64,000 bases of DNA from Candidatus Bathyarchaeia archaeon (lineage in GTDB: Archaea > Thermoproteota > Bathyarchaeia > Bathyarchaeales > Bathycorpusculaceae), in assembly GCA_041447175.1 (NCBI GenBank), contig CP166960.1:1442519-1506518 (forward strand), read 5' to 3'. Position numbers and translations under genes: made by a program. Positions 1 through 64,000 of the stretch are shown one piece after another. Position 1 is the stretch's first letter. Each line of letters begins with the position of its first letter. Under the pieces are notes generated by a model. That model was not told the origin of the DNA. It was given only the letters and a program-made list of their open reading frames with translations, and made no database searches.

Positions 1-1188
1 AAGATTGCGTGGTGCACCGTTTTCTATAGGTAGACGCCAAATTAGCTCACCAGTGTAAGCGTCGAAGCAGTCAAACTCAGAGTGGCTGGGCATACCTGTA
101 TCTGGATCTGCATATTGGTTTTCACCCATTTGAACGTAGATTTTACCATCTGCAATCGAAAGTTGGTTGGTGAAACCGACACCGGGTCCGTTCTTTTTCC
201 ATACGAGTTGACCAGTGGTTGCATTTACAGCGTAGATATAGCCATCCTGGTTCTTTGAGTATATCATACCGTATGCTGCACCTTGGTATCCAAAGAACTC
301 ATTAAAGAAGCTGTTTGGGTTGTAAGACCAAAGGTGTTCGCCGGTGGTGGCGTTCCAACCTTCCATTACGCCGTTGATGCCAGCAGCAGAGAATACACCG
401 TCGACATAAGTCATCCCGCTGAATGCACCACGCTTCGTATTAACTGTCCACATTGTCGCTCCAGTTGAAGCGTTAACGCCTGTTAGGTAATTTAGGCTGG
501 TTGACATAACCACTACTCCGCCACCGTATGCCGCGGGTGACTCCGAGCCATATTTACCGTAATCTGCGCTAGTTGTTCTGTTCCACGCTACGGTTGGGGG
601 TTGTGATGGGTCGTTGAGTTTCCACCCTATAGTATTAATGACGAACATTTTCTGTTCAGGAATGTACCCCACTGTAGGCGTATAGCCCCCAGCACTAAAC
701 CCTGTCGGACCTGTCCACACTTTTGTACCATCGGCAATTCTAACACAGTCGGAGCCGTAGATCATGTAAGTATTGTCTACGCCGAAAATACTGTTGATGC
801 TAAGTGTACCAAGGGTCGGTCTTGACCAGACGATTTTTCCTGTTGTATGGTCAAGAGCGTATAATGTACCAGCTTGGCTGGGATAACCTTGTGGAACATC
901 ACTTACAAGAATCAAGCCCCCTAAGGCTACTATTTGACTGTGCAGGACAGTTGGCAAAGTAGTTGTCCACTGCAAGTTCGGAGAATTAGGAGCTGGACCA
1001 GCAGTGAAATACGTGTTACTGGCATCCCCGCCTATTTTGGGATAACCATATTGCAGCAGGTCATTCGCGGTTTGTGCTTCAGCCGTAGGCATTGTAAAAT
1101 CTGAGATTGCAAAGAGAACTGAAGAAAGCATAAGAAAAGCCAAAAAAAGGGCAGTTATAACTCTTCTATCTTTGTTTTTTTCTTTCAT
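1..1188 (-). CDS. Cell-surface PQQ-type beta-propeller protein, C-terminus cut by window edge
   Basis: The frame is open from the ATG at 1188 to base 1 (396 codons), so only the N-terminal part is visible. A lysine/arginine-rich start and hydrophobic segment (about residues 10-38, ending near AEAQ) form a signal peptide. The rest is a string of beta-propeller blades with the recurrent pattern LYALD..TGKIVW, VNATTGQLVWK and FDAYTGELIW, typical of PQQ-like/quinoprotein repeats. Unlike the other three propellers in the window it starts the blades without a clear N-terminal Ig-like domain. GGAG at 1197-1200 is a good ribosome site. It is divergent from a TrmB-family gene 129 bases away. Propellers of this kind bind ligands or partners; PQQ dependence cannot be inferred. 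Confidence 0.9.
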   Translation of the reverse strand, partial: MKEKNKDRRVITALFLAFLMLSSVLFAISDFTMPTAEAQTANDLLQYGYPKIGGDASNTYFTAGPAPNSPNLQWTTTLPTVLHSQIVALGGLILVSDVPQGYPSQAGTLYALDHTTGKIVWSRPTLGTLSINSIFGVDNTYMIYGSDCVRIADGTKVWTGPTGFSAGGYTPTVGYIPEQKMFVINTIGWKLNDPSQPPTVAWNRTTSADYGKYGSESPAAYGGGVVVMSTSLNYLTGVNASTGATMWTVNTKRGAFSGMTYVDGVFSAAGINGVMEGWNATTGEHLWSYNPNSFFNEFFGYQGAAYGMIYSKNQDGYIYAVNATTGQLVWKKNGPGVGFTNQLSIADGKIYVQMGENQYADPDTGMPSHSEFDCFDAYTGELIWRLPIENGAPRNL

Positions 1189-1224
1189 TTTTTTTACTCC
1201 TATACCGTGAAAAGGCTTAAAAGA

Positions 1225-1256
1225 TTTTTAAAAACTTGTAAGAAACTAAAGTTTAG
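1225..1256 (-). promoter_or_regulatory. Promoter of propeller 1: TATA box and palindromic operator candidate
   Basis: In the spacer between the divergent genes, a TTTTTAAAAA box (1225-1234) lies about 40 bases upstream of the propeller ATG. Eleven bases further upstream sits the 5-1-5 palindrome CTAAAGTTTAG (1246-1256), followed by a weaker inverted repeat CAAC-TTTT-GTTG (1258-1269). The position suggests a binding site for the adjacent TrmB-family regulator; this is inference. Confidence 0.45.
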
Positions 1257-1317
1257 ACAACTTTTGTTGAAAATCCAAAAAAGCTAAACGTTACTGTACT
1301 CAACATTATCGCTAATA

Positions 1318-2127
1318 ATGGAGAGACTAAAAGGAATGGAAGATACTGTAAAAGCCTTCAGTGAGTTGGGCTTGACAGAACTGGAAGCAAGAATTCTAGT
1401 CGCTCTGCAAAAGCATAATCGCACGACCGCTAAAGACATCTCAGTAACACTAGATGTTCATAGACAACAAATTTACAACGCTTTGACTGACCTGCAGAAA
1501 AAAGGGTTAGTAACGGAACAGCTTGGCAGACCAAGCCAGTTCAAAACAGCGCCATTAAACCAGTTATTTGGCATACTACTTGAGAGGAAATCGAATTGGC
1601 TTTCCAACATGGAAAAGAAAACAGCCGAAATATCGAAAACTTTCAAGGAAAGCCTACCAGAATATAACGTAAAAGCTGAATATACATTCGATTTAATAAC
1701 CGGAACGGAAAGAGTAAAGAGCGCCCTTCATAAGTGGGGAAAACCTTCAAGGACAATAGATACTACGGTAAAATTCGACCCCCTTATGCTGCGGATCGCA
1801 GAAGCACTTGACACGCGCAGAATTGAATATAGAAAAGATTTAGAACTACGAATAGTGACAGATAATACTAAATATTATTCTACTTTTCGGCAAAATTTCC
1901 CAAAACGAGAGGTCAGGGTCTTAAAGTATCCTGTTCCGCTTGAACTGGTTATATACGACAGAAAAAGGGCGCATTTGGCTGTTTATCCAAATAGATGCGT
2001 CTCAGCATCATCTGAAGTTGCGGTGTTAACTTCTAATCACCCGTGCTTTGTCGAGATGCTACAAAACTGCTTTGACATACTATGGAGAGCATCGAAAGAA
2101 AAGCCGAACCTTATACTTGACAAATAG
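1318..2127 (+). CDS. TrmB-family transcriptional regulator (cassette 1)
   Basis: 269 residues. Residues about 10-75 form the winged helix-turn-helix of the TrmB family (LGLTELEARILVAL then an HRQQIYNALTDLQKKGLV recognition-helix region). The remainder is the weaker TrmB-type C-terminal ligand-sensing region. TrmB proteins are archaeal sugar-responsive regulators; the ligand here is unknown. ATG at 1318 is the first start and the HTH begins normally after it. A second ATG lies six codons on. The gene is divergent from a beta-propeller surface protein, the same arrangement as the three other TrmB genes in the window, so control of that neighbour is likely. Confidence 0.85.
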   Translation: MERLKGMEDTVKAFSELGLTELEARILVALQKHNRTTAKDISVTLDVHRQQIYNALTDLQKKGLVTEQLGRPSQFKTAPLNQLFGILLERKSNWLSNMEKKTAEISKTFKESLPEYNVKAEYTFDLITGTERVKSALHKWGKPSRTIDTTVKFDPLMLRIAEALDTRRIEYRKDLELRIVTDNTKYYSTFRQNFPKREVRVLKYPVPLELVIYDRKRAHLAVYPNRCVSASSEVAVLTSNHPCFVEMLQNCFDILWRASKEKPNLILDK

Positions 2128-2180
2128 CAGGTAAGTTTAATCGAACAGAAGACACAGTGACCAGTTTCAGAGTTGAGAGA

Positions 2181-2260
2181 GTTTGCTGGGGCTCTGACGC
2201 GAATCGGAGAGAAGGATACCCAGCGAGTAAACATCTTTTGCATCCAGAGCCCTCTCAGCC
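2181..2260 (-). ncRNA. Conserved 3'-flank hairpin element, copy 1
   Basis: Read on the minus strand, just downstream of the propeller stop at 2291, this stretch starts GGCTGAGAGGGCTCTGG and ends CAGAGCCCCAGCAAAC. The GGCTCTG and CAGAGCC arms can pair (minus-strand arms at 2245-2251 and 2190-2196). Both end blocks, and an inner CTCGYTGG plus TCTCTCC, recur at 28210-28287 downstream of another propeller. It is either a structured 3' UTR or processing/termination element, or a small RNA. Nothing in the sequence distinguishes these. Confidence 0.5.
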
Positions 2261-2290
2261 ACTTTTAGGGTTTTCAAAAGAAAAAGGGGG

Positions 2291-5023
2291 TTAGGGGGTT
2301 TTGCGTTTTCTTAACGCAAGAGCTGCTGCGGCTGCAACAACAATTACGACCGCTACTCCGATGGCGATGTAGGTGGTTGTGGGGACATCGCTGGTAGGTG
2401 GAACGGCAAGCGCGGGGGTCGGTGACGCAGTTTGCATTGGAGTTTGTGTTGGGCTTGCAGGCGCCGGAGTGGGTGTTCCCTGAACTGTGGGCAGGGGGGA
2501 TGCTGCGACAGCTTCATCAACTGCGAAGGCGGTTTTTGCCGATGACCCGTAGTAGGAGTTTGACCCCTCAAAAGTGGCAACCACTGTGTAAAGTCCAGGC
2601 ACTGGAGGACACCACTGGGTTGCAAAGTTGCCGTAAATGTCGCTGGTTACAGGGCCAATTTCTTGCGTGTTGCCGTTGGGGTCAAAAGCAGTCAACTTAA
2701 CAGTAACCCCTTCTGCATCCAGAGGCTTGGCTTGCTTAGCGTACATGTACTCCATCCAAGCCTGCATGTCCTCATCGGCGATTGCGGGAGTGCCTGCTTG
2801 CGCGGGGGTTTGGTCTGTCACGGTGCCTTCAATTAATACGCTGCTTCCTTCCGTGGAGATTTTTGGAGCAACAGTCACGGTGGTTTCGCTTGGTCCTTTA
2901 CCGTAACAGTAGATTTGGTTGTCGTAGAAGTTGAGTCCAACAAGGAAGCCGTCCGCCGCCACTGCTGACCCCCAATGCAGAATCTTCCAGATTTCTGCTC
3001 CGTCAGAGGCGTTGATGCATCGCAGATAAGAACCGCGCCACAATGGCTGGGTGGGAGAGTGCTCGGTGGAGTAGGTGTAGATTTTGCCGTCACAAATACA
3101 CGCAACTGAGATGGGGTAGCCGCCGTAGGGGGATTCAAAGCCAACCTGAGAAGCGTTGTAAACCCAAAGGAGCTCACCAGTTGTGATGTTGTAGGCGTAC
3201 AGGTCTCCGCTGGATAAACCAGTTGACGAAATGAGTTTTCCGTCGTAGATGGTGCCAGTCATGCCGTAGAACTTCATTTGCGGTTCAGGGTCTGTTGGTC
3301 CCCAAATTTGCTCGCCTGTTTCTAGGTCAAAGCCCCACCATTGCCGCGTCATAGACTGTGAATAGATGAAGACGCCGTCTTCAGGGTCAACTGTGGGTCC
3401 GCTCATGCTGCCTCCGCCGAAAACTCCGGTGATTGCGCGGTCAGGAACACTTTCGGGTGGCGTGAAGGTTATGTTCCAGAGCAGTGTGCCTTCTTCGCCA
3501 GGTTTAAGGCTCAGCGCCCAAAGGTTACCTTCTTCGACGTAAGTGCCGTTGTTTTTGCCTGAAGTTCCGCCGATAACAAACTCGTCCTCACGAACCACAC
3601 GAAGGCTGCCAGCCATCTGAGGCACGGAAACATTCAAGGAATAGCCGTTGTTGCCGTCGTAGGTCACGTTTAAGCCAGGCCGCCAAAGCCAGTACTCAGC
3701 AAACGTAGTACCCCAAACGGGTTTCCACCAAATCGTTTGGGTAGTGTTCCAGCACTGCAAGTAGAAAGGTTCTGTTGCGGGAGCCATCGGATTGGCGGGG
3801 TCAGATGTGCCCACGATGTTGTAGTAGGTTAAACTGCCGTCGTCGCCGTAAACTGAAACGCCTCCGCCGCCGAAAAAGCCGCCTCCGCCAGCCCATGAAG
3901 GAACGTTTTCTATGCTGCACATGTAGTTGCCAGTAAACGCGTCAAACATCATCCAAGTTGCGCCCGCTGACTCCATGAAGCCGCCTGCACTACCGGTTGA
4001 CCAGAGGTAGGGTTTGCCGCCGTGCTGGTTAGGTGAGTCATAGTTGAATATTTGGCCAAACGCTAATGCCCCGCCTGTGATTGCTCCTGACGAGGAGCCA
4101 CTTGGTGTAGATATGGGTCCGGTGGTGTTGTGGAAGTATAAGGTTTCTCCCGTGTATAAGTCGAGGCAGTACCAGCCGTATTTGGGTAGTGATTGAACGT
4201 TGTAGAAGATTTTTCCGTCAAGAATTATCGGTGGATTTAGGCTCAAACCTTCGTAGTCGGATGTTGAGTAGCCGGTGTCGCCAAATCGGGTATCCATCAA
4301 GCCTCCTGACCACATTGGAGTAGCCCACATTATGTGCGGACTTTCAGGCCCCAGCCCAAACGCGTAATTGCTTGTTGGCCCAATATTTTGAGCTGCCCCG
4401 CCTAGCCAGTTGCCGGCAAGGTATGCCCAGTTGCGGTTGGCTTCGTTGATGGGTCTGGTCCAGAATTCGGTTGGTAGAGGGGCTTCAGGCCAGCCTTCGA
4501 TTGGGTCTTGCTGTACGGTTACGGTGACGGGGTCGCTGCTGCTGGCGGCGAAAGTGTCGTTGATGTATGAATCACCGCCCATGAAGTAGCCGCCTTCAGG
4601 TTTAGGCAAACCAGTAACTATATGCTCTGCAACTTTAGCAACAACGGTGTAGGTTCCGATTTGCGTTGGCTGATAGCTGGTCCAGCCACTGCCGACGGGG
4701 TCAGAAGTGATTGGGCCAATTGTGTCTATGGAACCGTCGGGTTTGGTGACTTCCACAGTGAAATCCCACCTGTCACCGTAGGCGCCGTTTGCGGTTGGCG
4801 GATACGCAGCGGTCCAAAAGACGATGGTAAACGGTTGGTCAACACCAATGACATCGTTTGTTACTGAAACGTAGGTGTATGTGGGAACTGTCCATGGGGG
4901 GTCGTGTGCAGTGACAGGGGGGAGTGCAATCAGAGAAGTAATTGTTAGCATCAGAAGTAACGCAGTTACAGCGATAGCTGCTTGGTCAGACGTATTTTTC
5001 TTTTTATTCTTTCGGATTTTCAT
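2291..5023 (-). CDS. Cell-surface beta-propeller protein with Ig-like domains and C-terminal anchor (cassette 2)
   Basis: 910 residues. Order: basic signal peptide with hydrophobic core (about 14-40); N-terminal Ig-like domain (about 45-175, ending in a GTYTVVAKV strand); central PQQ-type propeller (about 185-720) with blades such as CLDLYTGETLYF, FDLETGEQIWG and YNITTGELLWVYN; a second Ig-like domain (about 725-855) carrying the insert IADEDMQAWMEYMY; a Thr/Pro-rich stalk; one transmembrane helix and a short RKRK tail. The tail places the bulk outside the cell. The same architecture and the IAD..M..WM.Y.Y signature recur in the propellers at 25745 and 28611. Divergent from a TrmB gene. Ligand binding or adhesion is likely; enzymatic activity is not evident. 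Confidence 0.9.
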   Translation of the reverse strand: MKIRKNKKKNTSDQAAIAVTALLLMLTITSLIALPPVTAHDPPWTVPTYTYVSVTNDVIGVDQPFTIVFWTAAYPPTANGAYGDRWDFTVEVTKPDGSIDTIGPITSDPVGSGWTSYQPTQIGTYTVVAKVAEHIVTGLPKPEGGYFMGGDSYINDTFAASSSDPVTVTVQQDPIEGWPEAPLPTEFWTRPINEANRNWAYLAGNWLGGAAQNIGPTSNYAFGLGPESPHIMWATPMWSGGLMDTRFGDTGYSTSDYEGLSLNPPIILDGKIFYNVQSLPKYGWYCLDLYTGETLYFHNTTGPISTPSGSSSGAITGGALAFGQIFNYDSPNQHGGKPYLWSTGSAGGFMESAGATWMMFDAFTGNYMCSIENVPSWAGGGGFFGGGGVSVYGDDGSLTYYNIVGTSDPANPMAPATEPFYLQCWNTTQTIWWKPVWGTTFAEYWLWRPGLNVTYDGNNGYSLNVSVPQMAGSLRVVREDEFVIGGTSGKNNGTYVEEGNLWALSLKPGEEGTLLWNITFTPPESVPDRAITGVFGGGSMSGPTVDPEDGVFIYSQSMTRQWWGFDLETGEQIWGPTDPEPQMKFYGMTGTIYDGKLISSTGLSSGDLYAYNITTGELLWVYNASQVGFESPYGGYPISVACICDGKIYTYSTEHSPTQPLWRGSYLRCINASDGAEIWKILHWGSAVAADGFLVGLNFYDNQIYCYGKGPSETTVTVAPKISTEGSSVLIEGTVTDQTPAQAGTPAIADEDMQAWMEYMYAKQAKPLDAEGVTVKLTAFDPNGNTQEIGPVTSDIYGNFATQWCPPVPGLYTVVATFEGSNSYYGSSAKTAFAVDEAVAASPLPTVQGTPTPAPASPTQTPMQTASPTPALAVPPTSDVPTTTYIAIGVAVVIVVAAAAALALRKRKTP

Positions 5024-5058
5024 TTTCTCTCATTCTCCTGAATTCCATAGTTCAGTAG

Positions 5059-5102
5059 TTGTTTTTGTATCAACTTAAGGGTTGGAATGTCGCACTCCGA
5101 CA
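5059..5102 (-). promoter_or_regulatory. Promoter region of propeller 2 with inverted repeat
   Basis: On the minus strand a TATA-like GATACAAAAAC lies near 5059-5070, roughly 40 bases from the ATG. Upstream of it is TGTCG-CACTC-CGACA (5088-5102), an inverted repeat with 5-base arms. A second imperfect repeat, CTGAA and TTCAG arms, sits nearer the gene at 5038-5055. The TrmB gene on the other strand has its own TATA-like AAAAATTTTTATG at about 5122-5134. Confidence 0.35.
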
Positions 5103-5168
5103 GACAGAACCGTCAGTTACCAAAAATTTTTATGCAAACCACACTGAATAGAAACTGGAGAGAGAATA

Positions 5169-5993
5169 GTGGAGATTCAAGAAGAAGACGTGAAAACTCT
5201 CACTTCCTTGGAGCTCACACCAAGACAAGCCAGAGTATATCTTGCCCTAGTTTTAACGGGAAGAACCACTATTAAAAAAATCGCCAAAGTAGCAAAGGTA
5301 TCCCGACAAGACATCTATAGGATAATAGCGGCTCTACAAAAACTGGGCTTAGTTGACAGGGCACTCACGCTGCCGGCAACGTTTAAGGCAGTTTCGTTAG
5401 AAGAAGGCCTCGCTATTCTGCTGCAGCGGCAGAAAAAGGCTCTTTGCAAAACCCAACTTGAAGCGGAGCGGCTTTTTGAGAAATTCAGAGAACAACCTCC
5501 AGATGCCAACTCACCCCAGGAGGAGCCCCAGTTTATTTTGATTGCCGGACGAGAAAGAATAGCAACAGCCTTCAGAGAAGACTTAGCCACAGCCCAAGAA
5601 TGCATCAGCATGAGCAGTTCATGGGAAGTTTTCAGGGAATTCATCTTCGATTTTAACTTTAACTTAACAGAAGCAGGAAAACGAGGCGTGATAGTTAGAG
5701 CGGCTATAGACAGGCCGTATAATGATAACGCGTTTTTGGCGATAACGCAGTTCCTCAAGAAAAACCCGATGTTCAGCCTCCGATTCACCCGAGAAGAAAA
5801 GCCGCTCTTCATGCTAATCACCGACAAGAACGCCGTGAATATGTTCATGGACACCATCACTACGGTTTACGCCAATGACCTCACAATGATGAAGTCAACC
5901 AACCGCATCTTCACAAATCTAGCACATTTCTACTTTGAAAGCATGTGGAACCAAGCAGAGAAAAACCTAACACACGAATACAATTACGCCTAA
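5169..5993 (+). CDS. TrmB-family transcriptional regulator (cassette 2)
   Basis: 274 residues from a GTG at 5169, chosen because a purine-rich GGAGAGAG ends just upstream and the HTH starts normally. Residues about 10-75 hold the TrmB winged HTH (LTPRQARVYLALVLTGRTT, then SRQDIYRIIAALQKLGLV). The C-terminal two thirds is the TrmB-like effector region. Paralogous to the genes at 1318, 24804 and 31507 but clearly diverged from each, so they are not recent duplicates. Divergent from propeller 2, which it probably controls. The ribosomal protein gene downstream is convergent with it, about 35 bases apart. Confidence 0.85.
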   Translation: MEIQEEDVKTLTSLELTPRQARVYLALVLTGRTTIKKIAKVAKVSRQDIYRIIAALQKLGLVDRALTLPATFKAVSLEEGLAILLQRQKKALCKTQLEAERLFEKFREQPPDANSPQEEPQFILIAGRERIATAFREDLATAQECISMSSSWEVFREFIFDFNFNLTEAGKRGVIVRAAIDRPYNDNAFLAITQFLKKNPMFSLRFTREEKPLFMLITDKNAVNMFMDTITTVYANDLTMMKSTNRIFTNLAHFYFESMWNQAEKNLTHEYNYA

Positions 5994-6027
5994 CAAAAAG
6001 TTAAGATTAAAAATTGAGGCAGGGCGG

Positions 6028-6513
6028 TTACTCCGCTAGATGAACGGTTACGTTGCCTTCGCTGTCTTTTGTGGCGCGCACCCGGATTTTCCGGGGTGGT
6101 TTCTCAATGCCTTTGCTCCAGAGGTACTCGTTGACTTCGTTGGTTATTGTGAGGGTTGGAGGTTCTTCGTCTTCTTCTTCAGCGCGGGTGGGGACCTTCA
6201 TGTGTTTCACGACGTAAGCCCGAAGCATACGCATGGCTCGCGGCGAACGTTTTCGCGGAGGCATAATCAAGGCTTTAGCAAGGGGTATGGTGTAGGTTTT
6301 CTCTTCAACGATTTCTTCTTCATCTTTTTTCTTCTTTTTCGTAGGAGTTGGGGCTAATTCAACGGGTACAGCTTCAGGCTTTGCGGCTTCTTCAGCTTCA
6401 ACTTCAGCCTCCAAAGAGTCCATGAGGTTTTCTTCAATGGGCTTGTCTTCGGTTGCTTCCGCTATAGGTTCCTGAGACAGCTCTTCGGGTTTTGCTTCAT
6501 TGACCATGGTCAT
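6028..6513 (-). CDS. rpl31e: Large-subunit ribosomal protein eL31 with long acidic N-terminal extension
   Basis: 161 residues. The C-terminal ~90 residues are eL31 (YTIPLAKALIMPPRKRSPRA, a WSKGIEKPPRKIRVRATKD block and final VHLAE). The first ~70 residues are an extra low-complexity region: Glu/Ala-rich, then Pro, then a Lys run (PTKKKKKDEEE). Archaeal eL31 is usually about 80-100 residues. An acidic insert (RAEEEDEEPPT) also interrupts the core near residue 115. The ATG at 6513 follows GGAGAAAC in the correct position, so the extension is translated as drawn, although another ATG follows two codons later. Last gene of the eS19-PDCD5-eL39-eL31 operon. Confidence 0.93.
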   Translation of the reverse strand: MTMVNEAKPEELSQEPIAEATEDKPIEENLMDSLEAEVEAEEAAKPEAVPVELAPTPTKKKKKDEEEIVEEKTYTIPLAKALIMPPRKRSPRAMRMLRAYVVKHMKVPTRAEEEDEEPPTLTITNEVNEYLWSKGIEKPPRKIRVRATKDSEGNVTVHLAE

Positions 6514-6520
6514 GTTTCTC

Positions 6521-6679
6521 CTATGCCTTTATTTTACGGGTTCGCCAGTTTCTTCGGCGTTTAGGGTTGGTTCTCACTTTGCCGTCTGTCCGCGCAATTA
6601 CCCATGTGGGAACAGATTCCTTTTGTTTACCGGCTTTAGCTAATCTTAGTTTCTTGGCTGCTGGTTTAACTCGCGCCAT
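6521..6679 (-). CDS. rpl39e: Large-subunit ribosomal protein eL39
   Basis: A 52-residue basic protein, [20 protein letters not shown] at the start, then a [20 protein letters not shown] region and a WRTRKIKA end. This is the full length and signature of archaeal eL39, which lines the ribosomal exit tunnel. The ATG at 6679 and the TAG at 6521-6523 place it 4 bases after PDCD5 and 7 bases before eL31, confirming the operon. Confidence 0.95.
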
Positions 6680-6683
6680 ACTT

Positions 6684-7013
6684 TCAAATCCTAGTTATTC
6701 TTGTTTCCCGCTTCCGAGATTGAAGCTGGATTAATATTTGCTTCAGCTGCGCATCAGAGATAGGAAGAGCAATTCGTCCTGTCTGTGCCAGCTGGATGAG
6801 TTGCAGTTCCAACTGCTCTGTGAAGTCCCGCTTAACCATCTTGAGATTGGTAAGACGTTGCCGTGCTTCTGGCGACAAAATCTGTCTAAGCAGGGCTTCC
6901 TTTTGGGCTTCTACGTCCCTTTCAGCTTGAGCTTGCCTTTGCTCGTCGGAGCCCCGCTGCTGATATGCAGAAAGCTTTCTTCGACGGATCGCTTCAAGCT
7001 CATCATCAGACAT
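6684..7013 (-). CDS. PDCD5-family DNA-binding protein
   Basis: 109 residues, the normal size for archaeal PDCD5/TFAR19-family proteins. It begins with an acidic-then-basic helical stretch ([19 protein letters not shown]), followed by a Gln/Glu/Arg-rich helix. The conserved core is [20 protein letters not shown], then [20 protein letters not shown]. The family is found next to eS19 in many archaeal genomes and is thought to bind DNA; its exact role is unclear. It lies 4 bases after eS19 and 4 bases before eL39. Confidence 0.93.
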
Positions 7014-7017
7014 TGAT

Positions 7018-7482
7018 TCATTCGCCTTGATACTTCTTAAGTTCAGGAGCGGTCTTCACAAGTTCCTTGTGGAGGTCTTGGCTAACTTCCTTCATCATTT
7101 TTCTGCCTTTAGGCGTTAGGATTCTGCCTTTGGGGCGAGTAATCTGAACAAAACCAGCGGCTTCAAGTTGCTGGAGAACTTTGCGGATGTTACCGCCGCC
7201 TGCTTTGGAGGCATGATTTAGTCTAACTGTGAAGCCTTTCCTTCCGCCGTAGTCGCTGCGGAGTTTTTCCAGCCCGATGGGTCCGTGAACGTAGACTTTG
7301 CGGAGTAAACTTGCTGCACGGATGTACCACCAGTCAGGGTTTTGAGGCTGCTTCTCAGTATGACTGCCAGTCTTTGCTACTGCAGCCCATGATGGAGGCT
7401 GAACTTGCTCAACGTTTTCCTTAAGATATTTGGCTAAACGTTCAATGAATTGTGAAACGGGAACATCGTATGGAGTTGTCAA
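7018..7482 (-). CDS. rps19e: Small-subunit ribosomal protein eS19
   Basis: 154 residues, the usual length. Hallmarks are PPSWAAVAKTGSHTEKQPQN, the DWWYIRAASLLRKVYVHGPIG region, YGGRKGF, and a C-terminal winged-helix part with KAGGGNIRKVLQQLEAAGFV and a GRILTPKGRKMM end. First gene of a four-gene operon. In many archaea this operon continues from rpr2 and yhbY; here those two genes sit about 11.5 kb away on the other strand. Confidence 0.95.
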   Translation of the reverse strand: MTTPYDVPVSQFIERLAKYLKENVEQVQPPSWAAVAKTGSHTEKQPQNPDWWYIRAASLLRKVYVHGPIGLEKLRSDYGGRKGFTVRLNHASKAGGGNIRKVLQQLEAAGFVQITRPKGRILTPKGRKMMKEVSQDLHKELVKTAPELKKYQGE

Positions 7483-7529
7483 GATTCTCGACTCTTCTAG
7501 GCTATTCCTTGCAGTAAGACAACCTAGCC

Positions 7530-7543
7530 CAATATAAATATTC
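7530..7543 (-). promoter_or_regulatory. TATA box of the eS19 operon
   Basis: On the minus strand GAATATTTATATTGGG lies about 50 bases upstream of the eS19 ATG. It matches the archaeal TATA consensus and precedes the only gap before the operon. Confidence 0.5.
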
Positions 7544-7619
7544 TCTGGGTGGAAAAAAATTTTGTTTCCAGTTCACCACAGTCACGGGACACGGAGCTAA
7601 GGCGGCGTTGGCGTGAAAT

Positions 7620-7643
7620 CGGCGGAACCAAAAGAACCCGCCG
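7620..7643. other. GC-rich hairpin in the divergent spacer
   Basis: CGGCGG (7620-7625) pairs with CCGCCG (7638-7643) across a 12-base loop; an alternative longer pairing uses GGCGGCG at 7601-7607 with CGCCGCC at 7639-7645. It lies between the eS19 and rhamnose promoters, upstream of the TATA-like CTTTAAAACC at about 7687-7697 that serves the rhamnose genes. Function unknown. Confidence 0.3.
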
Positions 7644-7735
7644 CCGAACAAAGCATACGACTATGCATATTCGAATTGAGGGCGTAGCTTTAAAACCTTA
7701 AAGCACTAATAATAAACAGAAACGCGGTGAACCCC

Positions 7736-8794
7736 ATGAAAGCTCTTGTCCTAAGCGGCGGAAAAGGCACACGCCTAAGACCCCTAACATTCACATGCGC
7801 CAAACAACTCATACCCGTAGCCAACAAACCCATCTTAGGCTACGTACTAGACCAAGTCCGCCAAACCAGCATTACCCAAGTGGGCATAATAACCGCGCCT
7901 GAAACCCAAAACAACGTCAAAGACTACGTCCAAAACGGCGCCCAATGGGGCTTTGACATCGCATACATCCCCCAAGAGCCCCTCGGGTTAGCTCACGCCG
8001 TAAAAACAGCTCAACCATTCTTGGCGGAAGACTCGTTTGTCATGTGCCTTGGCGACAACGTCACCGGACAAGGAATAAAACCCTTTGTAGAAAAATTCCA
8101 AACCGAAAACCTCGACGCCCTTATCATACTTAAAGAAGTGGAGGATCCCTCGCGGTTTGGCATCGCCCAACTGGACAGCGACGGTAACATTGTGCGGTTG
8201 GTTGAGAAGCCTAAAACGCCCATGGGAAACTTGGCTATCATCGGAACCTACCTTTTCTCTAACAAAGTTCACCAAGCCATCGAGCGCATCAAGCCCAGCT
8301 GGCGGGGAGAACTTGAAATAACTGATGCCGTACAAGAAATGGTCAACTTAGGGTTTAAGGTAAAAGCTGAAATCCTTAACTCATGGTGGCTAGACACAGG
8401 CAAAAAAGACGACATCCTCAGCGCAAACGCCAAAATCCTAGACGAATACATCCACCATGAAGTAAAAGGGCAGGTGGAAAACAGCGTTATCGAGGGACGC
8501 GTCTTTGTGGCAGAGGGCGCCAAGATAGTTAACAGCACGGTTAGGGGACCGGCAGTTATCGGCAGAAACGCCTTAGTGGAAGACTCTTTCATTGGTCCCT
8601 TCACAAGCGTAGGCAACGACTCGATAGTTGCTCATTCACATGTGGAGTACAGTGTGGTTTTGGAAAACGTCACCGTAGAAAACGTTGAGCGCCTTGAAGA
8701 CAGCCTCATTGGCAGAAAAGCGAAAGTTACCCGAAACAAGAAAGTCAACACCATAAAACTCCATATAGGCGACTACTCCGAAGTAGATGTGTAG
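7736..8794 (+). CDS. rfbA: Glucose-1-phosphate thymidylyltransferase, long form
   Basis: Makes dTDP-glucose from glucose-1-phosphate and dTTP, the first step to dTDP-L-rhamnose. The N-terminal nucleotidyltransferase fold shows GGKGTRLRPLTF (residues 8-19), GDNV, and VEKPKTP; the last ~110 residues form a left-handed beta-helix of hexapeptide repeats (for example VENSVIEGRVFVAEGAKIV), characteristic of the long archaeal/actinobacterial form of about 355 residues. The frame also has a GTG at 7727, but the ATG at 7736 is preferred because GGTGA then lies 5 bases upstream. First of four rhamnose genes in a row on the plus strand. Confidence 0.93.
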   Translation: MKALVLSGGKGTRLRPLTFTCAKQLIPVANKPILGYVLDQVRQTSITQVGIITAPETQNNVKDYVQNGAQWGFDIAYIPQEPLGLAHAVKTAQPFLAEDSFVMCLGDNVTGQGIKPFVEKFQTENLDALIILKEVEDPSRFGIAQLDSDGNIVRLVEKPKTPMGNLAIIGTYLFSNKVHQAIERIKPSWRGELEITDAVQEMVNLGFKVKAEILNSWWLDTGKKDDILSANAKILDEYIHHEVKGQVENSVIEGRVFVAEGAKIVNSTVRGPAVIGRNALVEDSFIGPFTSVGNDSIVAHSHVEYSVVLENVTVENVERLEDSLIGRKAKVTRNKKVNTIKLHIGDYSEVDV

Positions 8795-8871
8795 AAACTA
8801 AACCTGTTCGGCTTGAAGCGGACAAATGTTAAATAACAAGCTGAACAAAAGAACAAGTATTCGAAGGAAAA

Positions 8872-9387
8872 GTGATACGGATGCTGCCTGGAATAGTAGT
8901 TAAACATTTGAAACGATTTTTTGACGAAAGAGGCTCCTTCATGGAAGTCTTTAGAAAAGACTGCAAGGACCTTCTAATAGATGGCGATGTTATCTCCCAA
9001 GCAAACTTGTCCACAACATACCCCGGAATCATCCGAGCCTGGCATCGTCACCTGCGTGGACAAACAGACTACTTTTTGGCGCTGAAGGGCGCAATCAAAA
9101 TTGGCGTCTACGACGACGAAACCGCCGAACTTAACGAAATAGTTTCCTCAGGCACAAGCATTCAGGCAGTCCGAGTGCCAGGCCACTTTTGGCACGGCTT
9201 TAAAGCCGTAGGCAACGAACAGGCTATGTTACTTTACTTCACCACTAACTTGTATGACGCCGCGGATCCAGATGAGGAGCGTCGACCCTGGAACGACCCC
9301 GCTTTAATTCCAAAAATCATTAACGGTAAAACTAAGGACCCTCGTGTTGGCAAACCTTGGGACTGGAATTACCCGCCACATAAGTGA
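8872..9387 (+). CDS. rfbC: dTDP-4-dehydrorhamnose 3,5-epimerase-like cupin
   Basis: 171 residues, within the size range of RmlC. It converts dTDP-4-keto-6-deoxyglucose to dTDP-4-keto-L-rhamnose. Visible RmlC features are FFDERGSFMEVFRKD near the start, the metal-independent cupin core IIRAWHRHLRGQTDYF (catalytic-His region about residue 62), and VRVPGHFWHGFKAV. The WHRH segment departs from the classical RGLHYQ, so a related epimerase specificity is possible. The start is GTG at 8872 (GAAGGA just upstream); an ATG three codons later is the alternative. It ends just before the rfbB start. Confidence 0.85.
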   Translation: MIRMLPGIVVKHLKRFFDERGSFMEVFRKDCKDLLIDGDVISQANLSTTYPGIIRAWHRHLRGQTDYFLALKGAIKIGVYDDETAELNEIVSSGTSIQAVRVPGHFWHGFKAVGNEQAMLLYFTTNLYDAADPDEERRPWNDPALIPKIINGKTKDPRVGKPWDWNYPPHK

Positions 9388-9392
9388 TTGCC

Positions 9393-10403
9393 ATGAAAAT
9401 ACTTGTCACCGGCGGATTAGGATTCATAGGAAGCAACTTCTGCCGCCACATACTCACCAAACACCCAGACTACGAACTGATAAATCTGGACAGGATGGGC
9501 ATAGGCGCCAACCCCGCCAGCATGCAAGACGCTGAAAACAACCCCAACTACCGATTCATAAAAGGCGACATATGCAACATTCCACTTCTGCACAAAACCA
9601 TCAGCCAAGTTGACGCGGTGGTAAATTTTGCGGCGGAAACGCACGTAGACCGCAGCATAAGCGACCCCTACACGTTTGTGCAGAACAACACCATCGGAAC
9701 CTACACTGTTCTGGACGCAGTACGTAAACATAACCTGCATGCGCGTATGGTGCAAATTTCCACCGACGAGGTGTATGGCACGGCGGTTCAAGGGTCATTC
9801 ACCGAAAAAGACACACCTAACCCGTCAAACCCCTATTCCGCTTCTAAAGCAGCGGCAGACATGTTTGTGCTTGCTTACCATAAAACTTACAAGCTGAACG
9901 TTTCGATAACGCGGTGTACAAATAATTTTGGAGCGTACCAGTTGCCAGAGAAACTCATCCCAAAAACTATCATCCGCGCCCTCAAAGACCTGCCGATTCC
10001 CATCTATGGCACAGGTACTAACATCCGCGACTGGATATATGTGCAAGACCACTGCACCGCCGTGGAAACAGTTCTGGAGAAGGGAGAAGCTGGCGAGGTC
10101 TACAATGTTTCAGCAAAGAACGAAGCCACTAACTTGGAGATAGTGAAGAGAATTCTGGAGTTGCTGGACAAGCCAGAAAGTCTAATCACGTTTGTGGAAG
10201 ACCGCCCAGGACACGACACACGCTACAGCTTAGACTCCACAAAGCTTCAAACGGAACTGGGTTGGAAACCCGCATTCTCCTTCAAAGAAGCATTGGAGTC
10301 AACTGTGAAGTGGTATGTTGAAAACGAGAAAGCGTGGACACCATTTGCTACACAAGATATACTTTCGCCAACCCCATGGAAGACTGCTGGCGGTAGCCGA
10401 TGA
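9393..10403 (+). CDS. rfbB: dTDP-glucose 4,6-dehydratase
   Basis: Extended SDR of about 336 residues. The NAD-binding TGGLGFIGSN lies at residues 6-15, the substrate and catalytic region has AAETHVDRS, STDEVYG and YSASK, and the C-terminal half has NNFGAYQLPEKLIP and GTNIRDWIYV, all typical of RmlB. It dehydrates dTDP-glucose to dTDP-4-keto-6-deoxyglucose. The ATG at 9393 is preferred to a GTG at 9384 that overlaps the preceding stop. The 3' end overlaps rfbD by ATGA, so the two are translationally coupled. Confidence 0.93.
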   Translation: MKILVTGGLGFIGSNFCRHILTKHPDYELINLDRMGIGANPASMQDAENNPNYRFIKGDICNIPLLHKTISQVDAVVNFAAETHVDRSISDPYTFVQNNTIGTYTVLDAVRKHNLHARMVQISTDEVYGTAVQGSFTEKDTPNPSNPYSASKAAADMFVLAYHKTYKLNVSITRCTNNFGAYQLPEKLIPKTIIRALKDLPIPIYGTGTNIRDWIYVQDHCTAVETVLEKGEAGEVYNVSAKNEATNLEIVKRILELLDKPESLITFVEDRPGHDTRYSLDSTKLQTELGWKPAFSFKEALESTVKWYVENEKAWTPFATQDILSPTPWKTAGGSR

Positions 10404-11293
10404 AACTTGTAGTTACAGGTGCCAGCGGGCTGTACGGCTCTAAACTTGTGGAATTCGCCGTTGACCAGGGGCATCAAGTTTACGCGTTCCACAATCAGCA
10501 CCCTGCCCCGCATGGAACCCCAGTTAAGCTGGACATAACCAGCAAAGAAGAACTGCAAGCTGAAATTCAGAGAATTCAGCCTGACGCCATCGTGCATGCC
10601 GCAACCCTGACGGGGGTGGACCAGTGTGAGCTGAATCGCGAGTTGGCGTGGAAGATAAACGTGGAAGGCACCCAAAGCATTGTTGAAGCGGCAAAGGCAA
10701 CGGGCGCTTTTTTGTTGTATGTTTCGACCGACTACGTTTTTGACGGCGAAAAAGGCGGCTACACAGAAGACGATTTGCCCAGCCCCGTCAACTACTATGG
10801 GTACACGAAGCTGAAGGCTGAGGAAGCCGTCAAAAAAAGCTCAAGTGAGTACTGTATTGGGCGCACCAGCGTCATTTACGGTTCAACTCCAGCGGCAGGC
10901 AAAATCAACTTTGCCCTGTGGCTTTTAGACGAACTTAGAAAAGGAGAACAAGTGAAGGTGTTTGTGGACCAGTGGAATTCCCCCACACTCAACAGCAGCC
11001 TTGCCGACATGACTTTGGAGGTTGTGGAACGTAAACTGACGGGGGTTTTTCATTTGTCGGGGGCTTCCCGCATAAACCGATACGAGTTTGCAATGGCGCT
11101 TGCCAAGACATCGGGGGTAGATGAATCGTTAGTTGTGCCTGCCCGTTCAGAAGAGTTGTCTTTTCCCGCCAAACGCCCCAAAGACTCCTCGCTTGACACA
11201 ACAAAAGCCCAACAGACTCTAAAGCATAAGCCACTGCAGATAGCTGAAGCCTTAAAGAGGCTTAAAACCGAAACAAACAAGCCTCAAGAATAA
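10400..11293 (+). CDS. rfbD: dTDP-4-dehydrorhamnose reductase
   Basis: 297 residues, SDR family. It shows the NADPH motif TGASGLYGSK (residues 6-15), DAIVHAATLTGVDQCE, STDYVFDG and the catalytic YGYTK. It makes dTDP-L-rhamnose, completing the pathway encoded by the four adjacent genes. The start ATG overlaps the rfbB stop by four bases. The set is in the order A-C-B-D, and a glycosyltransferase follows at once. Confidence 0.93.
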   Translation: MKLVVTGASGLYGSKLVEFAVDQGHQVYAFHNQHPAPHGTPVKLDITSKEELQAEIQRIQPDAIVHAATLTGVDQCELNRELAWKINVEGTQSIVEAAKATGAFLLYVSTDYVFDGEKGGYTEDDLPSPVNYYGYTKLKAEEAVKKSSSEYCIGRTSVIYGSTPAAGKINFALWLLDELRKGEQVKVFVDQWNSPTLNSSLADMTLEVVERKLTGVFHLSGASRINRYEFAMALAKTSGVDESLVVPARSEELSFPAKRPKDSSLDTTKAQQTLKHKPLQIAEALKRLKTETNKPQE

Positions 11294-11314
11294 CAACAAA
11301 GTAATTTCAGTGGG

Positions 11315-11974
11315 TTGTTGCAGTTGTTGACTGAGGGCGTTTCTGTGGTCACCACAACATGGAACGAAGCAGACAACATCGAAAAGTTAGTCACCGCGGT
11401 ACGCAAAGTGTTGGCAGGGGTTGCTCACGAAATCATCGTGGTTGATGACAGCTCAACCGACGGAACCATCGAAATCACCCAGCGGGTAGCTGATGTGGCG
11501 GTCTCAAAGCAGCGCGAAGGACAAAGCAAAGGTCTACTGCACGGGATGCAACTGGCAAAATACCCCTTCGTCGTAACCATCGACGCCGATTTAGAGAACG
11601 ACCCCAAATACATCCCACAAATGCTCCAGCAAATGCAGGCGGGCGCTGATGTGGTGGTGGCTTCCCGCACCAAGATTCCGCGGTTTTCCGAAAAGGTAGC
11701 CTCCAAAACGCTGGGCAAACTGGTGGGGGTGACGGATTTTTTCTCAAATTTTCGGGCTTTTCGAACCGAGCACGTGCCGATGTTTGTTTTGGGCGAGGGG
11801 GAAATGTTTGGCTCAGAATTTCTGATACTTGCAAAAAAACACAAACTGAAAATAACCGAAATCCGCTACGAGGCGCCGCCTAGACGCCAAAACCCCCGCA
11901 TTGGAGGCACCTTAAGGGCGAACGTGAGGATTCTTTGGGCAACAGCCAAAGCCATGTGGTTATATGTGAAGTAG
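11315..11974 (+). CDS. Family 2 glycosyltransferase, dolichol-phosphate-mannosyltransferase-like
   Basis: 219 residues with the GT-A fold motifs VSVVTTTWNEADNIEKLV, VVDDSSTDGT and TIDADLENDP. There is no transmembrane helix, matching the short single-domain DPM1-like type that transfers a sugar to a lipid phosphate. No ATG is available: in-frame TTG codons occur at 11315, 11318, 11324 and 11327, so the start is uncertain by a few residues. It follows the rhamnose genes by 21 bases and may use their product or feed the same surface glycan. Confidence 0.88.
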   Translation: MLQLLTEGVSVVTTTWNEADNIEKLVTAVRKVLAGVAHEIIVVDDSSTDGTIEITQRVADVAVSKQREGQSKGLLHGMQLAKYPFVVTIDADLENDPKYIPQMLQQMQAGADVVVASRTKIPRFSEKVASKTLGKLVGVTDFFSNFRAFRTEHVPMFVLGEGEMFGSEFLILAKKHKLKITEIRYEAPPRRQNPRIGGTLRANVRILWATAKAMWLYVK

Positions 11975-12346
11975 CCGAAGCAGAAAGAATGATTGTTAAG
12001 AAGCCCGTTTTCTTGTTTGCTTCTATCTCCTTTCCTTATGAAGTATCAGCAGAACTGAAGCCGACAATAAAAGGCAAAAAGCCCGCCTATTTGCCGTCTA
12101 TTAGCATCCAAATAGCAATTGTATGCAGAACCTATAGAGGGGAGGGTCGACATTATAGGATTCGGTAGTTGAAGCGACAGGGAAAATGGGAAATCGTAGA
12201 GGGGATAGGGGTAGGCGATAGGTAGTCAACCTACCTTCAAGCACAAGCGGTACGGGGAAAGTAGACAAAAACAGAGAGAAAATCGGCATCAGATTATGTA
12301 AAAAGCATAAATACCGTCTGGATACACTTAGGAAGTGGTGTTTCAG
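11975..12346. other. Intergenic stretch with promoter for the ACT/PaaK/IorAB group
   Basis: No convincing gene in 372 bases; reading frames here have no recognisable protein. There is a short inverted repeat (GGTAG-TCAAC-CTACC near 12220-12234). TATA-like AAAGCATAAATACC at about 12301-12314 is placed about 35 bases before the next ATG. Confidence 0.5.
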
Positions 12347-12793
12347 ATGCCCGTTCAGCAAGTCAGCGTGTTTTTAGATAATCGACCTGGCTCACTTTCA
12401 GAGATGCTGTGCCACCTTGAGAAACTTCAAATCAAAATTTACGCGCTCTCCATCGCCGAAGCAGGCGAATATGGAGTAATCCGCATGATAACCGCCGACC
12501 CCCAAAAAGTCGCGCAGTCACTGGAAGACGCCAACTTTAACCTCGCCAAAGCCAAGAAAAACACCGAAGTCACCGCCATCCTCATAACCGACAAAAACCC
12601 CATCTCAAAAATAGCCAAAATCCTAGGCGAAAAGGAAGTCAACATTGAATACGCTTACTCGTCAGCGGTTCATTACGACGGTAAATACGTGCTTGTGGCA
12701 AGGCCACGAGAGATTGAGGTCGCCGAGAAAGCCCTCCAAGACAACGAAGTTGCGACCCTGACATTGGAAGAAATCAAACAACACTTCCAATAA
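12347..12793 (+). CDS. Tandem ACT-domain amino-acid-binding protein
   Basis: 148 residues made of two ACT domains in tandem: VQQVSVFLDNRPGSLSEMLC at the start and EVTAILITDKNPISKIAKIL in the middle. Proteins of this kind bind amino acids and often sit beside phenylacetate-CoA ligase and IorAB genes, as here, probably sensing aromatic or branched amino acids. The ATG at 12347 is preferred over in-frame GTGs at 12335 and 12338, because GGTG then serves as ribosome site. First gene of an apparent operon with paaK, iorA and iorB. Confidence 0.85.
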   Translation: MPVQQVSVFLDNRPGSLSEMLCHLEKLQIKIYALSIAEAGEYGVIRMITADPQKVAQSLEDANFNLAKAKKNTEVTAILITDKNPISKIAKILGEKEVNIEYAYSSAVHYDGKYVLVARPREIEVAEKALQDNEVATLTLEEIKQHFQ

Positions 12794-12857
12794 TAGACAA
12801 AGACAGGCAAAATTATTTTAGAAGGCTGAACCAGAGAACATCCATCAACAGTCACAT

Positions 12858-14207
12858 ATGCAGCCACAGGGCTACTGGGGAAAACTGATGAGTGACAACA
12901 AACACTGGAACAAAACCGTAGAAACTATGCCGAGAAAACAAATCCGCGAACTCCAACTTAAAAAACTTAAAGCACAAGTCAAACATTGCTACGAAAACTC
13001 GGCGTTTTACCAAAGAAAATTCAAAACTGCAGGCATCACGCCAGACAGCATAAAAACCTTGGAAGACCTGCAGAAAATTCCCTTCACAGTCAAAACCGAC
13101 CTGAGAGACAACTACCCCACGGGGCTAGTCGCCGTGGACTCAGGCAACATCGTGGAAATCCACGCGTCAAGCGGAACCACAGGCAACCCAATAGTGGGCG
13201 CGTACACCAAAACGGACATGGAAGCCTGGCAAGAAGTCATGGCACGCTCCATCTACACCACAGGCGGAAGAAAAGAAGACGTAATACACATCGCCTACGG
13301 CTACGGGTTATTCACAGGCGGATTAGGCTTCCATTATGGTGCCCAAAAAATCGGCATCGAAACCGTCCCCGCAAGCGGCGGCATGACCCAACGGCAAATA
13401 AAGCTCATGAAAGATTTAGGCGCAACAATTCTCTGCTGCACCCCAAGCTTTGCCGTGTACCTCTCCGAAGTCATGGCAGCTGAAGGCGTAAACCCCAAAA
13501 AAGACCTAAAACTACGCACAGGCATATTTGGCGCTGAACCTTGGTCAGACCGAACCCGCCAACGCATAAACACGGCTCTTGGCATTGACGCCTTTGACAT
13601 TTACGGACTAACAGAACTGTGCGGTCCAGGCGTAGCCGTTGAATGCCCCGAACACAACGGGTTACACATCTGGGAAGACCACTTCATTGTCGAAACCATC
13701 AACCCTGAAACAGGCGAAGTTCTCTCTGAAGGCGAAGAAGGCGAACTGGTCTTCACTCCGCTTTCCAAAACGGGCATGCCGCTGCTTCGGTACCGCACCA
13801 GAGACATATCCGTTATCGAAACCGACATGTGCCCATGCAGACGCACACACTCCCGCATGATGCGCGTCAGCGGCAGGTCAGATGACATGCTCATAATACG
13901 GGGGGTCAACGTGTTTCCCAGCCAAATCGAATACGTCATCATGGGCTTCCCTGAGTTAGCAACCCAATACGAGATTTACGTGGACCGCCCAGACGCCTTG
14001 GACACTTTCGCCGTGAAAGTTGAGTTAACAGAAGAATACTCAAAGAGCACCGCCCTAAACATGAACGAGTTGAAAAGCAGAATCCTAAGCAAAATCAACA
14101 ACGTCACAGGACTTAACCCCGAAATCCAGATTGTCAAATATGGCGAAATCCCACGAACCGAAGGCAAAGCCAAACACGTTTTTGACAAACGCAAAGGTAA
14201 AACCTAA
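12858..14207 (+). CDS. paaK: Phenylacetate-CoA ligase family protein
   Basis: 449 residues, the standard PaaK length. The family start (YWGKLMSDNKHWN, then CYENSAFYQRKF) is intact, followed by the AMP/ATP-binding loop SSGTTGNPIVGAYT, then GIFGAEPWSD, DIYGLTELCGPG and the adenylation motif LRYRTRD, and the C-terminal GRSDDMLIIRGVNVFPSQIE. It interconverts an aryl acid plus CoA and ATP with aryl-CoA. Next to IorAB it probably works on the arylacetyl-CoA made from aromatic amino acids. It ends 12 bases before iorA. Confidence 0.93.
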   Translation: MQPQGYWGKLMSDNKHWNKTVETMPRKQIRELQLKKLKAQVKHCYENSAFYQRKFKTAGITPDSIKTLEDLQKIPFTVKTDLRDNYPTGLVAVDSGNIVEIHASSGTTGNPIVGAYTKTDMEAWQEVMARSIYTTGGRKEDVIHIAYGYGLFTGGLGFHYGAQKIGIETVPASGGMTQRQIKLMKDLGATILCCTPSFAVYLSEVMAAEGVNPKKDLKLRTGIFGAEPWSDRTRQRINTALGIDAFDIYGLTELCGPGVAVECPEHNGLHIWEDHFIVETINPETGEVLSEGEEGELVFTPLSKTGMPLLRYRTRDISVIETDMCPCRRTHSRMMRVSGRSDDMLIIRGVNVFPSQIEYVIMGFPELATQYEIYVDRPDALDTFAVKVELTEEYSKSTALNMNELKSRILSKINNVTGLNPEIQIVKYGEIPRTEGKAKHVFDKRKGKT

Positions 14208-14219
14208 AAGGTAAACCTG

Positions 14220-16415
14220 ATGGCGCCCAAGATTGCATCTGACAAACCCAACAGCTTCCTGCTGCTTAACGGGGACGAAGCAGTCGCACGCGGCGCCTTA
14301 GAAGCAGGCATAAAAGTTGCAGCAGCCTACCCTGGAACGCCTTCAACGGAGATTTTAGAAGCCATCGCAGCAGTGGCTAAACAGTTCGGGATTTACGCGG
14401 AGTGGAGCATAAACGAAATTGTAGCCATGGAAGTCGCTGTCGGTGCCTCGATGGCGGGCGTCCGTTCCATCGTGTCCATGAAGCATGTCGGGTTAAATGT
14501 GGCTGCAGACGCCGCCATGACGCTGGCGTATACGGGTGTTGTTGGCGGGTTGGTTATTGCTGTGTGCGATGACCCCGCCATGCATAGCAGCCAAAACGAG
14601 CAGGACACACGCTACTTCGCGATTCACTCCAACATTCCGCTACTGGACGCGGGCAGCCCCCAAGAAGCCTACGAAATGACCCGCGACGCCTTTGAACTAA
14701 GCGAAATACTGCAGTTGCCCATCCTCGTGCGGTTAACAACCCGCGTTGCACACGGAAAAGCCCGCGTCAAAATCGGCAAATTCCAAGCTCTCAAACGAAA
14801 AGCGGAATTTGACAAGGAATGCGCCAAATGGGTTATGGTTCCCCAAAACGCCTTAAGGCAACACCGCATCCTCAAAAGCCGCTTGACACAGGCAGAAAAA
14901 CTGGTTAACGAATCCAAATTCAACATCATTGAAGATAACAACAAAGAAATGGGCGTTATTGGCAGCGGCATCGGCTTCTACCACGCCAAATCCCTGCTTG
15001 AGCAGGGGCAGTTTTCTTGGTTGAAACTGGGTGCAGTGTATCCGTTTCCCCGCGGCTTGGTTGAACGATTTGTTTCAAAGCTCAAGAAGGTAATTGTGGT
15101 TGAAGAACTGCGCCCCTACGTGGAGGACAATTTACACGGCTTAAACGTGGAAGTTCTGGGCAAAGAACAGTTGGGGTTGGAGGAAATCGGCGAATTCACC
15201 CCCGACGGCATCAGAACAGCTTTCGCTGAACAGGGTTATCTGAGCCCCGCTGAACCCCAAACCACAGAGGAGCTACCCCAGCGTCCTCCAGGTCTTTGCC
15301 CAGGGTGCCCTCACCGCGCATTTTACTACGCCATAAACACCGTAAACCAGTTTGTCAGCTGCAACCCCGAGAAATGTGTAGGCTGTGACATCTGCGAGTT
15401 AGCTTGCTCTTGGGAGAAAGAAAAAGTCTTCAACCCCACCAAATCAAGAATACGCGCAGTCAGACTAAACATAATCACTAATGTTGCTTTGACGTGTCGC
15501 CTCTGCCCTGACGCCGCCTGCATTCAAGCCTGCCCAAAAGACGCATTAAGCCAGTCTAAAGAAACCCGCATCATAACTGTTGACCCAGACAAATGCAACG
15601 GCTGCGGCTGGTGCGTCGAAGCCTGCGAATACGGCTCCTTGACGCTTCACCCAACAAAGCATCAAGCCATAGCCTGTGACACGTGCAATGGCGACCCCAA
15701 ATGCGTTCAAGCTTGCCCCGAATCCGCCCTAACGTTCATGGGACGCGCAAACGACAAAATCGTCACGGGAGACATAGGCTGCTACACGCTGGGCTGCTTG
15801 CCGCCAGTGAACACCGTTCAAACCTGCCTTTGCATGGGCGGAGGAATTTCTCAAGCAGCAGGTATGGCACACGCCGGCGTAAAAGACAAAACGTTCGCTG
15901 TTATTGGGGACTCAACTTTCTTCCACGGGGGCATGCCGGGGCTGCTTAACATTGCCTATAACAAGGCAAACGTCTGCGTCGTCGTTCTGGATAACCGCAC
16001 CGTAGCCATGACGGGACATCAACCCACGCCAGAATCAGGCAAAACCGCCATGGGAGACGACGCGAAAATAGTCAACGTGGAAGCCATTGCAAAAAGCTTG
16101 GGCATCGAAAAAATAGATGCCATAGACCCCTACGACCTTAAAAAAACTACACAGGTTCTAAGGGAAACCATGAATTACAAGGGACCAAGCGTCATCATTT
16201 CCTTACGTCCTTGCCCGCTTAAAATCGAAAAAGGACCCCTCAGACAAGTTCAACAGACCTGCAACGGCTGCGGCTTATGCGTCAAAGCCTACGGGTGCCC
16301 CGCCATCTCCCTAAATGGCAACCGCGCCGAAATCGACGAGACCCTCTGCAGCGGTTGCGGAGTATGCGAACAAGTCTGCCCATTCAACGCAATAAGGAGC
16401 AAAGATGCCCAATGA
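14220..16415 (+). CDS. iorA: Indolepyruvate:ferredoxin oxidoreductase alpha subunit with inserted ferredoxin domain
   Basis: 731 residues, longer than the usual ~600-650. Order: pyrimidine-binding domain (about 10-180, AYPGTPSTEI); C2-type domain (about 240-330); start of the thiamine-diphosphate domain RPPGLCPGCPHR (356-366); then an insert (about 376-510) with four Cys sets: 386/389/392/396, 426/429/434/438, 459/462/465/469 and 486/489/495/499. The TPP domain resumes with DIGCYTLG and VIGDSTFFHGGMPG. The usual C-terminal two-cluster ferredoxin carries C681/684/687/693 and C710/713/716/720. The insert resembles DmsB/HycB-type four-cluster ferredoxins. The enzyme oxidatively decarboxylates aryl pyruvates to aryl-acetyl-CoA, reducing ferredoxin. 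Confidence 0.93.
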   Translation: MAPKIASDKPNSFLLLNGDEAVARGALEAGIKVAAAYPGTPSTEILEAIAAVAKQFGIYAEWSINEIVAMEVAVGASMAGVRSIVSMKHVGLNVAADAAMTLAYTGVVGGLVIAVCDDPAMHSSQNEQDTRYFAIHSNIPLLDAGSPQEAYEMTRDAFELSEILQLPILVRLTTRVAHGKARVKIGKFQALKRKAEFDKECAKWVMVPQNALRQHRILKSRLTQAEKLVNESKFNIIEDNNKEMGVIGSGIGFYHAKSLLEQGQFSWLKLGAVYPFPRGLVERFVSKLKKVIVVEELRPYVEDNLHGLNVEVLGKEQLGLEEIGEFTPDGIRTAFAEQGYLSPAEPQTTEELPQRPPGLCPGCPHRAFYYAINTVNQFVSCNPEKCVGCDICELACSWEKEKVFNPTKSRIRAVRLNIITNVALTCRLCPDAACIQACPKDALSQSKETRIITVDPDKCNGCGWCVEACEYGSLTLHPTKHQAIACDTCNGDPKCVQACPESALTFMGRANDKIVTGDIGCYTLGCLPPVNTVQTCLCMGGGISQAAGMAHAGVKDKTFAVIGDSTFFHGGMPGLLNIAYNKANVCVVVLDNRTVAMTGHQPTPESGKTAMGDDAKIVNVEAIAKSLGIEKIDAIDPYDLKKTTQVLRETMNYKGPSVIISLRPCPLKIEKGPLRQVQQTCNGCGLCVKAYGCPAISLNGNRAEIDETLCSGCGVCEQVCPFNAIRSKDAQ

Positions 16416-17005
16416 AGCTGGACCTCATTTTCACGGGCGTTGGTGGTCAAGGTGTTGTGGTTCTAAGCGACATTTTCTGTGAAGCAGCCATGCTTGACGG
16501 TTTTGATGTTGCCAAGGCGGAAATTCATGGGATGGCACAGCGGGGCGGCTCCATAAGTGCACATGTCCGCGTCGGCGAGAAGGTTTTGTCGCCTTTGATT
16601 GAAACGGGCAAGGCTGAGGTGGTTGTGGGTTTTGAGGTTCTGGAAACCGCCCGAGCAATGACTATGTTGAAGCAAAAAGGTACCGTAGTGGTTAACACCA
16701 AATACATTCCTCCCGGCGGCGAATTATCAGGTTCAGGCAAGGCGTACAGTGTTGAGTCGCTTCTTGAATTAATCCGCAAAAAAGCGCTAAAAGTTCACGA
16801 AGTAGATGGAATAGCCCTCGCAAGCAAACTGGGCAATCTGCTTGTGGTAAACACCATTTTGCTGGGTGCCGTTTCCGCTCTCCCAGAAGTCCCAATTAAA
16901 ATTGGGTCATTTCAGCAAGCCATTGCGGGCAGGCTGAAAGAGAAGTACATACAACTTAACCTGCGAGCATTCCAGCTTGGTCGAGAAAGCGTTTTATCTC
17001 GTTAG
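16412..17005 (+). CDS. iorB: Indolepyruvate:ferredoxin oxidoreductase beta subunit
   Basis: 197 residues from the ATG at 16412, which overlaps the iorA stop by four bases; AAGGAGC lies 11 bases upstream. A longer in-frame reading exists but runs inside iorA. Family motifs: LIFTGVGGQGVVVLSDI at the start and EIHGMAQRGGSISAHVR, then TVVVNTKYIPPGG. This is the gamma-type (catalytic accessory) subunit that completes the IorAB dimer. Normal length. Confidence 0.94.
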   Translation: MKLDLIFTGVGGQGVVVLSDIFCEAAMLDGFDVAKAEIHGMAQRGGSISAHVRVGEKVLSPLIETGKAEVVVGFEVLETARAMTMLKQKGTVVVNTKYIPPGGELSGSGKAYSVESLLELIRKKALKVHEVDGIALASKLGNLLVVNTILLGAVSALPEVPIKIGSFQQAIAGRLKEKYIQLNLRAFQLGRESVLSR

Positions 17006-17052
17006 CTTCACCTAAAAGGCAAAGTACATCCAAAATAGGAGGAGACAGACAA

Positions 17053-17415
17053 ATGAAGGGAACAGACTACTTCAGGCAATACATAGGCATCCAACAAGTC
17101 GAAGCAAAAGACGGTTACGCAAAAATGACCATGGAAGTCACTAAACAACACACAAACGCGTTAGGCTTCACTCATGGGGGAGCCCTTTTCTCGTTTGCAG
17201 ACTGCGCCTTCGCCGAAGCCTCAAATTTCGGAGACAAAGTCGCCGTTGCGGTTCAGGTAAGCATAAACTTTCTCAGACCCACAAAAGAAGGCGACCTGCT
17301 AACTGCCGAGGCGGTCAGGGTTTCAGAGGGCAAAACCTTCGGATTATACAACATCACGATACGCAAGGAAGAAAAAATCGTCGCGGTTTTCTCAGGGTTA
17401 GCCTGCAAACAGTAA
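17053..17415 (+). CDS. PaaI-like hotdog-fold thioesterase
   Basis: 120 residues. The hotdog core and catalytic region read NALGFTHGGALFSFADCAFA, followed by VSINFLRPTKEGDLLTAEA. This is the PaaI/YdiI thioesterase family, which hydrolyses aryl-CoA or acyl-CoA esters. Placed after paaK-iorAB, it probably releases arylacetate from CoA or rescues trapped CoA. A strong AGGAGGAGA precedes the ATG. Confidence 0.9.
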   Translation: MKGTDYFRQYIGIQQVEAKDGYAKMTMEVTKQHTNALGFTHGGALFSFADCAFAEASNFGDKVAVAVQVSINFLRPTKEGDLLTAEAVRVSEGKTFGLYNITIRKEEKIVAVFSGLACKQ

Positions 17416-17482
17416 ACAACAATCGGTCGGCAAAGCTCTTATACAGCTAAACCAACCTGCTAACGTAAACGAGGGAAACCCC

Positions 17483-18868
17483 ATCCAAAAGAACCTGTCA
17501 GTAGCAAAATTCGGCGGCAGCCTTTTAGACACAGAAGGCAGAGGCATTCCCAAAATCCTCAAAAGCATCCGCGAACTACACAAAACCGACGCAGTGGGTC
17601 CAATTACGGTTTTTTCTGCTCCAACAGGCTGCACGGACGAGCTAATTCGCATAGGCGAAAGCTGCGCCCAATCAAGGAAATCTTCCGTAAACTCCATCTT
17701 CAAGATATACGAAAACCTCGCAGCCGCCTACGTCAAAGAAGACCACATGAAACAGGCAAAAGCCGATTTGGAGTTTTACAGGTCACAAACCGAAAAGGCA
17801 TTAGCAAGTGTTAACAGAAGATTTAGCGGCAACATAAAGGCAAAGGTTCTCGCATATGGCGGAGAACTTGCAACTGCAAACCTCATGAGCCACATCATGC
17901 AAAGCCACGATTTAAACAGCATCAACCTTTCGCCCCATGACTGGCCCATAGTCACTGACGACGATTTTGAAGACGCCACACCCAACCCCGAACTAAGCCA
18001 AACACGCCTCAACAGCCTGACCAAGCCGCTGCAAGAGGGAAAAATAGTTTCTATGGGCGGGTTTTTCGCAGAGACCTCCGACGGGTTGGAAACGGTTTTG
18101 GGAAGAGGCGGCTCCGACCTTTCAGCCGTTTTCGTTTCCTGCCTACTAAGCGGAGAATACGATACACAAACCCTGCTATACAAGGATGTCCCAGTTCAAA
18201 GTGCTGACCCCAAAGTGGTCAAAGGACAAAAAACAGAACACGTTCCAGCATTAACATACAATGAGGCACATAAAGCGTCCATGATGGGTATGAAGATTGT
18301 TCAGAGTTCGGCAATCGCGTTAGCCAGACAATTCGCGGTTCCGCTCAAGGTGGTGCCCATTGATGAACCCGAAAGCTACTCAACCATACAAGCCGAAAAA
18401 ACAGGCAATCAAATCGTCAAGTGCTTAACAGGCAAAACAGGATGCGCCATCTTGACGATGCACGACGAGAAAAGCCGCTCGCTAGAGGATTCCCTGCGGA
18501 TATGGGAAAAACGCAACGACTTCATGGATTTGGGCGCAGAAACAATGGAAACAGGAGAAAGAATCCGCGACTTCCTATTTCTGGATTCGGACTATCTGAA
18601 AAAGAACGAGGAAAAACTCAAAGGGTTCGACGAGCACCTAAAAGTAGAGTACGGCCTGGGCGTAGTTACGCTCATCGGAGACCGCATGAAAAACTCACAC
18701 GGAGTGGCTTCAATTGCCATCAGCGCAATTCAGGGCTTGAACATAAAGCGGGGAATTTTTGCGCCGCACACATCCCAAATCATAATCGTGGTCCAAGACA
18801 GCAACGTCAAAGCTGCAGTTGCTCTGATTCACCAGAAAATGGATGAACTCAACAAACCGCCAACTTAA
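17483..18868 (+). CDS. Aspartate kinase, start codon non-canonical
   Basis: The catalytic N-terminus VAKFGGSLLDTEGRG is coded from 17501, but the first ATG/GTG/TTG in frame is the GTG at 17594, which would delete it. In-frame candidates are ATC at 17483 (GAGGGA 7 bases upstream) or CTG at 17495; the given start is therefore provisional. Other features: an LGRGGSDLSAVFVS nucleotide motif, an LYKDVPVQSADPKVV aspartokinase motif, and two C-terminal ACT-like regions (about residues 310-460) for allosteric control. It makes aspartyl-phosphate for Lys/Thr/Met synthesis. It could be a close homologue with another substrate. Confidence 0.8.
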   Translation: MQKNLSVAKFGGSLLDTEGRGIPKILKSIRELHKTDAVGPITVFSAPTGCTDELIRIGESCAQSRKSSVNSIFKIYENLAAAYVKEDHMKQAKADLEFYRSQTEKALASVNRRFSGNIKAKVLAYGGELATANLMSHIMQSHDLNSINLSPHDWPIVTDDDFEDATPNPELSQTRLNSLTKPLQEGKIVSMGGFFAETSDGLETVLGRGGSDLSAVFVSCLLSGEYDTQTLLYKDVPVQSADPKVVKGQKTEHVPALTYNEAHKASMMGMKIVQSSAIALARQFAVPLKVVPIDEPESYSTIQAEKTGNQIVKCLTGKTGCAILTMHDEKSRSLEDSLRIWEKRNDFMDLGAETMETGERIRDFLFLDSDYLKKNEEKLKGFDEHLKVEYGLGVVTLIGDRMKNSHGVASIAISAIQGLNIKRGIFAPHTSQIIIVVQDSNVKAAVALIHQKMDELNKPPT

Positions 18869-18980
18869 CCCCACCATTCACTCAAGAAAAGCGTGTAGTG
18901 CATAAACAAAAAACATAAGGAACCCTAAATAGTCCTTGAATACTCTACAATAGAAACGTGCGGCAGGAGCATAAAAACAC

Positions 18981-19337
18981 GTGAATTTCACCGCAAAACA
19001 GATAGCGCGACAACGCATACAAACACTTATCCAACAAGCAGCAAACACATACAAGGCTGACCCGAAACGGGCTCAAAGTTACCTGTGGACCGCCAGAAAA
19101 GTAGCGATGGCAGCCAGAATTCGACTGCCACCCACATGCAAACAGCAAATCTGCAAAAAATGCAACACCCTGCTTATCCCGGGGGAAAGCAGTCGTGTGC
19201 GGATAAAGCCTCGAAGGGAACCCCACGTTGTGGTCACCTGTTTAGAGTGTGGTTACCAAACCCGAATACCCCTCAAAGCCAAAAAGGAGAAAACAAAAAG
19301 TGAGCAAAATAACCTCAAAAATGAAGAGACACGTTAA
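18981..19337 (+). CDS. rnp4: RNase P protein component 4 (Rpp21/Rpr2 family)
   Basis: 118 residues from GTG at 18981 (CAGGAG 12 bases upstream). N-terminal helices (RQRIQTLIQQAANTY, then AQSYLWTARKVAMAARIRL) precede a zinc ribbon with CKKC (about 58-61) and CLEC (about 87-90). This is archaeal Rpp21, which helps RNase P mature tRNA 5' ends. A TATA-like CCTAAATAG lies near 18923. The 3' end overlaps yhbY by 38 bases. Confidence 0.92.
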   Translation: MNFTAKQIARQRIQTLIQQAANTYKADPKRAQSYLWTARKVAMAARIRLPPTCKQQICKKCNTLLIPGESSRVRIKPRREPHVVVTCLECGYQTRIPLKAKKEKTKSEQNNLKNEETR

Positions 19338-19611
19338 GCACGAACTCAAAGAAGAAGGACCCACAATTTGGGTAGGAAAAGAAGGCTTAACCCCGCAAGT
19401 GTTAGTTCAAGTTGAAAATCAACTGCAAAAAACAAAGATGGTGAAAATCCGGATTCTCAAAAGTGCACTTGTAACAGATACTGCAAAAGCCATTGCAACC
19501 AGAACCGCAGAGCAATTGAACGCGGCGCTTGTGGAAGTCCGTGGACACGTCTTTATCATTTACAGACGCCGAAAGAAGCAAACACCAACACCTGAAACCG
19601 ACAAGCAATAA
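19300..19611 (+). CDS. YhbY/CRS1-type RNA-binding protein
   Basis: 103 residues from the GTG at 19300, preferred because AAGGAGA lies 9 bases upstream; an in-frame GTG at 19249 would extend it into rnp4. The CRM/YhbY fold shows HELKEEGPTIWVGKEGLTP, KTKMVKIRIL, and ALVEVRGHVFIIYRRRKK. The family binds ribosomal RNA. The Rpp21-YhbY pair normally precedes rps19e in archaea. Confidence 0.92.
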   Translation: MSKITSKMKRHVKHELKEEGPTIWVGKEGLTPQVLVQVENQLQKTKMVKIRILKSALVTDTAKAIATRTAEQLNAALVEVRGHVFIIYRRRKKQTPTPETDKQ

Positions 19612-19770
19612 GTAGGCGTCAACGGCGTCGCTTGTTCAGATTCTTGCGTATTAAGGAAACAAGTTATATTCGCCGAAAAAGTTGTAGTTTAATGTTCGAG
19701 CAGCTATTGTTGTGCTGTTTGAAGAGTTGGGAGTAAGGTAAGCGGCTTAGAGGAGACAGAACAAAACGCA

Positions 19771-19780
19771 TACATTATAT
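19771..19780 (+). promoter_or_regulatory. TATA box of the superoxide reductase gene
   Basis: TACATTATAT lies about 37 bases before the ATG at 19816, the usual archaeal distance. The ribosome site GGAGGTGA follows at 19802-19809. Confidence 0.45.
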
Positions 19781-19815
19781 CCCGATTCCAGCATGTTTCA
19801 TGGAGGTGAAACGAT

Positions 19816-20208
19816 ATGAAAATAGGTGAATTAATCCAAGAATCAGACTGGAAAACCGAAAAGCACGTTCCTGTTATTGACTGCCCTGACACCGTTAAAA
19901 AAGACGAGATTTTTGAGGTAACTGCAAGCATAGGCAAAGAGGTTACTCACCCTAACACAACTGCACACCACATCTGTTGGATAGACTTGTACTTCCACCC
20001 TGAAGGCGAAAAGTTCCCACACCAAATCGGCAAATTCGAATTTACCGCCCACGGAGCTTCAGCACAAGGACCCGACACAAGCACAGTTTACACCCACCAC
20101 AAAGCAACAGCAAGCATGAAAACAAGCAAACCAGGAACCCTATTCGCAGTCTCAATGTGCAACATACACGGACTCTGGCAGTACTCAAAACCGATAAAGG
20201 TAGAATAA
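19816..20208 (+). CDS. sor: Superoxide reductase, class II (neelaredoxin/desulfoferrodoxin family)
   Basis: 130 residues, the size of the single-iron class II enzyme without the N-terminal desulforedoxin domain. All ligands of the Fe(His)4Cys centre are visible: EKHVP (Glu15, His17), HPNTTAHHICW, and CNIHG. It reduces superoxide to peroxide without making oxygen, a hallmark of anaerobes. Stand-alone gene with its own promoter and a strong ribosome site. Confidence 0.95.
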   Translation: MKIGELIQESDWKTEKHVPVIDCPDTVKKDEIFEVTASIGKEVTHPNTTAHHICWIDLYFHPEGEKFPHQIGKFEFTAHGASAQGPDTSTVYTHHKATASMKTSKPGTLFAVSMCNIHGLWQYSKPIKVE

Positions 20209-20345
20209 ACTACCTCAGGAACATAACCACAATATCCCCTTATTATTCTTCAAATAAAAAACAGCTGAAACGTTATAAAAAAAACCGGCGCTGCCAACAA
20301 AAAAGACAGAAAAGCATAACGCAAAACTGCAGGTTCCGCCGATTG

Positions 20346-21929
20346 TTACACTCGCAAAACAGTCATGAGTTTATCCATATAATCGAGTAAAATACACAAT
20401 ATTTTACCTACGCCACCTAAGCCACTAGCAATTCCACGCAAATTACGAATGTCAAGGTGAGTTATTGTTCTCGTAAATATCGCAACTGGAAGCAGAACTA
20501 ACAGAAAGAGAACCACACCTAAAACAAGTTCAACCCAACTGGAAAAGCTCAACAACGAAATGGTAACAAAAGTTATAATTGCAGCTACCGCTGAGGAAAA
20601 CAGGATTTTTGCAGAAGACCCCCAATCTACACTTACCCCGTAGGTTTTCTTGATGAACCATAGCCCCATGATTAGGCTGGGAATATTTGCGGTAAGGAGA
20701 GTCGCGATTAGACCCAAGACACCAAACCGCATAATCATAACATAACCCATCGGAAAACCTATCAATCCGGTAACCAATCCCATCTTCAAAACAAAACCCG
20801 TCTGCCCTTGACCATTTAGAAGTCCACCCAAGCTAAGGTGACCAAACGCGGCGTATAGGTATTGAATTGCAAGCAGAGCCAAAAATAGTGGAGCTGTTTC
20901 GTAAGTGTCTCCAAAAAGTGCTGCCACGGCTGGTCCTGACAAACACATCACAATAGCCGTAGCTGGAACGACAAAAAAAGATGCATACTTCACTGAAAAC
21001 TGGAATATACTCTTCAGGTTTTCACGGTCTTTCACGGCATCCAGTTTTGAAAAGGCAGGAAACATCATGGTTGTTATTGGCATAGCGAAGAAAGTTATCA
21101 GAACAACAAAATTCATGGCTACGCTATAGTTTCCAATCATCACGTTGTCTTCTATATAATGAATAGGCAATAAAAACGCATAATATTGTGGCAAAATAGA
21201 CGTAATGAGCACAGCAAAGGACAAAGGCAAACAATACGTTAACATTGCGGTTAAGTAAGCTTTTATTTCAAGCCTATTAGTAGAAGGCTTAGGCAAATGC
21301 CTGTAAATGTTCCAAATAAGGATCACGCCAACAACACCACCAATGTAGGTTCCTGCTGTGAAACCAATAATTGCGCCATTAACTTCAAGACCCAAGAGAA
21401 CCAAGCCAATTATGATTGCCGTTTTAAAGGCACTTTGACAGATCATCATGATGCTGTTTAGTTCCAGCCTTTCATAGCCAGTAAATGCAGCAGTGGCAGC
21501 TGAAACCAGCCCGCTTGCAAAAACAGAAAAAGAAACAATCTGGATAAGAGGGGCTATAACTGGACGGTTAAAGACGCTGGTGGCTAAGAAATCGGCAAAT
21601 AAAAACGAAAAAACGGAGAGGAGCAAACCTGAAGCGACCTCAAAGATTAGTCCTGAAAGGTATACGCTTCTAATTTCATCAAGTCTATTCTCAGCGCGAT
21701 ACTGAGCCGTGAAGCGTATCATTGCTGAGTTCATGCCCCAGTCTCTGAAAATGTAGATCAGGTTTGGAACGGTCAAAACGACTGCATACAACCCGTATGA
21801 ATCGGAGCCTAACAGTCGAGCAATGAATATAGTGCCTATTGAGGAAATCAGGGTGGAAATTACGAGTCCCCAGAGGAAGTGGAAACTGCCTTTCGCTGAA
21901 GTTTTTGCGATGTCTGCAGTTTTGCTCAT
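20346..21929 (-). CDS. Polysaccharide biosynthesis flippase (Wzx/MATE-like)
   Basis: 527 residues, hydrophobic, about 14 transmembrane helices. The family start (AKTSAKGSFHFLWGLVIS, then GTIFIARLLGSDSYGLYAVV) is intact, as are IFRDWGMNSAMIRF and the later FAMPITTMMFPAFSKLDA. It flips lipid-linked sugars across the membrane. A broken copy of its first codons and upstream DNA occurs near 28317-28520. The gene is convergent with the superoxide reductase gene and shares its orientation with the AglD-like gene. Confidence 0.92.
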   Translation of the reverse strand: MSKTADIAKTSAKGSFHFLWGLVISTLISSIGTIFIARLLGSDSYGLYAVVLTVPNLIYIFRDWGMNSAMIRFTAQYRAENRLDEIRSVYLSGLIFEVASGLLLSVFSFLFADFLATSVFNRPVIAPLIQIVSFSVFASGLVSAATAAFTGYERLELNSIMMICQSAFKTAIIIGLVLLGLEVNGAIIGFTAGTYIGGVVGVILIWNIYRHLPKPSTNRLEIKAYLTAMLTYCLPLSFAVLITSILPQYYAFLLPIHYIEDNVMIGNYSVAMNFVVLITFFAMPITTMMFPAFSKLDAVKDRENLKSIFQFSVKYASFFVVPATAIVMCLSGPAVAALFGDTYETAPLFLALLAIQYLYAAFGHLSLGGLLNGQGQTGFVLKMGLVTGLIGFPMGYVMIMRFGVLGLIATLLTANIPSLIMGLWFIKKTYGVSVDWGSSAKILFSSAVAAIITFVTISLLSFSSWVELVLGVVLFLLVLLPVAIFTRTITHLDIRNLRGIASGLGGVGKILCILLDYMDKLMTVLRV

Positions 21930-22110
21930 GTTGTCCTCATCGTCCCCAGTTGTATAGAAGGTTACGGATACAATTTCGACAGGTTATGCTTATCGTTTTT
22001 GGTCGTAACAGGATGAGGTGACAGAAGCTGTTGTTCGAGAAAATCAAACTTTAAGAGGTACCTCTAAAACTTGACCACACCTAACACGAAGCACCTACGC
22101 GACACCGAAC

Positions 22111-23139
22111 TTATAAGGAGCTATTTTCAGCGACAACAGGTTTTCTGTTTAATTTGCTAAGTAACCCCGTGCTGGTTTTTGTCAATGAAGGTAAACCAAT
22201 GAGGTCTGTGGAGACTGCTAGAAGCCTAACCAAAAGTGCAAAAGGCAGAGCAATCTCGAGAGGGGCGCCGATGTTGGTCAGCAAAAAGACATAGGCTGCT
22301 TCCTGCAGACCTAAACCTGCAAAGGTTATTGGAACATACATGAAAACAGCGGTTAGGGGACCCATGAAAAGCATGTCCAAAAAGGTGGGTTGAGCTAGAC
22401 TAAGGGCTTGCGCGAGAACATAAAGGGAGATTCCACTAAACAGCACTGAAGCTAAAATCGAGATGATAATGGTTTTGGCTGATTTTCGTATTGCCACTTT
22501 GTCTTTGGAAAACGTCGCACGTAGAGATTCAAGTTTCCTAATCAAAATGCCTATGATGGGAAGTTTTGAGAGCCGCTGAAGCAGACCTGAAAAACAGTTA
22601 GTCCAGACCAGCACGGTTAAACCGATGCCTCCAACAAGCAGCAAGGTTATGCCGAGAAGCATGGCTTGGACCATGGTTGGGTCAATATTGATGCGGGTTA
22701 AAAAGTAGATTAGAGCGATAGTTGAGAAGGCGGCTTTGATGAAAAAGTTAAAGGCGCCTACAGACATCACGCTTATCATGCCCTTTTCTAATGGGACAGC
22801 CCTCAACTGGTTAAGCAGGACGGGAGTTGCAAAGTAACCTGATTTTGCGGGAGTAACGTCACTTAGAAGTTGTCCTCCAAAGTTTGCCAACTGAGTTATT
22901 CGCAGGGGTGGCGCGGCGTTGGTTGCTTTCAAAGCGCCATGCAGTGCGAAACCTATGGATAAAGAGGATAAAATGAAAAACGCTATAGACAAACCTAAAA
23001 CAGGTATGTTAATGTGGGACAAAGCGTGGTAGGTTTCGGACAGGTTCACATTTTGGAACAGCAGGTACAAAATAAGAAGGCTGACCGCTACCTGGACAGG
23101 AATGAGCAGAGTTCTTATGCGTTTTTGCGATAAATTCAA
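22111..23139 (-). CDS. AglD/LPG-synthase-type membrane protein (UPF0104)
   Basis: 342 residues with about eight transmembrane helices. The start uses TTG at 23139, with AAGGT upstream. The sequence has the family pattern: QLANFGGQLLSDVTPAKSGY, then MSVGAFNFFIKAAFSTIALI and ITFAGLGLQEAAYVFLL. This family includes lysylphosphatidylglycerol-synthase membrane regions and the C-terminal part of archaeal AglD; several members act in surface glycosylation. The substrate is unknown. It lies 180 bases upstream of the flippase on the same strand. Confidence 0.85.
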   Translation of the reverse strand: MNLSQKRIRTLLIPVQVAVSLLILYLLFQNVNLSETYHALSHINIPVLGLSIAFFILSSLSIGFALHGALKATNAAPPLRITQLANFGGQLLSDVTPAKSGYFATPVLLNQLRAVPLEKGMISVMSVGAFNFFIKAAFSTIALIYFLTRINIDPTMVQAMLLGITLLLVGGIGLTVLVWTNCFSGLLQRLSKLPIIGILIRKLESLRATFSKDKVAIRKSAKTIIISILASVLFSGISLYVLAQALSLAQPTFLDMLFMGPLTAVFMYVPITFAGLGLQEAAYVFLLTNIGAPLEIALPFALLVRLLAVSTDLIGLPSLTKTSTGLLSKLNRKPVVAENSSL

Positions 23140-23470
23140 CAGGCAACTACCTTATTGGGTTAAGCCACAACAGCTAACAAAACTTGTGCAGAATTTAATT
23201 TAACCATTATGCTCAAACAAGGACAAACAGGCAAACCAAGCATCAAACCAGGGGACACAGCATCAAGAGCAGTAACTTGAAGGTAAACTCAACATCTCAA
23301 AATGTTTCAGGCAATGAAGGCTGTCTTGTATGTAAAATAAAAAGGTTAGACAGGTTGGATTGGCCGAATTTCAGGAGCATTTTTATTTCGGGTCTGTCAC
23401 CAAAGAACGCTAGTTTAAAAACGCCAGTTTCCGCAGCAATCAATTAATTCCATTGGAGTCTCCCTAAAGT
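23140..23470. other. Intergenic stretch, no gene recognised
   Basis: 331 bases between the AglD-like and MFS genes. Only a 23-codon reading frame with an ATG (from 23209 on the plus strand) is present and has no supporting features. Contains A/T-rich stretches suitable for a promoter, none decisive. Confidence 0.4.
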
Positions 23471-24655
23471 CTAGTTGGTGTTGACAGATAGTACTAGTAC
23501 GGCACCAATAAGGGCAAAACTGGACAGGCACATAAGCGTAAAACCCATAGACTGCGATGTCTGTAGAAAGAACCCAATCAATGGCGCCTCAATTATTGTT
23601 GCAGTGCGGTTCCAAAAGGACATCATTCCAAAACCAAGACCAGCCTGTCGGACGGAAACCGCTTGAGCCATCAGCACAAATGCCAAGGCGGGTACTGTGC
23701 CAGCCGATGCCCCAACAATAAGAACCCCGACAACAAGTCCAGCGCCCTCCAAGAAGCTCAATGCAAATATGCTTGCCGCTGTTGCAAATAGACCAGCTAC
23801 GACAAATGGCTTTCGGCTGCCTGTTCGGTCGGATAACCACCCATAAAATGGAACGAAGAATATTTTTGAAGCCATATACGTGCTTGAAATTATGCTTGCA
23901 TAAACGGGCGTTATCCCCTTGAAAGTTGTAAACAAACTTGGAGCCCACGTGACAAAACCCGACGAGGCAATGCTGAAGAATAACCACATCAGACCAATTT
24001 TCCAGATTTCCCTGTTTTTGAGACTTTGACGAATCCCTGTGTAATTCGTCGGGTTTGGTTCAAATTGCATGTGTTTATCTCTTATTGTGACTACAAAAAA
24101 AACTGCAAAGCCCACTCCCGCAACCGCGCCAAAATAGAAGGGGGACCGCCAACCCCAACTTTGCGCTAACAGGGGAACTATAAGAAAAGCTGCAACTGCC
24201 GAGATTTGCGCACCTATGGAGTAAATCCCCATTGCAGTTCCTAACTCTTTCTTTTGGAACCATTGGGGGATTATTGCGGCTGTACCGATTGTTAGAAAAC
24301 AGCTCCCAAACCCCGTTATGAATCGCCCGAAAAGGGCAACAGAAAACGTTGTGGCAGATGCTGTGATTAAGCTGCCGATTGTAACTGAAATAAGTGTTAG
24401 AAAGCCTAAACGACGAAAACCGTATTTACTTATAAGCAGCCCCGCGGGAATCGCTAGGATGAAACCGGGAACTACCACAACTGACATCAAAAGCCCCGCT
24501 GTTGCAGCGTCTACTGCAAAAACCGACTGCATCGTAGTCATCAGAGGAGGCACTGATTGCAACGCAAAGTAGTACATGTCGCAACTAAGCAAGGATGCAG
24601 CCAGAATTACCCATCGGTAATTTGAAGCTGCTATAGGTGCCTGACCAGTTGCCAT
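23471..24655 (-). CDS. Major facilitator superfamily transporter
   Basis: 394 residues with 12 predicted helices. The MFS loop signatures are present: LLISKYGFRRLGFL between helices 2 and 3 and the second-half GWLSDRTGSRKPFVV. The sequence ALFGRFITGFGSCFLTIG matches the helix 4 region. It is probably an anion or organic-acid permease of the ACS/NarK-like kind, but the substrate cannot be read. The start ATG has a weak ribosome site. It lies between a glycan block and TrmB cassette 3, co-directional with the TrmB gene (148 bases). Confidence 0.85.
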   Translation of the reverse strand: MATGQAPIAASNYRWVILAASLLSCDMYYFALQSVPPLMTTMQSVFAVDAATAGLLMSVVVVPGFILAIPAGLLISKYGFRRLGFLTLISVTIGSLITASATTFSVALFGRFITGFGSCFLTIGTAAIIPQWFQKKELGTAMGIYSIGAQISAVAAFLIVPLLAQSWGWRSPFYFGAVAGVGFAVFFVVTIRDKHMQFEPNPTNYTGIRQSLKNREIWKIGLMWLFFSIASSGFVTWAPSLFTTFKGITPVYASIISSTYMASKIFFVPFYGWLSDRTGSRKPFVVAGLFATAASIFALSFLEGAGLVVGVLIVGASAGTVPALAFVLMAQAVSVRQAGLGFGMMSFWNRTATIIEAPLIGFFLQTSQSMGFTLMCLSSFALIGAVLVLSVNTN

Positions 24656-24803
24656 CTGAGGTCAACAAAAAATGCGGCTCAAGAGGCTAATATTACTTTG
24701 CAGAAAAACCCTCAAGGAACCCCAGATACGCTTGAGACTCCTTTCTCGAAGTTGATACAACAAAAACCTCAGTTCTCGCTACACAACTTATTCATGCACG
24801 CGG

Positions 24804-25610
24804 TCATTTCCCGTATAGATCAGCTTTTTCAGCCTTGCACCACAGTTGTTCGAAATAGTTATGAAATAATTCAACAAAACTAGGATGATTAGTGTTAAAA
24901 CACGCAGACTCCGTAATCGACGCTAAAGGATCCATGAGTATCCCCACGGTTTTTTTGTCAAAACAGGCTCCAAGCGTTTTAGGCACAGTAGGCGTGTATC
25001 TCAGTTCAAAATTTTGGTGACCCATAAGAGTCTGAACCGTCTCTGGAAGAATTTGCCCATTTTCAGGTTTCTCCACAATAACCCGTGTTTTCACTCCACG
25101 TTCCAGCGCTCTTTTGTGGGTTTCAAAAGAGTACACCATAGCCTGAGAAAACCTCTTTAAGCTAGAAATCGTGTCATTGCCCCACTGTGCATTCTGCATG
25201 TGAATCAAAGCGCCTCTAATAAAAATCGTCTTCTTAGGGGTTATGTGGAAATCTTTTTCCTGTTCTTCAATAACCCCGCCTATACAACATCGCGCTTGTT
25301 CAATAAGTTGCTCGGTTTTCTTCTTAATCTCTTGGTATTCTTGTTCCTTTCTGCTTAACAAGAGGGAAATGCCATCCTGTAATGGAATAGCCTCAAACAG
25401 GTTTGGTACACCTATCGTTTTCCCCACCAACCCCATTTCCTGCAGATTCAAAATTTCCCGATAAGCATTTGACCTGTCAACAACTGCAGCTCTCGCCACA
25501 GATTTTATCGATTGCTTTCCATTCATCACTAAGGTCAGATAAATTTTAGCTTGTAACGCATTTAGTCCTGCTTTATTCAAGACCAAGATGTCCTCATCCT
25601 TAAGCGGCAA
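24804..25610 (-). CDS. TrmB-family transcriptional regulator (cassette 3)
   Basis: 268 residues from TTG at 25610 (GGAGAGAG upstream). Winged HTH at about residues 8-75 (AGLNALQAKIYLTLVMNGKQ, then VDRSNAYREILNLQEMGLV). The C-terminal region has a possible PLD-like effector domain and a CC pair near residue 108. Divergent from propeller 3 by 134 bases. It may also influence the MFS transporter downstream, which is co-directional. Confidence 0.85.
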   Translation of the reverse strand: MPLKDEDILVLNKAGLNALQAKIYLTLVMNGKQSIKSVARAAVVDRSNAYREILNLQEMGLVGKTIGVPNLFEAIPLQDGISLLLSRKEQEYQEIKKKTEQLIEQARCCIGGVIEEQEKDFHITPKKTIFIRGALIHMQNAQWGNDTISSLKRFSQAMVYSFETHKRALERGVKTRVIVEKPENGQILPETVQTLMGHQNFELRYTPTVPKTLGACFDKKTVGILMDPLASITESACFNTNHPSFVELFHNYFEQLWCKAEKADLYGK

Positions 25611-25666
25611 TACTCATCTCTCTCCATCGGGACAATATGTGCCTGAGTGAATTAACACCTTGCAGT

Positions 25667-25695
25667 TGTAACTTACATACACCACGGCTTAAAAC
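25667..25695 (+). promoter_or_regulatory. Promoter of propeller 3: palindrome then TATA box
   Basis: The 5-1-5 palindrome TGTAACTTACA (25667-25677) is followed after 10 bases by the TATA-like CTTAAAAC (25688-25695), about 50 bases before the propeller ATG. The same order and spacing occur in front of propellers 1 and 4. Confidence 0.45.
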
Positions 25696-25744
25696 ACTTT
25701 TGCAATAAACTCCTTCGCCACAAAAAATAGGAGAAAACAGAAAT

Positions 25745-28159
25745 ATGCCTAAAATAATAGTTGCAAACAAAAATAACACTAAAACAACAAAAACGGTACT
25801 CTCAGTTGCTCTGCTAGTTCTTTTAGTTGCAGCTGCGGTAATGACAAGCACTAACGTTGGCGCACAACAAAATCTTATTCCAACATACGCGTTCTCTGAC
25901 GAAGGACCAAACCCCGTCGGGCTAGGTCAAACTTGCTCAATAGGCGGATGGATTGTTCCGGCATCTGTCGGGGCAGGCTCAACATACCAAAACTTAACCT
26001 TCATCATCACCAAACCAAATGGCGCCACCGAAACCATTGTTGTCCCTGAAACACGAGTGGAAGCAACAGCCAGTTTTTGGTACACATGTGACCAACTTGG
26101 AACTTGGAGTGTAGTCCTTGAATTCCCAGGTGATGCTACCCACCAAAGCGCGATAAGCCAACCTTACACATGGACTGTGCAATCCGAATCCATACAGGAA
26201 ACCGAACATATTCCCCTTCCAACAGGATACTGGTCATACCCAATTAACGCAGAATACTGGGAATGGTACCAAATTTCTGGACCATGGTACAACTCCCGCT
26301 TTGATGCTTCACAGACCCAATTCAACCCCTACACCAAAGGCCCCAACACACCGCACATACTGTGGAGAGAACAGGTCGTGCCAGGCGGCTTAATCGGCGG
26401 GGAATCCGGATGGAACTCCGTTGGCGGAGCCTTCAACGGCACTGAACTTAACATGGGCATAACAAACTACGTTGCTGCTCAAGGCAGGCTTTACTACACA
26501 ACCAACCAGTTCCAGAACGACACCATAACTGATGTGCCAATACTCCACTGTGTAGACCAAGCCACTGGAGAGGAAATATACGCAGTGACCCTTGAAAGAG
26601 AAGCAAGCTATGCAAGCTCATTCCACACATACCAACTTTGGCTTGACCTCTCAGGAATAATCAAGAACGGAGACGGCGTACAAACACCAGATCAAAACGG
26701 CGCATTTGACGTATGGGTCTCTGGAAACGGCTTATGGCGAATCGACGCTTTCACAGGTGGAACAATGTTCTATTGGCCTGGGAAAACAGGAACATACTTC
26801 AACGGAAACATTTACATGACAAATTATCCTGAACGGGGCGATTTGTCGATGTTCCAAACCAGCAAACTGGGTCAAGGTAACTTAACTCCAGAATGGACGA
26901 TTCAAGCAGGACTAAACTACATATCGCAAGATGGCATCATTGTACAGAAATTCACAGGAACCTCTGCGCCATACATGAAGATAAAATCGTGGAACGCAAC
27001 AACCGGAGAATTGATCTGTGATGGCGAAGACTTGGGAATTCCTTCCTCTGAAGGTTACACATGTGTCTACGAGGACAAAGTTTACCTTGTAGGCGCAGAC
27101 ATGAAAGTACACGCCATAAGCATTTTAACAGGAAAACAAGTCTGGGAAAGTGAACCCATGTCGTATCCTTGGGGTGCTTTCCAGTCTTATGGGCAATCCG
27201 CTGGTTACGGATGCGTTTACCAAGGCATGCTGGACGGCCACATATACTGCTGGAACGCAACAACAGGCGAACTCGTATGGAAATACTACAGCGGAGACAC
27301 CATAGACACCGCATACGGAACATATCCATTCTGGGGCAACATCGTCGTTGCTGACGGAAAACTCTACTCAGCCACGGGCGAACATACACCTCCTCAACCT
27401 TACCCAATGGGATACTGCCTCTACTGCATTGACGCCTTCACAGGAGAACTCGTATGGAAATACCCAGGATTCTCAACCTTCACATTTGCACACGTAGGCT
27501 TCGGCGACGGCATATCATCAGGCATGTTATGGTATCAAAACATGCAAGACGGCTGCCTGTACATGTTTGGCATGGGACAATCAGCTACACAAGTTTCAGC
27601 ATCACCCAAGGTCGCAGCCAAAGGCTCTAGCATACTAATAGAAGGCACCGTAACTGACCAGTCCGCAGGACAACCCGGAACACCCGCAATAGCTGACAAA
27701 AGCATGAGCGAATGGATGGCTTACCTTTACGAAAACGCTCCAATGCCAACCGACGCAGCAGGCGTAGAAGTACGTCTCACCGCAATCGATTCACGCAACA
27801 ACACCATCAACATAGGCACTACCAGAAGCGACTCATCAGGAACCTTTGGCATGCTATGGACTCCTTCAGATGAAGGCTTATACACAGTCGTTGCTTCGTT
27901 TGAGGGTTCTGATTCATACTATAGCTCATACGCCGAAACACGAGTAGGCATAACTGCTTCCGCACAACCAGCAGTGGCACCAACGCCAACTCCAGCCATA
28001 AATCCGACGCCAACAGCAATACAGTCCGCTTCTCCATTGCCCACCCAAGTTCCACAACCAACCAGCAGCACTTCCACAACGACATACGTTGCCATAAGCG
28101 TAGCAGTAGTTGTCGTCGTAATTGCTCTAGCAGCAATTGCCCTTAGAAGAAAAAAATAA
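25745..28159 (+). CDS. Cell-surface beta-propeller protein with Ig-like domains and C-terminal anchor (cassette 3)
   Basis: 804 residues. Signal peptide (hydrophobic about 20-40, ending GAQQ); N-terminal Ig-like domain (about 45-135); propeller (about 145-615) with CVDQATGEEIYAV, SWNATTGELICDG, AISILTGKQVWE and CWNATTGELVWKYY blades; second Ig-like domain (about 620-735) with the shared IADKSMSEWMAYLY insert; Thr/Pro stalk; transmembrane helix and RRKK tail. Tryptophan-rich YWSYPINAEYWEWYQISGPW opens the propeller, like the equivalent segment in the other two. AGGAG precedes the ATG. Surface-exposed; function not recognised beyond ligand or glycan binding. Confidence 0.9.
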   Translation: MPKIIVANKNNTKTTKTVLSVALLVLLVAAAVMTSTNVGAQQNLIPTYAFSDEGPNPVGLGQTCSIGGWIVPASVGAGSTYQNLTFIITKPNGATETIVVPETRVEATASFWYTCDQLGTWSVVLEFPGDATHQSAISQPYTWTVQSESIQETEHIPLPTGYWSYPINAEYWEWYQISGPWYNSRFDASQTQFNPYTKGPNTPHILWREQVVPGGLIGGESGWNSVGGAFNGTELNMGITNYVAAQGRLYYTTNQFQNDTITDVPILHCVDQATGEEIYAVTLEREASYASSFHTYQLWLDLSGIIKNGDGVQTPDQNGAFDVWVSGNGLWRIDAFTGGTMFYWPGKTGTYFNGNIYMTNYPERGDLSMFQTSKLGQGNLTPEWTIQAGLNYISQDGIIVQKFTGTSAPYMKIKSWNATTGELICDGEDLGIPSSEGYTCVYEDKVYLVGADMKVHAISILTGKQVWESEPMSYPWGAFQSYGQSAGYGCVYQGMLDGHIYCWNATTGELVWKYYSGDTIDTAYGTYPFWGNIVVADGKLYSATGEHTPPQPYPMGYCLYCIDAFTGELVWKYPGFSTFTFAHVGFGDGISSGMLWYQNMQDGCLYMFGMGQSATQVSASPKVAAKGSSILIEGTVTDQSAGQPGTPAIADKSMSEWMAYLYENAPMPTDAAGVEVRLTAIDSRNNTINIGTTRSDSSGTFGMLWTPSDEGLYTVVASFEGSDSYYSSYAETRVGITASAQPAVAPTPTPAINPTPTAIQSASPLPTQVPQPTSSTSTTTYVAISVAVVVVVIALAAIALRRKK

Positions 28160-28209
28160 GCAATCAAATCCTTCCCCATTTTTCTTTTTGGAAAAGGCAG
28201 TTAACATGG

Positions 28210-28287
28210 GGCTGAGAAGGCTCTGGAAATGATTTCCAACTTTGCTCGTTGGTCGTCTCTCTCCAACGTTCCAGAGCCCCAGCAAAC
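28210..28287 (+). ncRNA. Conserved 3'-flank hairpin element, copy 2
   Basis: Begins about 50 bases after the stop of propeller 3. GGCTCTGGAA (28219-28228) pairs perfectly with TTCCAGAGCC (28269-28278), a 10-base stem closing a 40-base loop. Flanks GGCTGAGA and CCAGCAAAC and inner CTCGTTGG plus TCTCTCC match copy 1 at 2181-2260. The 10-base perfect stem and retention of both arms in diverged copies suggest RNA structure. Confidence 0.55.
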
Positions 28288-28316
28288 CCACAAACCAAAC
28301 CCCAAAAAATTGTAAG

Positions 28317-28520
28317 TTATAGCACCTGAAGGAGCTTAGTTCTCCAAAGCAGTTTCTCAGCTCGTTCAAACACGTATGAAGAGAAGCTGCTCTTTGCTGA
28401 AACTTTTGCTGTGTCTGCAGTTTCACTCGCTATCCAGTCCCCAAGTATTGCGAGGCTATAAGCGACAGATGCAATTGAGGTATGTTTATCGTCGTTTTTG
28501 CCGTGAACGAATATGAACAA
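28317..28520 (-). pseudogene. Broken 5' fragment of a flippase gene
   Basis: On the minus strand the segment near 28386-28430 codes for SETADTAKVSAKSSF, matching the SKTADIAKTSAKGSF start of the flippase at 21929 codon by codon, but the start codon is GCG. The similarity continues into the DNA upstream: CAATT, GAGGTATG.TTATCGT and TTTTTG blocks near 28450-28510 match 21975-22015. The rest of the flippase is absent. It is probably a duplication remnant trapped between the two convergent propeller genes. Confidence 0.55.
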
Positions 28521-28610
28521 CACAGACTGTGCGGCGGTTGAATCCACTCTGGCCATTGGCACGCATGTCGGATTAAATGAAAAAGAAAAGGAAAAGAAAA
28601 AATGGGTTGT

Positions 28611-31220
28611 TTATTTTTTCCTGACAATCAGGACGGCGACAACAATTATCAGCGCGATTAAGACTACTGAGACTGCGTAGAAGGCTTCTGCAGGGAGACT
28701 GTTTGCGGTGTTAGTTGTGGTTGTTGGTGAAGTTGAAGTCAAATCTACTGCGATGCCTGTTTCACCTGTTGATGCAAAGTACGATTCGGTTCCATCGAAG
28801 CATGCTGTGATTGTGTAGGTGCCTTTTTGGGCGGGGGTCCATGAGACTACGTAGTGACCTGATGTGTCGGTGGTTGTTGTTCCTATTGTTTCGGTGCTTC
28901 CGTCTGGGCCTGTGGCGTAAAGTGTCACTGGTACTCCGCGGGCGTTCTGAGGCATAGGTTGCTGTTCATAGAGGTAAGCCATCCAGTCACTCATGAATTC
29001 GTCAGCTATAGCGGCGGTGCCTGCTGCAGGTATGCCTAAACAGGTTTCTCCTGGCGACTGGTCAGTTACGGTACCTTGGATTGTAACTGCATTTCCTACG
29101 CCAGGTACTGCTGAAACGGTTGTGGCTGATTGCCCTTTACCGAAACAGTAGATTTGGTTGTCGTATCCGTTAAAGCCCACCAAGTAGCCTTCTGCAACTG
29201 CCATACCGGAAGTGAAGAAACCGTCTATGCTCCAGATTTTTTGTCCAGTTTGCGCGTTGATTGCGTAAAGTTCTGCTCCTCTGTAGAGTGGGTCACCGTA
29301 TTGGATGCTCGATGCGGCGAAGACTTTGTTGTCAGCTACAACCATAGCGGACTGCATGAAGGGATATGTTGGGGTGCTTGTTTCGACGCCGCTGGATTGT
29401 GCTTCAAAGTTCCACAGGTTTGTGCCGTCTGTCAAACTAACACAGTGGATGCCGTCCATGCAAAGTTGGTAGATGTTGCCGTAGGCGTTGGTTTCATATT
29501 TCGGCGGGGTTGATGGTTGAGAGCCCCATGCGTTCGGGTAGGCTTTGGATGGCCCCCAGACTTGTTCGCCGGTGTATGCACTGAAACCGCACCACTCCAT
29601 TGAGCCAAGGTGGAACTCACCGTACACTCCGTTGGATATTAAGCCCATTAAGGCGTATGAGGTGGACCCTGCGGGTAGGGTTCGGTTCTGGACCCACATT
29701 TGTTCGCCTGTCTTTGCGTTGTAGCCGATTTCCATCTGCCAGTTCTGCGGTACCTGCATATTCCCTGTGGTTGAAACTATCACTTCAGAACTAACGATAG
29801 AGAGTACTTGACCTGAATAGACTTGGGGAAGGGTTACAGTCCATTCGTATCCGTTTATTGCGTTCACTGTGCGTCCAACTGGAGGCCTCCACATCCAGTA
29901 GAAGGCTTCACCAGTTGACAGGTGATCCAAGTTGTTATTTGGGTACTCTAACGCTTTGCTTGAGTTCCAGAGCGTAAGGGTCTTTTGTGCAGTATTAAGT
30001 GAGTAGACTAGTATAGATCCGTCGTCGCCGTACATTATTGAACCTGAAGGCACGTTTGCTAAGCTGCAGATGTAGTTTCCAGTGAAGGCATCAAGCATTT
30101 GCCAGACGTTGGAGCCTTTTGGCGAAGAGAACGAATACACGGTGCCGTTGCCCATTGTGTACTGGTAGGTTGCAGGTTCCTGTGATACATAGTTCTCCCA
30201 TAGGTACGGAATGGCACCCTGCTGGTTAGGCGAGTAGTAATTGTAGATTTGCCCAAATTTCAATATTGGATACTCCCAAGCTATGTCAGTTCCGCCGATG
30301 TGTGCTGAGGTTTGGCTGCCGATTTGGATTGGCCCCGTGCTGTTTTGCCACCAGAGTGTTTCGCCGGTGCGCAGGTCCACAGCGTAGAAGCCTTCTCGTG
30401 GGGCGGTGGCTTGACCTTCGTTGTAGTAGAGGACGCCGTTCATTATGATTGGCGGCGTGAATGCGCCTTCGTAGAGTTTGCCTGTGTAGTAGTTGGTCAT
30501 GGTGTCGCCGCCGTATTCTCCGCCGATTTGACCGCCGAACATTAGCGGTTTGGTCCAAACAATGTGTGGGGTGTTGGGAGCTTTGGAGTAGGGGTTAAAG
30601 TTGCTTGTTGAGTTATATGTTCCGTAAAGCCAGTTACCAGCGATTTGGTACCAGTCGTGGTTTTGTGCGTTAATTGGTCGTTGCCAGTATCCGTCTGGGA
30701 GGGGAGTTTGAGGTAGGGAGGTTACGGGTTGCTGCTGCACAACTACTGAAACGGTGCTTGAGCTGGGTTCATAGTAGTCGCCAATGAAGGGGCTAGTGCT
30801 GTACAACGAGGGAATTGGCGGAGGGTTAGCATTAACCAGCTTTTGGCCTGCAAAGGTCATTTTAAAGGTGTATGTGCCCACCATGTCGGGAACAAAGGAA
30901 GTGTATGCCCAAGCGGTGGGGTTGGAGGTGAATTCACCTAGGTTTTTGGTTGTTCCAGTTGGGTCGGTGACTTCGACGTTGAATACCCAGTTGTCGCCGT
31001 ATATTCCGTTTGCGGTGGGTGACAAGGGGTTAAGCCAGAAGCTCACGGCTAAGGTTTGACCAATTCCAACGGGGTTTGGTGAGGCAGTGATGTAGGCGTA
31101 GGTTGGGATATTCCAAGCGGGATCGTGTGCGTTGACAGCGGGCAAGACGGTAAGAGTACATAAAGTCAGCAGAAGAGTCAACAGGACAGCTGAAATAAGT
31201 TTATTCTTATTGGGTTTCAT
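28611..31220 (-). CDS. Cell-surface beta-propeller protein with Ig-like domains and C-terminal anchor (cassette 4)
   Basis: 869 residues. Signal peptide (about 8-31, ends NAHDP, as in propeller 2); N-terminal Ig-like domain (about 35-165); propeller (about 175-680) with AVDLRTGETLWW, GYNAKTGEQMWVQN, SAYTGEQVWGP and AINAQTGQKIWSI blades; second Ig-like domain (about 690-825) with the shared IADEFMSDWMAYLY; Thr/Ser linker; transmembrane helix with VRKK tail. It ends 452 bases from the convergent propeller 3. No copy of the conserved 3' element is seen after it; a flippase fragment lies there instead. Confidence 0.9.
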   Translation of the reverse strand: MKPNKNKLISAVLLTLLLTLCTLTVLPAVNAHDPAWNIPTYAYITASPNPVGIGQTLAVSFWLNPLSPTANGIYGDNWVFNVEVTDPTGTTKNLGEFTSNPTAWAYTSFVPDMVGTYTFKMTFAGQKLVNANPPPIPSLYSTSPFIGDYYEPSSSTVSVVVQQQPVTSLPQTPLPDGYWQRPINAQNHDWYQIAGNWLYGTYNSTSNFNPYSKAPNTPHIVWTKPLMFGGQIGGEYGGDTMTNYYTGKLYEGAFTPPIIMNGVLYYNEGQATAPREGFYAVDLRTGETLWWQNSTGPIQIGSQTSAHIGGTDIAWEYPILKFGQIYNYYSPNQQGAIPYLWENYVSQEPATYQYTMGNGTVYSFSSPKGSNVWQMLDAFTGNYICSLANVPSGSIMYGDDGSILVYSLNTAQKTLTLWNSSKALEYPNNNLDHLSTGEAFYWMWRPPVGRTVNAINGYEWTVTLPQVYSGQVLSIVSSEVIVSTTGNMQVPQNWQMEIGYNAKTGEQMWVQNRTLPAGSTSYALMGLISNGVYGEFHLGSMEWCGFSAYTGEQVWGPSKAYPNAWGSQPSTPPKYETNAYGNIYQLCMDGIHCVSLTDGTNLWNFEAQSSGVETSTPTYPFMQSAMVVADNKVFAASSIQYGDPLYRGAELYAINAQTGQKIWSIDGFFTSGMAVAEGYLVGFNGYDNQIYCFGKGQSATTVSAVPGVGNAVTIQGTVTDQSPGETCLGIPAAGTAAIADEFMSDWMAYLYEQQPMPQNARGVPVTLYATGPDGSTETIGTTTTDTSGHYVVSWTPAQKGTYTITACFDGTESYFASTGETGIAVDLTSTSPTTTTNTANSLPAEAFYAVSVVLIALIIVVAVLIVRKK

Positions 31221-31266
31221 TTTCTTATCTCCTTAATTGCGTAGAAGTACGTTTCAAGGTGTTCCC

Positions 31267-31295
31267 TTTTAAAAGAGTGTAATGTATGACATACA
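31267..31295 (-). promoter_or_regulatory. Promoter of propeller 4: palindrome then TATA box
   Basis: On the minus strand the 6-1-6 palindrome TGTATGACATACA (31283-31295) is followed 8 bases later by TTTTAAAA (31267-31274), about 47 bases from the ATG. Its TGTA/TACA ends match the palindrome in front of propeller 3. The divergent regulator has its own TATA-like AAATTTAATATGG near 31410. Confidence 0.5.
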
Positions 31296-31506
31296 CATAC
31301 TGCCACCCAAAAGGGCCACCCATAAAAAGCCTCACGAAACCAACGGATTGGAGCGCTGTTAGCCTTAGTTTATAGGCTATTAAGCTGCCGCGCATTCGTT
31401 AAAGAAAATTTAATATGGATGTCGATGGAGAGATTAAAATACACCTTCAGTTTGGTAGGATTCAGCAGGCCACCAAAACGGGGAATGGAGAGAAGGAGAG
31501 AGAAGC

Positions 31507-32301
31507 ATGAAAGCTATTCCGTCCCTTGATGGAAACACTGCAACGTTGGTAGAGCTAGGGCTCACTATTTCGGAAGCCAAAGTGTACTTAACTCTTGTAC
31601 AGAGTGGTCCCTCAAAGATTGGAGTAATTTCTGAAATTACCAGCATTCACAGGGCAAATCTATATCCCACATTGCAGTCGTTGGAGCATAAATGCTTGAT
31701 TGAGAAAGAAGTTGATTTACCAGCCGTTTACCGAGCTACCTCACCCGACATAATAATACCGATGCTGATAAAGCGCAAACAAACACAGGTTTTTGAACTA
31801 AAAACAAAAGCAGAGGCTATTGCCCTAAGTTTACGCAGCAAACCCTGCAAGGTTTGTGCAGCAAAAGAAAAAGCATTTTTCAGTTTAATTCCAGGAAAGG
31901 AAGTCATCACCCACAAACTGAGAAAAATGCTTCAAGAAACAAAAATTAGTTTAGAAGCAGTTACGACGAAAAATGGTTTTGTCGACACTGTTCTAGAATT
32001 TGGGGAAGACTATAAGGAAGCATTAGACAGGGGAGTAAAAATTCAAATTGCTACGGAAAGCAACTTCGCACAGTCTGCCTTCAAGATAGCTCAGGCGCTT
32101 GCTGAAAATTCGTTCTTTGAAGTTAAATGCTTAACACTGCCGGTTGATGCAGGCGTTTTCGTATTTGATAAAAAACAAGCGACGGTTTTGATCCCGTCTG
32201 AAGATAATTTGGACGGCGTGTCAGCCTTGTGGTCAAATAACGAATGTTTCGTGGCTATAGTTAAGACCTACTTTGAAAACAAATGGAGAAGCGCAGACTA
32301 A
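31507..32301 (+). CDS. TrmB-family transcriptional regulator (cassette 4)
   Basis: 264 residues. Winged HTH at about residues 10-80 (LGLTISEAKVYLTLVQSGPS, then IHRANLYPTLQSLEHKCLI). A CKVC pair at about 116-119 may bind metal or be redox active; the other TrmBs differ here. C-terminal effector region as in the family. Strong GGAGAGAGAAGC before the ATG. Divergent from propeller 4 with the longest spacer of the four (286 bases). Confidence 0.85.
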   Translation: MKAIPSLDGNTATLVELGLTISEAKVYLTLVQSGPSKIGVISEITSIHRANLYPTLQSLEHKCLIEKEVDLPAVYRATSPDIIIPMLIKRKQTQVFELKTKAEAIALSLRSKPCKVCAAKEKAFFSLIPGKEVITHKLRKMLQETKISLEAVTTKNGFVDTVLEFGEDYKEALDRGVKIQIATESNFAQSAFKIAQALAENSFFEVKCLTLPVDAGVFVFDKKQATVLIPSEDNLDGVSALWSNNECFVAIVKTYFENKWRSAD

Positions 32302-32330
32302 CAGGTCAGTTAGAGACACAAGTCAATTTG

Positions 32331-33410
32331 CTAGGTAAGTTTGTCTAAAAGTATTTTAATTATCCTTTGGCCTGCCGTGCCGTCACCAAACGGGTTAACC
32401 CAAGCCCGCTCTACAGAAAGCATCGCCTTTGAAGCTTCAAGAATACGCTCAGGGTCAGTGCCTGCTAACATGTTTGCCCCCACATCTAAGGTCTCAGGGC
32501 GCTCAGTGTTTTCCCTCAACGTAACACAAGGAACCCTCAGAATGCAAGCCTCCTCCTGAACCCCACCTGAATCAGTCAAAACCAATTTAGCTTTGCTTTC
32601 CAGCTGCAGAAACGCCAAATAATCCAAAGGCTCAACCAACGTAAGCCCACTAACGTCAATGCCAAACAGTTCCAGTTGCTTTTTTGCGCGCGGATGAATC
32701 GGGTAAATAAGAGGAAGCCCAAGCTCCTTTTGCACCAACTGAAGCCCACGAATTAATTGGCTAAAACGGGTTTTGTCATCAACGTTTTCCTGCCGATGTG
32801 AAGTTGCCAAAACGTAGCCGTCAGCTGGGATGCCCAGCTGACTGAGAAGTTGCTTGTGCGATTCGGCTATGTTCATATTTTGAAAAACCGCGTCCACCAC
32901 GGTGTTGCCGACCATGAAAACCCGGTTGCCAGAAATGCCCTCATGCAGAAGAATCCGTTTAGACTTCTCGGTTGGAGCAAACAGAAAATCCGAGCAGTGG
33001 TCAGTCAAAACACGGTTTGTTTCTTCGGGCATACTGCGGTCGTAGCTACGCAAGCCTGCTTCGATGTGCCCAACTTTGATTTTAAGTTTCACGGCGGATA
33101 TTGCACCGGCAAGAACAGTGTTGGTGTCACCTTGAACCAGCACCACATTCGGAGACTCCTTTTGGAGGACTTTTTCGATGCCTATGAGCATTTCGCCAGT
33201 TTGTTTTCCGTTTGAGCTGGAGCCGACATCAAGGTTGTATTTGGCTTGAGGTAGCTTCAGTTGTTCGAAGAAGACATTGTCCATGTTGTATGAATAGTGT
33301 TGACCAGTGTGCAAAATGAAGTAGTTTAGGTTGAGTTTTTGGAATTCGCGGATTAAAGGGGAACACTTCACTATTTCCGGTCGTGTCCCCAAGATGATGG
33401 CAGTTTTCAA
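32331..33410 (-). CDS. wecB: UDP-N-acetylglucosamine 2-epimerase (non-hydrolysing)
   Basis: 359 residues, normal length. GT-B-like epimerase motifs: ILGTRPEIVKCSPLI at the start, HTGQHYS, QGDTNTVLAGA, GHIEAGLRSYDRSMPEE with catalytic residues, TSHRQENVD and LTDSGGVQEEACILRVP. It makes UDP-ManNAc for surface glycans. No UDP-ManNAc dehydrogenase is seen in the window. Confidence 0.95.
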   Translation of the reverse strand: MKTAIILGTRPEIVKCSPLIREFQKLNLNYFILHTGQHYSYNMDNVFFEQLKLPQAKYNLDVGSSSNGKQTGEMLIGIEKVLQKESPNVVLVQGDTNTVLAGAISAVKLKIKVGHIEAGLRSYDRSMPEETNRVLTDHCSDFLFAPTEKSKRILLHEGISGNRVFMVGNTVVDAVFQNMNIAESHKQLLSQLGIPADGYVLATSHRQENVDDKTRFSQLIRGLQLVQKELGLPLIYPIHPRAKKQLELFGIDVSGLTLVEPLDYLAFLQLESKAKLVLTDSGGVQEEACILRVPCVTLRENTERPETLDVGANMLAGTDPERILEASKAMLSVERAWVNPFGDGTAGQRIIKILLDKLT

Positions 33411-33606
33411 GAGTACTAAGTTCCTTAGTTGTTCAGGTGCAATTAACTGGTATTGATTTAAGCCTTAAAACGCTATTGCTACATAGGACTGACTCCACAA
33501 TAGCATAACACAGTTGTCGTAAATTAATTGTTATTGTACCTGTGTGGATATGCAGAAAAATATTTTGCATAAAAAGAAATAGAGTAAATATCTTGTCTCT
33601 TACGGG

Positions 33607-34540
33607 TTAGCTACGTCTGCGTATAAGTAATGCTGCTATAACTGCGACGATTATCACTGAAGCTACGGGCTGCGACTATGTAGGTTGGAACAATTGATTG
33701 ACTTCCAAGGTTCGCAACTGCACTTGGATTTGGTGACGTTGTTACTTGACCTGAAGGCGTAGTTGAAGCTCCGGCTGAAATGCTTGTTTCTGCAACTGAA
33801 CCGCAGTATGACCTGGAGCCACACGAATGAAGCGATGATTGTGTACGAGCCTTGCACTGTAGGCGTCCAAGAGGCTGCGATGTGACCCATTAAGTCGCTT
33901 GTTGTCTGGAAGGTTTGGGTGTTGCCGTTGGACCTGTAACGCAGATTGCTACGGGTACGCCTGTGGCATCAGCGGGGTATTATTTGCTGCTCATAAAGTC
34001 TCCAGCCATTCACTCATGTATACATCGGAGATAGCAGGGGTGTCTTTTGTGCCTGGAACTTGTCTGTCATCGTTCATTGCACAGTTATTGAGTTCCCTAC
34101 ACCGGGGTTGCTGGGTTGCTGTAATCGCTGTTGTCCTTTGCCAAAACAGTAGATTCGGTTGTCGTAGCAGTTGTCTTTTACCATATAACCGTCTACAATA
34201 GCGGAGGGACCGAACCAGCAGTTCATCGTCCAGACAAAGGACACATACAGTTGCGTCGACAGCGTCAATTTTTTGCCTCGGAACAGGGGGCTATTGGGGA
34301 GTGCTCGCTTGTTTTTATATAGCATTTGCCGTCAGCCCATCAAAAGGTCGTATCGGTAGGGGTATTCGCCGCAAGGGTGTTTCTTCTCCTGCGCTTCCTC
34401 CGAAGAAGTGGACTTGCAGGCTACCTGTTTACATGTCACAGCAGTAGAGGTGCCCACCAAAAGTTGCAGCGTAAAGATTTCCGTTGCCCGCGGTCACGGG
34501 TCCACCGTACATGTCGAAAGCGCTGTTGTCTTAGAAAGTT
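33607..34540 (-). pseudogene. Decayed beta-propeller surface protein
   Basis: Pieces of a fifth propeller gene survive in three frames. From 5' to 3' on the minus strand: GGPVTAGNGNLYAATFGGHL, with an in-frame stop at 34429-34431; CYDNRIYCFGKG and PGVGNSITVQ; TPAISDVYMSEW, the family's Ig-domain insert; HIAASWTPTVQGSYTIIASF; a Ser/Thr linker; and a terminal VIIVAVIAALLIRRR membrane anchor with stop at 33607. Frameshifts occur between all of these. The 5' half is missing and no TrmB gene adjoins. It most resembles propeller 4. Confidence 0.8.
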
Positions 34541-34656
34541 GGTCAGGCATTGTTTAGAAGGCAAACCTGGCTTAGTCAGACACTTTGGCGAGAGGTTACC
34601 GGCTTTGGCGCCTAATCCAGTAAGAGCAACAAAAAGGAGGTGTGCTGATGAGGGGG

Positions 34657-37206
34657 TTAAACGATTTTCCTGAGGTATTTGGAGTAATCATAAACGGAAT
34701 TCAGGGGTATTGTATTAAACCAGCTGAATTCAGTATGTTCCGAGTTTAGTTTAATTTCCCCTTCAGCGGAGGTCACCTCAAAAGCCAAAATTATCTTTAT
34801 GCGATCAGGGGTTTCTTCAATCCGCCAGCCAACAATCTTTCCAACTTTCACGTCTAATCCCGTTTCTTCTTTGAACTCCCGCTTCAAAGCGTCTTGAAGA
34901 GATTCGTTTTCTTCCACATGTCCCCCAGCAACATGCCAGTAGCCTTTAAATGGTTCTACGTTGCGCTTCAAAAGCAAAATCTTGCTATCTTTAACGTAAA
35001 TGCCATCAACACAGATAGAAAAAGTTTTTCCAGAGGTATTTATGGCGTTTTCGGTTATGTTTTCGTCCATCAACCTAAGCGTAGCCATCACCTTTTCCAT
35101 CTGGTAGCTGCTTCGATAGTTACCAGCATATGCGACGGGTTTGAATTTGTCCTGTCCAGAACCAGCTTCGCTATTGTCTGCGTCGTCGACGGTTTCGATA
35201 GTTATGTAGCCTTTCTTGAAAGATAAACCAAAAAAGGCAACTATCGCCGTTACAGCTGCCACAGCTATCAGCACCGTCATGGTCGGAAAACTGCTGCTGT
35301 CCGCAGCTGGAGTGGCTGTGGGCTGCTGTGTTTGCAAAGGTAGGGGTGAATTGGAGGTTTGCGGCGTTTGAGAAGCCACAGGAGAAGAGGATAAGCTTGC
35401 TGATGCACTTGGACTTGGCGCAGTAGAAGAGGTTTCTATGGGAACGATGGGGTCTGATATTACGGAGAGGATATGATTTTCTTGCACGTTGGCGAAGTTA
35501 AACGACGTTAAGTTACCTTGATCGACATCATCCGCGTAGACATGGCTAACAAAGCCTGAATCGGAGGTTATGTTGAAAAGTTGAGCCTCACCATAATTGA
35601 CGGAGATGTTTCCAGGCATAATTACGGAATGCTCATCCGTTAGAGCCGTGATGTTGTATGTGTTTATGGCGAAAGATACGTCTATCGTGTGGTTTTTAGT
35701 CACGTTATTGAAGGTGTAGGAGTCGGTGACGTTTTGTGAAGCGTTATCCACAAGCATTTTGTTGACGTGGTAGCCTTCGTTTGCCGTGAAGGTAAAAGTT
35801 TGAAACTGGCCACTGTTAATGACGACAGACCCAGATGGCGTGATGGAGCCATTTCCGCCAGCAGAGGCTGAAATCGTGAAAAGCTTAGTTGAAGACACGT
35901 TAACTATGTGCGGTGCCGTCACATTAGTAAAAGTATAGTTATAAATCTGACCCAGTGAAACACCGTCAATTGAAACATCAAAACGATAGCCTGACGAAAC
36001 GTTAAAGCTGAAAGTTTGACACCCAGAATAATCAAGCGTCATATTTGAGGGCATAACACTTGAGTACACATCTGTCAAAGTCGTTATAGTGTAGGTTTTC
36101 CAATTTAGCTCTGAGATAGAAGAAGAATCAAGCATTAAAGTTGTAGTACAATTATCAGCATTCCAAACACCCGTGGTAAAAGTAGGCTTACCAAGATTTG
36201 TCCACACATTCACTACTGCACTATCGTTAGCTGTAAAAGTTAAACGATCATTTACAAAGAAACTGGTACAGGTAACAAGTGGTGTATTATTTCCAGCCAA
36301 AATGTTACTCATATAAATTAACATCGTATCGCCAGTAACAGAGTTGGTTAAGTTGTAATAGTTCGCATAAGAAACAGGGTCTGGATGCGCATATGGCCCC
36401 ATAAGACAGATCGTAGCGAGATCACTTGATGATAAAACATAGTTGCTGTAAACACATATATTGTCAAGACTACCCGCGAAGTGTTCCCGTCCCTCTTGAT
36501 TTGCCCCAATTCTAAAACTTGCTGAAGAAGAGGAAGGAGTGCCTAACATAAGGTCAGAAGCCACTAGGGTATTATTGAAATACATACTAACAAAGGTATT
36601 TTCTCCAGAAGATTCGCAAGTTAAAGACACCAATGTCCATGAAGCAGGTATCGTAGTGTTTGAGGTCAGCGATCTCCAAGCGTTACCGGTTTGATCTCGG
36701 AATTGAAAAGTAATCTTGGAATTTTGATTACAGAAAAGCTTATAGTTCCAGTCTTTTGTAATTATTTGGCCAGTGCCATTAGTTTTTTCACTTCTATACA
36801 CCCAAGCCATCAAAGTAAACGGAGCAGCCAAACTTAAATCCGCTGACGACCCACAATCAACATAATTTGTTAAACCATCAAAATCCAAAGCTTTACCGTA
36901 TGCTCCATTAACCCATAAGGGCGCAGGTATTGAAAGGGTTCCAGTATTATTATTTCCACTATAATCAGAGGCCGTTGAGCCTGCGCCTTCATTAAAAGAC
37001 CAGAATCCAACCAGATGGTTTTCCGAGGAAACACCTTTTTGGGGAGTTTGGGAAAAAGTCACATCTGAATTAAAAGCCATTACACAATTGTTAAAATCTA
37101 ACAAATACGAGTCTCGACCCGCAACAAGCACACCACTAAACAAGCCTAAAAAGAGCGTAATAGTCAATACACAAATAGAAGCATGTAATAGGGATGAATG
37201 TTCCAC
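34657..37206 (-). CDS. Extracellular LamG and InlB-like repeats fused to a cytoplasmic Nudix hydrolase
   Basis: 849 residues in one uninterrupted frame. Residues 8-30: signal peptide or anchor. 64-262: concanavalin-like LamG domain (LVGFWSFNEGAGSTASDYSG, FAGSLDNICVY). 370-585: three InlB-B-type repeats (YTITTLTDVYSSVMPSN, FTISASAGGNGSITPSG, YNITALTDEHSVIMPGN). 590-640: Ser/Pro/Thr stalk. 641-662: transmembrane helix, followed by FKKG. 727-849: Nudix domain with a perfect signature: G762, E768, R776-E777, E780-E781, G783. The stop-transfer lysines put the Nudix domain in the cytoplasm. It would hydrolyse a nucleoside-diphosphate-linked substrate, possibly regulated by an external ligand. Confidence 0.88.
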   Translation of the reverse strand: MEHSSLLHASICVLTITLFLGLFSGVLVAGRDSYLLDFNNCVMAFNSDVTFSQTPQKGVSSENHLVGFWSFNEGAGSTASDYSGNNNTGTLSIPAPLWVNGAYGKALDFDGLTNYVDCGSSADLSLAAPFTLMAWVYRSEKTNGTGQIITKDWNYKLFCNQNSKITFQFRDQTGNAWRSLTSNTTIPASWTLVSLTCESSGENTFVSMYFNNTLVASDLMLGTPSSSSASFRIGANQEGREHFAGSLDNICVYSNYVLSSSDLATICLMGPYAHPDPVSYANYYNLTNSVTGDTMLIYMSNILAGNNTPLVTCTSFFVNDRLTFTANDSAVVNVWTNLGKPTFTTGVWNADNCTTTLMLDSSSISELNWKTYTITTLTDVYSSVMPSNMTLDYSGCQTFSFNVSSGYRFDVSIDGVSLGQIYNYTFTNVTAPHIVNVSSTKLFTISASAGGNGSITPSGSVVINSGQFQTFTFTANEGYHVNKMLVDNASQNVTDSYTFNNVTKNHTIDVSFAINTYNITALTDEHSVIMPGNISVNYGEAQLFNITSDSGFVSHVYADDVDQGNLTSFNFANVQENHILSVISDPIVPIETSSTAPSPSASASLSSSPVASQTPQTSNSPLPLQTQQPTATPAADSSSFPTMTVLIAVAAVTAIVAFFGLSFKKGYITIETVDDADNSEAGSGQDKFKPVAYAGNYRSSYQMEKVMATLRLMDENITENAINTSGKTFSICVDGIYVKDSKILLLKRNVEPFKGYWHVAGGHVEENESLQDALKREFKEETGLDVKVGKIVGWRIEETPDRIKIILAFEVTSAEGEIKLNSEHTEFSWFNTIPLNSVYDYSKYLRKIV

Positions 37207-37556
37207 TAGAATACCTCATCAAAAAGCGATCGACATAGTTTACGAAGTAAAAAGCAAGACACTGTATAACAAAGCAAGAGAGTTTGATCAACATAGCGGT
37301 CAAAGAACTGGGCAGTAAGCAACAATTGTTTTACGGTTATACTCTTTTCGAAATTAGTCACACTAAGATGAAAAGTGGGCAAAAGTGAAGCAGTGTACCC
37401 TGAAGCTAATAGCACATTTTTAACGTTAAACATGTAGCCACCAACTCTCCTCCAAATTAATAAGCCATTTTTATGTTTTCACCAAGCGATGCATTTAAGA
37501 TTTGCGATATTTGGCCTAAGACTGAACTAACCACAAGAGAAAAGTTGCCCGAAAAA
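37207..37556. other. Intergenic stretch, edge of A/T-rich island
   Basis: 350 bases without a recognised gene. A 75-codon minus-strand frame (37206-37433) has no family features or plausible context. The DNA here becomes more A/T-rich and remains so until about 50.2 kb. Confidence 0.4.
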
Positions 37557-38501
37557 TTATAGAGAGGAAAAAAACGTGACTATCTCGGCACGGTTTGGAA
37601 AAGATCTGGAACCCAAATTTTTAACGCAATATGAAGCATACCAATTCCCTAATTTTGCAAGTTGTTCTATACTAAATTTTTTGGACAAACCGTAAATTAA
37701 TGCAGAAACGAACGCATCACCGGCCCCAGTAGAATCAACGCATTGAACAACATTTGCAGCACACTTGAAGGTTCTCTGTGGCGTCACCATAAGACACCCA
37801 GCTCTACCCAGTCTAAGAGCAACTAAAGGAACTCTGTGACAAACAGTTTTTGCTATCGACGACAAATCAGCTTGATTTGTTAAAGCTTTAGCTTCATCAT
37901 AATTCAAAGTAAGGACATCACAAGAATCAACTAGTTTTTCGAAAGAAGCCCTTTTTTCAGTCACCAAATTATGAGCAGCAATATCAAAAATTATTTTGAC
38001 ATTGAAGGATTTAGCAATATCCACTGCCTTAAATATAGCAGACTCTTGAAGAGCAGTAACTAAAGAATAACCAGTCAGTAGAATACATTTTGCACTTTGT
38101 ATACACAATTTATGTTTTTCTACATCTTCTGGAGATAGGAAGTCATTTGCGCCTCTTGAAACCAAAAAAGACCTTTCACCATCTTCCGCAACAAAAGTTG
38201 TTATTATGCCAGTTGGAATAAACTTATCGAAAATCAATTTAACGTTTACACCCTCACTCAGCAAGTTGTCTTGGTAACAAAAGCCAAAGGTGTCTTTTCC
38301 AGCCTTGCCAATTAATGTAGCCTGCCCGCCCAACCTTTTCAATCCAACAGCTATATTGCCAATACCTCCAGGTTCAATCTTCATCGGGACATAACTCGTT
38401 CCCCCTTTAATCAAACTTAGTTTTAAGGGGTCTTGTCTAATCATGATATCAAAAAAAACATCGCCCAGTACAACGCAGTCAATTTTTTTAGCCTGATTCA
38501 T
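37557..38501 (-). CDS. PfkB-family carbohydrate kinase
   Basis: 314 residues. The ribokinase fold shows VVLGDVFFDIMI at the start, PGGIGNIAVGLKRLGG, LNYDEAKAL and the catalytic, anion-hole DSTGAGDAFVSALIYGL near residue 258. It phosphorylates a sugar or nucleoside with ATP. In this context, upstream of glycosyltransferases and beside a nucleotidyltransferase-like protein, it may activate a sugar for surface glycan synthesis. Substrate unknown. Confidence 0.88.
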   Translation of the reverse strand: MNQAKKIDCVVLGDVFFDIMIRQDPLKLSLIKGGTSYVPMKIEPGGIGNIAVGLKRLGGQATLIGKAGKDTFGFCYQDNLLSEGVNVKLIFDKFIPTGIITTFVAEDGERSFLVSRGANDFLSPEDVEKHKLCIQSAKCILLTGYSLVTALQESAIFKAVDIAKSFNVKIIFDIAAHNLVTEKRASFEKLVDSCDVLTLNYDEAKALTNQADLSSIAKTVCHRVPLVALRLGRAGCLMVTPQRTFKCAANVVQCVDSTGAGDAFVSALIYGLSKKFSIEQLAKLGNWYASYCVKNLGSRSFPNRAEIVTFFSSL

Positions 38502-38573
38502 AATGAAAAAACTCTAAACACCAATTTAAAACTAATCTGAATTCCGATGTTATAGCTAAGCTATAAAAAAAGG

Positions 38574-39791
38574 TCACATAACGCCGTAACGGAGAATACT
38601 AGTACCTGCACTAGAAGAAGGTATCGGAAGATTCATCAAATCAAGAAATGTTGGGAACAAATCAACTAAGGCACAATTTTTAGCAACGGTACCGATTTTG
38701 CGTACTTTAGGCCCGGAAATTACAAAGCGAGAATGATTATCTTTAACATCGGGGAGATACCCATGCATGCCCCGCACTTCGGCACCGCCCTGCCAGAAGT
38801 TTGGAAGAATGACATAACCTTCGTTTACAGCCCAAAATATTTGACCATGACTTAAGTTCGTGAAATTGCAGTTTTGTTCTTTTAAATATTGCGTTGATAA
38901 TAGGTGGCCAGACGTTAAATCCGAAAGGATACGTTCGAGTTCATTCTGAACTTGTTCATTTTTCACCCAAAAACGTGCAATTGTTGAATCAAGAAAATAT
39001 ACATAATCATCGTTTAAACGCAAAGATGTTTTTCTCAGAATTTTTTCAATATCGACTGTATAACTCACAGGCACATGTCCATGATCGCCGAATACAACCA
39101 TATTCACTTCATCATATACCTGTAGCAAATGAGAAAAGATTTTTTCGACAGCGATATCGACACCGGTCAGTGCATGTTTGCTTTGTAGAGATGAAGGACC
39201 AAAAGAATGACAAAACCAGTCGACCTCTGCAAAATGAAGCCAAACAAAAGCAGGCTTTTTGACCACCTCTTTTTGAAATTTAGCAACTATTCTATCGGTT
39301 CGTTGATCTGAACCAGGACTCCCTATGAATAACCAGCGTACATTGTTTTTCTCGAATATGTCAAATAACGTTTCAACCTCTGGAAGAAATTGTGGATCCC
39401 AAGGTGGAAGCTTCTCGGCGATATCGAAATTTTTCAATGATGATTGCGGGATGTAGGAAGCAAATCCAGGAAGATGGAACACGTGATTTCCTAAAAAGCC
39501 ACCCAATACCCTCGTAAGTTTGTTGCGCCGTTCTAAAAATGAGAGCAGTTTCATTCGTTTATACGGTGAAGTTTGCGGCGAATATATGTGAAGAAGAAAC
39601 TTGTCCGACTTTTCAGGGTAAAGCCCAGCAAACCAAGTAGGGTGGAGACAGTAACCTAGTGGCGGCACTAGCCGTCCAGTCACCCCTTTTTCAGCCATCT
39701 TTGAGAGAAAAGGCGTATCTTTACCGAGCATATCATATCGAAAGGCATCTATCAATATTGCCACTGTAACTGATTTCGAAGCGCCAGTCAT
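38574..39791 (-). CDS. Alkaline-phosphatase-superfamily enzyme (type I phosphodiesterase-like)
   Basis: 405 residues. Metal-binding residues are visible: Asp in ILIDAFRYDML (residue 15), HFAEVDWFCHSFGP, VVFGDHGHVP and GMHGYLPD. The nucleophile region (PPLGYCLHPTWFAGLYPEKS) fits the type I phosphodiesterase/nucleotide pyrophosphatase branch, with the nucleophile likely the Thr of HPTWF. No signal peptide, so cytoplasmic. It overlaps the next gene upstream by four bases, so both products are probably made together. It could add or remove a phospho-substituent on a surface polymer. Confidence 0.8.
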   Translation of the reverse strand: MTGASKSVTVAILIDAFRYDMLGKDTPFLSKMAEKGVTGRLVPPLGYCLHPTWFAGLYPEKSDKFLLHIYSPQTSPYKRMKLLSFLERRNKLTRVLGGFLGNHVFHLPGFASYIPQSSLKNFDIAEKLPPWDPQFLPEVETLFDIFEKNNVRWLFIGSPGSDQRTDRIVAKFQKEVVKKPAFVWLHFAEVDWFCHSFGPSSLQSKHALTGVDIAVEKIFSHLLQVYDEVNMVVFGDHGHVPVSYTVDIEKILRKTSLRLNDDYVYFLDSTIARFWVKNEQVQNELERILSDLTSGHLLSTQYLKEQNCNFTNLSHGQIFWAVNEGYVILPNFWQGGAEVRGMHGYLPDVKDNHSRFVISGPKVRKIGTVAKNCALVDLFPTFLDLMNLPIPSSSAGTSILRYGVM

Positions 39792-41056
39792 AGTCGTGCC
39801 TCAATAAAACGGGATATTTGTTTTTGAAAAGAAAAACGCAAACTAAATGGATCGAAAGTATTTTTCAAAACATACTGCTTTAGTTGCTCCCAAATATTAA
39901 TCGAAGAACCTTTCCTGAAATTTAGACCAGTATGCGTGTAAAGAACTCGACAAGCAGTATTTAACATATCTTGATTCAAGGTTCCATCACGATTTACAGA
40001 AAAAAGTAGATAAAGACGTGCTGCCAAAAATGCACAAGTTGGTTTCTTGTAAAACATCTTATGATTGGGCCAGCATTTGGTATTATTCCAAAAATTATGC
40101 ACTGTACCGAAATTATAGGTCAATGGATGAGGACATTGTTCAACGAAGCTCAGGATCATATCATCAATATTTGTCGCTTTCATATGATAAAGTCGTTCCA
40201 AAGATACCGCGAAAGAAAGCTCAGCCAAATCTCTTGATCTGAACCACAAATCTACTGCAGCTTGCTCTACTTCGCTGCTAGGCTTGAGTTTATATGAGGC
40301 TGCCTGCTTAACAAACTCAAAAACGGAAGGTTCCAATTCATTATCTGGAAAACGCTTAGCAATTATTTTTTGAAAGGCTTGAAAAGATTCAGTTGGGGAA
40401 ATAGAATATACACTTTCTGAAATTAGTAAGGCGTCAAAAGCCCCAAGGGCAAGTTTCATTGCTTCAAAAGTCAGATGACGTTTCTCGCTATGATGCAGTC
40501 CAAGGGATGTTGAACAAGGCGAAAAAGGAATCAGGGCACCAAAAACTCTATTGAAAAGCAAGCGTAATCCATCCACCACAGGAATATCTTGCGAGTTAAA
40601 CTTAGGAAGTAAGCATTTTATATCGGGACCATAAATGCACTGTGACAACTGAAAATCATAAAGAAATTTTGTCACAGGTAAATCATGTAACTCATGAATG
40701 TTCCAAACGAAGAACTCATACACAGGGTGACCGGACATACTATAAACATTTTTTAGGTTCGTTAACAAAGAAGGATCTAAATTAGGCAAGGACGCCCAAC
40801 CATTTGTAACCACAACAAGATCATAATCGCTTATTAACTCAACGTCAGGACCGTTTACTGCAACAGTACCCTTGGATGATGCATACCCACCGGTTAGGTA
40901 TATACTTACAACGTTCGGCAAGGTCTTGAGCACATATTGACTTAATACCCGAAGATTGTGGCTCAACACAACATTAATCTGAGACACAGTTTTTATGTCA
41001 GTATACCCAGTTGCGGACCAATCGATGTTTTGTTTAAGGATATTCATTATTTCCAT
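39788..41056 (-). CDS. Nucleotidyltransferase-like protein of unknown substrate
   Basis: 422 residues. Residues about 45-90 have a polymerase-beta-type nucleotidyltransferase pattern: VSIYLTGGYASSKG, then ELISDYDLVVV, with the two Asp of a metal site. The remaining ~300 residues are a helical region with no recognisable domain. This is the MNT/KNT superfamily by pattern only. Its partner AlkP-family gene overlaps it by four bases and a PfkB kinase follows. A sugar- or lipid-phosphate nucleotide transfer role is inference. Confidence 0.6.
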   Translation of the reverse strand: MEIMNILKQNIDWSATGYTDIKTVSQINVVLSHNLRVLSQYVLKTLPNVVSIYLTGGYASSKGTVAVNGPDVELISDYDLVVVTNGWASLPNLDPSLLTNLKNVYSMSGHPVYEFFVWNIHELHDLPVTKFLYDFQLSQCIYGPDIKCLLPKFNSQDIPVVDGLRLLFNRVFGALIPFSPCSTSLGLHHSEKRHLTFEAMKLALGAFDALLISESVYSISPTESFQAFQKIIAKRFPDNELEPSVFEFVKQAASYKLKPSSEVEQAAVDLWFRSRDLAELSFAVSLERLYHMKATNIDDMILSFVEQCPHPLTYNFGTVHNFWNNTKCWPNHKMFYKKPTCAFLAARLYLLFSVNRDGTLNQDMLNTACRVLYTHTGLNFRKGSSINIWEQLKQYVLKNTFDPFSLRFSFQKQISRFIEARL

Positions 41057-41559
41057 TTACCCGACCATAAGTTAAATCTATTTCTAAGTTGCGCCTAATA
41101 AATTAGGCAGCACGCGGTGTTGGTAACTTTTTATCGTGGGGAGTTTAAGCGGTAACTCGTCGGATAAAAACTGTTGATTCTTCGATTGCTGTTAACTGCC
41201 GCCAGATTTTTCAGAAACTTTGGAGTTAATTAACTGAAGGAGAAAACATAAGTGGACTCATTGTTACGGTATCGATGCTGACACTCAACAGGGGTACTGG
41301 CTTTATTTGGGTATCTTACCTTCGGGCATACTATGCTTGCTGTCGGGAATGGTCTCATTTGGTTTGGTGATGCTTTGAATGTTATCGGGTTCTTTTTCAG
41401 GTTTGTATTCTGTATTGGTGATTTTATAACGATGAGAATCAACATGGAGAAAGGGACCGATGAAAAGTTACCAGAACTCAACACGCTAATAACGTGAACA
41501 AAACCAAAAAGCAAATGAAACATAGAGGAGTCCAGCACAACAAAAGGCACAGTATCCAA
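41057..41559. other. Intergenic stretch, possible remnant of a small membrane protein
   Basis: 503 bases. On the plus strand after a good AAGGAG at about 41236, two adjacent frames read as hydrophobic protein: WLYLGILPSGILCLLSGMVS and then, one frame over, NVIGFFFRFVFCIGDFITMR, ending LPELNTLIT at a TGA. A single frameshift near 41377 would join them. No family is recognised; the minus-strand frame here lacks features. Confidence 0.3.
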
Positions 41560-44358
41560 CTAAGGAGAAAAACTCTGATGCCGATCAACTAGAAAATCAC
41601 TAAAGGCTATTGTTGAATTTGGTTGCCACCCATAATTAATCTGAACAAGCAGTTCCCGCACGCTTGACCAAGATGGAGAACCTGTGTCAGCAAAAAGATC
41701 AAAAGGAATAATTATTTTTCTCCAGCCCTCGGCATCATCTTTAATATTATTGTAACTGTAATAATCGGATACACTTTGTCCTCTAATTACGATATTGAAA
41801 GTTGCTTCTGAAGAATTGCCAAGAAAATTGAAAAACAAAAAATCGTAAGCAGACCAGTTCTGAACCTGAGGAAAAACATATCGCAAAGTGAAGCGTCCAA
41901 ATGGGCCAGCAGTTAAAGACGCATTTATAAAGTTAGTTGCATTGGTTTGGTCAACTATATAATTTGTGAGAGAAAGATCCATATTTCCAGAACCGTATCG
42001 CTCAATCAACCACTCATTCAATGTCTGATTATTTTCTTGCATTAAAAATACTGGATTTACTAGTTGGAACTGCTGATAAGCAAAAATATAGAGCTTATCA
42101 GATATTTCAAAAATTGGTTCACCAAGCCATTTAGTGTAGGTATCAACTATAAAGCGGAAGTTACTTTGCGGTTCAAGCCTATAAGTCAAAACTATAAATA
42201 CAGTTTTTGCACCTGTAAGATTCATTATTTGGTTAAGTGGATAGAAGACGTCAGATTCTTTTGAAGGTTGCACAGTTTTCAAATATAATTGCCAAGGTTC
42301 AGCAGAAAACGGTCTTTCCGAAACAAACAAATAATTCCCAGTTGAGGTTACAAAAGTTTTAGCACCAAACTCAGAAAGAAAAGCAGAGGAAGTAAACAGA
42401 TCACCAAAAACATAAAAATTATTTGACCAATCGCCCTCTACGTTTTTTATAAATTGAGCAGCTTCAAAATCGTATTCAGAAATATACCTCAAAGATTGAG
42501 CGTTGTATGGTCCCACACTATTAACCCTTGGTAAACCGCCGTAAACAGAACTAACAATCGTTAAAGATATTACAAGAACAAATAAGAAAGAGAAAGATTT
42601 GAATACGAGTTTCTTTTTAAAGCGGGAAAAAAGATAGAAAGTGAAACCAACACGCAACTTGGTGGCAGACTCCATTACGAAGTATAAGCCCAGAGAGGTC
42701 AAAACGGTGGAAATCAGATTTAGACAGTAGAAGCTTCTGTAAGCACTTTCGTCAGCTACAGAAAGCAGACCGCCTGTTATGAGCATATTCATAAATGAGA
42801 CAACAACTAAAACACAAACCAAGCACACCCAATTTAAATTCGCGCGACGTCTTATTGCAACAATTAACCCTAAGGCAAGAAAAAGGTACAATATATACGA
42901 AAAATTATTCAGATAGCCATAAAAAACTTGCCCCCAAAATGAAAGACTATTGTTAATCCAAAAATTGGGAAAGATTAAACTAAAGAGTTGATGGATACTG
43001 ACATCGGGATTAAAGGAAAAAGAAAACACTTTCGGAGTCACAATACTGGTGAGATAATAAACTAAAATCATGGATATGCTACACAAAAATGAAAGTAGAA
43101 TTAATCCCATCAAAGCCAATTTTGATTTTATGCGAGTTTTGCAGCCCTCTGCAAAGGGTCTAAATTTATGAAGGTAAATGCTTAAAACCGCAGCGATTAA
43201 TGCAAACTGACCAACCCATTGGTGAATCAGCACAACAACCATAGTGAAAGTTAAAGCCACAAAGAGAGAAGGGCACAACAATTTTTCGGTTTGTATATAC
43301 TTAATCCAAAAAGTAATTCCGATAAAAAGGAAAACTAATGCAAAAGTTTCCCCTTTTAATGGAGGAATCACGAGAAAGACAGTATGTTGAGAAAAAAGAA
43401 CGAGAACAGCAGCCAATAAAGCAAATTTCTCGTTTATTATACCCGTGCAATGTTTCGCTTGGATATAACATGTCACGGGAATATAAGTAAAAAAGAAAAT
43501 AGGAATCACCAAACTGGTGAACATTGGGTCTATGTTTAGAAATTTTGACAGTATTACTACAATCACATTCAAACCTAAGTAAGGTAGCTGTTTGTGAATA
43601 AGTGAACTTGCAACTTCAATCTGCCCAGGATCGGAAACGAAACGTCCATACTCTGCAAGATGACGAGCCCAAACTATATTTATCCAACTCACTGGCTCCA
43701 CTGGAATTATGAAAATCAGCAAATAGATAGAGGTTGGTATAGCGACAAGCAAAATTATGTATAGTAAGAGTGTAGTTGTCTTTCGCCGCGCTGAAGAAAT
43801 CATATAAATTAGAATCGCGGTTGCCAAGAAAAAAGAAACAAAGAAACTTACAGGCATTACGTCTAAAACAGACTTCAGAGATTCGCGGGTATGCACCGAA
43901 TAAAGCAAGTAGAAGCAGATGAAAACCAGAATCAAATAAAGAAGATCAATCTTGGGAGGCAATTTCAGCCTGAAATGAGGCTTAAAAGAAGAAGAGCAGG
44001 AGCATTTGGGATCACCGGTGCAAGAACGGGTTTTCAGAGCCAAAAATGTCAGGATACCGCTAAGTAAAGATAGACTTAAGACTATCATATTATTAGAAAA
44101 GTCAAACAGGAGATAAATCAAAGAACCACTCACAGAAACTAGCGCTAAAAACAAAGCAGTTCCATAAAAAAACCTAAAAGCTGTTGATTCATTTCTAAAA
44201 AACACATTTCCAGTGAAGATAATGTTTGGAATGAAATACAACAAAAAGTTTAGAAAACCAATTACTGGTGAATTAAGATTAAGCCATAGACCAATCAACC
44301 CCATTATGGACAGCGTAATACAAGTCAGGTAATAAGTTCTATGAATAATGCTCACCAA
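41560..44358 (-). CDS. GT-C-like membrane protein with C-terminal carbohydrate-binding-like domain
   Basis: 932 residues. About 14-16 transmembrane helices fill residues 10-620, with a long acidic external loop near WINIVWARHLAEYGRFVSDP, consistent with a GT-C fold lipid-linked-sugar transferase. The C-terminal ~140 residues look like a jelly roll: WSAYDFLFFNFLGNSSEA, then GWRKIIIPFDLFAD, the pattern of CBM11/CIA30-type domains. A CSCSSS cluster near residue 120 is odd. First gene of a long minus-strand run with five glycosyltransferases. Confidence 0.7.
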   Translation of the reverse strand: MVSIIHRTYYLTCITLSIMGLIGLWLNLNSPVIGFLNFLLYFIPNIIFTGNVFFRNESTAFRFFYGTALFLALVSVSGSLIYLLFDFSNNMIVLSLSLLSGILTFLALKTRSCTGDPKCSCSSSFKPHFRLKLPPKIDLLYLILVFICFYLLYSVHTRESLKSVLDVMPVSFFVSFFLATAILIYMISSARRKTTTLLLYIILLVAIPTSIYLLIFIIPVEPVSWINIVWARHLAEYGRFVSDPGQIEVASSLIHKQLPYLGLNVIVVILSKFLNIDPMFTSLVIPIFFFTYIPVTCYIQAKHCTGIINEKFALLAAVLVLFSQHTVFLVIPPLKGETFALVFLFIGITFWIKYIQTEKLLCPSLFVALTFTMVVVLIHQWVGQFALIAAVLSIYLHKFRPFAEGCKTRIKSKLALMGLILLSFLCSISMILVYYLTSIVTPKVFSFSFNPDVSIHQLFSLIFPNFWINNSLSFWGQVFYGYLNNFSYILYLFLALGLIVAIRRRANLNWVCLVCVLVVVSFMNMLITGGLLSVADESAYRSFYCLNLISTVLTSLGLYFVMESATKLRVGFTFYLFSRFKKKLVFKSFSFLFVLVISLTIVSSVYGGLPRVNSVGPYNAQSLRYISEYDFEAAQFIKNVEGDWSNNFYVFGDLFTSSAFLSEFGAKTFVTSTGNYLFVSERPFSAEPWQLYLKTVQPSKESDVFYPLNQIMNLTGAKTVFIVLTYRLEPQSNFRFIVDTYTKWLGEPIFEISDKLYIFAYQQFQLVNPVFLMQENNQTLNEWLIERYGSGNMDLSLTNYIVDQTNATNFINASLTAGPFGRFTLRYVFPQVQNWSAYDFLFFNFLGNSSEATFNIVIRGQSVSDYYSYNNIKDDAEGWRKIIIPFDLFADTGSPSWSSVRELLVQINYGWQPNSTIAFSDFLVDRHQSFSP

Positions 44359-44395
44359 TCTTGCAAGGAAAAATACAAAGCAAACTCAAACTAAA

Positions 44396-45646
44396 TTAAC
44401 TTGAGTTACTGATCGAGGCTAAGATATCAGTCACTTTTTTTGTATGATGCTGCCACAGATAATATTTCTCAGCAATAGAACGCGCAATACCACCAAGTTC
44501 AATCACCTGGTCTGGATGCTCTAAGAAGAAGTCAATCGCATTTGCCATTTCTTGAGGGTTATTCTCCTGAACAAGTACCCCCGCGTTCAATCCCTTAAAC
44601 ATTTCGCGAATTTCTGGTAAATCAGTTGCCACAATTGCTTTACCAGCCAGCATATATCGTACAACAGCACCTGGGAAAAAACCAGATGAATAAGTTAATT
44701 TATAAGGTGCTACACAAACGTCAGCGGCAGAAATATAAAAATCGAGTTCATCAGGAGATAGTTTGCCCGTGTAAATAACGGTGACATTCAATTTTTTAAT
44801 ACAGGGCAAGAACGTCTCGAAGAGATACTTTGTTCCCCCAGAAAGTACCAATACTACATTTGGACAAAGTAGCTTACTAACAGCAGTTATTAAGCAGGTC
44901 AAATCATGCCATGGTGACATTGAACCTACATAATAAATAATTTTTTGCCCATTCAACTGATGTATCGTCTTAACATATGTTTTATCTTTTTGAGAAAACG
45001 GATGAGTACAAACAGGGACTATCGAAATTTTTGCTTGATTAACGCCGAGAGCGTGTAATCGATTTTTAAAAACCGTTGAGGGAACTATCACGTGATTTGC
45101 TGAAATAGCAAGTTCTCGAAGCCAAGAGTAACCACGATTTTTCTCCTTAATAGCGAGTTTATACGGAATGCCTTCGGACAGATCCGTTTCATAATTAAAG
45201 CAAATTTGGTCTTCCCAAAATTCAAGAATCAAAGGCACATTTAGCAGTTTAGCTAAGCGGGTTGGAAACAATTCTGGATAAAATGGAAAGGAGTAAAGTA
45301 AGTTTATATTATTTTTGTAAAAAAAATCACTTGAAAAATTAATTACCTTACTGTCAAATTTTGTGTCAACCGTACGTCGAAAATACGAGAACACTTGTAC
45401 ATTATTACTAATCAATTTCATGTATTTTGATCGCCGAAGGTACCCTAAGAAAACAAAGCCATTGAAGGCACCGCGAGAAATCAAAGGCAAAGATCGACAA
45501 GCGTTGGGGTACGCAGCGGGTTTAATCATAGAACCAACTAAATATATATCATGTAATCGCGAAAGATCGCTCGCAAGTTTATGATAATCAAGATAAAAGA
45601 TGTTTGAAAGATTGATAAGAGGTGAAGTCAAGACGCCGATTTTCAT
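44396..45646 (-). CDS. Family 4 glycosyltransferase
   Basis: 416 residues, GT-B fold. The N-terminal acceptor domain begins MKIGVLTSPLINLSNIFYLD. The donor half shows IIYYVGSMSPWHDLTCLI, VLVLSGGTKYLFET, and the nucleotide-binding end SGFFPGAVVRYMLAGKAIVA followed by TDLPEIREM. Within the glycan island, 20 bases upstream of the next gene's stop. Sugar specificity unknown. Confidence 0.9.
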   Translation of the reverse strand: MKIGVLTSPLINLSNIFYLDYHKLASDLSRLHDIYLVGSMIKPAAYPNACRSLPLISRGAFNGFVFLGYLRRSKYMKLISNNVQVFSYFRRTVDTKFDSKVINFSSDFFYKNNINLLYSFPFYPELFPTRLAKLLNVPLILEFWEDQICFNYETDLSEGIPYKLAIKEKNRGYSWLRELAISANHVIVPSTVFKNRLHALGVNQAKISIVPVCTHPFSQKDKTYVKTIHQLNGQKIIYYVGSMSPWHDLTCLITAVSKLLCPNVVLVLSGGTKYLFETFLPCIKKLNVTVIYTGKLSPDELDFYISAADVCVAPYKLTYSSGFFPGAVVRYMLAGKAIVATDLPEIREMFKGLNAGVLVQENNPQEMANAIDFFLEHPDQVIELGGIARSIAEKYYLWQHHTKKVTDILASISNSS

Positions 45647-45665
45647 ACTTTAAGATACCTCTGGA

Positions 45666-46703
45666 TTACACCAATGACGTGTTTTTTGTTTTGTCAAAAA
45701 TATTTCGGTCAGCAACTTTTCTCAAACCTTGTACGGAATATCTTTTTATTGCAAACTTCTTTAAATACCATAAAAATTGATAATATGCACGAAAAAGCGA
45801 TAGAAAATAGTCACCGACTCTTTTGCGATCAAAATCAGGAAGGCCCAAAATAGACCGCTGGAGAAACCAACTAGAGTGCCAGAGAGGTAAAAGAACAAAC
45901 GAAACAATGGGAAAGCGAATAACTAAATTTTTCAACTCATAATTTTTAAAGTAAGTCAATAACATATTTCGGTAGCATTTTACTCTACGTTCGGGCGTGG
46001 TTCCTTCCGAACCAGCGCCAACATGAACAACCAAAGGAAGAGGTATATACACAGACCGGAAACCCGCGAGATTTAGCCTATAACCTAGGTCCCAGTCTTC
46101 GAAATTTGACACGTAGTCCTCTTCAAAGCAACCTATTTTTTCAAGAACGCATCGTTTGTAAAGTACTGCACAACCAGAATTAGCAAGATTTGTTCTACAG
46201 CAATTCGAGAGACTCTCGATTCGTTGCTCAACTAAGGTTTGAAGAAAAAAAGGCACAAGAAAACCACCATTTGTAAATCTCTGGCTAAACCAAGTTTTTC
46301 CAGTCAAAGAAAGGATTTTACAACCCACACAACCTATTTTTGGGTCCTTTTTAGCCTCACTAACCAATTCTGCAACAAAATTACAGTTAACTTTCGTATC
46401 ATTATTCAAAAATATAACATAATCACCACGTGCATAAGTCAACCCGATATTATTACCTTTTGAAAAACCAAAGTTTTCAGGCAATACAATAATTCGCAAT
46501 CGCGAATTTTTACCAAAATGATTCTTTACAAAAGCCACACCATCATCCGAAGAATTGTTATCGACGAACAAAACTTCATAACTATCAAAATTCTGATTTA
46601 ATAATGAACTTAAGCAGTTATATAAGAAGCGTTTTCCATTCCAATTTAAAACGATGACAGAAACGAGCGGTTTATCTACAGCGGATAAATCAAGCACCCT
46701 CAC
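45666..46703 (-). CDS. Family 2 glycosyltransferase (WbbL/rhamnosyltransferase-like)
   Basis: 345 residues. GT-A motifs: VSVIVLNWNGKRFLYNCLSS, VDNNSSDDG, FLNNDTKVN (the DxD-equivalent) and EEDYVSNFEDWDLGYRLNLAGF (acid of the catalytic ED/D region). The C-terminal ~80 residues carry a membrane-associated helix and basic end. Rhamnosyltransferases with this pattern are common and dTDP-rhamnose is made from the genes at 7.7-11.3 kb. Overlaps the next gene upstream by four bases. Confidence 0.9.
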   Translation of the reverse strand: MRVLDLSAVDKPLVSVIVLNWNGKRFLYNCLSSLLNQNFDSYEVLFVDNNSSDDGVAFVKNHFGKNSRLRIIVLPENFGFSKGNNIGLTYARGDYVIFLNNDTKVNCNFVAELVSEAKKDPKIGCVGCKILSLTGKTWFSQRFTNGGFLVPFFLQTLVEQRIESLSNCCRTNLANSGCAVLYKRCVLEKIGCFEEDYVSNFEDWDLGYRLNLAGFRSVYIPLPLVVHVGAGSEGTTPERRVKCYRNMLLTYFKNYELKNLVIRFPIVSFVLLPLWHSSWFLQRSILGLPDFDRKRVGDYFLSLFRAYYQFLWYLKKFAIKRYSVQGLRKVADRNIFDKTKNTSLV

Positions 46704-47695
46704 AAATCAGCCAAATTTATTTTGCATAAACGCCTGTATTCATTCAGAGCTTCAAAAGGCAAAGCCATAAGACCGTTCCTCACCAACCAACAATCAGATA
46801 CGACTCGTTTTTTCTGAATCAGAGAACGCTTTTGCCACGTCAGATGTTGATTTTTAATCAGCCAAAGATATGCACGCACCTTCACAGCAACACATTTCAA
46901 ATTTTTTTGTTTTATTAATAAAAATAATTCAAAAACATCAAACGATAGGGAAATAAACAGAGCAGGCAATATGTTTTTGAATTCAACGTTTTTTAAAATA
47001 TTCATAACACTGTTTTTAGTTCCTTGAAAAGTTTTCAGGGTAGTTATACGACCTTTGCCAGTCGTTCCACCCGCTGCATGGTATACACAAGAGTCAGGAC
47101 AATACAAGACAGCGTACCCATATAACCAAGCACGCCAACCAAGGTCCGTATCATCCAAACAAGCAAAAAAGTCTTCATCGAAACCACCCAAGTCCAAAAA
47201 AACGTCTTTTCTGATTAACATCGCTGCAGCACATGGGTAACCAGTATAAAAAGGTAAAGAACCTAATTTGTCTTTAATACCCATACCAATACTAAACCCT
47301 CTACCGTTTAGAGTAAATTTTCCACCCCCGAATTCCAAAAATTCAGGTTTTTTCATGAAAAGTGTCTTGCTAGCACAAATTTGAACCGAATTTTTAATCG
47401 AAGCATTCACAAGACGTATCAACCAATCAGCATCTACAACAGTATCATTATTCAAGAAGGCAATGTAATCGCCATTTGCGTACTTTATGCCTCTATTGTT
47501 TCCTCCACAAAAACCATAATTATGATTTAGTTTAATTCGTTTAACCCAAGGAAAAATGGCTTCGACGAAAGCAAGACTATCATCTGTTGAGGAATTATCA
47601 ACTAATATGACCTCAATAAGTTCAGAAGGATAGTTTAGTTGCTTAATCGAGGATAAACAGCGACTTAAAAAATGTTTTCCATTAAAGTTTAGCAC
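46700..47695 (-). CDS. Family 2 glycosyltransferase (WbbL-like), N-terminus ambiguous
   Basis: 331 residues from the GTG at 47695. Motifs: VLNFNGKHFLSRCLSSIKQL, VDNSSTDDS, FLNNDTVVDADW, and FFACLDDTDLGWRAWLYGYA. The first beta strand of the fold, YVSIVVLNFNG as in its neighbour, is coded in frame upstream of the GTG, and the frame is open back to the methyltransferase stop codon but contains no ATG, GTG or TTG. The true start may be a rare codon. It resembles its neighbour and is probably an old tandem duplicate. Confidence 0.88.
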   Translation of the reverse strand: MLNFNGKHFLSRCLSSIKQLNYPSELIEVILVDNSSTDDSLAFVEAIFPWVKRIKLNHNYGFCGGNNRGIKYANGDYIAFLNNDTVVDADWLIRLVNASIKNSVQICASKTLFMKKPEFLEFGGGKFTLNGRGFSIGMGIKDKLGSLPFYTGYPCAAAMLIRKDVFLDLGGFDEDFFACLDDTDLGWRAWLYGYAVLYCPDSCVYHAAGGTTGKGRITTLKTFQGTKNSVMNILKNVEFKNILPALFISLSFDVFELFLLIKQKNLKCVAVKVRAYLWLIKNQHLTWQKRSLIQKKRVVSDCWLVRNGLMALPFEALNEYRRLCKINLADL

Positions 47696-47791
47696 AACAA
47701 TACTGACATATGGAAGATGCCGCGAATCATACGAAGTAACAGAATTAGAATGATTGCCAATTAGAGATTTTACTGAAATAAGACATACACC

Positions 47792-48499
47792 TTACGATAG
47801 AGCTTTTTTGTTGGGTTGCGCACGGATAAAAATATGCAACATCATAAAACTGGCGATAGCCAACTTGAAAGAAGAACTGATAAAGCGTACGAATTGTTGC
47901 ATAACATTACCTTCACCCATATCTTTCGTTTTAACGAAAGATATGACTAAACTGGTTTCAGCTATAATTCCTTCAATTTCTTTTAAGGTGAAATGATGCG
48001 GATGACTTTTATCAACTAACGAGAAGAAGGGAGCAAAAAACCTCAAAGGGTTGCGCACAGCGTGTACCCAAAGCAGCAATTCGCCAGTAGGCTTCAAAAC
48101 TCTAGTTATCTCTTGCAGAACATTTGTTGGAGTTATAGAATGATCGAGAACGTTGAAACACACGCAGATATCAAAAATGTTGTCGCAAAAAGGGAGACTC
48201 TCACCAGTCGCTAAAAGGTGAGGGGTTAAAGAGGTGATTTTGTTTTGTCCAGTCCATGTATCGAATTTTAGGGGATCAATACCAACACTATTCGACGAAT
48301 TAGTGAAATTTATTATTCCATATGGACCGCAACCGACTTCAAGTACATTAAGCGAAGAAAAATTGGGCCAAAGTCCAAAATTTTCTCTGACGAAAGCTGC
48401 CCACGCGTCAGATGTTTTTATTGCCTTCACATTTTTTTGTGCCCAAAAATCTTTTTCAGAATCTCGAGCTTTTAACCATCGATTTAATTGTTTTTTCAT
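47792..48499 (-). CDS. Class I SAM-dependent methyltransferase
   Basis: 235 residues. SAM-binding motif LEVGCGPYGIINF (about 50-62), then motif LTPHLLATGESLPFCDNIF, VCFNVLDHSITPTNVLQEI and LKPTGELLLWVHAV, all typical of the Methyltransf_11 group. An acceptor in the surface glycan or its lipid carrier is likely given the surrounding genes. The C-terminus has a hydrophobic helix (ASFMMLHIFI), suggesting membrane association. Confidence 0.85.
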   Translation of the reverse strand: MKKQLNRWLKARDSEKDFWAQKNVKAIKTSDAWAAFVRENFGLWPNFSSLNVLEVGCGPYGIINFTNSSNSVGIDPLKFDTWTGQNKITSLTPHLLATGESLPFCDNIFDICVCFNVLDHSITPTNVLQEITRVLKPTGELLLWVHAVRNPLRFFAPFFSLVDKSHPHHFTLKEIEGIIAETSLVISFVKTKDMGEGNVMQQFVRFISSSFKLAIASFMMLHIFIRAQPNKKALS

Positions 48500-48526
48500 T
48501 GGTTCAATTAACCCTCTAATAAAGAA

Positions 48527-49747
48527 TCATTTGGATAGGATTTCTGAAAAAACCGATTTCATATGCGCCCCAATTTTTGGGACCGTCAAATTCTTGGATA
48601 CGTAAGTCAACCCATTTAGCCCCAACTTGGAGCTAAGCTGTTTATCCTCGTATAGGCGAACAATGGCGTCTGCAAGACCTTCAGCATCATCAGGCTTAAC
48701 TAATAAACCCGAGTTAGTTGACCGGATATATTTTGCAGATTCACCATTTGAAACGCATATAATGGGTTTAGCATAAGACTGAAATTCAAAAATCTTTGTG
48801 GGCAAACCCAAATCTACGAAACTAAGTGAAGCCATTGGAAGTACAAAAACATCCGCAGAAGACAACAAGGAAACCAGATCATTTTTTTTCAAGAAAGTTG
48901 TGTCGAGAACAACATTATCAAGATTAAGAGCATGTATGGTTTGGTTCAATTTCGGTGCCAATTCACCAACGCCTCTTATTATAAAGACGATGTTTTTTTT
49001 GTTCCTCAGAATTTGTGCAGATCTCAAAATGATATCAAAATCGTATCCTAAACCCAAAACTCCAGAATACATCACAATAAAACGATTTGCCGAAACAGCC
49101 CCCGAAAGCAAAGGCTTGACACAATCAACACCAACTTCTATGACATGCACCTTTTCAGGAGCAACCTTGTATTTGTTGACTATACTACGCTTATAACCCT
49201 CACTAATTGGCGTAATAGCAACTGGAATAACATAAGAAAGCCAAGCTAAGAAGTCTAAGGACTTCCGTAAAATATTCGAATTCACAAGATGTAATTCATA
49301 AAAAACTTCCGGCCACAAATCATCGACATTTCTAACAATTGGCACATGGAAAAGTATGCCATAAATCAAAATAGGGAAGAAAGAAAACAAGTTAGGGTTA
49401 GCGCCCCACACAACATCTGGTTTAGCTATAAAAGGAAAAGCAAATAGAGAAGAAAGAATAAAACAAAAATGCAAGATAACCCTTTTTAATGGACTACTAT
49501 GCGATAAGGCAGGAACCCATACGCGGTATACTTTTGCACCACCATATTGTTCAGCAACGACAGCTTTGTGCTTATAGCGTTCAGGGATATTTCCACCCGG
49601 ATAATGGGGAAAGGCAGCAACTACGGTAACTGCGCAGCCAACATTAAGCAAACCGTTAACTACATTATTTGCTCGCGCACTACCTCCGCCCATATCAGGA
49701 GGGAAATACTGAGCAAAAACAAGAACGGTAAGATTTGGGGAGGTCAT
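48527..49747 (-). CDS. Family 4 glycosyltransferase (WbuB/WcaI-like)
   Basis: 406 residues, GT-B fold. N-terminal QYFPPDMGGGSARANNVVNG is the WbuB/WcaI-type acceptor-domain loop; later VMYSGVLGLGYDFDIILRSA, IRGVGELAPKL, and a nucleotide-binding region GLPTKIFEFQSYAKPIICVS. Amino-sugar transferases with this signature act on capsule or glycan assembly. It lies 27 bases from the methyltransferase start, same operon. Confidence 0.9.
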   Translation of the reverse strand: MTSPNLTVLVFAQYFPPDMGGGSARANNVVNGLLNVGCAVTVVAAFPHYPGGNIPERYKHKAVVAEQYGGAKVYRVWVPALSHSSPLKRVILHFCFILSSLFAFPFIAKPDVVWGANPNLFSFFPILIYGILFHVPIVRNVDDLWPEVFYELHLVNSNILRKSLDFLAWLSYVIPVAITPISEGYKRSIVNKYKVAPEKVHVIEVGVDCVKPLLSGAVSANRFIVMYSGVLGLGYDFDIILRSAQILRNKKNIVFIIRGVGELAPKLNQTIHALNLDNVVLDTTFLKKNDLVSLLSSADVFVLPMASLSFVDLGLPTKIFEFQSYAKPIICVSNGESAKYIRSTNSGLLVKPDDAEGLADAIVRLYEDKQLSSKLGLNGLTYVSKNLTVPKIGAHMKSVFSEILSK

Positions 49748-49766
49748 GTAAAATCAATTTTGAATA

Positions 49767-50192
49767 TCAGTTGTTTGTAAACAACACGATTTGCGATACA
49801 TTGTTCCGCAATCCAGAGTAAGTCTTAGCTAAACATTCTTCGAGGCTTACCTTGGTTCCCACATTAGAACTTCTATAGCCAAGCTGGATATCAGCGTTTC
49901 GCCCTCGGACTCCTTGAGGCGTAGAAAGAGCATATTTCTTTGTTATTTTTTTCCCAGAAATGTCGGCTTTTATATCTGCCAACCCGTTGATGATGCTTAC
50001 TATACGTTCTGACCTTATGTTGATTGGGTCATCATAGTTAGATTTCATTAGTGTGATAACCCCGTAGATACAGTCATCAATAGCAATATGATCGAGTCTG
50101 CGGCACATCGCCCCAAATAGAGGTAAGCCCAGAATGTAAGGCGTCTGCAATTTTTCAGATGAAGCTTTTTTTACTTTGAGTCCGAAATTCAT
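49767..50192 (-). pseudogene. C-terminal remnant of a GDP-mannose-epimerase-type sugar epimerase
   Basis: The frame begins with an ATG overlapping the upstream glycosyltransferase stop (ATGA). After about 35 meaningless residues it reads HIAIDDCIYGVITLMKSNYD, DPINIRSERIVSIINGLADI, and STPQGVRGRNADIQLGYRSS, then VSLEECLAKTYSGLR: the C-terminal third of an extended SDR epimerase. The Rossmann half, the TGxxGxxG and YxxxK motifs are absent. It marks the right border of the A/T-rich island and was probably truncated by the recombination that brought it in. Confidence 0.75.
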
Positions 50193-51157
50193 CTTCCGTT
50201 CACTTTTTTTGTTATTCTTGTTATTGCGTATAATGTAATGGCAGTCGAAATCATGAAGAACCCTATTAGGATAAAGGAGATAGAGGCTAAAGCAATATTG
50301 GTCACTATTTGATGGCTCACAGCATACAGGTTCATCATCCAAATGCCAAAAAAGATACCCGCCACCAGAAATAGCACCTCAGGTATTCCAACTAAAGTTA
50401 TGGGCCTGTCTTCAACTATAAGCTTTACTAGAGACATAATTAGCCCAATTCCATGTGTAACGGGATTTTCAGTTGAAGTACTAACTCCTATAGTTTCAGA
50501 GTATTTGCAGGAAATAGGAACTTCACGTACCGTAAGCCCGTTCCTTTTAACTTCACGAAGAAGCTCTATGCTGGCGCTCATGCCGTCCTCAAACACAGAC
50601 AGGCAGTCTAATGCATGTTTGCCGTAGGCTCTGAATCCGCTTTGGGCATCGCTGACGCCATTTTTGATGGTGCCGTTGGCTAGTTTGGTGATGACTTTGA
50701 TGCCAACCCGTCTATGTCGGGGCATGTCTGCGGTGCCGTTTTTGCCTTTGAATCTGCTGCCTAAAACTACGTCGGCAGTTTGGTCTTCGATGGGTTTTAT
50801 TATGCGGGGGATTTCAGCGGGGTCATGCTGCCCGTCCGAATCCAAGGTTACCAAAATGTCGGCGTTTAGTTCCCGGGCGCGCTTAAAGAGGCTCTGCATC
50901 GCTGCGCCGTAGCCACTGTTATGTTTGTGACGAACGACGACTGCGCCGAGCCGTTCAGCAATTTTAGCGGTCATGTCCGCTGAGCCGTCATCGCAGACAA
51001 CCACAATGTCAGCGTACTTTTGGGCTTCTAAAACGACACGGGCGATGGTTTTTTCTTCGTTGAATGCGGGGATGCCTGCAACGACAACTGAAAGTTTACT
51101 CAGAGCACTATTAGTCATACCTTCTGAAGTATTTTGCTCTATCTGAACTTCAACCAT
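50189..51157 (-). CDS. Family 2 polyprenyl-phosphate glycosyltransferase with C-terminal membrane helices
   Basis: 322 residues from the ATG at 51157, chosen because GAAGG lies 8 bases upstream and the preceding gene stops 17 bases earlier; a longer frame to 51244 overlaps that gene. Motifs VVAGIPAFNEEKTIARVVLE, DDGSADMTAKIAE, DSDGQHDPAEIPRI and GSRFKGKNG are of the DPM1/AglJ type. Two C-terminal transmembrane helices (about 240-310) anchor it. It probably charges dolichol phosphate with the first sugar of an N-glycan. Confidence 0.9.
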   Translation of the reverse strand: MVEVQIEQNTSEGMTNSALSKLSVVVAGIPAFNEEKTIARVVLEAQKYADIVVVCDDGSADMTAKIAERLGAVVVRHKHNSGYGAAMQSLFKRARELNADILVTLDSDGQHDPAEIPRIIKPIEDQTADVVLGSRFKGKNGTADMPRHRRVGIKVITKLANGTIKNGVSDAQSGFRAYGKHALDCLSVFEDGMSASIELLREVKRNGLTVREVPISCKYSETIGVSTSTENPVTHGIGLIMSLVKLIVEDRPITLVGIPEVLFLVAGIFFGIWMMNLYAVSHQIVTNIALASISFILIGFFMISTAITLYAITRITKKVNGR

Positions 51158-51174
51158 AGATGCGCCTTCAGGAG

Positions 51175-51459
51175 TCAATTGTGCATTCGGGTCTTTACCA
51201 CACAGAGCGCGAGGTAACGCGCAAAGTTGCGGTCCTGTATCCATTCTGCTGCGGCGTGGTTGCCCCAGCTCACTGCCATATTGCTTAATTTTTGTGCAAG
51301 AGGTAAACCAATAGTCCTCGTTATTCGTTCCGCCATGTTTTCTGTTGCCTGCTGCAGTTTTGTTACTATGGCCGTCAGCACTTTGGCCAGCTTTGTACTT
51401 TTGACGTTATCGACATATCGCATGGTGAGGTCGATTATACCTCTCTCAAGCCTGTTCAA
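51175..51459 (-). CDS. Small conserved-looking basic helical protein, function unknown
   Basis: 94 residues as drawn from a TTG at 51459. Sequence such as GIIDLTMRYVDNVKSTKLAK and LPLAQKLSNMAVSWGN looks like real coding (strong amphipathic helices). The in-frame sequence upstream continues plausibly (NELKKVAFRRGLWFKT) to about 51510 without ATG, GTG or TTG, so either a rare start codon is used or the gene lost its start. It precedes the polyprenyl glycosyltransferase by 17 bases, suggesting one transcript. I do not recognise a family with certainty. Confidence 0.5.
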   Translation of the reverse strand: MNRLERGIIDLTMRYVDNVKSTKLAKVLTAIVTKLQQATENMAERITRTIGLPLAQKLSNMAVSWGNHAAAEWIQDRNFARYLALCVVKTRMHN

Positions 51460-52115
51460 TGTTTTGAACCATAAGCCGCGTCTGAATGCGACCTTTTTTA
51501 ACTCGTTTAGTGTACTAGAGGAAAGGATACAGAGTGTACTACTTGAAATTTCAGGGTGCGCCCTAATACAGGAAGACCTTCCTGATTGCTTAGCAGACAG
51601 CAGTTGTTTTAACGTATCCTTCTCCTCATTTGTTGATTATTGGCGGACAGCCGAAGTTGCCGCCCATCAAAGGAATACGGACGTAATATGTAACATTTAT
51701 GAATCAGAAATCTGGACGCAGAATTCACTTTGCAATTCCCCCGACCAATATTGTGCAACATCGAAGCCTCGTACCCCCAACACTGAACATAAGTCTTAAG
51801 ATAAAGCATAAAAACTTTCCGAAAAAAAGAGAACAAAAAATCAACTCACACATCCACATAAAGAATAATTGCACAATAGTTTACAAAATACAAAACATTT
51901 TTTTTTAAAACACAAACATGTACAAAACAGAACAACCTAATTTCCAGAGATTAACAGAAACAGCCACGGAAAAGTTAAGAATTGGAGGTATGAAATCACT
52001 ACGCTCAGGCACTGAGCACAAAGTAAACAGAACCAACTTGCTCAAAGATTGAAGAGCCGAGCCAGAGAGTATGTGGTAAAGATGTTCATAACAATGAATG
52101 TAACTATTTTTTGGA
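51460..52115. other. Intergenic stretch, mostly empty
   Basis: 656 bases. Apart from the possible coding extension of the small gene (to about 51510) I see no gene. A long plus-strand frame (51227-51799) is the opposite strand of that gene and shows no family features. The part from 51780 to 52000 is strongly A/T-rich, with a run of T at about 51897-51907. Confidence 0.45.
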
Positions 52116-53627
52116 TTATGGACGATAAGAATACACCACCATGTTTCCCGAGCGGTAGACTTCAACAAATTCTGAAGGCAGAGACGGAATCGCGTACCAA
52201 CCTTTCCCACTAACCCACCAGAATGAATAAACCGCATGCCCCGTATCGTGTGCATCTTGGGAAGCCCTTAGCATTTGGTTGGCAGTCACGGCACCGTCAG
52301 GCATATTGGACCACAGGGATATATCAGTTTTGAAAAACACAACCTCTCGGTTGGGGATACATGTGGAGGTCAAATAGTAAAATGCGTCATGTACCACAAA
52401 CACTGAGTTTTGGGGCACGTTTTGGTTGACCCATTCAAAACAGTCAACCAGTGAGGCGGTATCTTGAATGGATATGGAGTTCTGCTGCATTGACGAGGGA
52501 ATAACTGACAAGTAATTGTTATATTGGTAGAAATAGGGGAATGCATGTTCAGGGCTGGAAGCCATGAAATAGCCTGACAAGGTGAAAAGTGAAATCAAGT
52601 AAGCGAGGACTACAAGTTTAGGAATTACTCGCTTAATCTTTTGGTTGTATCTTTGGCTGAAGCGCCAGAGGCGGTCAATTCCTTCTGTAGCGAGGAACAG
52701 AAGAGGGTAAACCAGCAGCAGGACCCAGCGGAACCAAAGATAAAGCGGCAGATTTGGGTCCACCATCAACAGCATAACTACGGTTAAACCTAAAAGCACC
52801 CAAGCGCGAACAAACAAATCTTTCAAACCAAACAAACCCACAACCACGAAGGGTATGATGAACGCGTAACAGTAAACCAAGGAACCTCCGATGTAAAGTG
52901 CCAAAGAAAGCGACGGTTCTGAAGCCACTGATGGGGCAGGCACGCCAAAGGCGCCCGTTGTTAAGGAGAACCTCTGGAACATGAACAAGGCAACGGGAAG
53001 AACCGCTGAAGCGCTCAACAGCGCAAAGTCGTGGTTTGCCTTCTTGTGGAGCATTTTTGCGCCTTCCAGCAGAAGGAAGAAGAACAGGACAACAGTGGCT
53101 AACTCGTGGCTTAAAACTGTCAGCACCATGAACAAGGAGGCAGCGCAGTATTTGCGTGGAGAACTCAGTGTCTTAAGCGAGATCAGGGTGGCCATAAGGA
53201 AAATTAGTCCAAGTGTTTGGCGGTACATATCCCAGGAGTTTCTTAGAGAAACAAAGTAGACGCCAACTAGAATTGCTACAAGTAGGGATTTCCAGTTGCT
53301 CCAGCCTAACCCTCGCCGTGCATACAGGTACATTAGAAAGCATAAAATGCCCATCATTATGGGGCCGAGAAGTTTCATCAGAATTATGGCATTATTCGTT
53401 AGCCCGTAAAACGTTGAGGAGAGTAAATAGAATAAGTTGGTGTAATGCAAAAAGTTGGCCAAACCAGTTGACGCGATGGACCACCCGTCTTGCATGGTTT
53501 GTATATAGATAACGGTGTCAAATCCGATGGGGTAGGGCCAAGATAGCACCTCTGGGATAAATCGTGCTCCAAGGGGAATCAGGAAGGCAGCAAGAGCAAA
53601 CCGGTAACGGTTAAGCATAACGCTCAT
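52116..53627 (-). CDS. GT-C-type membrane glycosyltransferase-like protein
   Basis: 503 residues, about 11 transmembrane helices and a C-terminal external part. The first loop has the acidic residue typical of GT-C enzymes: WPYPIGFDTVIYIQTMQDGW. Other features are MYRQTLGLIFLMATLIS and VLSHELATVVLFFFLLLEGA. The external C-terminus (WVNQNVPQNSVFVVHDAFYY, ending VYSYRP) resembles the soluble domain of archaeal GT-C-like proteins. Substrate unknown; likely uses lipid-linked sugar. Confidence 0.75.
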   Translation of the reverse strand: MSVMLNRYRFALAAFLIPLGARFIPEVLSWPYPIGFDTVIYIQTMQDGWSIASTGLANFLHYTNLFYLLSSTFYGLTNNAIILMKLLGPIMMGILCFLMYLYARRGLGWSNWKSLLVAILVGVYFVSLRNSWDMYRQTLGLIFLMATLISLKTLSSPRKYCAASLFMVLTVLSHELATVVLFFFLLLEGAKMLHKKANHDFALLSASAVLPVALFMFQRFSLTTGAFGVPAPSVASEPSLSLALYIGGSLVYCYAFIIPFVVVGLFGLKDLFVRAWVLLGLTVVMLLMVDPNLPLYLWFRWVLLLVYPLLFLATEGIDRLWRFSQRYNQKIKRVIPKLVVLAYLISLFTLSGYFMASSPEHAFPYFYQYNNYLSVIPSSMQQNSISIQDTASLVDCFEWVNQNVPQNSVFVVHDAFYYLTSTCIPNREVVFFKTDISLWSNMPDGAVTANQMLRASQDAHDTGHAVYSFWWVSGKGWYAIPSLPSEFVEVYRSGNMVVYSYRP

Positions 53628-53768
53628 TTTGGCTAAAGATAAGCTATACTTTATTCTGGTTCCCTCTTTCCCTCAGAGCTGCATTAAGCTTGAGACATTA
53701 GGGAACTGCACAATAAATAACCTTCGCGCAGAACACATCAGCGAAACAGTAGGAAGCAAACTTGTAAG

Positions 53769-55307
53769 TTAAGGTCTTCGCTTAAAATAAACCACAAATA
53801 CCGCGGTTAAAGCCAAGCAAAATACTGCAACACCAGAAACAACAGCAACATATCCGTCTAATTCGCTAGTTGATGGCTCGTTTGATGGGGAAGGGAGAGG
53901 TGTTGGGATAGAAGTTGCGTTTAGTGTGGGGTTAAAAGAAATCGTGGGGGCAGGGGTATTGGGGGTTTTGGTGGAGTTTGGAGTGCTTGTTATTGTGGGA
54001 GAAGGGTTGGTTGGGGTAGGGGAGTCACTTGGGTTTGGTCTAGGTGTAAGCGTTGGGTCCGTGCTGGATGTTTCCGTGGGCGTTGGGGTAACGGATGATG
54101 GCTGATTAGAAGTGTAGTTTGTTTCCACCACATAAAGGGCTGCATCTAGGATTAAGCCGTTGGTTTTATCGGTGATTGATCCTACTACGCGACCGTTTTC
54201 GTCAATTCCTTCTTTGTAGCCGCTGGCGGGGAAAAAGAGAAACGCAGATGTTGCAAGACGGGGTTCAAGGTAGTTAACCAGTTTTTCTGCATACGAAGTG
54301 TTGTACAATGCCAAAAAGCCTACTGCCGTTTTGATGTAGGCAATTGGGGTTATGGGGGTAGGTTCAATTTTCCAAAAAGCCCCGCTGGGTGTGACTACCC
54401 ATTCGTAGACGTATGTGGGGTCATCAAAGAGCCCTGTATTTCCCTCGCTCATGGCTGTGAATTTGTCGGTGAAATTATATCGTGCTTCATGGGCGAGGTA
54501 GACGTTGCGCATTAGTTTTGTCTGAAGGGGGTCAGGTTCAAGGTGGAACATTCCCAGCAGCAAAGATTCGCATCCGACGTAAAGTTTAGGCAACTCAATC
54601 CCCGAAAAAGAGGCGGGAGGTTGATTCATTGTGTGGTTCAGCAGGTTTAGAGCAGTTGAAATTTCAGGCGAACTAAATCCAAAACTTTCGAATCCGTGGG
54701 CCACATAATAATTGTAGTCGTCTGCGTAAGAATGAAACTGTGAAACGATGTAGCTGCTGTTTATCCGTGACTTTACAATGTAATCGATTGTGTTGGCTAA
54801 GTCTGGGCGGTACACTTGCAAGCTGTGCAGGGCGATGAGAAGGTTTCCGTAATCAGAAATGTTTGTGGTCTGGTTACTTATTCCAAAAGCCGGACGGCCA
54901 GTGCTTGATTCGTACCATAAGTAAGGTACGCCGTCTGTTGTGAGTTGCATTGTTTGAAGCCATGTTAATATTTTGTTCACTCGGTTATCAAAGCCCCACT
55001 CACCATCTGCTGATAGGAGTCCAAGTTGTTGGGCATCCATTATCGCAAACAGATAAGTTGCCATATCCCAACCAGTAAAATAATGCCAGCTATTGGATGC
55101 ATAGTGTAGCCCAGTTGCGGTGTCTACGCCGACTCCAGGTTGAAAGTAGCACCACGCATTTTCCGCTAACCGCATCCAATACTCTTTGTCTGCATCAAGG
55201 ACACTTTTTGAGTCATCAGAATTTGAGGACTTTGCAGCTGGGATGACACTCACCAGACATACAAAAATAATAGCATATACAACAATTGAACGCGTCTTGC
55301 CCTTCAT
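53769..55307 (-). CDS. DUF3131-like secreted surface protein (copy 1)
   Basis: 512 residues. Signal peptide (about 8-27); catalytic-looking alpha/alpha-toroid domain (about 38-400) with WCYFQPGVGVDTATGLHYAS, YFTGWDMATYLFAIMDAQQL, and DKTNGLILDAALYVV; long Pro/Thr/Ser stalk (about 410-480); one transmembrane helix and a short KRRP tail. The WxYF, GWD and TNG motifs match the DUF3131 group, which is related to glucanases. A sugar-polymer hydrolase anchored at the cell surface is likely, not proven. Paralogue of the next gene upstream. Confidence 0.8.
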   Translation of the reverse strand: MKGKTRSIVVYAIIFVCLVSVIPAAKSSNSDDSKSVLDADKEYWMRLAENAWCYFQPGVGVDTATGLHYASNSWHYFTGWDMATYLFAIMDAQQLGLLSADGEWGFDNRVNKILTWLQTMQLTTDGVPYLWYESSTGRPAFGISNQTTNISDYGNLLIALHSLQVYRPDLANTIDYIVKSRINSSYIVSQFHSYADDYNYYVAHGFESFGFSSPEISTALNLLNHTMNQPPASFSGIELPKLYVGCESLLLGMFHLEPDPLQTKLMRNVYLAHEARYNFTDKFTAMSEGNTGLFDDPTYVYEWVVTPSGAFWKIEPTPITPIAYIKTAVGFLALYNTSYAEKLVNYLEPRLATSAFLFFPASGYKEGIDENGRVVGSITDKTNGLILDAALYVVETNYTSNQPSSVTPTPTETSSTDPTLTPRPNPSDSPTPTNPSPTITSTPNSTKTPNTPAPTISFNPTLNATSIPTPLPSPSNEPSTSELDGYVAVVSGVAVFCLALTAVFVVYFKRRP

Positions 55308-55448
55308 CCTAAGTCACCAGCCGATAAGCCCCAAAATCTACACCCACCTGATTTTATATGACTTCAGGGGTTTTTCTAATTTATATGGGTAGCACTGTTG
55401 TGTTGAAACCAAGAAATAAAATTTTAGGTTCTTTAATATTTAGAGCAG

Positions 55449-57095
55449 CTATAGTTTTGGGAGTTTTTTTCTGCGGCTATGAATCCAAAGCAAGGCAGAA
55501 AGTATACCGCCGATAACTGCGACAGAAAGAGCTGCAACCCATTCAAATGGAAAAGCTTCGGCGGAAAAATCGTTTATGTCAGTTGCGTCTGGAATTGGCG
55601 AAGTTGAAACGGGCGAGGAAGTCATCAATGGCAATGAAGGATTGAGTGTTGGTGTTGATTGGGGAGGGGTGGTTGAGGGGGATGTACTTTCGGTAGCAGT
55701 TGGAGTAGCTGATGGTGAGGGAGTCGATGTTGGAGGTGGAGTAGAGGCTGAAGGGAAAGGCGTAGCTGTGGGGGGAACTACTGAAGGGCTGGGTGATGGG
55801 GTTATGGAATGTGAAGGGGTAGGGGACGAAGGGGGCAGAGTTGGGGTTGCAGTTGGAGACGAGGAAGGAGAAAGGGAGGGTGACGGGCTAGGTTGGGTAG
55901 GGGTAGGGTCGGGAGCTTGCATTGCATATCTGGCGGCGTTTAGTATAAGACCGTTAGTTTTGTCCACAAGTGTAGAAACCATGCGGTCGTTTTCATCAAC
56001 GCCATCGAAATAGCCATTTACGGGATTGGTCAAGCTCCATGCGTTATAGGCTATGAGACGGTTTTCTAGAGAGGAAACCATGCTTCTTGAATAACTGGTG
56101 TTGTACAGCGCTTGGAAACCAACAGCCACTTTGAAGTACACAATTGGGACAGTAGGAGCTGGTTCAATCTGCCAAGATGCCCCCGTTGGAGTAACAATCC
56201 ATTCGTAAACGTATGATGGTGAAGATAATTCAGTGTTTCCCTCGCTGAAAGCAGTTAATTTACCCGTTGCGTTATAGCGGGCTTCACTCACGGCGTATAC
56301 TGCTCGCATTAACTGTGTTTGAAGAGGGTCTTGAGTTTCCAAGTTGAACATGCCTAAAAGGAGAGATTCACAGCCTACGTAAATTTTGGGCAGCTCAACG
56401 CCATACACTGTGACTTGAGGTTGATTCATGGATGTATTTAAGAGGTTTAATGCCGCGGAAATCTGGGGGGAATCATAACCGAAATACGCAAAACCATGAG
56501 CAACATAATAGTTGTAGTGGTCGGCATAAGCCGAAAACATTGAAACCATGTAGGCGCTGTTGATTTTTGAGTTAACGATTTGATTTATTCTTTCAGTTAA
56601 GTCAGGACGGCAAACTTGTAAACGGTGAAGCGCAATTAACAGGTTTCCGTAATCGGAAATGTTTGTTTCGCCATTACTGGCTGGAAGCCCTGTGTCAGAA
56701 TCATACAAAGAGTAAGGCACACCGTTTGGAGTCAGCTCCATCGTTTCAAGCCAGCTTAATACTTTTTCAATCCTGTAATCAGCACCCCAAGATGAATTGC
56801 GGTATATTATCCCAAGCTGTTCAGCGTCGAGAATGGCGAAGATATAGGTGCCTAAATCCCACCCTGTGAAGTAATGCCAATAGTCAGAACCCCTGTGAAG
56901 CCCTGTGTCAGGGTCAACACCGACACCTGGTTGGAAATACTGCCAAGCGTTGTTAGCTCTCCAAAACCAGTATTCTCGGTCAAGGTCACGTGACCCGGTC
57001 TGGGCTTGCGCAATCGATGAAAAAGATGGAACTTCAGCAAATAAAATCAGAAATACAAACAAAATGGCATATAGAAACTTGGAGTTAGTACTCAT
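55449..57095 (-). CDS. DUF3131-like secreted surface protein (copy 2)
   Basis: 548 residues from the ATG at 57095, which starts a clean signal peptide (MSTNSKFLYAILFVFLILFA) and has GAGGAAG upstream; a longer frame to 57197 adds 34 residues with no leader character. Domain motifs WQYFQPGVGVDPDTGLHRGS, YFTGWDLGTYIFAILDAEQL and LVDKTNGLILNAARYAM match copy 1 throughout. A longer Ser/Pro/Thr stalk (about 405-500) and a transmembrane helix with RRKK tail follow. Tandem duplication with considerable divergence. Confidence 0.82.
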   Translation of the reverse strand: MSTNSKFLYAILFVFLILFAEVPSFSSIAQAQTGSRDLDREYWFWRANNAWQYFQPGVGVDPDTGLHRGSDYWHYFTGWDLGTYIFAILDAEQLGIIYRNSSWGADYRIEKVLSWLETMELTPNGVPYSLYDSDTGLPASNGETNISDYGNLLIALHRLQVCRPDLTERINQIVNSKINSAYMVSMFSAYADHYNYYVAHGFAYFGYDSPQISAALNLLNTSMNQPQVTVYGVELPKIYVGCESLLLGMFNLETQDPLQTQLMRAVYAVSEARYNATGKLTAFSEGNTELSSPSYVYEWIVTPTGASWQIEPAPTVPIVYFKVAVGFQALYNTSYSRSMVSSLENRLIAYNAWSLTNPVNGYFDGVDENDRMVSTLVDKTNGLILNAARYAMQAPDPTPTQPSPSPSLSPSSSPTATPTLPPSSPTPSHSITPSPSPSVVPPTATPFPSASTPPPTSTPSPSATPTATESTSPSTTPPQSTPTLNPSLPLMTSSPVSTSPIPDATDINDFSAEAFPFEWVAALSVAVIGGILSALLWIHSRRKKLPKL

Positions 57096-57266
57096 AAATA
57101 ACTTCCTCGCCCGCGAGTTTGAAGACTTCAAAGAAACCACATGTGAAATGCCTGAAAGTATTAACCCTGATTTTTCATCGCCCCTATGAGTAACCATGAA
57201 ATAGAGTAGGTATTAATGCGGGGCTTCTTAAGATTTTAGGGTAAACCATCTCCCTGAATGAAATTT

Positions 57267-58526
57267 TCAGGCCTCAGGGGAAAGATTCTTGAAGACATTG
57301 AAGACGTCTTGGGCATACTTTGTCCATGTTAGGTTCTTTTGGATATACAACTGGCCACGTGCCACAACATCCGCCACCAATTTGGGATTGCTCAAAATAA
57401 ACAAAACCGAAGCCGCAATCTCTTCAACGTTTGCATCTATCAAGAACCCGATGTTCTCTTGTTCAATTACTTCTGCCGCTCCGGCACCCCGTGTTATAAC
57501 CGAAGGCTTTCCTGCTGCCAGTGCTTCAAAAGGAACTAAACCCCATGTTTGATCCTTTACGGGAAAAAGGTTCACATCACAAGCATTGTACAGAAGGCGA
57601 AGTTTCTCCTCTGCGACGCCTCCAAAGAAAACAACGTCCTGCGCTAAACCAAGGCGCTGGGCTTCTGCTTTCAAAGCATTTAACCATGGACCTTCACCAA
57701 CAAGAGCTAATTTAACGTTCCCCAGATGGGGCTTTAAAGCTTTTAAAGCGCGTATGCTTAAAATCTGATTTTTCCGCTGCACCAGTGCCCCCACATGAAG
57801 CAAAAGAACCCCCTCAGCTATGCCCAGTTGAGCTTTAGGGTTGGAAATTGTTTGATGAAAAAACTCGTAATCCACCCCAGTAGGCAGCACAGTGGAACTT
57901 AAGCCGTACCGTGATTTTATCATGCGGCTGTTAAGGGGGGAGCAGGTTACAATTGACCTGAAAGTCCGGCGAACGATACATTTGTCAACTGTGGTGGCGA
58001 AACGTAAGGCAATTCGAAAAAGTAAGCTTTTGTTGTAGAGGTCTTTTGTTTGATTGTAGGGCGCCAAAACCTCGCTGGAAAACCACACCAGAGGCTGCTT
58101 TGCCCTTGCAAGCCAAACTGCCCAGTAGGAAGGAAAATTTCCCACACAAACCACATCAAACTCCGAAGAGTGCCGCTTAATCAATCTCGCCAATAAAAGA
58201 AGCTCTTTTGAAGAAGACGCTGTGACCTCAAAAATACTGCCTAAATTAGCGGGGTTAGTGGGTTTGGGTGGAACCAGATAGGTTAGGTTTGATAAGTTAG
58301 GATGGAGCTGGGTTAAATCGGACGAAAGCGCGGCAATGGTCACATCAAGCGACATCAAATTAAGTTGGTGAGCCAGATTGAGAAGAGCTTTTTCTGCGCC
58401 TCCCGCAAAAACATGTGGAACAACAAATAACACTTTCAGACCACAAAACCTCCAATAACAGGGAAGCCCGAGCTCTTCGCAGTGGTTAACATTTCGTATC
58501 TGACCAACGAACATACTTTCCTGCAA
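57267..58526 (-). CDS. Family 4 glycosyltransferase
   Basis: 419 residues as drawn. The fold begins at KVLFVVPHVFAGGAEKALLN (about residue 31), so the first 30 residues (MQESMFVGQIRNV...) may be untranslated; GTG within KVLF or a nearby codon could be the true start. Donor half: LLHVGALVQRKNQILSIRAL, VGEGPWLNALKAEA, and the acidic-pair region VPFEALAAGKPSVITRGAGA. GT-B retaining transferase, sugar unknown. Confidence 0.88.
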   Translation of the reverse strand: MQESMFVGQIRNVNHCEELGLPCYWRFCGLKVLFVVPHVFAGGAEKALLNLAHQLNLMSLDVTIAALSSDLTQLHPNLSNLTYLVPPKPTNPANLGSIFEVTASSSKELLLLARLIKRHSSEFDVVCVGNFPSYWAVWLARAKQPLVWFSSEVLAPYNQTKDLYNKSLLFRIALRFATTVDKCIVRRTFRSIVTCSPLNSRMIKSRYGLSSTVLPTGVDYEFFHQTISNPKAQLGIAEGVLLLHVGALVQRKNQILSIRALKALKPHLGNVKLALVGEGPWLNALKAEAQRLGLAQDVVFFGGVAEEKLRLLYNACDVNLFPVKDQTWGLVPFEALAAGKPSVITRGAGAAEVIEQENIGFLIDANVEEIAASVLFILSNPKLVADVVARGQLYIQKNLTWTKYAQDVFNVFKNLSPEA

Positions 58527-58593
58527 CTGTTCAAAAAGGTTTGCGATTTCTAACCAACATCAAACCCAGATTAAAACAAAATTCATGAAAAAC

Positions 58594-58614
58594 AAAAAAA
58601 GCGGCTAAAGCCGC
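58594..58614 (-). terminator. Hairpin plus T-run terminator
   Basis: On the minus strand GCGGCTTTAGCCGC is a 5-base stem with a 4-base loop, followed immediately by seven T. It lies 16 bases after the stop of the Thr-Pro-rich surface protein gene. Confidence 0.6.
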
Positions 58615-58629
58615 ATGGTTCACGGAAGG

Positions 58630-59535
58630 TTACAGCGCGTTTCGTTTTCGAATCAGAAACACCGCAACTAAGACAATCGCAACAACGACAACCACAATGA
58701 CTGCCCATAACCAAGCAGGTGTTGAAGGCTGCTCTTCAGGTGTGGGGCTCGGTTGGGGTGTTTCTACCGGCGAAGCGGTTGGAGTAGGAGTAACGGTGCT
58801 AGATGGCGTTGGAGTCGGAGTTGGGGCAATGGTTTGTGTTGGAGAGGGCGAAGCGGTTGGAGTGGGCTTAGTTGTTGGGGTTGGAGTGGATGTTGGGTGG
58901 ACTGTTGGGGTTGGAGTTGGTGCAACCGTTGGAGTGGGAGTTGCTGTCGGGGTAGGGGTTGGAGTTGGAGTTGCGGTTGGAGTTGCCGTGGGTGTTGGAG
59001 AAGGAGATGGCGAAACCGTTGCAGTATTGCCGATTGCGAATAGTGGGTCAGTTGTGCTTGACAATGTAATCGTTAAAGTTTGTGCAACAGGGTCATCAGT
59101 TGTGGGTAAGGCGACAAAGGAGTTGTTTGAGGGGATATACTTGTAAATCACGTAGGGTCGGGTTATGTTTTGAAGGCTTAGGTCAGTTTCGTTATAATGG
59201 AAGATAACATTGGCACTAACGAAGTCGCTTGGTTCGAAGTAAAAAGCAATTGCTATGAAGTTTGTTAAAGTTACACCTGGAGGCGTGTTACCCGTCGGTT
59301 GAGGATTTCCTGAATACACTGTTGAAGTTACAGTCCCAAAAGTGCCAGGTTTACCGGTTATGTTGAATGACACTCCTGTGGTTTGGTTAACGAATGTTGA
59401 TGTCGCGCCAGGAGGGATACCTACAGGAGTACTTTCATGTGCAGTGTAATCTGAACTGGCACAGGCAAGGTTTGTCATCATCAAAGCTAACGTTAAAACT
59501 GAGATGCTCAATGCAACTTTTTTCAAGTTATTCAT
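58630..59535 (-). CDS. Secreted surface protein with Thr-Pro repeat stalk and C-terminal anchor
   Basis: 301 residues. Signal peptide (about 8-26, ends ACASS); beta-rich domain (about 30-172) with [20 protein letters not shown] and [20 protein letters not shown]; a stalk of Thr-Pro repeats (about 175-272) whose DNA is an imperfect GTTGGAGTTG tandem repeat; one transmembrane helix with RKRN tail. Several N-glycosylation sequons (NETD, NITR). A typical archaeal surface protein displayed on a stiff stalk; the ligand is unknown. Terminator downstream. Confidence 0.85.
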
Positions 59536-59641
59536 AGGTTGAAAGTCCCCAATAGCTCATAGTTGTATTGATGGATATTTAACAATTTCGATTTTATCAA
59601 CTCCCACTACTGACGATATACTCTATTTTTAAAAAATAGGA

Positions 59642-61555
59642 CTACAAAACAATCAAATTTGAGGCAAAACGCAAAGCATTACACAAAAGAATCAACACTG
59701 AAACCACCAAAACCAGAGCCCCCGCAGAAAACCGTTTTTTGCACATATCGTCTTTGCGAACAATCACATGCATCAACCAGGACAGACCTAAACTTGAGAA
59801 GACCACCAGAGGCATGGCAAAAAGGAACTTGTGGTAAGCAAACTCGCTGCCTGTGAACAAGATAGCTAAGCTTGAAACAAAGACCCAGGATGTGAGCAGT
59901 GAAGACATTTCTGATTTACTTCTGAGGACAACAAAGAATCCGACGATAGAGAGAAAAACGATAAGAACACAGCCAAAAGCGCCGCCTAAATAAAAGTCTG
60001 CAGTGACTTTCAGACTGTTCCAAAGAAAACTCAGATTTGGAAAAGTCAGGTCTCTTGCTACAGTATCGTAAACTATGGTTACGGACGAGGTTACTGTTAA
60101 AAGGCGCCTGAAAAAATCGAAGATTACGCTTAACAGAAAACTCGAGAAAACAAGCAACAGCTTAGTTTTAAAACTTGTCCACAAACCAGCATCGGAGGAA
60201 GCCAAACGCCACTGCATAAACAGGAAAGCCAGCATGGAAAGGGCAAGAATGAACCAAGCCCAGGGGTACGCAAAAACTATTAGAACTGCCACTGCCGCTA
60301 ATGAAGAAAAGCCTAAAAGGAAATTTTTCCGTTGCGCCCAGATGAAAACAATGTAATAGAGATAAACCAGAAGTAAGCCAAGCATATTGGCGAAGTAGCC
60401 TGAAAAAATCAGTCCCAAAGCTTGAATTGATAGGGGCGCCAGCAAAACTGCGTAAACTGCAGTTTCGCGTGGACCGCCCACCAATTTTGTAACGAAAAAG
60501 CAGAAAACAGCAAACACTGGAATCAGTAGAGCAGCAAACAACTGCACTAAGTCCAAAGAGGGAATGACTGCAGACAAGAAGTATAGCAGTATCAAGAAAA
60601 ATGAGCGGTCACTGGCGAAAGCTAAAGACATTGCACCGCTAAAGCCGGCGGCATGCAGGTCCTGAAGCCATTGATAGTAGAATGGGGCGTCGGTACTCAC
60701 AAGCCTATATGTTGGGTTAATCCAAGGCAAAACCGTAACTAAAACCAGAACCGAAGAAATGACGAAAGATAATGCAAAAGCGAGAAACAGGAAAAAACGG
60801 CCATTAGTAAAACTGGAATTTTCTTTCGGGTCAAGGTCAAAGGAGCCCACGAAATCAAGATGCCTTCGAGAAAGAGGTCTTTGAAGCCAAGTAGCTGCTT
60901 TTGATAGAAGACCTACTTTTATGAATATGCCTGTGAGACCTAAGAAAACAAGAATCAGATAAGCCAAGGGTAGAAGGGGCGAGAGCAGGTTCGCGAAGCT
61001 GAGGTCTAAAAGAACTAAGTGACGTGTTGCAGCCATTGCAGGGGGACTTAAAGTTGAAGCAGTTGGGCTGATGAGAACCAGTGTGGAGACCAAGGAACCA
61101 GCTTGCACGAACAGCAACAAGAAAGCAAAACACAAAAGTAAGTCGCGTATAGCCGATAACGGAGAAAGTTCAAGTACCCACCGAAAACTGACGGCGAATA
61201 AAGCGACGGATATGCTGGCTATAGCCAGAAACAAAGAAACATCGAATCCGAAAAAGACTAAACAAACCGAAAAAAGGGGAACAAGCAGCAAAAACAGACG
61301 CTTTTGTTTAGTAGGTCTTTTTTGGTGGAAACGGTATAAAACATAAGCAAGTACAACGAGAACAGCTGTCAGCCAGATTAAGGCATCCAGATTTTGGGAC
61401 AGAAACACTTTGCTTACAGTTTGTTGAAGCATGCCTCCGCCGACAAGAGAAAAGAAGGTTACGCCCAAACTGTTCGCAATAAACAATGCAGAGTACATGA
61501 GTGACAGCGTTAAAGCCAGTTTTGCAGCCCAGGACAACAGTTTGGTTAGCGCCAT
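59642..61555 (-). CDS. GT-C-like large membrane protein
   Basis: 637 residues, about 14 transmembrane helices. A first external loop near residue 270 (INPTYRLVSTDAPFYYQWLQ) has the acidic pattern of GT-C glycosyltransferases. No soluble C-terminal domain. It ends with a basic then hydrophobic tail. It could be a lipid-linked-sugar transferase, oligosaccharide-modifying enzyme or a transporter-like protein; family not recognised beyond that. Between a surface protein gene and a GT2 gene. Confidence 0.65.
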   Translation of the reverse strand: MALTKLLSWAAKLALTLSLMYSALFIANSLGVTFFSLVGGGMLQQTVSKVFLSQNLDALIWLTAVLVVLAYVLYRFHQKRPTKQKRLFLLLVPLFSVCLVFFGFDVSLFLAIASISVALFAVSFRWVLELSPLSAIRDLLLCFAFLLLFVQAGSLVSTLVLISPTASTLSPPAMAATRHLVLLDLSFANLLSPLLPLAYLILVFLGLTGIFIKVGLLSKAATWLQRPLSRRHLDFVGSFDLDPKENSSFTNGRFFLFLAFALSFVISSVLVLVTVLPWINPTYRLVSTDAPFYYQWLQDLHAAGFSGAMSLAFASDRSFFLILLYFLSAVIPSLDLVQLFAALLIPVFAVFCFFVTKLVGGPRETAVYAVLLAPLSIQALGLIFSGYFANMLGLLLVYLYYIVFIWAQRKNFLLGFSSLAAVAVLIVFAYPWAWFILALSMLAFLFMQWRLASSDAGLWTSFKTKLLLVFSSFLLSVIFDFFRRLLTVTSSVTIVYDTVARDLTFPNLSFLWNSLKVTADFYLGGAFGCVLIVFLSIVGFFVVLRSKSEMSSLLTSWVFVSSLAILFTGSEFAYHKFLFAMPLVVFSSLGLSWLMHVIVRKDDMCKKRFSAGALVLVVSVLILLCNALRFASNLIVL

Positions 61556-61573
61556 AACAGGGTAGGCTCCTTG

Positions 61574-62425
61574 TTACGTGTTGTAATTTTTGAGGGAGAT
61601 TCGGGTGGTTACAAACCCTAATGTGGCGCACATGCTTTTTACTGTAAAAAGCAGGCAAAAACCCAAAAACAGTTTAACAGACCGTCCAGGGGTTCGCATA
61701 ACCTCTAACAAGGTACGCAAAGTTAGGTTGGCGGTCAGAAGGTGAGGGGTTCTGTTTTTGGTTTTTGAAAACGCAACTACCGACTGCCCATACATGAGGT
61801 ACTTAACTGTTATAGCCTTCAGCGAGCCGCTTTCACAGTGAAAAACCTGGCTGCTACACCAACCTTCCTTGACGCCTGCAGCTTTGAGCCTTTGATGTAG
61901 CTCTTGGTCTTCCCAAAAACGTAACTCACTTTTGAAAGCTGAAACGCTCAACAGCGCATCTCGTTTGAAAAATCTTGGGATTCCACCTGTTTGGCCCCAA
62001 GCTTTGACCATTCTGTTCTTCCAAAAGGCTGAACAGTGGCCCCAAAAAGTTTCCCACACAAAAACCTCTGGAATTTTGACTGCTTCAACGCTGCTGGAAT
62101 TGCAGGTTTGGATGCATTTCTCGACAGCGTCAGCTTTGAGAAATTGGTCTGAATCTAAAAAGAGCACATAAGGGGCAGTGGATTTAAGAAAGCCAAGGTT
62201 TCTTGCAGCAGCGGGGGTTCCTTTATGTGTATGGACTTTGGCATTGAAAGCTTGGGCAACTTGGCGGGTTTTGTCTGTGCTGTAATTGTCGACAACAAGG
62301 ATTTCGATGCAGATGGATGTTTGTTTGGTTAGTGAGTTTAGGCATCGAGCTAAAGTTTTCTCGGAATTGAAGGTGGAAATCACCACAGTTACGTTTTCTT
62401 TAGGTTCAAGCGGGTTTGGCTTCAA
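61574..62425 (-). CDS. Family 2 glycosyltransferase
   Basis: 283 residues. Motifs VTVVISTFNSEKTLARCLNS, VDNYSTDKT, YVLFLDSDQFLKADAV and LRFWEDQELHQRLKAAGVKE (ED..R acid motif) are typical GT-A. The overlap with the upstream fusion gene is four bases, so the two are probably coupled. C-terminal helices (SVKLFLGFCLLFTVKSM) suggest membrane association. Confidence 0.9.
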   Translation of the reverse strand: MKPNPLEPKENVTVVISTFNSEKTLARCLNSLTKQTSICIEILVVDNYSTDKTRQVAQAFNAKVHTHKGTPAAARNLGFLKSTAPYVLFLDSDQFLKADAVEKCIQTCNSSSVEAVKIPEVFVWETFWGHCSAFWKNRMVKAWGQTGGIPRFFKRDALLSVSAFKSELRFWEDQELHQRLKAAGVKEGWCSSQVFHCESGSLKAITVKYLMYGQSVVAFSKTKNRTPHLLTANLTLRTLLEVMRTPGRSVKLFLGFCLLFTVKSMCATLGFVTTRISLKNYNT

Positions 62426-64000
62426 CTAGCCGCTAACTCCAGATATGCCCGTTCATACGCGTCTGCAATGACACCCCAACTTTCGCCGTGGGCAAACGCT
62501 AAGTTCTGAGCGCTCATTTGGGTAGCCAGCTGTTCATCAAACAACACTTTGAGAAGCGCAGTCTCCAATGCTTCAACATCTCCTGAAGGCACCAGTAACG
62601 CAGAAGCACCTGCATCCACAAGTTCTCTGATTTCAGGCAAATTCGATGCTACAATAGGCCTACCGTAGCCGCATGCCAAGTGGAAGACACCGCTGGTTCC
62701 CGTCGCAGCCAAATACGGTATCGCGACCACATCGGACTGGGTAAAAACTCTCTCGAGATTGGGCTCAGGAACATACCCTAAAAATTCTACATGCTGAGGA
62801 TGCCCATTGACGTAGGGGTACATGTAATTGGGGTAGTTGGGGTGATTGGTACCTGCTACAACGAGTTTGACATTAGCGCGTTTTTTTTGCAGAGCCTCAA
62901 ATGCCTGTAACATTATGGGAAGCCCTTTGTATGGTCCCATGTGTCCAAAAAACAGGATTACTTTGTCTGGGGGGTCCACAAAGGAACAGTTGGTGGATAC
63001 TGTGCCGTGGGGTATGTATTGTATGTTAGTTTTGCCATAGTGGTCCTTTAGGTAATCTGCATATGACTTAACCGTAACCACCACGCGTTGGGCAGTAAGC
63101 GCAGATTTGGTGGCGACCAATATGCCCACCTTGTTAAGGAAACTGGGTTTAATGTTAACGTGCTCCAGTTTCACTTTTTCGCCTAAATTGTGCACTTCAA
63201 CCAAAACTTTGAAACCTAAAAGGCGACTTAAAAAGGTCAAAGAGAAACCAGCAAAGTTTGCAAGGCGACTTTTGCCATAACTCTGGAAGTGGATATTGAA
63301 GTGAACCACATCAGGCTTCAACTTCACAATTTGCAAGATTATACCCAGTATTGAAAAGGGGTTGTCAGGTTGCCAAACACGCAGGACCTCAACTTTTGGG
63401 TCGTCCTCGGATACTTCATCAAGGTTTGTTTTGTCAGCTAACAAGTAAATTCGGCCAATCGAAGACTTAGCTTTAATGGCGTTCACTAAGTTTTTGGCGT
63501 ATTCACTTAAACGGGCACGATTAGGAGGGTAGGAGGAAACTAAACAAACACGCAGCGGGGAGGACTTCAAAAGGGAGACATTTGAAGGGTGATCTGTTTT
63601 GACGAAGCCACCTTTTACGGTTTTTTGCCAGACTTTACGTCGTCGGAAAATGAATTGAATAAAAGCCCATAACGCGATAAACATCTGCATGAACCAATAG
63701 CCGTAAACAAATGGAACCCAAATTATGTTTTTGAGTTTGACGGGCTTTTCAAAAAACGCCATTGAAGCGCCCAGCGAAATCAGGGTAACCGATGTTAGTA
63801 AGATGACAAGATTTGTGGAAAACGGAAAGATAACACCCTCAGAGGGAAAAAACATACTGAGTGCCCAATTGATGTAACTGGCAAAACAAACAATCATGAT
63901 GAAAGGCCCGATGAGGGAAAGTTCCGCGTCGATTACTCGGCGATTGATATTGTCTAGTAGACTTCCGTATTTGAGGGATGCTTCCATGTACCCTCTATAC
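62422..64000 (-). CDS. GT2 (C-terminal part) fused to GT4 glycosyltransferase, N-terminus beyond window
   Basis: The frame is open to the right edge; the ATG at 63987 is probably internal. Visible residues start YRGYMEASLKYGSLLDNINR, which is the segment after the donor-binding region in membrane GT2 enzymes, then four transmembrane helices and WQKTVKGGF, the end of such GT2s. A GT4 follows (about residues 145-525 from 63987): VCLVSSYPPNRARLSEYAKN, VILFFGHMGPYKGLPIMLQA, and GTSGVFHLACGYGRPIVASN. A bifunctional enzyme transferring two sugars is likely; the GT2 catalytic half must be checked outside the window. Confidence 0.8.
   Translation of the reverse strand, partial: YRGYMEASLKYGSLLDNINRRVIDAELSLIGPFIMIVCFASYINWALSMFFPSEGVIFPFSTNLVILLTSVTLISLGASMAFFEKPVKLKNIIWVPFVYGYWFMQMFIALWAFIQFIFRRRKVWQKTVKGGFVKTDHPSNVSLLKSSPLRVCLVSSYPPNRARLSEYAKNLVNAIKAKSSIGRIYLLADKTNLDEVSEDDPKVEVLRVWQPDNPFSILGIILQIVKLKPDVVHFNIHFQSYGKSRLANFAGFSLTFLSRLLGFKVLVEVHNLGEKVKLEHVNIKPSFLNKVGILVATKSALTAQRVVVTVKSYADYLKDHYGKTNIQYIPHGTVSTNCSFVDPPDKVILFFGHMGPYKGLPIMLQAFEALQKKRANVKLVVAGTNHPNYPNYMYPYVNGHPQHVEFLGYVPEPNLERVFTQSDVVAIPYLAATGTSGVFHLACGYGRPIVASNLPEIRELVDAGASALLVPSGDVEALETALLKVLFDEQLATQMSAQNLAFAHGESWGVIADAYERAYLELAAS

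Follow-up and report, generated by a model that had tools for sequence, protein, structure and literature searches.

The stretch of DNA analysed here (the window; 64,000 nucleotides of contig CP166960.1 from Candidatus Bathyarchaeia archaeon) carries a polysaccharide locus with a flippase, a WecB-like epimerase, a PfkB kinase, a phosphodiesterase, and several glycosyltransferases. Among these genes a single frame lies open on the minus strand from a GTG at 37206 to the stop at 34657 (Table 1). The initial annotation, which gave no strand, had placed it in a setting of nucleotide-sugar and glycan genes, which a family scan of the neighbors bears out. All four genomes considered here have a WecB homolog close to the ectodomain gene (71% identical in G002; a fragment, 75% identical, in G021; a 40%-identical type in G022). 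Fragments in several frames at 33411-34656 (minus strand) resemble the intact PQQ-propeller surface protein at 28611-31220 and look like a decayed copy of it, between the fused gene and wecB. A 422-aa protein at 39788-41056 (minus strand), whose gene shares a run with those of a type I phosphodiesterase and a PfkB kinase, has no Pfam match; its N-terminus looks like a nucleotidyltransferase fold (GGYASSKG...SDYDLVVV). The host has been put as a soil or wetland archaeon, with the gene in a sugar-coat cluster.

Table 1 Features of the fused gene, its neighbors, and a second Nudix fusion in the phylum. Positions are those of the window unless a locus is named.
Feature	Residues	Position	Strand	Basis or remark
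Whole fused gene	849 aa	34657..37206	-	GTG start (start codon uncertain); same architecture in G002
Putative signal peptide	1-30	37117..37206	-	Hydropathy peak at residues 4-31; n-region without K/R
LamG (Laminin_G_3) domain	~63-265	36412..37020	-	Pfam PF13385, 6e-17
Conserved middle module (MGPYAHPDPVSY...NVWTNLG..F..GVWN)	269-369	36100..36402	-	Alignment
InlB-like repeat 1	372-439	35890..36093	-	Alignment with homologs
InlB-like repeat 2	442-515	35662..35883	-	Pfam PF18998, 1e-4
InlB-like repeat 3	517-584	35455..35658	-	Alignment with homologs
Ser/Thr/Pro stalk	588-640	35287..35445	-	Composition
Transmembrane helix, then KKGYITIE	641-662	35221..35286	-	Hydropathy 2.57
Cytoplasmic tail and linker (~65 residues; predicted)	663-727	35026..35220	-	Unfused homolog ends about residue 685
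Nudix domain	728-849	34660..35025	-	Pfam PF00293, 5.7e-17; AlphaFold model; Foldseek
Nudix box GX5EX7REUXEEXGU, intact	762-784	34855..34923	-	Residue check
WecB-like UDP-GlcNAc 2-epimerase, conserved neighbor		32331..33410	-	PF02350, 2e-114
PfkB-family sugar kinase, upstream neighbor		37557..38501	-	PF00294, 1.5e-48
UDP-glucose/GDP-mannose dehydrogenase-Nudix fusion		L126:1453-3240 (G297); L127:1751-3520 (G276)		Two genomes, another family of the phylum

The frame encodes, in the order initially annotated, a signal peptide, a LamG domain, three InlB-like repeats, a stalk, a helix, and a Nudix domain; to this list a conserved module at residues 269-369, which had been missed, is added here. The Laminin_G_3 match spans residues 111-262 and lies above the Pfam cut-off, which assigns the domain to the LamG/ConA-like class. 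The middle module matches no Pfam family and is the best-conserved block in the alignment of three Bathyarchaeia (the window genome, G002, and G022); it is extracellular in the predicted topology, with the consensus MGPYxxPDxVSY...NxWTNLGxPxFTxGxWN. The second InlB B-repeat is divergent (residues 444-515; slightly below the curated Pfam cut-off); repeats 1 and 3 were called from the alignment with homologs, not from Pfam. A 75-aa frame at 37206-37433 (minus strand), with GGAGGAG upstream, runs into the fused gene, its TAG and the GTG of that gene overlapping in TAGTG; it is possible that this frame is a leader, or that the start of the fused gene is misplaced.

Hydropathy of the whole protein peaks solely at residues 4-31 and 637-665. 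With an N-terminal signal, a single C-terminal helix, and KK after the helix, the predicted topology is that of a type I membrane protein, and the Nudix side is predicted to face the cytoplasm. The FKKGYITIE tail that follows the helix is kept in G002, G021, and G022. The linker beyond it is poorly conserved in the alignment of the orthologs, and no relative of it was found among the 91 genomes searched; a short MATLRL match in a spacer of G021 was considered as its origin and rejected as too weak (E=0.006 in a small search). A full-length AlphaFold model built with three sequences had a mean pLDDT of 35 and was of no use.

The NUDIX Pfam match covers residues 736-831, and all signature residues of the box are present in the window protein, with G762, E768, R776, E777, E780, and E781 exactly as initially annotated. 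The Nudix part was modeled with 20 archaeal sequences (AlphaFold mean pLDDT 88), and Foldseek returned 541 PDB matches for this model at E<=0.001, the top ones Nudix proteins. In sequence and structure searches, the closest solved structures are E. coli ORF135/NudG (2rrk), BdRppH, and M. mazei MutT; AraR (5bs6) is also among the PDB sequence matches. The MutT/NudG/RppH-like hydrolases (2rrk, 3ees, 3grn) share fold and box with the window domain and are its best matches in both kinds of search, but they are free enzymes, whereas the window domain is tethered to a surface protein. Among the matches listed, all other Nudix frames in the 91 family genomes are of 276 aa or less, and bacterial plasmid Nudix proteins are at most 38% identical; the plasmid matches give no sign of a recent transfer of the domain.

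As to the substrate, NTPs are suggested by the NudG/MutT-like matches no less than nucleotide sugars. Outside its own clade, the best match of the domain in 398 phylum genomes (43% identical) is fused C-terminally to a protein of the UDP-glucose/GDP-mannose dehydrogenase family (G297 and G276; Table 1), next to genes that, named from sequence, are an NDP-sugar epimerase, a nucleotidyltransferase, and a flippase. This protein, possibly an undescribed nucleotide-sugar quality-control fusion, resembles the window protein in its related C-terminal Nudix domain and its nucleotide-sugar/flippase locus and differs in its partner, a nucleotide-sugar enzyme of the cytosol in place of a membrane protein. 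It points to nucleotide sugars as substrate, and does so modestly, since several free Nudix proteins score nearly as high (75 bits vs. 80 bits for the fusion).

The junction of surface protein and enzyme is not an artefact of assembly or frameshift. The genome with the fused gene is a single 2.73-Mb contig in which the frame is intact, and a second species of the genus, assembled separately (G002), has a 1040-aa frame of the same domain order (L060:8930-12052; 42-46% identical), comprising two LamG domains, the middle module, repeats, stalk, helix, KKGYIT tail, and Nudix domain. The same order in two independent assemblies rules out a local assembly error. The initial annotation had advised looking for the order in other archaea and would have given up the fusion if homologs always carried the two parts as separate genes, joined here by such an error; the fused protein of G002 answers both points.

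The fusion was found in two of the order's 163 genomes. Apart from that of G002, no further fusion turned up in protein and profile searches covering the genus, family, order, and class, and a sample of the phylum; two scans of genome contigs revealed only the unfused relative in G022; viral contigs gave chiefly LamG matches and one short Nudix match. The fusion is rare and, judged from this distribution, young. LamG/InlB-type archaeal surface proteins with one C-terminal helix share ectodomain and anchor with the window protein, with orthologs in G022 and G021, but they end about 20 residues past the helix and carry no enzyme domain. In G022 (Candidatus Bathyarchaeota archaeon fen_992; PLNS01000008.1) the ectodomain ortholog, of 607 aa and without Nudix, ends in ...FKKGYITIETVDEENPEGTSDDYTI and a stop about 20 residues past the membrane helix. 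Being a Bathyarchaeota MAG, this relative bears out the assignment to archaea. The ectodomain gene of G021 has the same kind of ending (...KKGYITIEVVEENPEG..DYTI, then a stop); a separate Nudix gene, frameshifted and starting with its own methionine (MFKKEFTVCVDG), is found 1.2 kb downstream in the same orientation, and its readable pieces are 73% identical to the window domain. Beyond it follow an intact free Nudix gene (60% identical) and the remnants of a second helix-tail and of wecB. That second, decayed helix-tail belongs to the same surface family (L058:5702-5854, minus strand; FKKGYITIEPVE, a stop, ENPQETQDDYTI), and a frameshifted Nudix gene lies amid PIN-domain-like genes at L058:11245-11638 (minus strand); as read from its sequence, the G021 locus is rearranging.

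In the Nudix tree, the fused copies group with the free ones in a single clade (support 99/96) that is confined to three of 257 class genomes at E<=1e-20. The endings of the G022 and G021 genes, together with the separate Nudix gene downstream in G021, indicate that a neighboring Nudix gene was probably joined to the surface protein. In the mechanism we propose, a MutT/NudG-like Nudix gene just downstream in the polysaccharide locus became fused, in one genus, to the gene of a Bathyarchaeia type I surface protein, most probably through loss of the latter's stop codon. The fused pair comes together in 14% of the bootstrap trees of the domain, which does not separate one fusion from two; the similar junction position and linker length favor a single event.

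The two fused Nudix domains are 54% identical, with synonymous sites near saturation and pN of about 0.25-0.30, so that the domain has been under selection for most of its history; across the Nudix copies, dN is far under the saturated dS. The box of the G002 fused domain has decayed. This domain reads GLVAENESLKDVLQQQFKDALNL, REFKEE having become QQFKDA, in which R and three E are now Q, Q, D, and A, and four of the six signature residues are lost (R51Q, E52Q, E55D, and E56A in alignment numbering), which is above expectation (hypergeometric P 0.014). At columns that are otherwise fixed it also shows 24 private changes, vs. 5-10 in other copies. Selection on the fused domain may have relaxed recently. 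G002 has in addition a free, intact Nudix copy (67-69% identical), 27 kb from the fused gene and 76 bp after rmlD, directly following rmlA, rmlC, rmlB, and rmlD (gene names read from the sequences, not from a family scan).

One reading of this decay is that loss of a stop codon attached a Nudix domain of little selective value, or none, which is now decaying, the surface protein alone being of importance. The ectodomain orthologs of G022 and G021 manage without a fused Nudix domain, the free Nudix neighbor in G021 is itself a pseudogene, and in a neutral simulation 20-32% of the copies remained stop-free after the number of changes seen in G002; since only two fused orthologs are known, one of them without the catalytic motif, the fusion may be neutral. 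Against this stand the wholly intact box of the window protein, the fused frame retained in two species over the divergence given above, and the well-conserved C-terminal half of the G002 domain, and we regard a domain without benefit as rather unlikely.

A receptor whose LamG ectodomain recognizes a glycan outside the cell and governs Nudix hydrolysis, or the ligand state, inside it would fit the predicted topology, with LamG outside, one helix, and Nudix inside on a single chain. Precedents exist: the Nudix fold is a sensor in NrtR/AraR (PMC4666351), and TRPM2, a membrane protein, has it as a ligand-binding module (PMC6461439). The orthologs without Nudix (G022, G021), however, imply that the surface part does not need the enzyme, and the loss of the signature in the sole other fused ortholog implies that regulated hydrolysis has not been conserved as a function; the tether is long and poorly conserved, and inspection by eye showed no region with a dimerization or coiled-coil signal. 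The proposal of the initial annotation that an external ligand controls hydrolysis is therefore left without support, and we consider such a receptor very doubtful.

Signaling in the opposite direction, in which the cytosolic domain would bind an NDP-sugar or ADP-ribose and modulate how the surface protein is displayed or turned over, and in which catalysis could be dispensed with as in TRPM2, draws on two known systems. Invertebrate TRPM2 has a C-terminal Nudix domain that hydrolyzes ADP-ribose, the vertebrate one is vestigial, and in the channel of the sea anemone hydrolysis is not coupled to gating (PMC6461439); NrtR/AraR use the Nudix fold as a ligand-binding module in which two or three of the box glutamates are replaced, and AraR proteins so altered bind sugar (PMC4666351). 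TRPM2 may offer the closest working parallel: a membrane protein with a C-terminal cytosolic Nudix (NUDT9-homology) domain, the box of which is canonical and active in some lineages and vestigial, with ligand binding alone, in others, much as it is intact in one species here and vestigial in its sister. This is a pattern in two species, read from sequence alone, and a comparison of how the proteins may work, not of membership, for TRPM2 is a tetrameric cation channel with a domain of the ADP-ribose pyrophosphatase type, whereas the window protein is single-pass and MutT/NudG-like, with no homology beyond the Nudix fold. NrtR/AraR resemble the G002 ortholog in the replaced box glutamates, an impairment seen in G002 only, the box of the window protein being intact; they differ in being soluble, with a winged-helix DNA-binding domain. 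The Pfam scan of the fused protein revealed no winged helix-turn-helix, the Nudix domain being itself C-terminal, and the transmembrane core of TRPM channels is absent, there being one C-terminal helix only besides the signal peptide; the protein consequently belongs to neither family. A single-pass surface protein has no known output, and relaxation also explains the loss in G002; such a sensor seems to us improbable. A single-pass "ecto-sensor enzyme" that would couple surface glycan binding to cytosolic nucleotide-sugar hydrolysis in a coat-to-precursor feedback, with the G002 form becoming a pure sensor, is a long shot.

The explanation we favor, with confidence that is evenly poised, is a membrane-tethered nucleotide-sugar or NTP hydrolase at a glycan locus, derived by fusion of neighboring genes and reduced in G002 to binding or structure. 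The product would carry its Nudix domain on a flexible tether of ~65 residues at the inner face of the membrane, and the domain would most likely hydrolyze a nucleotide sugar or NTP where surface glycans are assembled. With its box decayed and the free paralog intact, the tethered domain of G002 would be at most a ligand-binding or structural module. For this explanation, too, TRPM2 is the closest working parallel, and NrtR/AraR show a like reuse of the fold. Read in this manner, the Nudix domain is probably a recent add-on that hydrolyzes or senses a sugar-nucleotide.

The domain order was met nowhere else in the searches of this study, and literature searches revealed no description of a protein with this order. 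The related genomes present what look like stages, from neighboring genes through fusion to loss of the catalytic motif after fusion, and would make this protein a prokaryotic counterpart of TRPM2 that lends itself to study. Should the domain prove active, nucleotide hydrolysis in this uncultured lineage of archaea would take place at the membrane, in a locus for glycan assembly.
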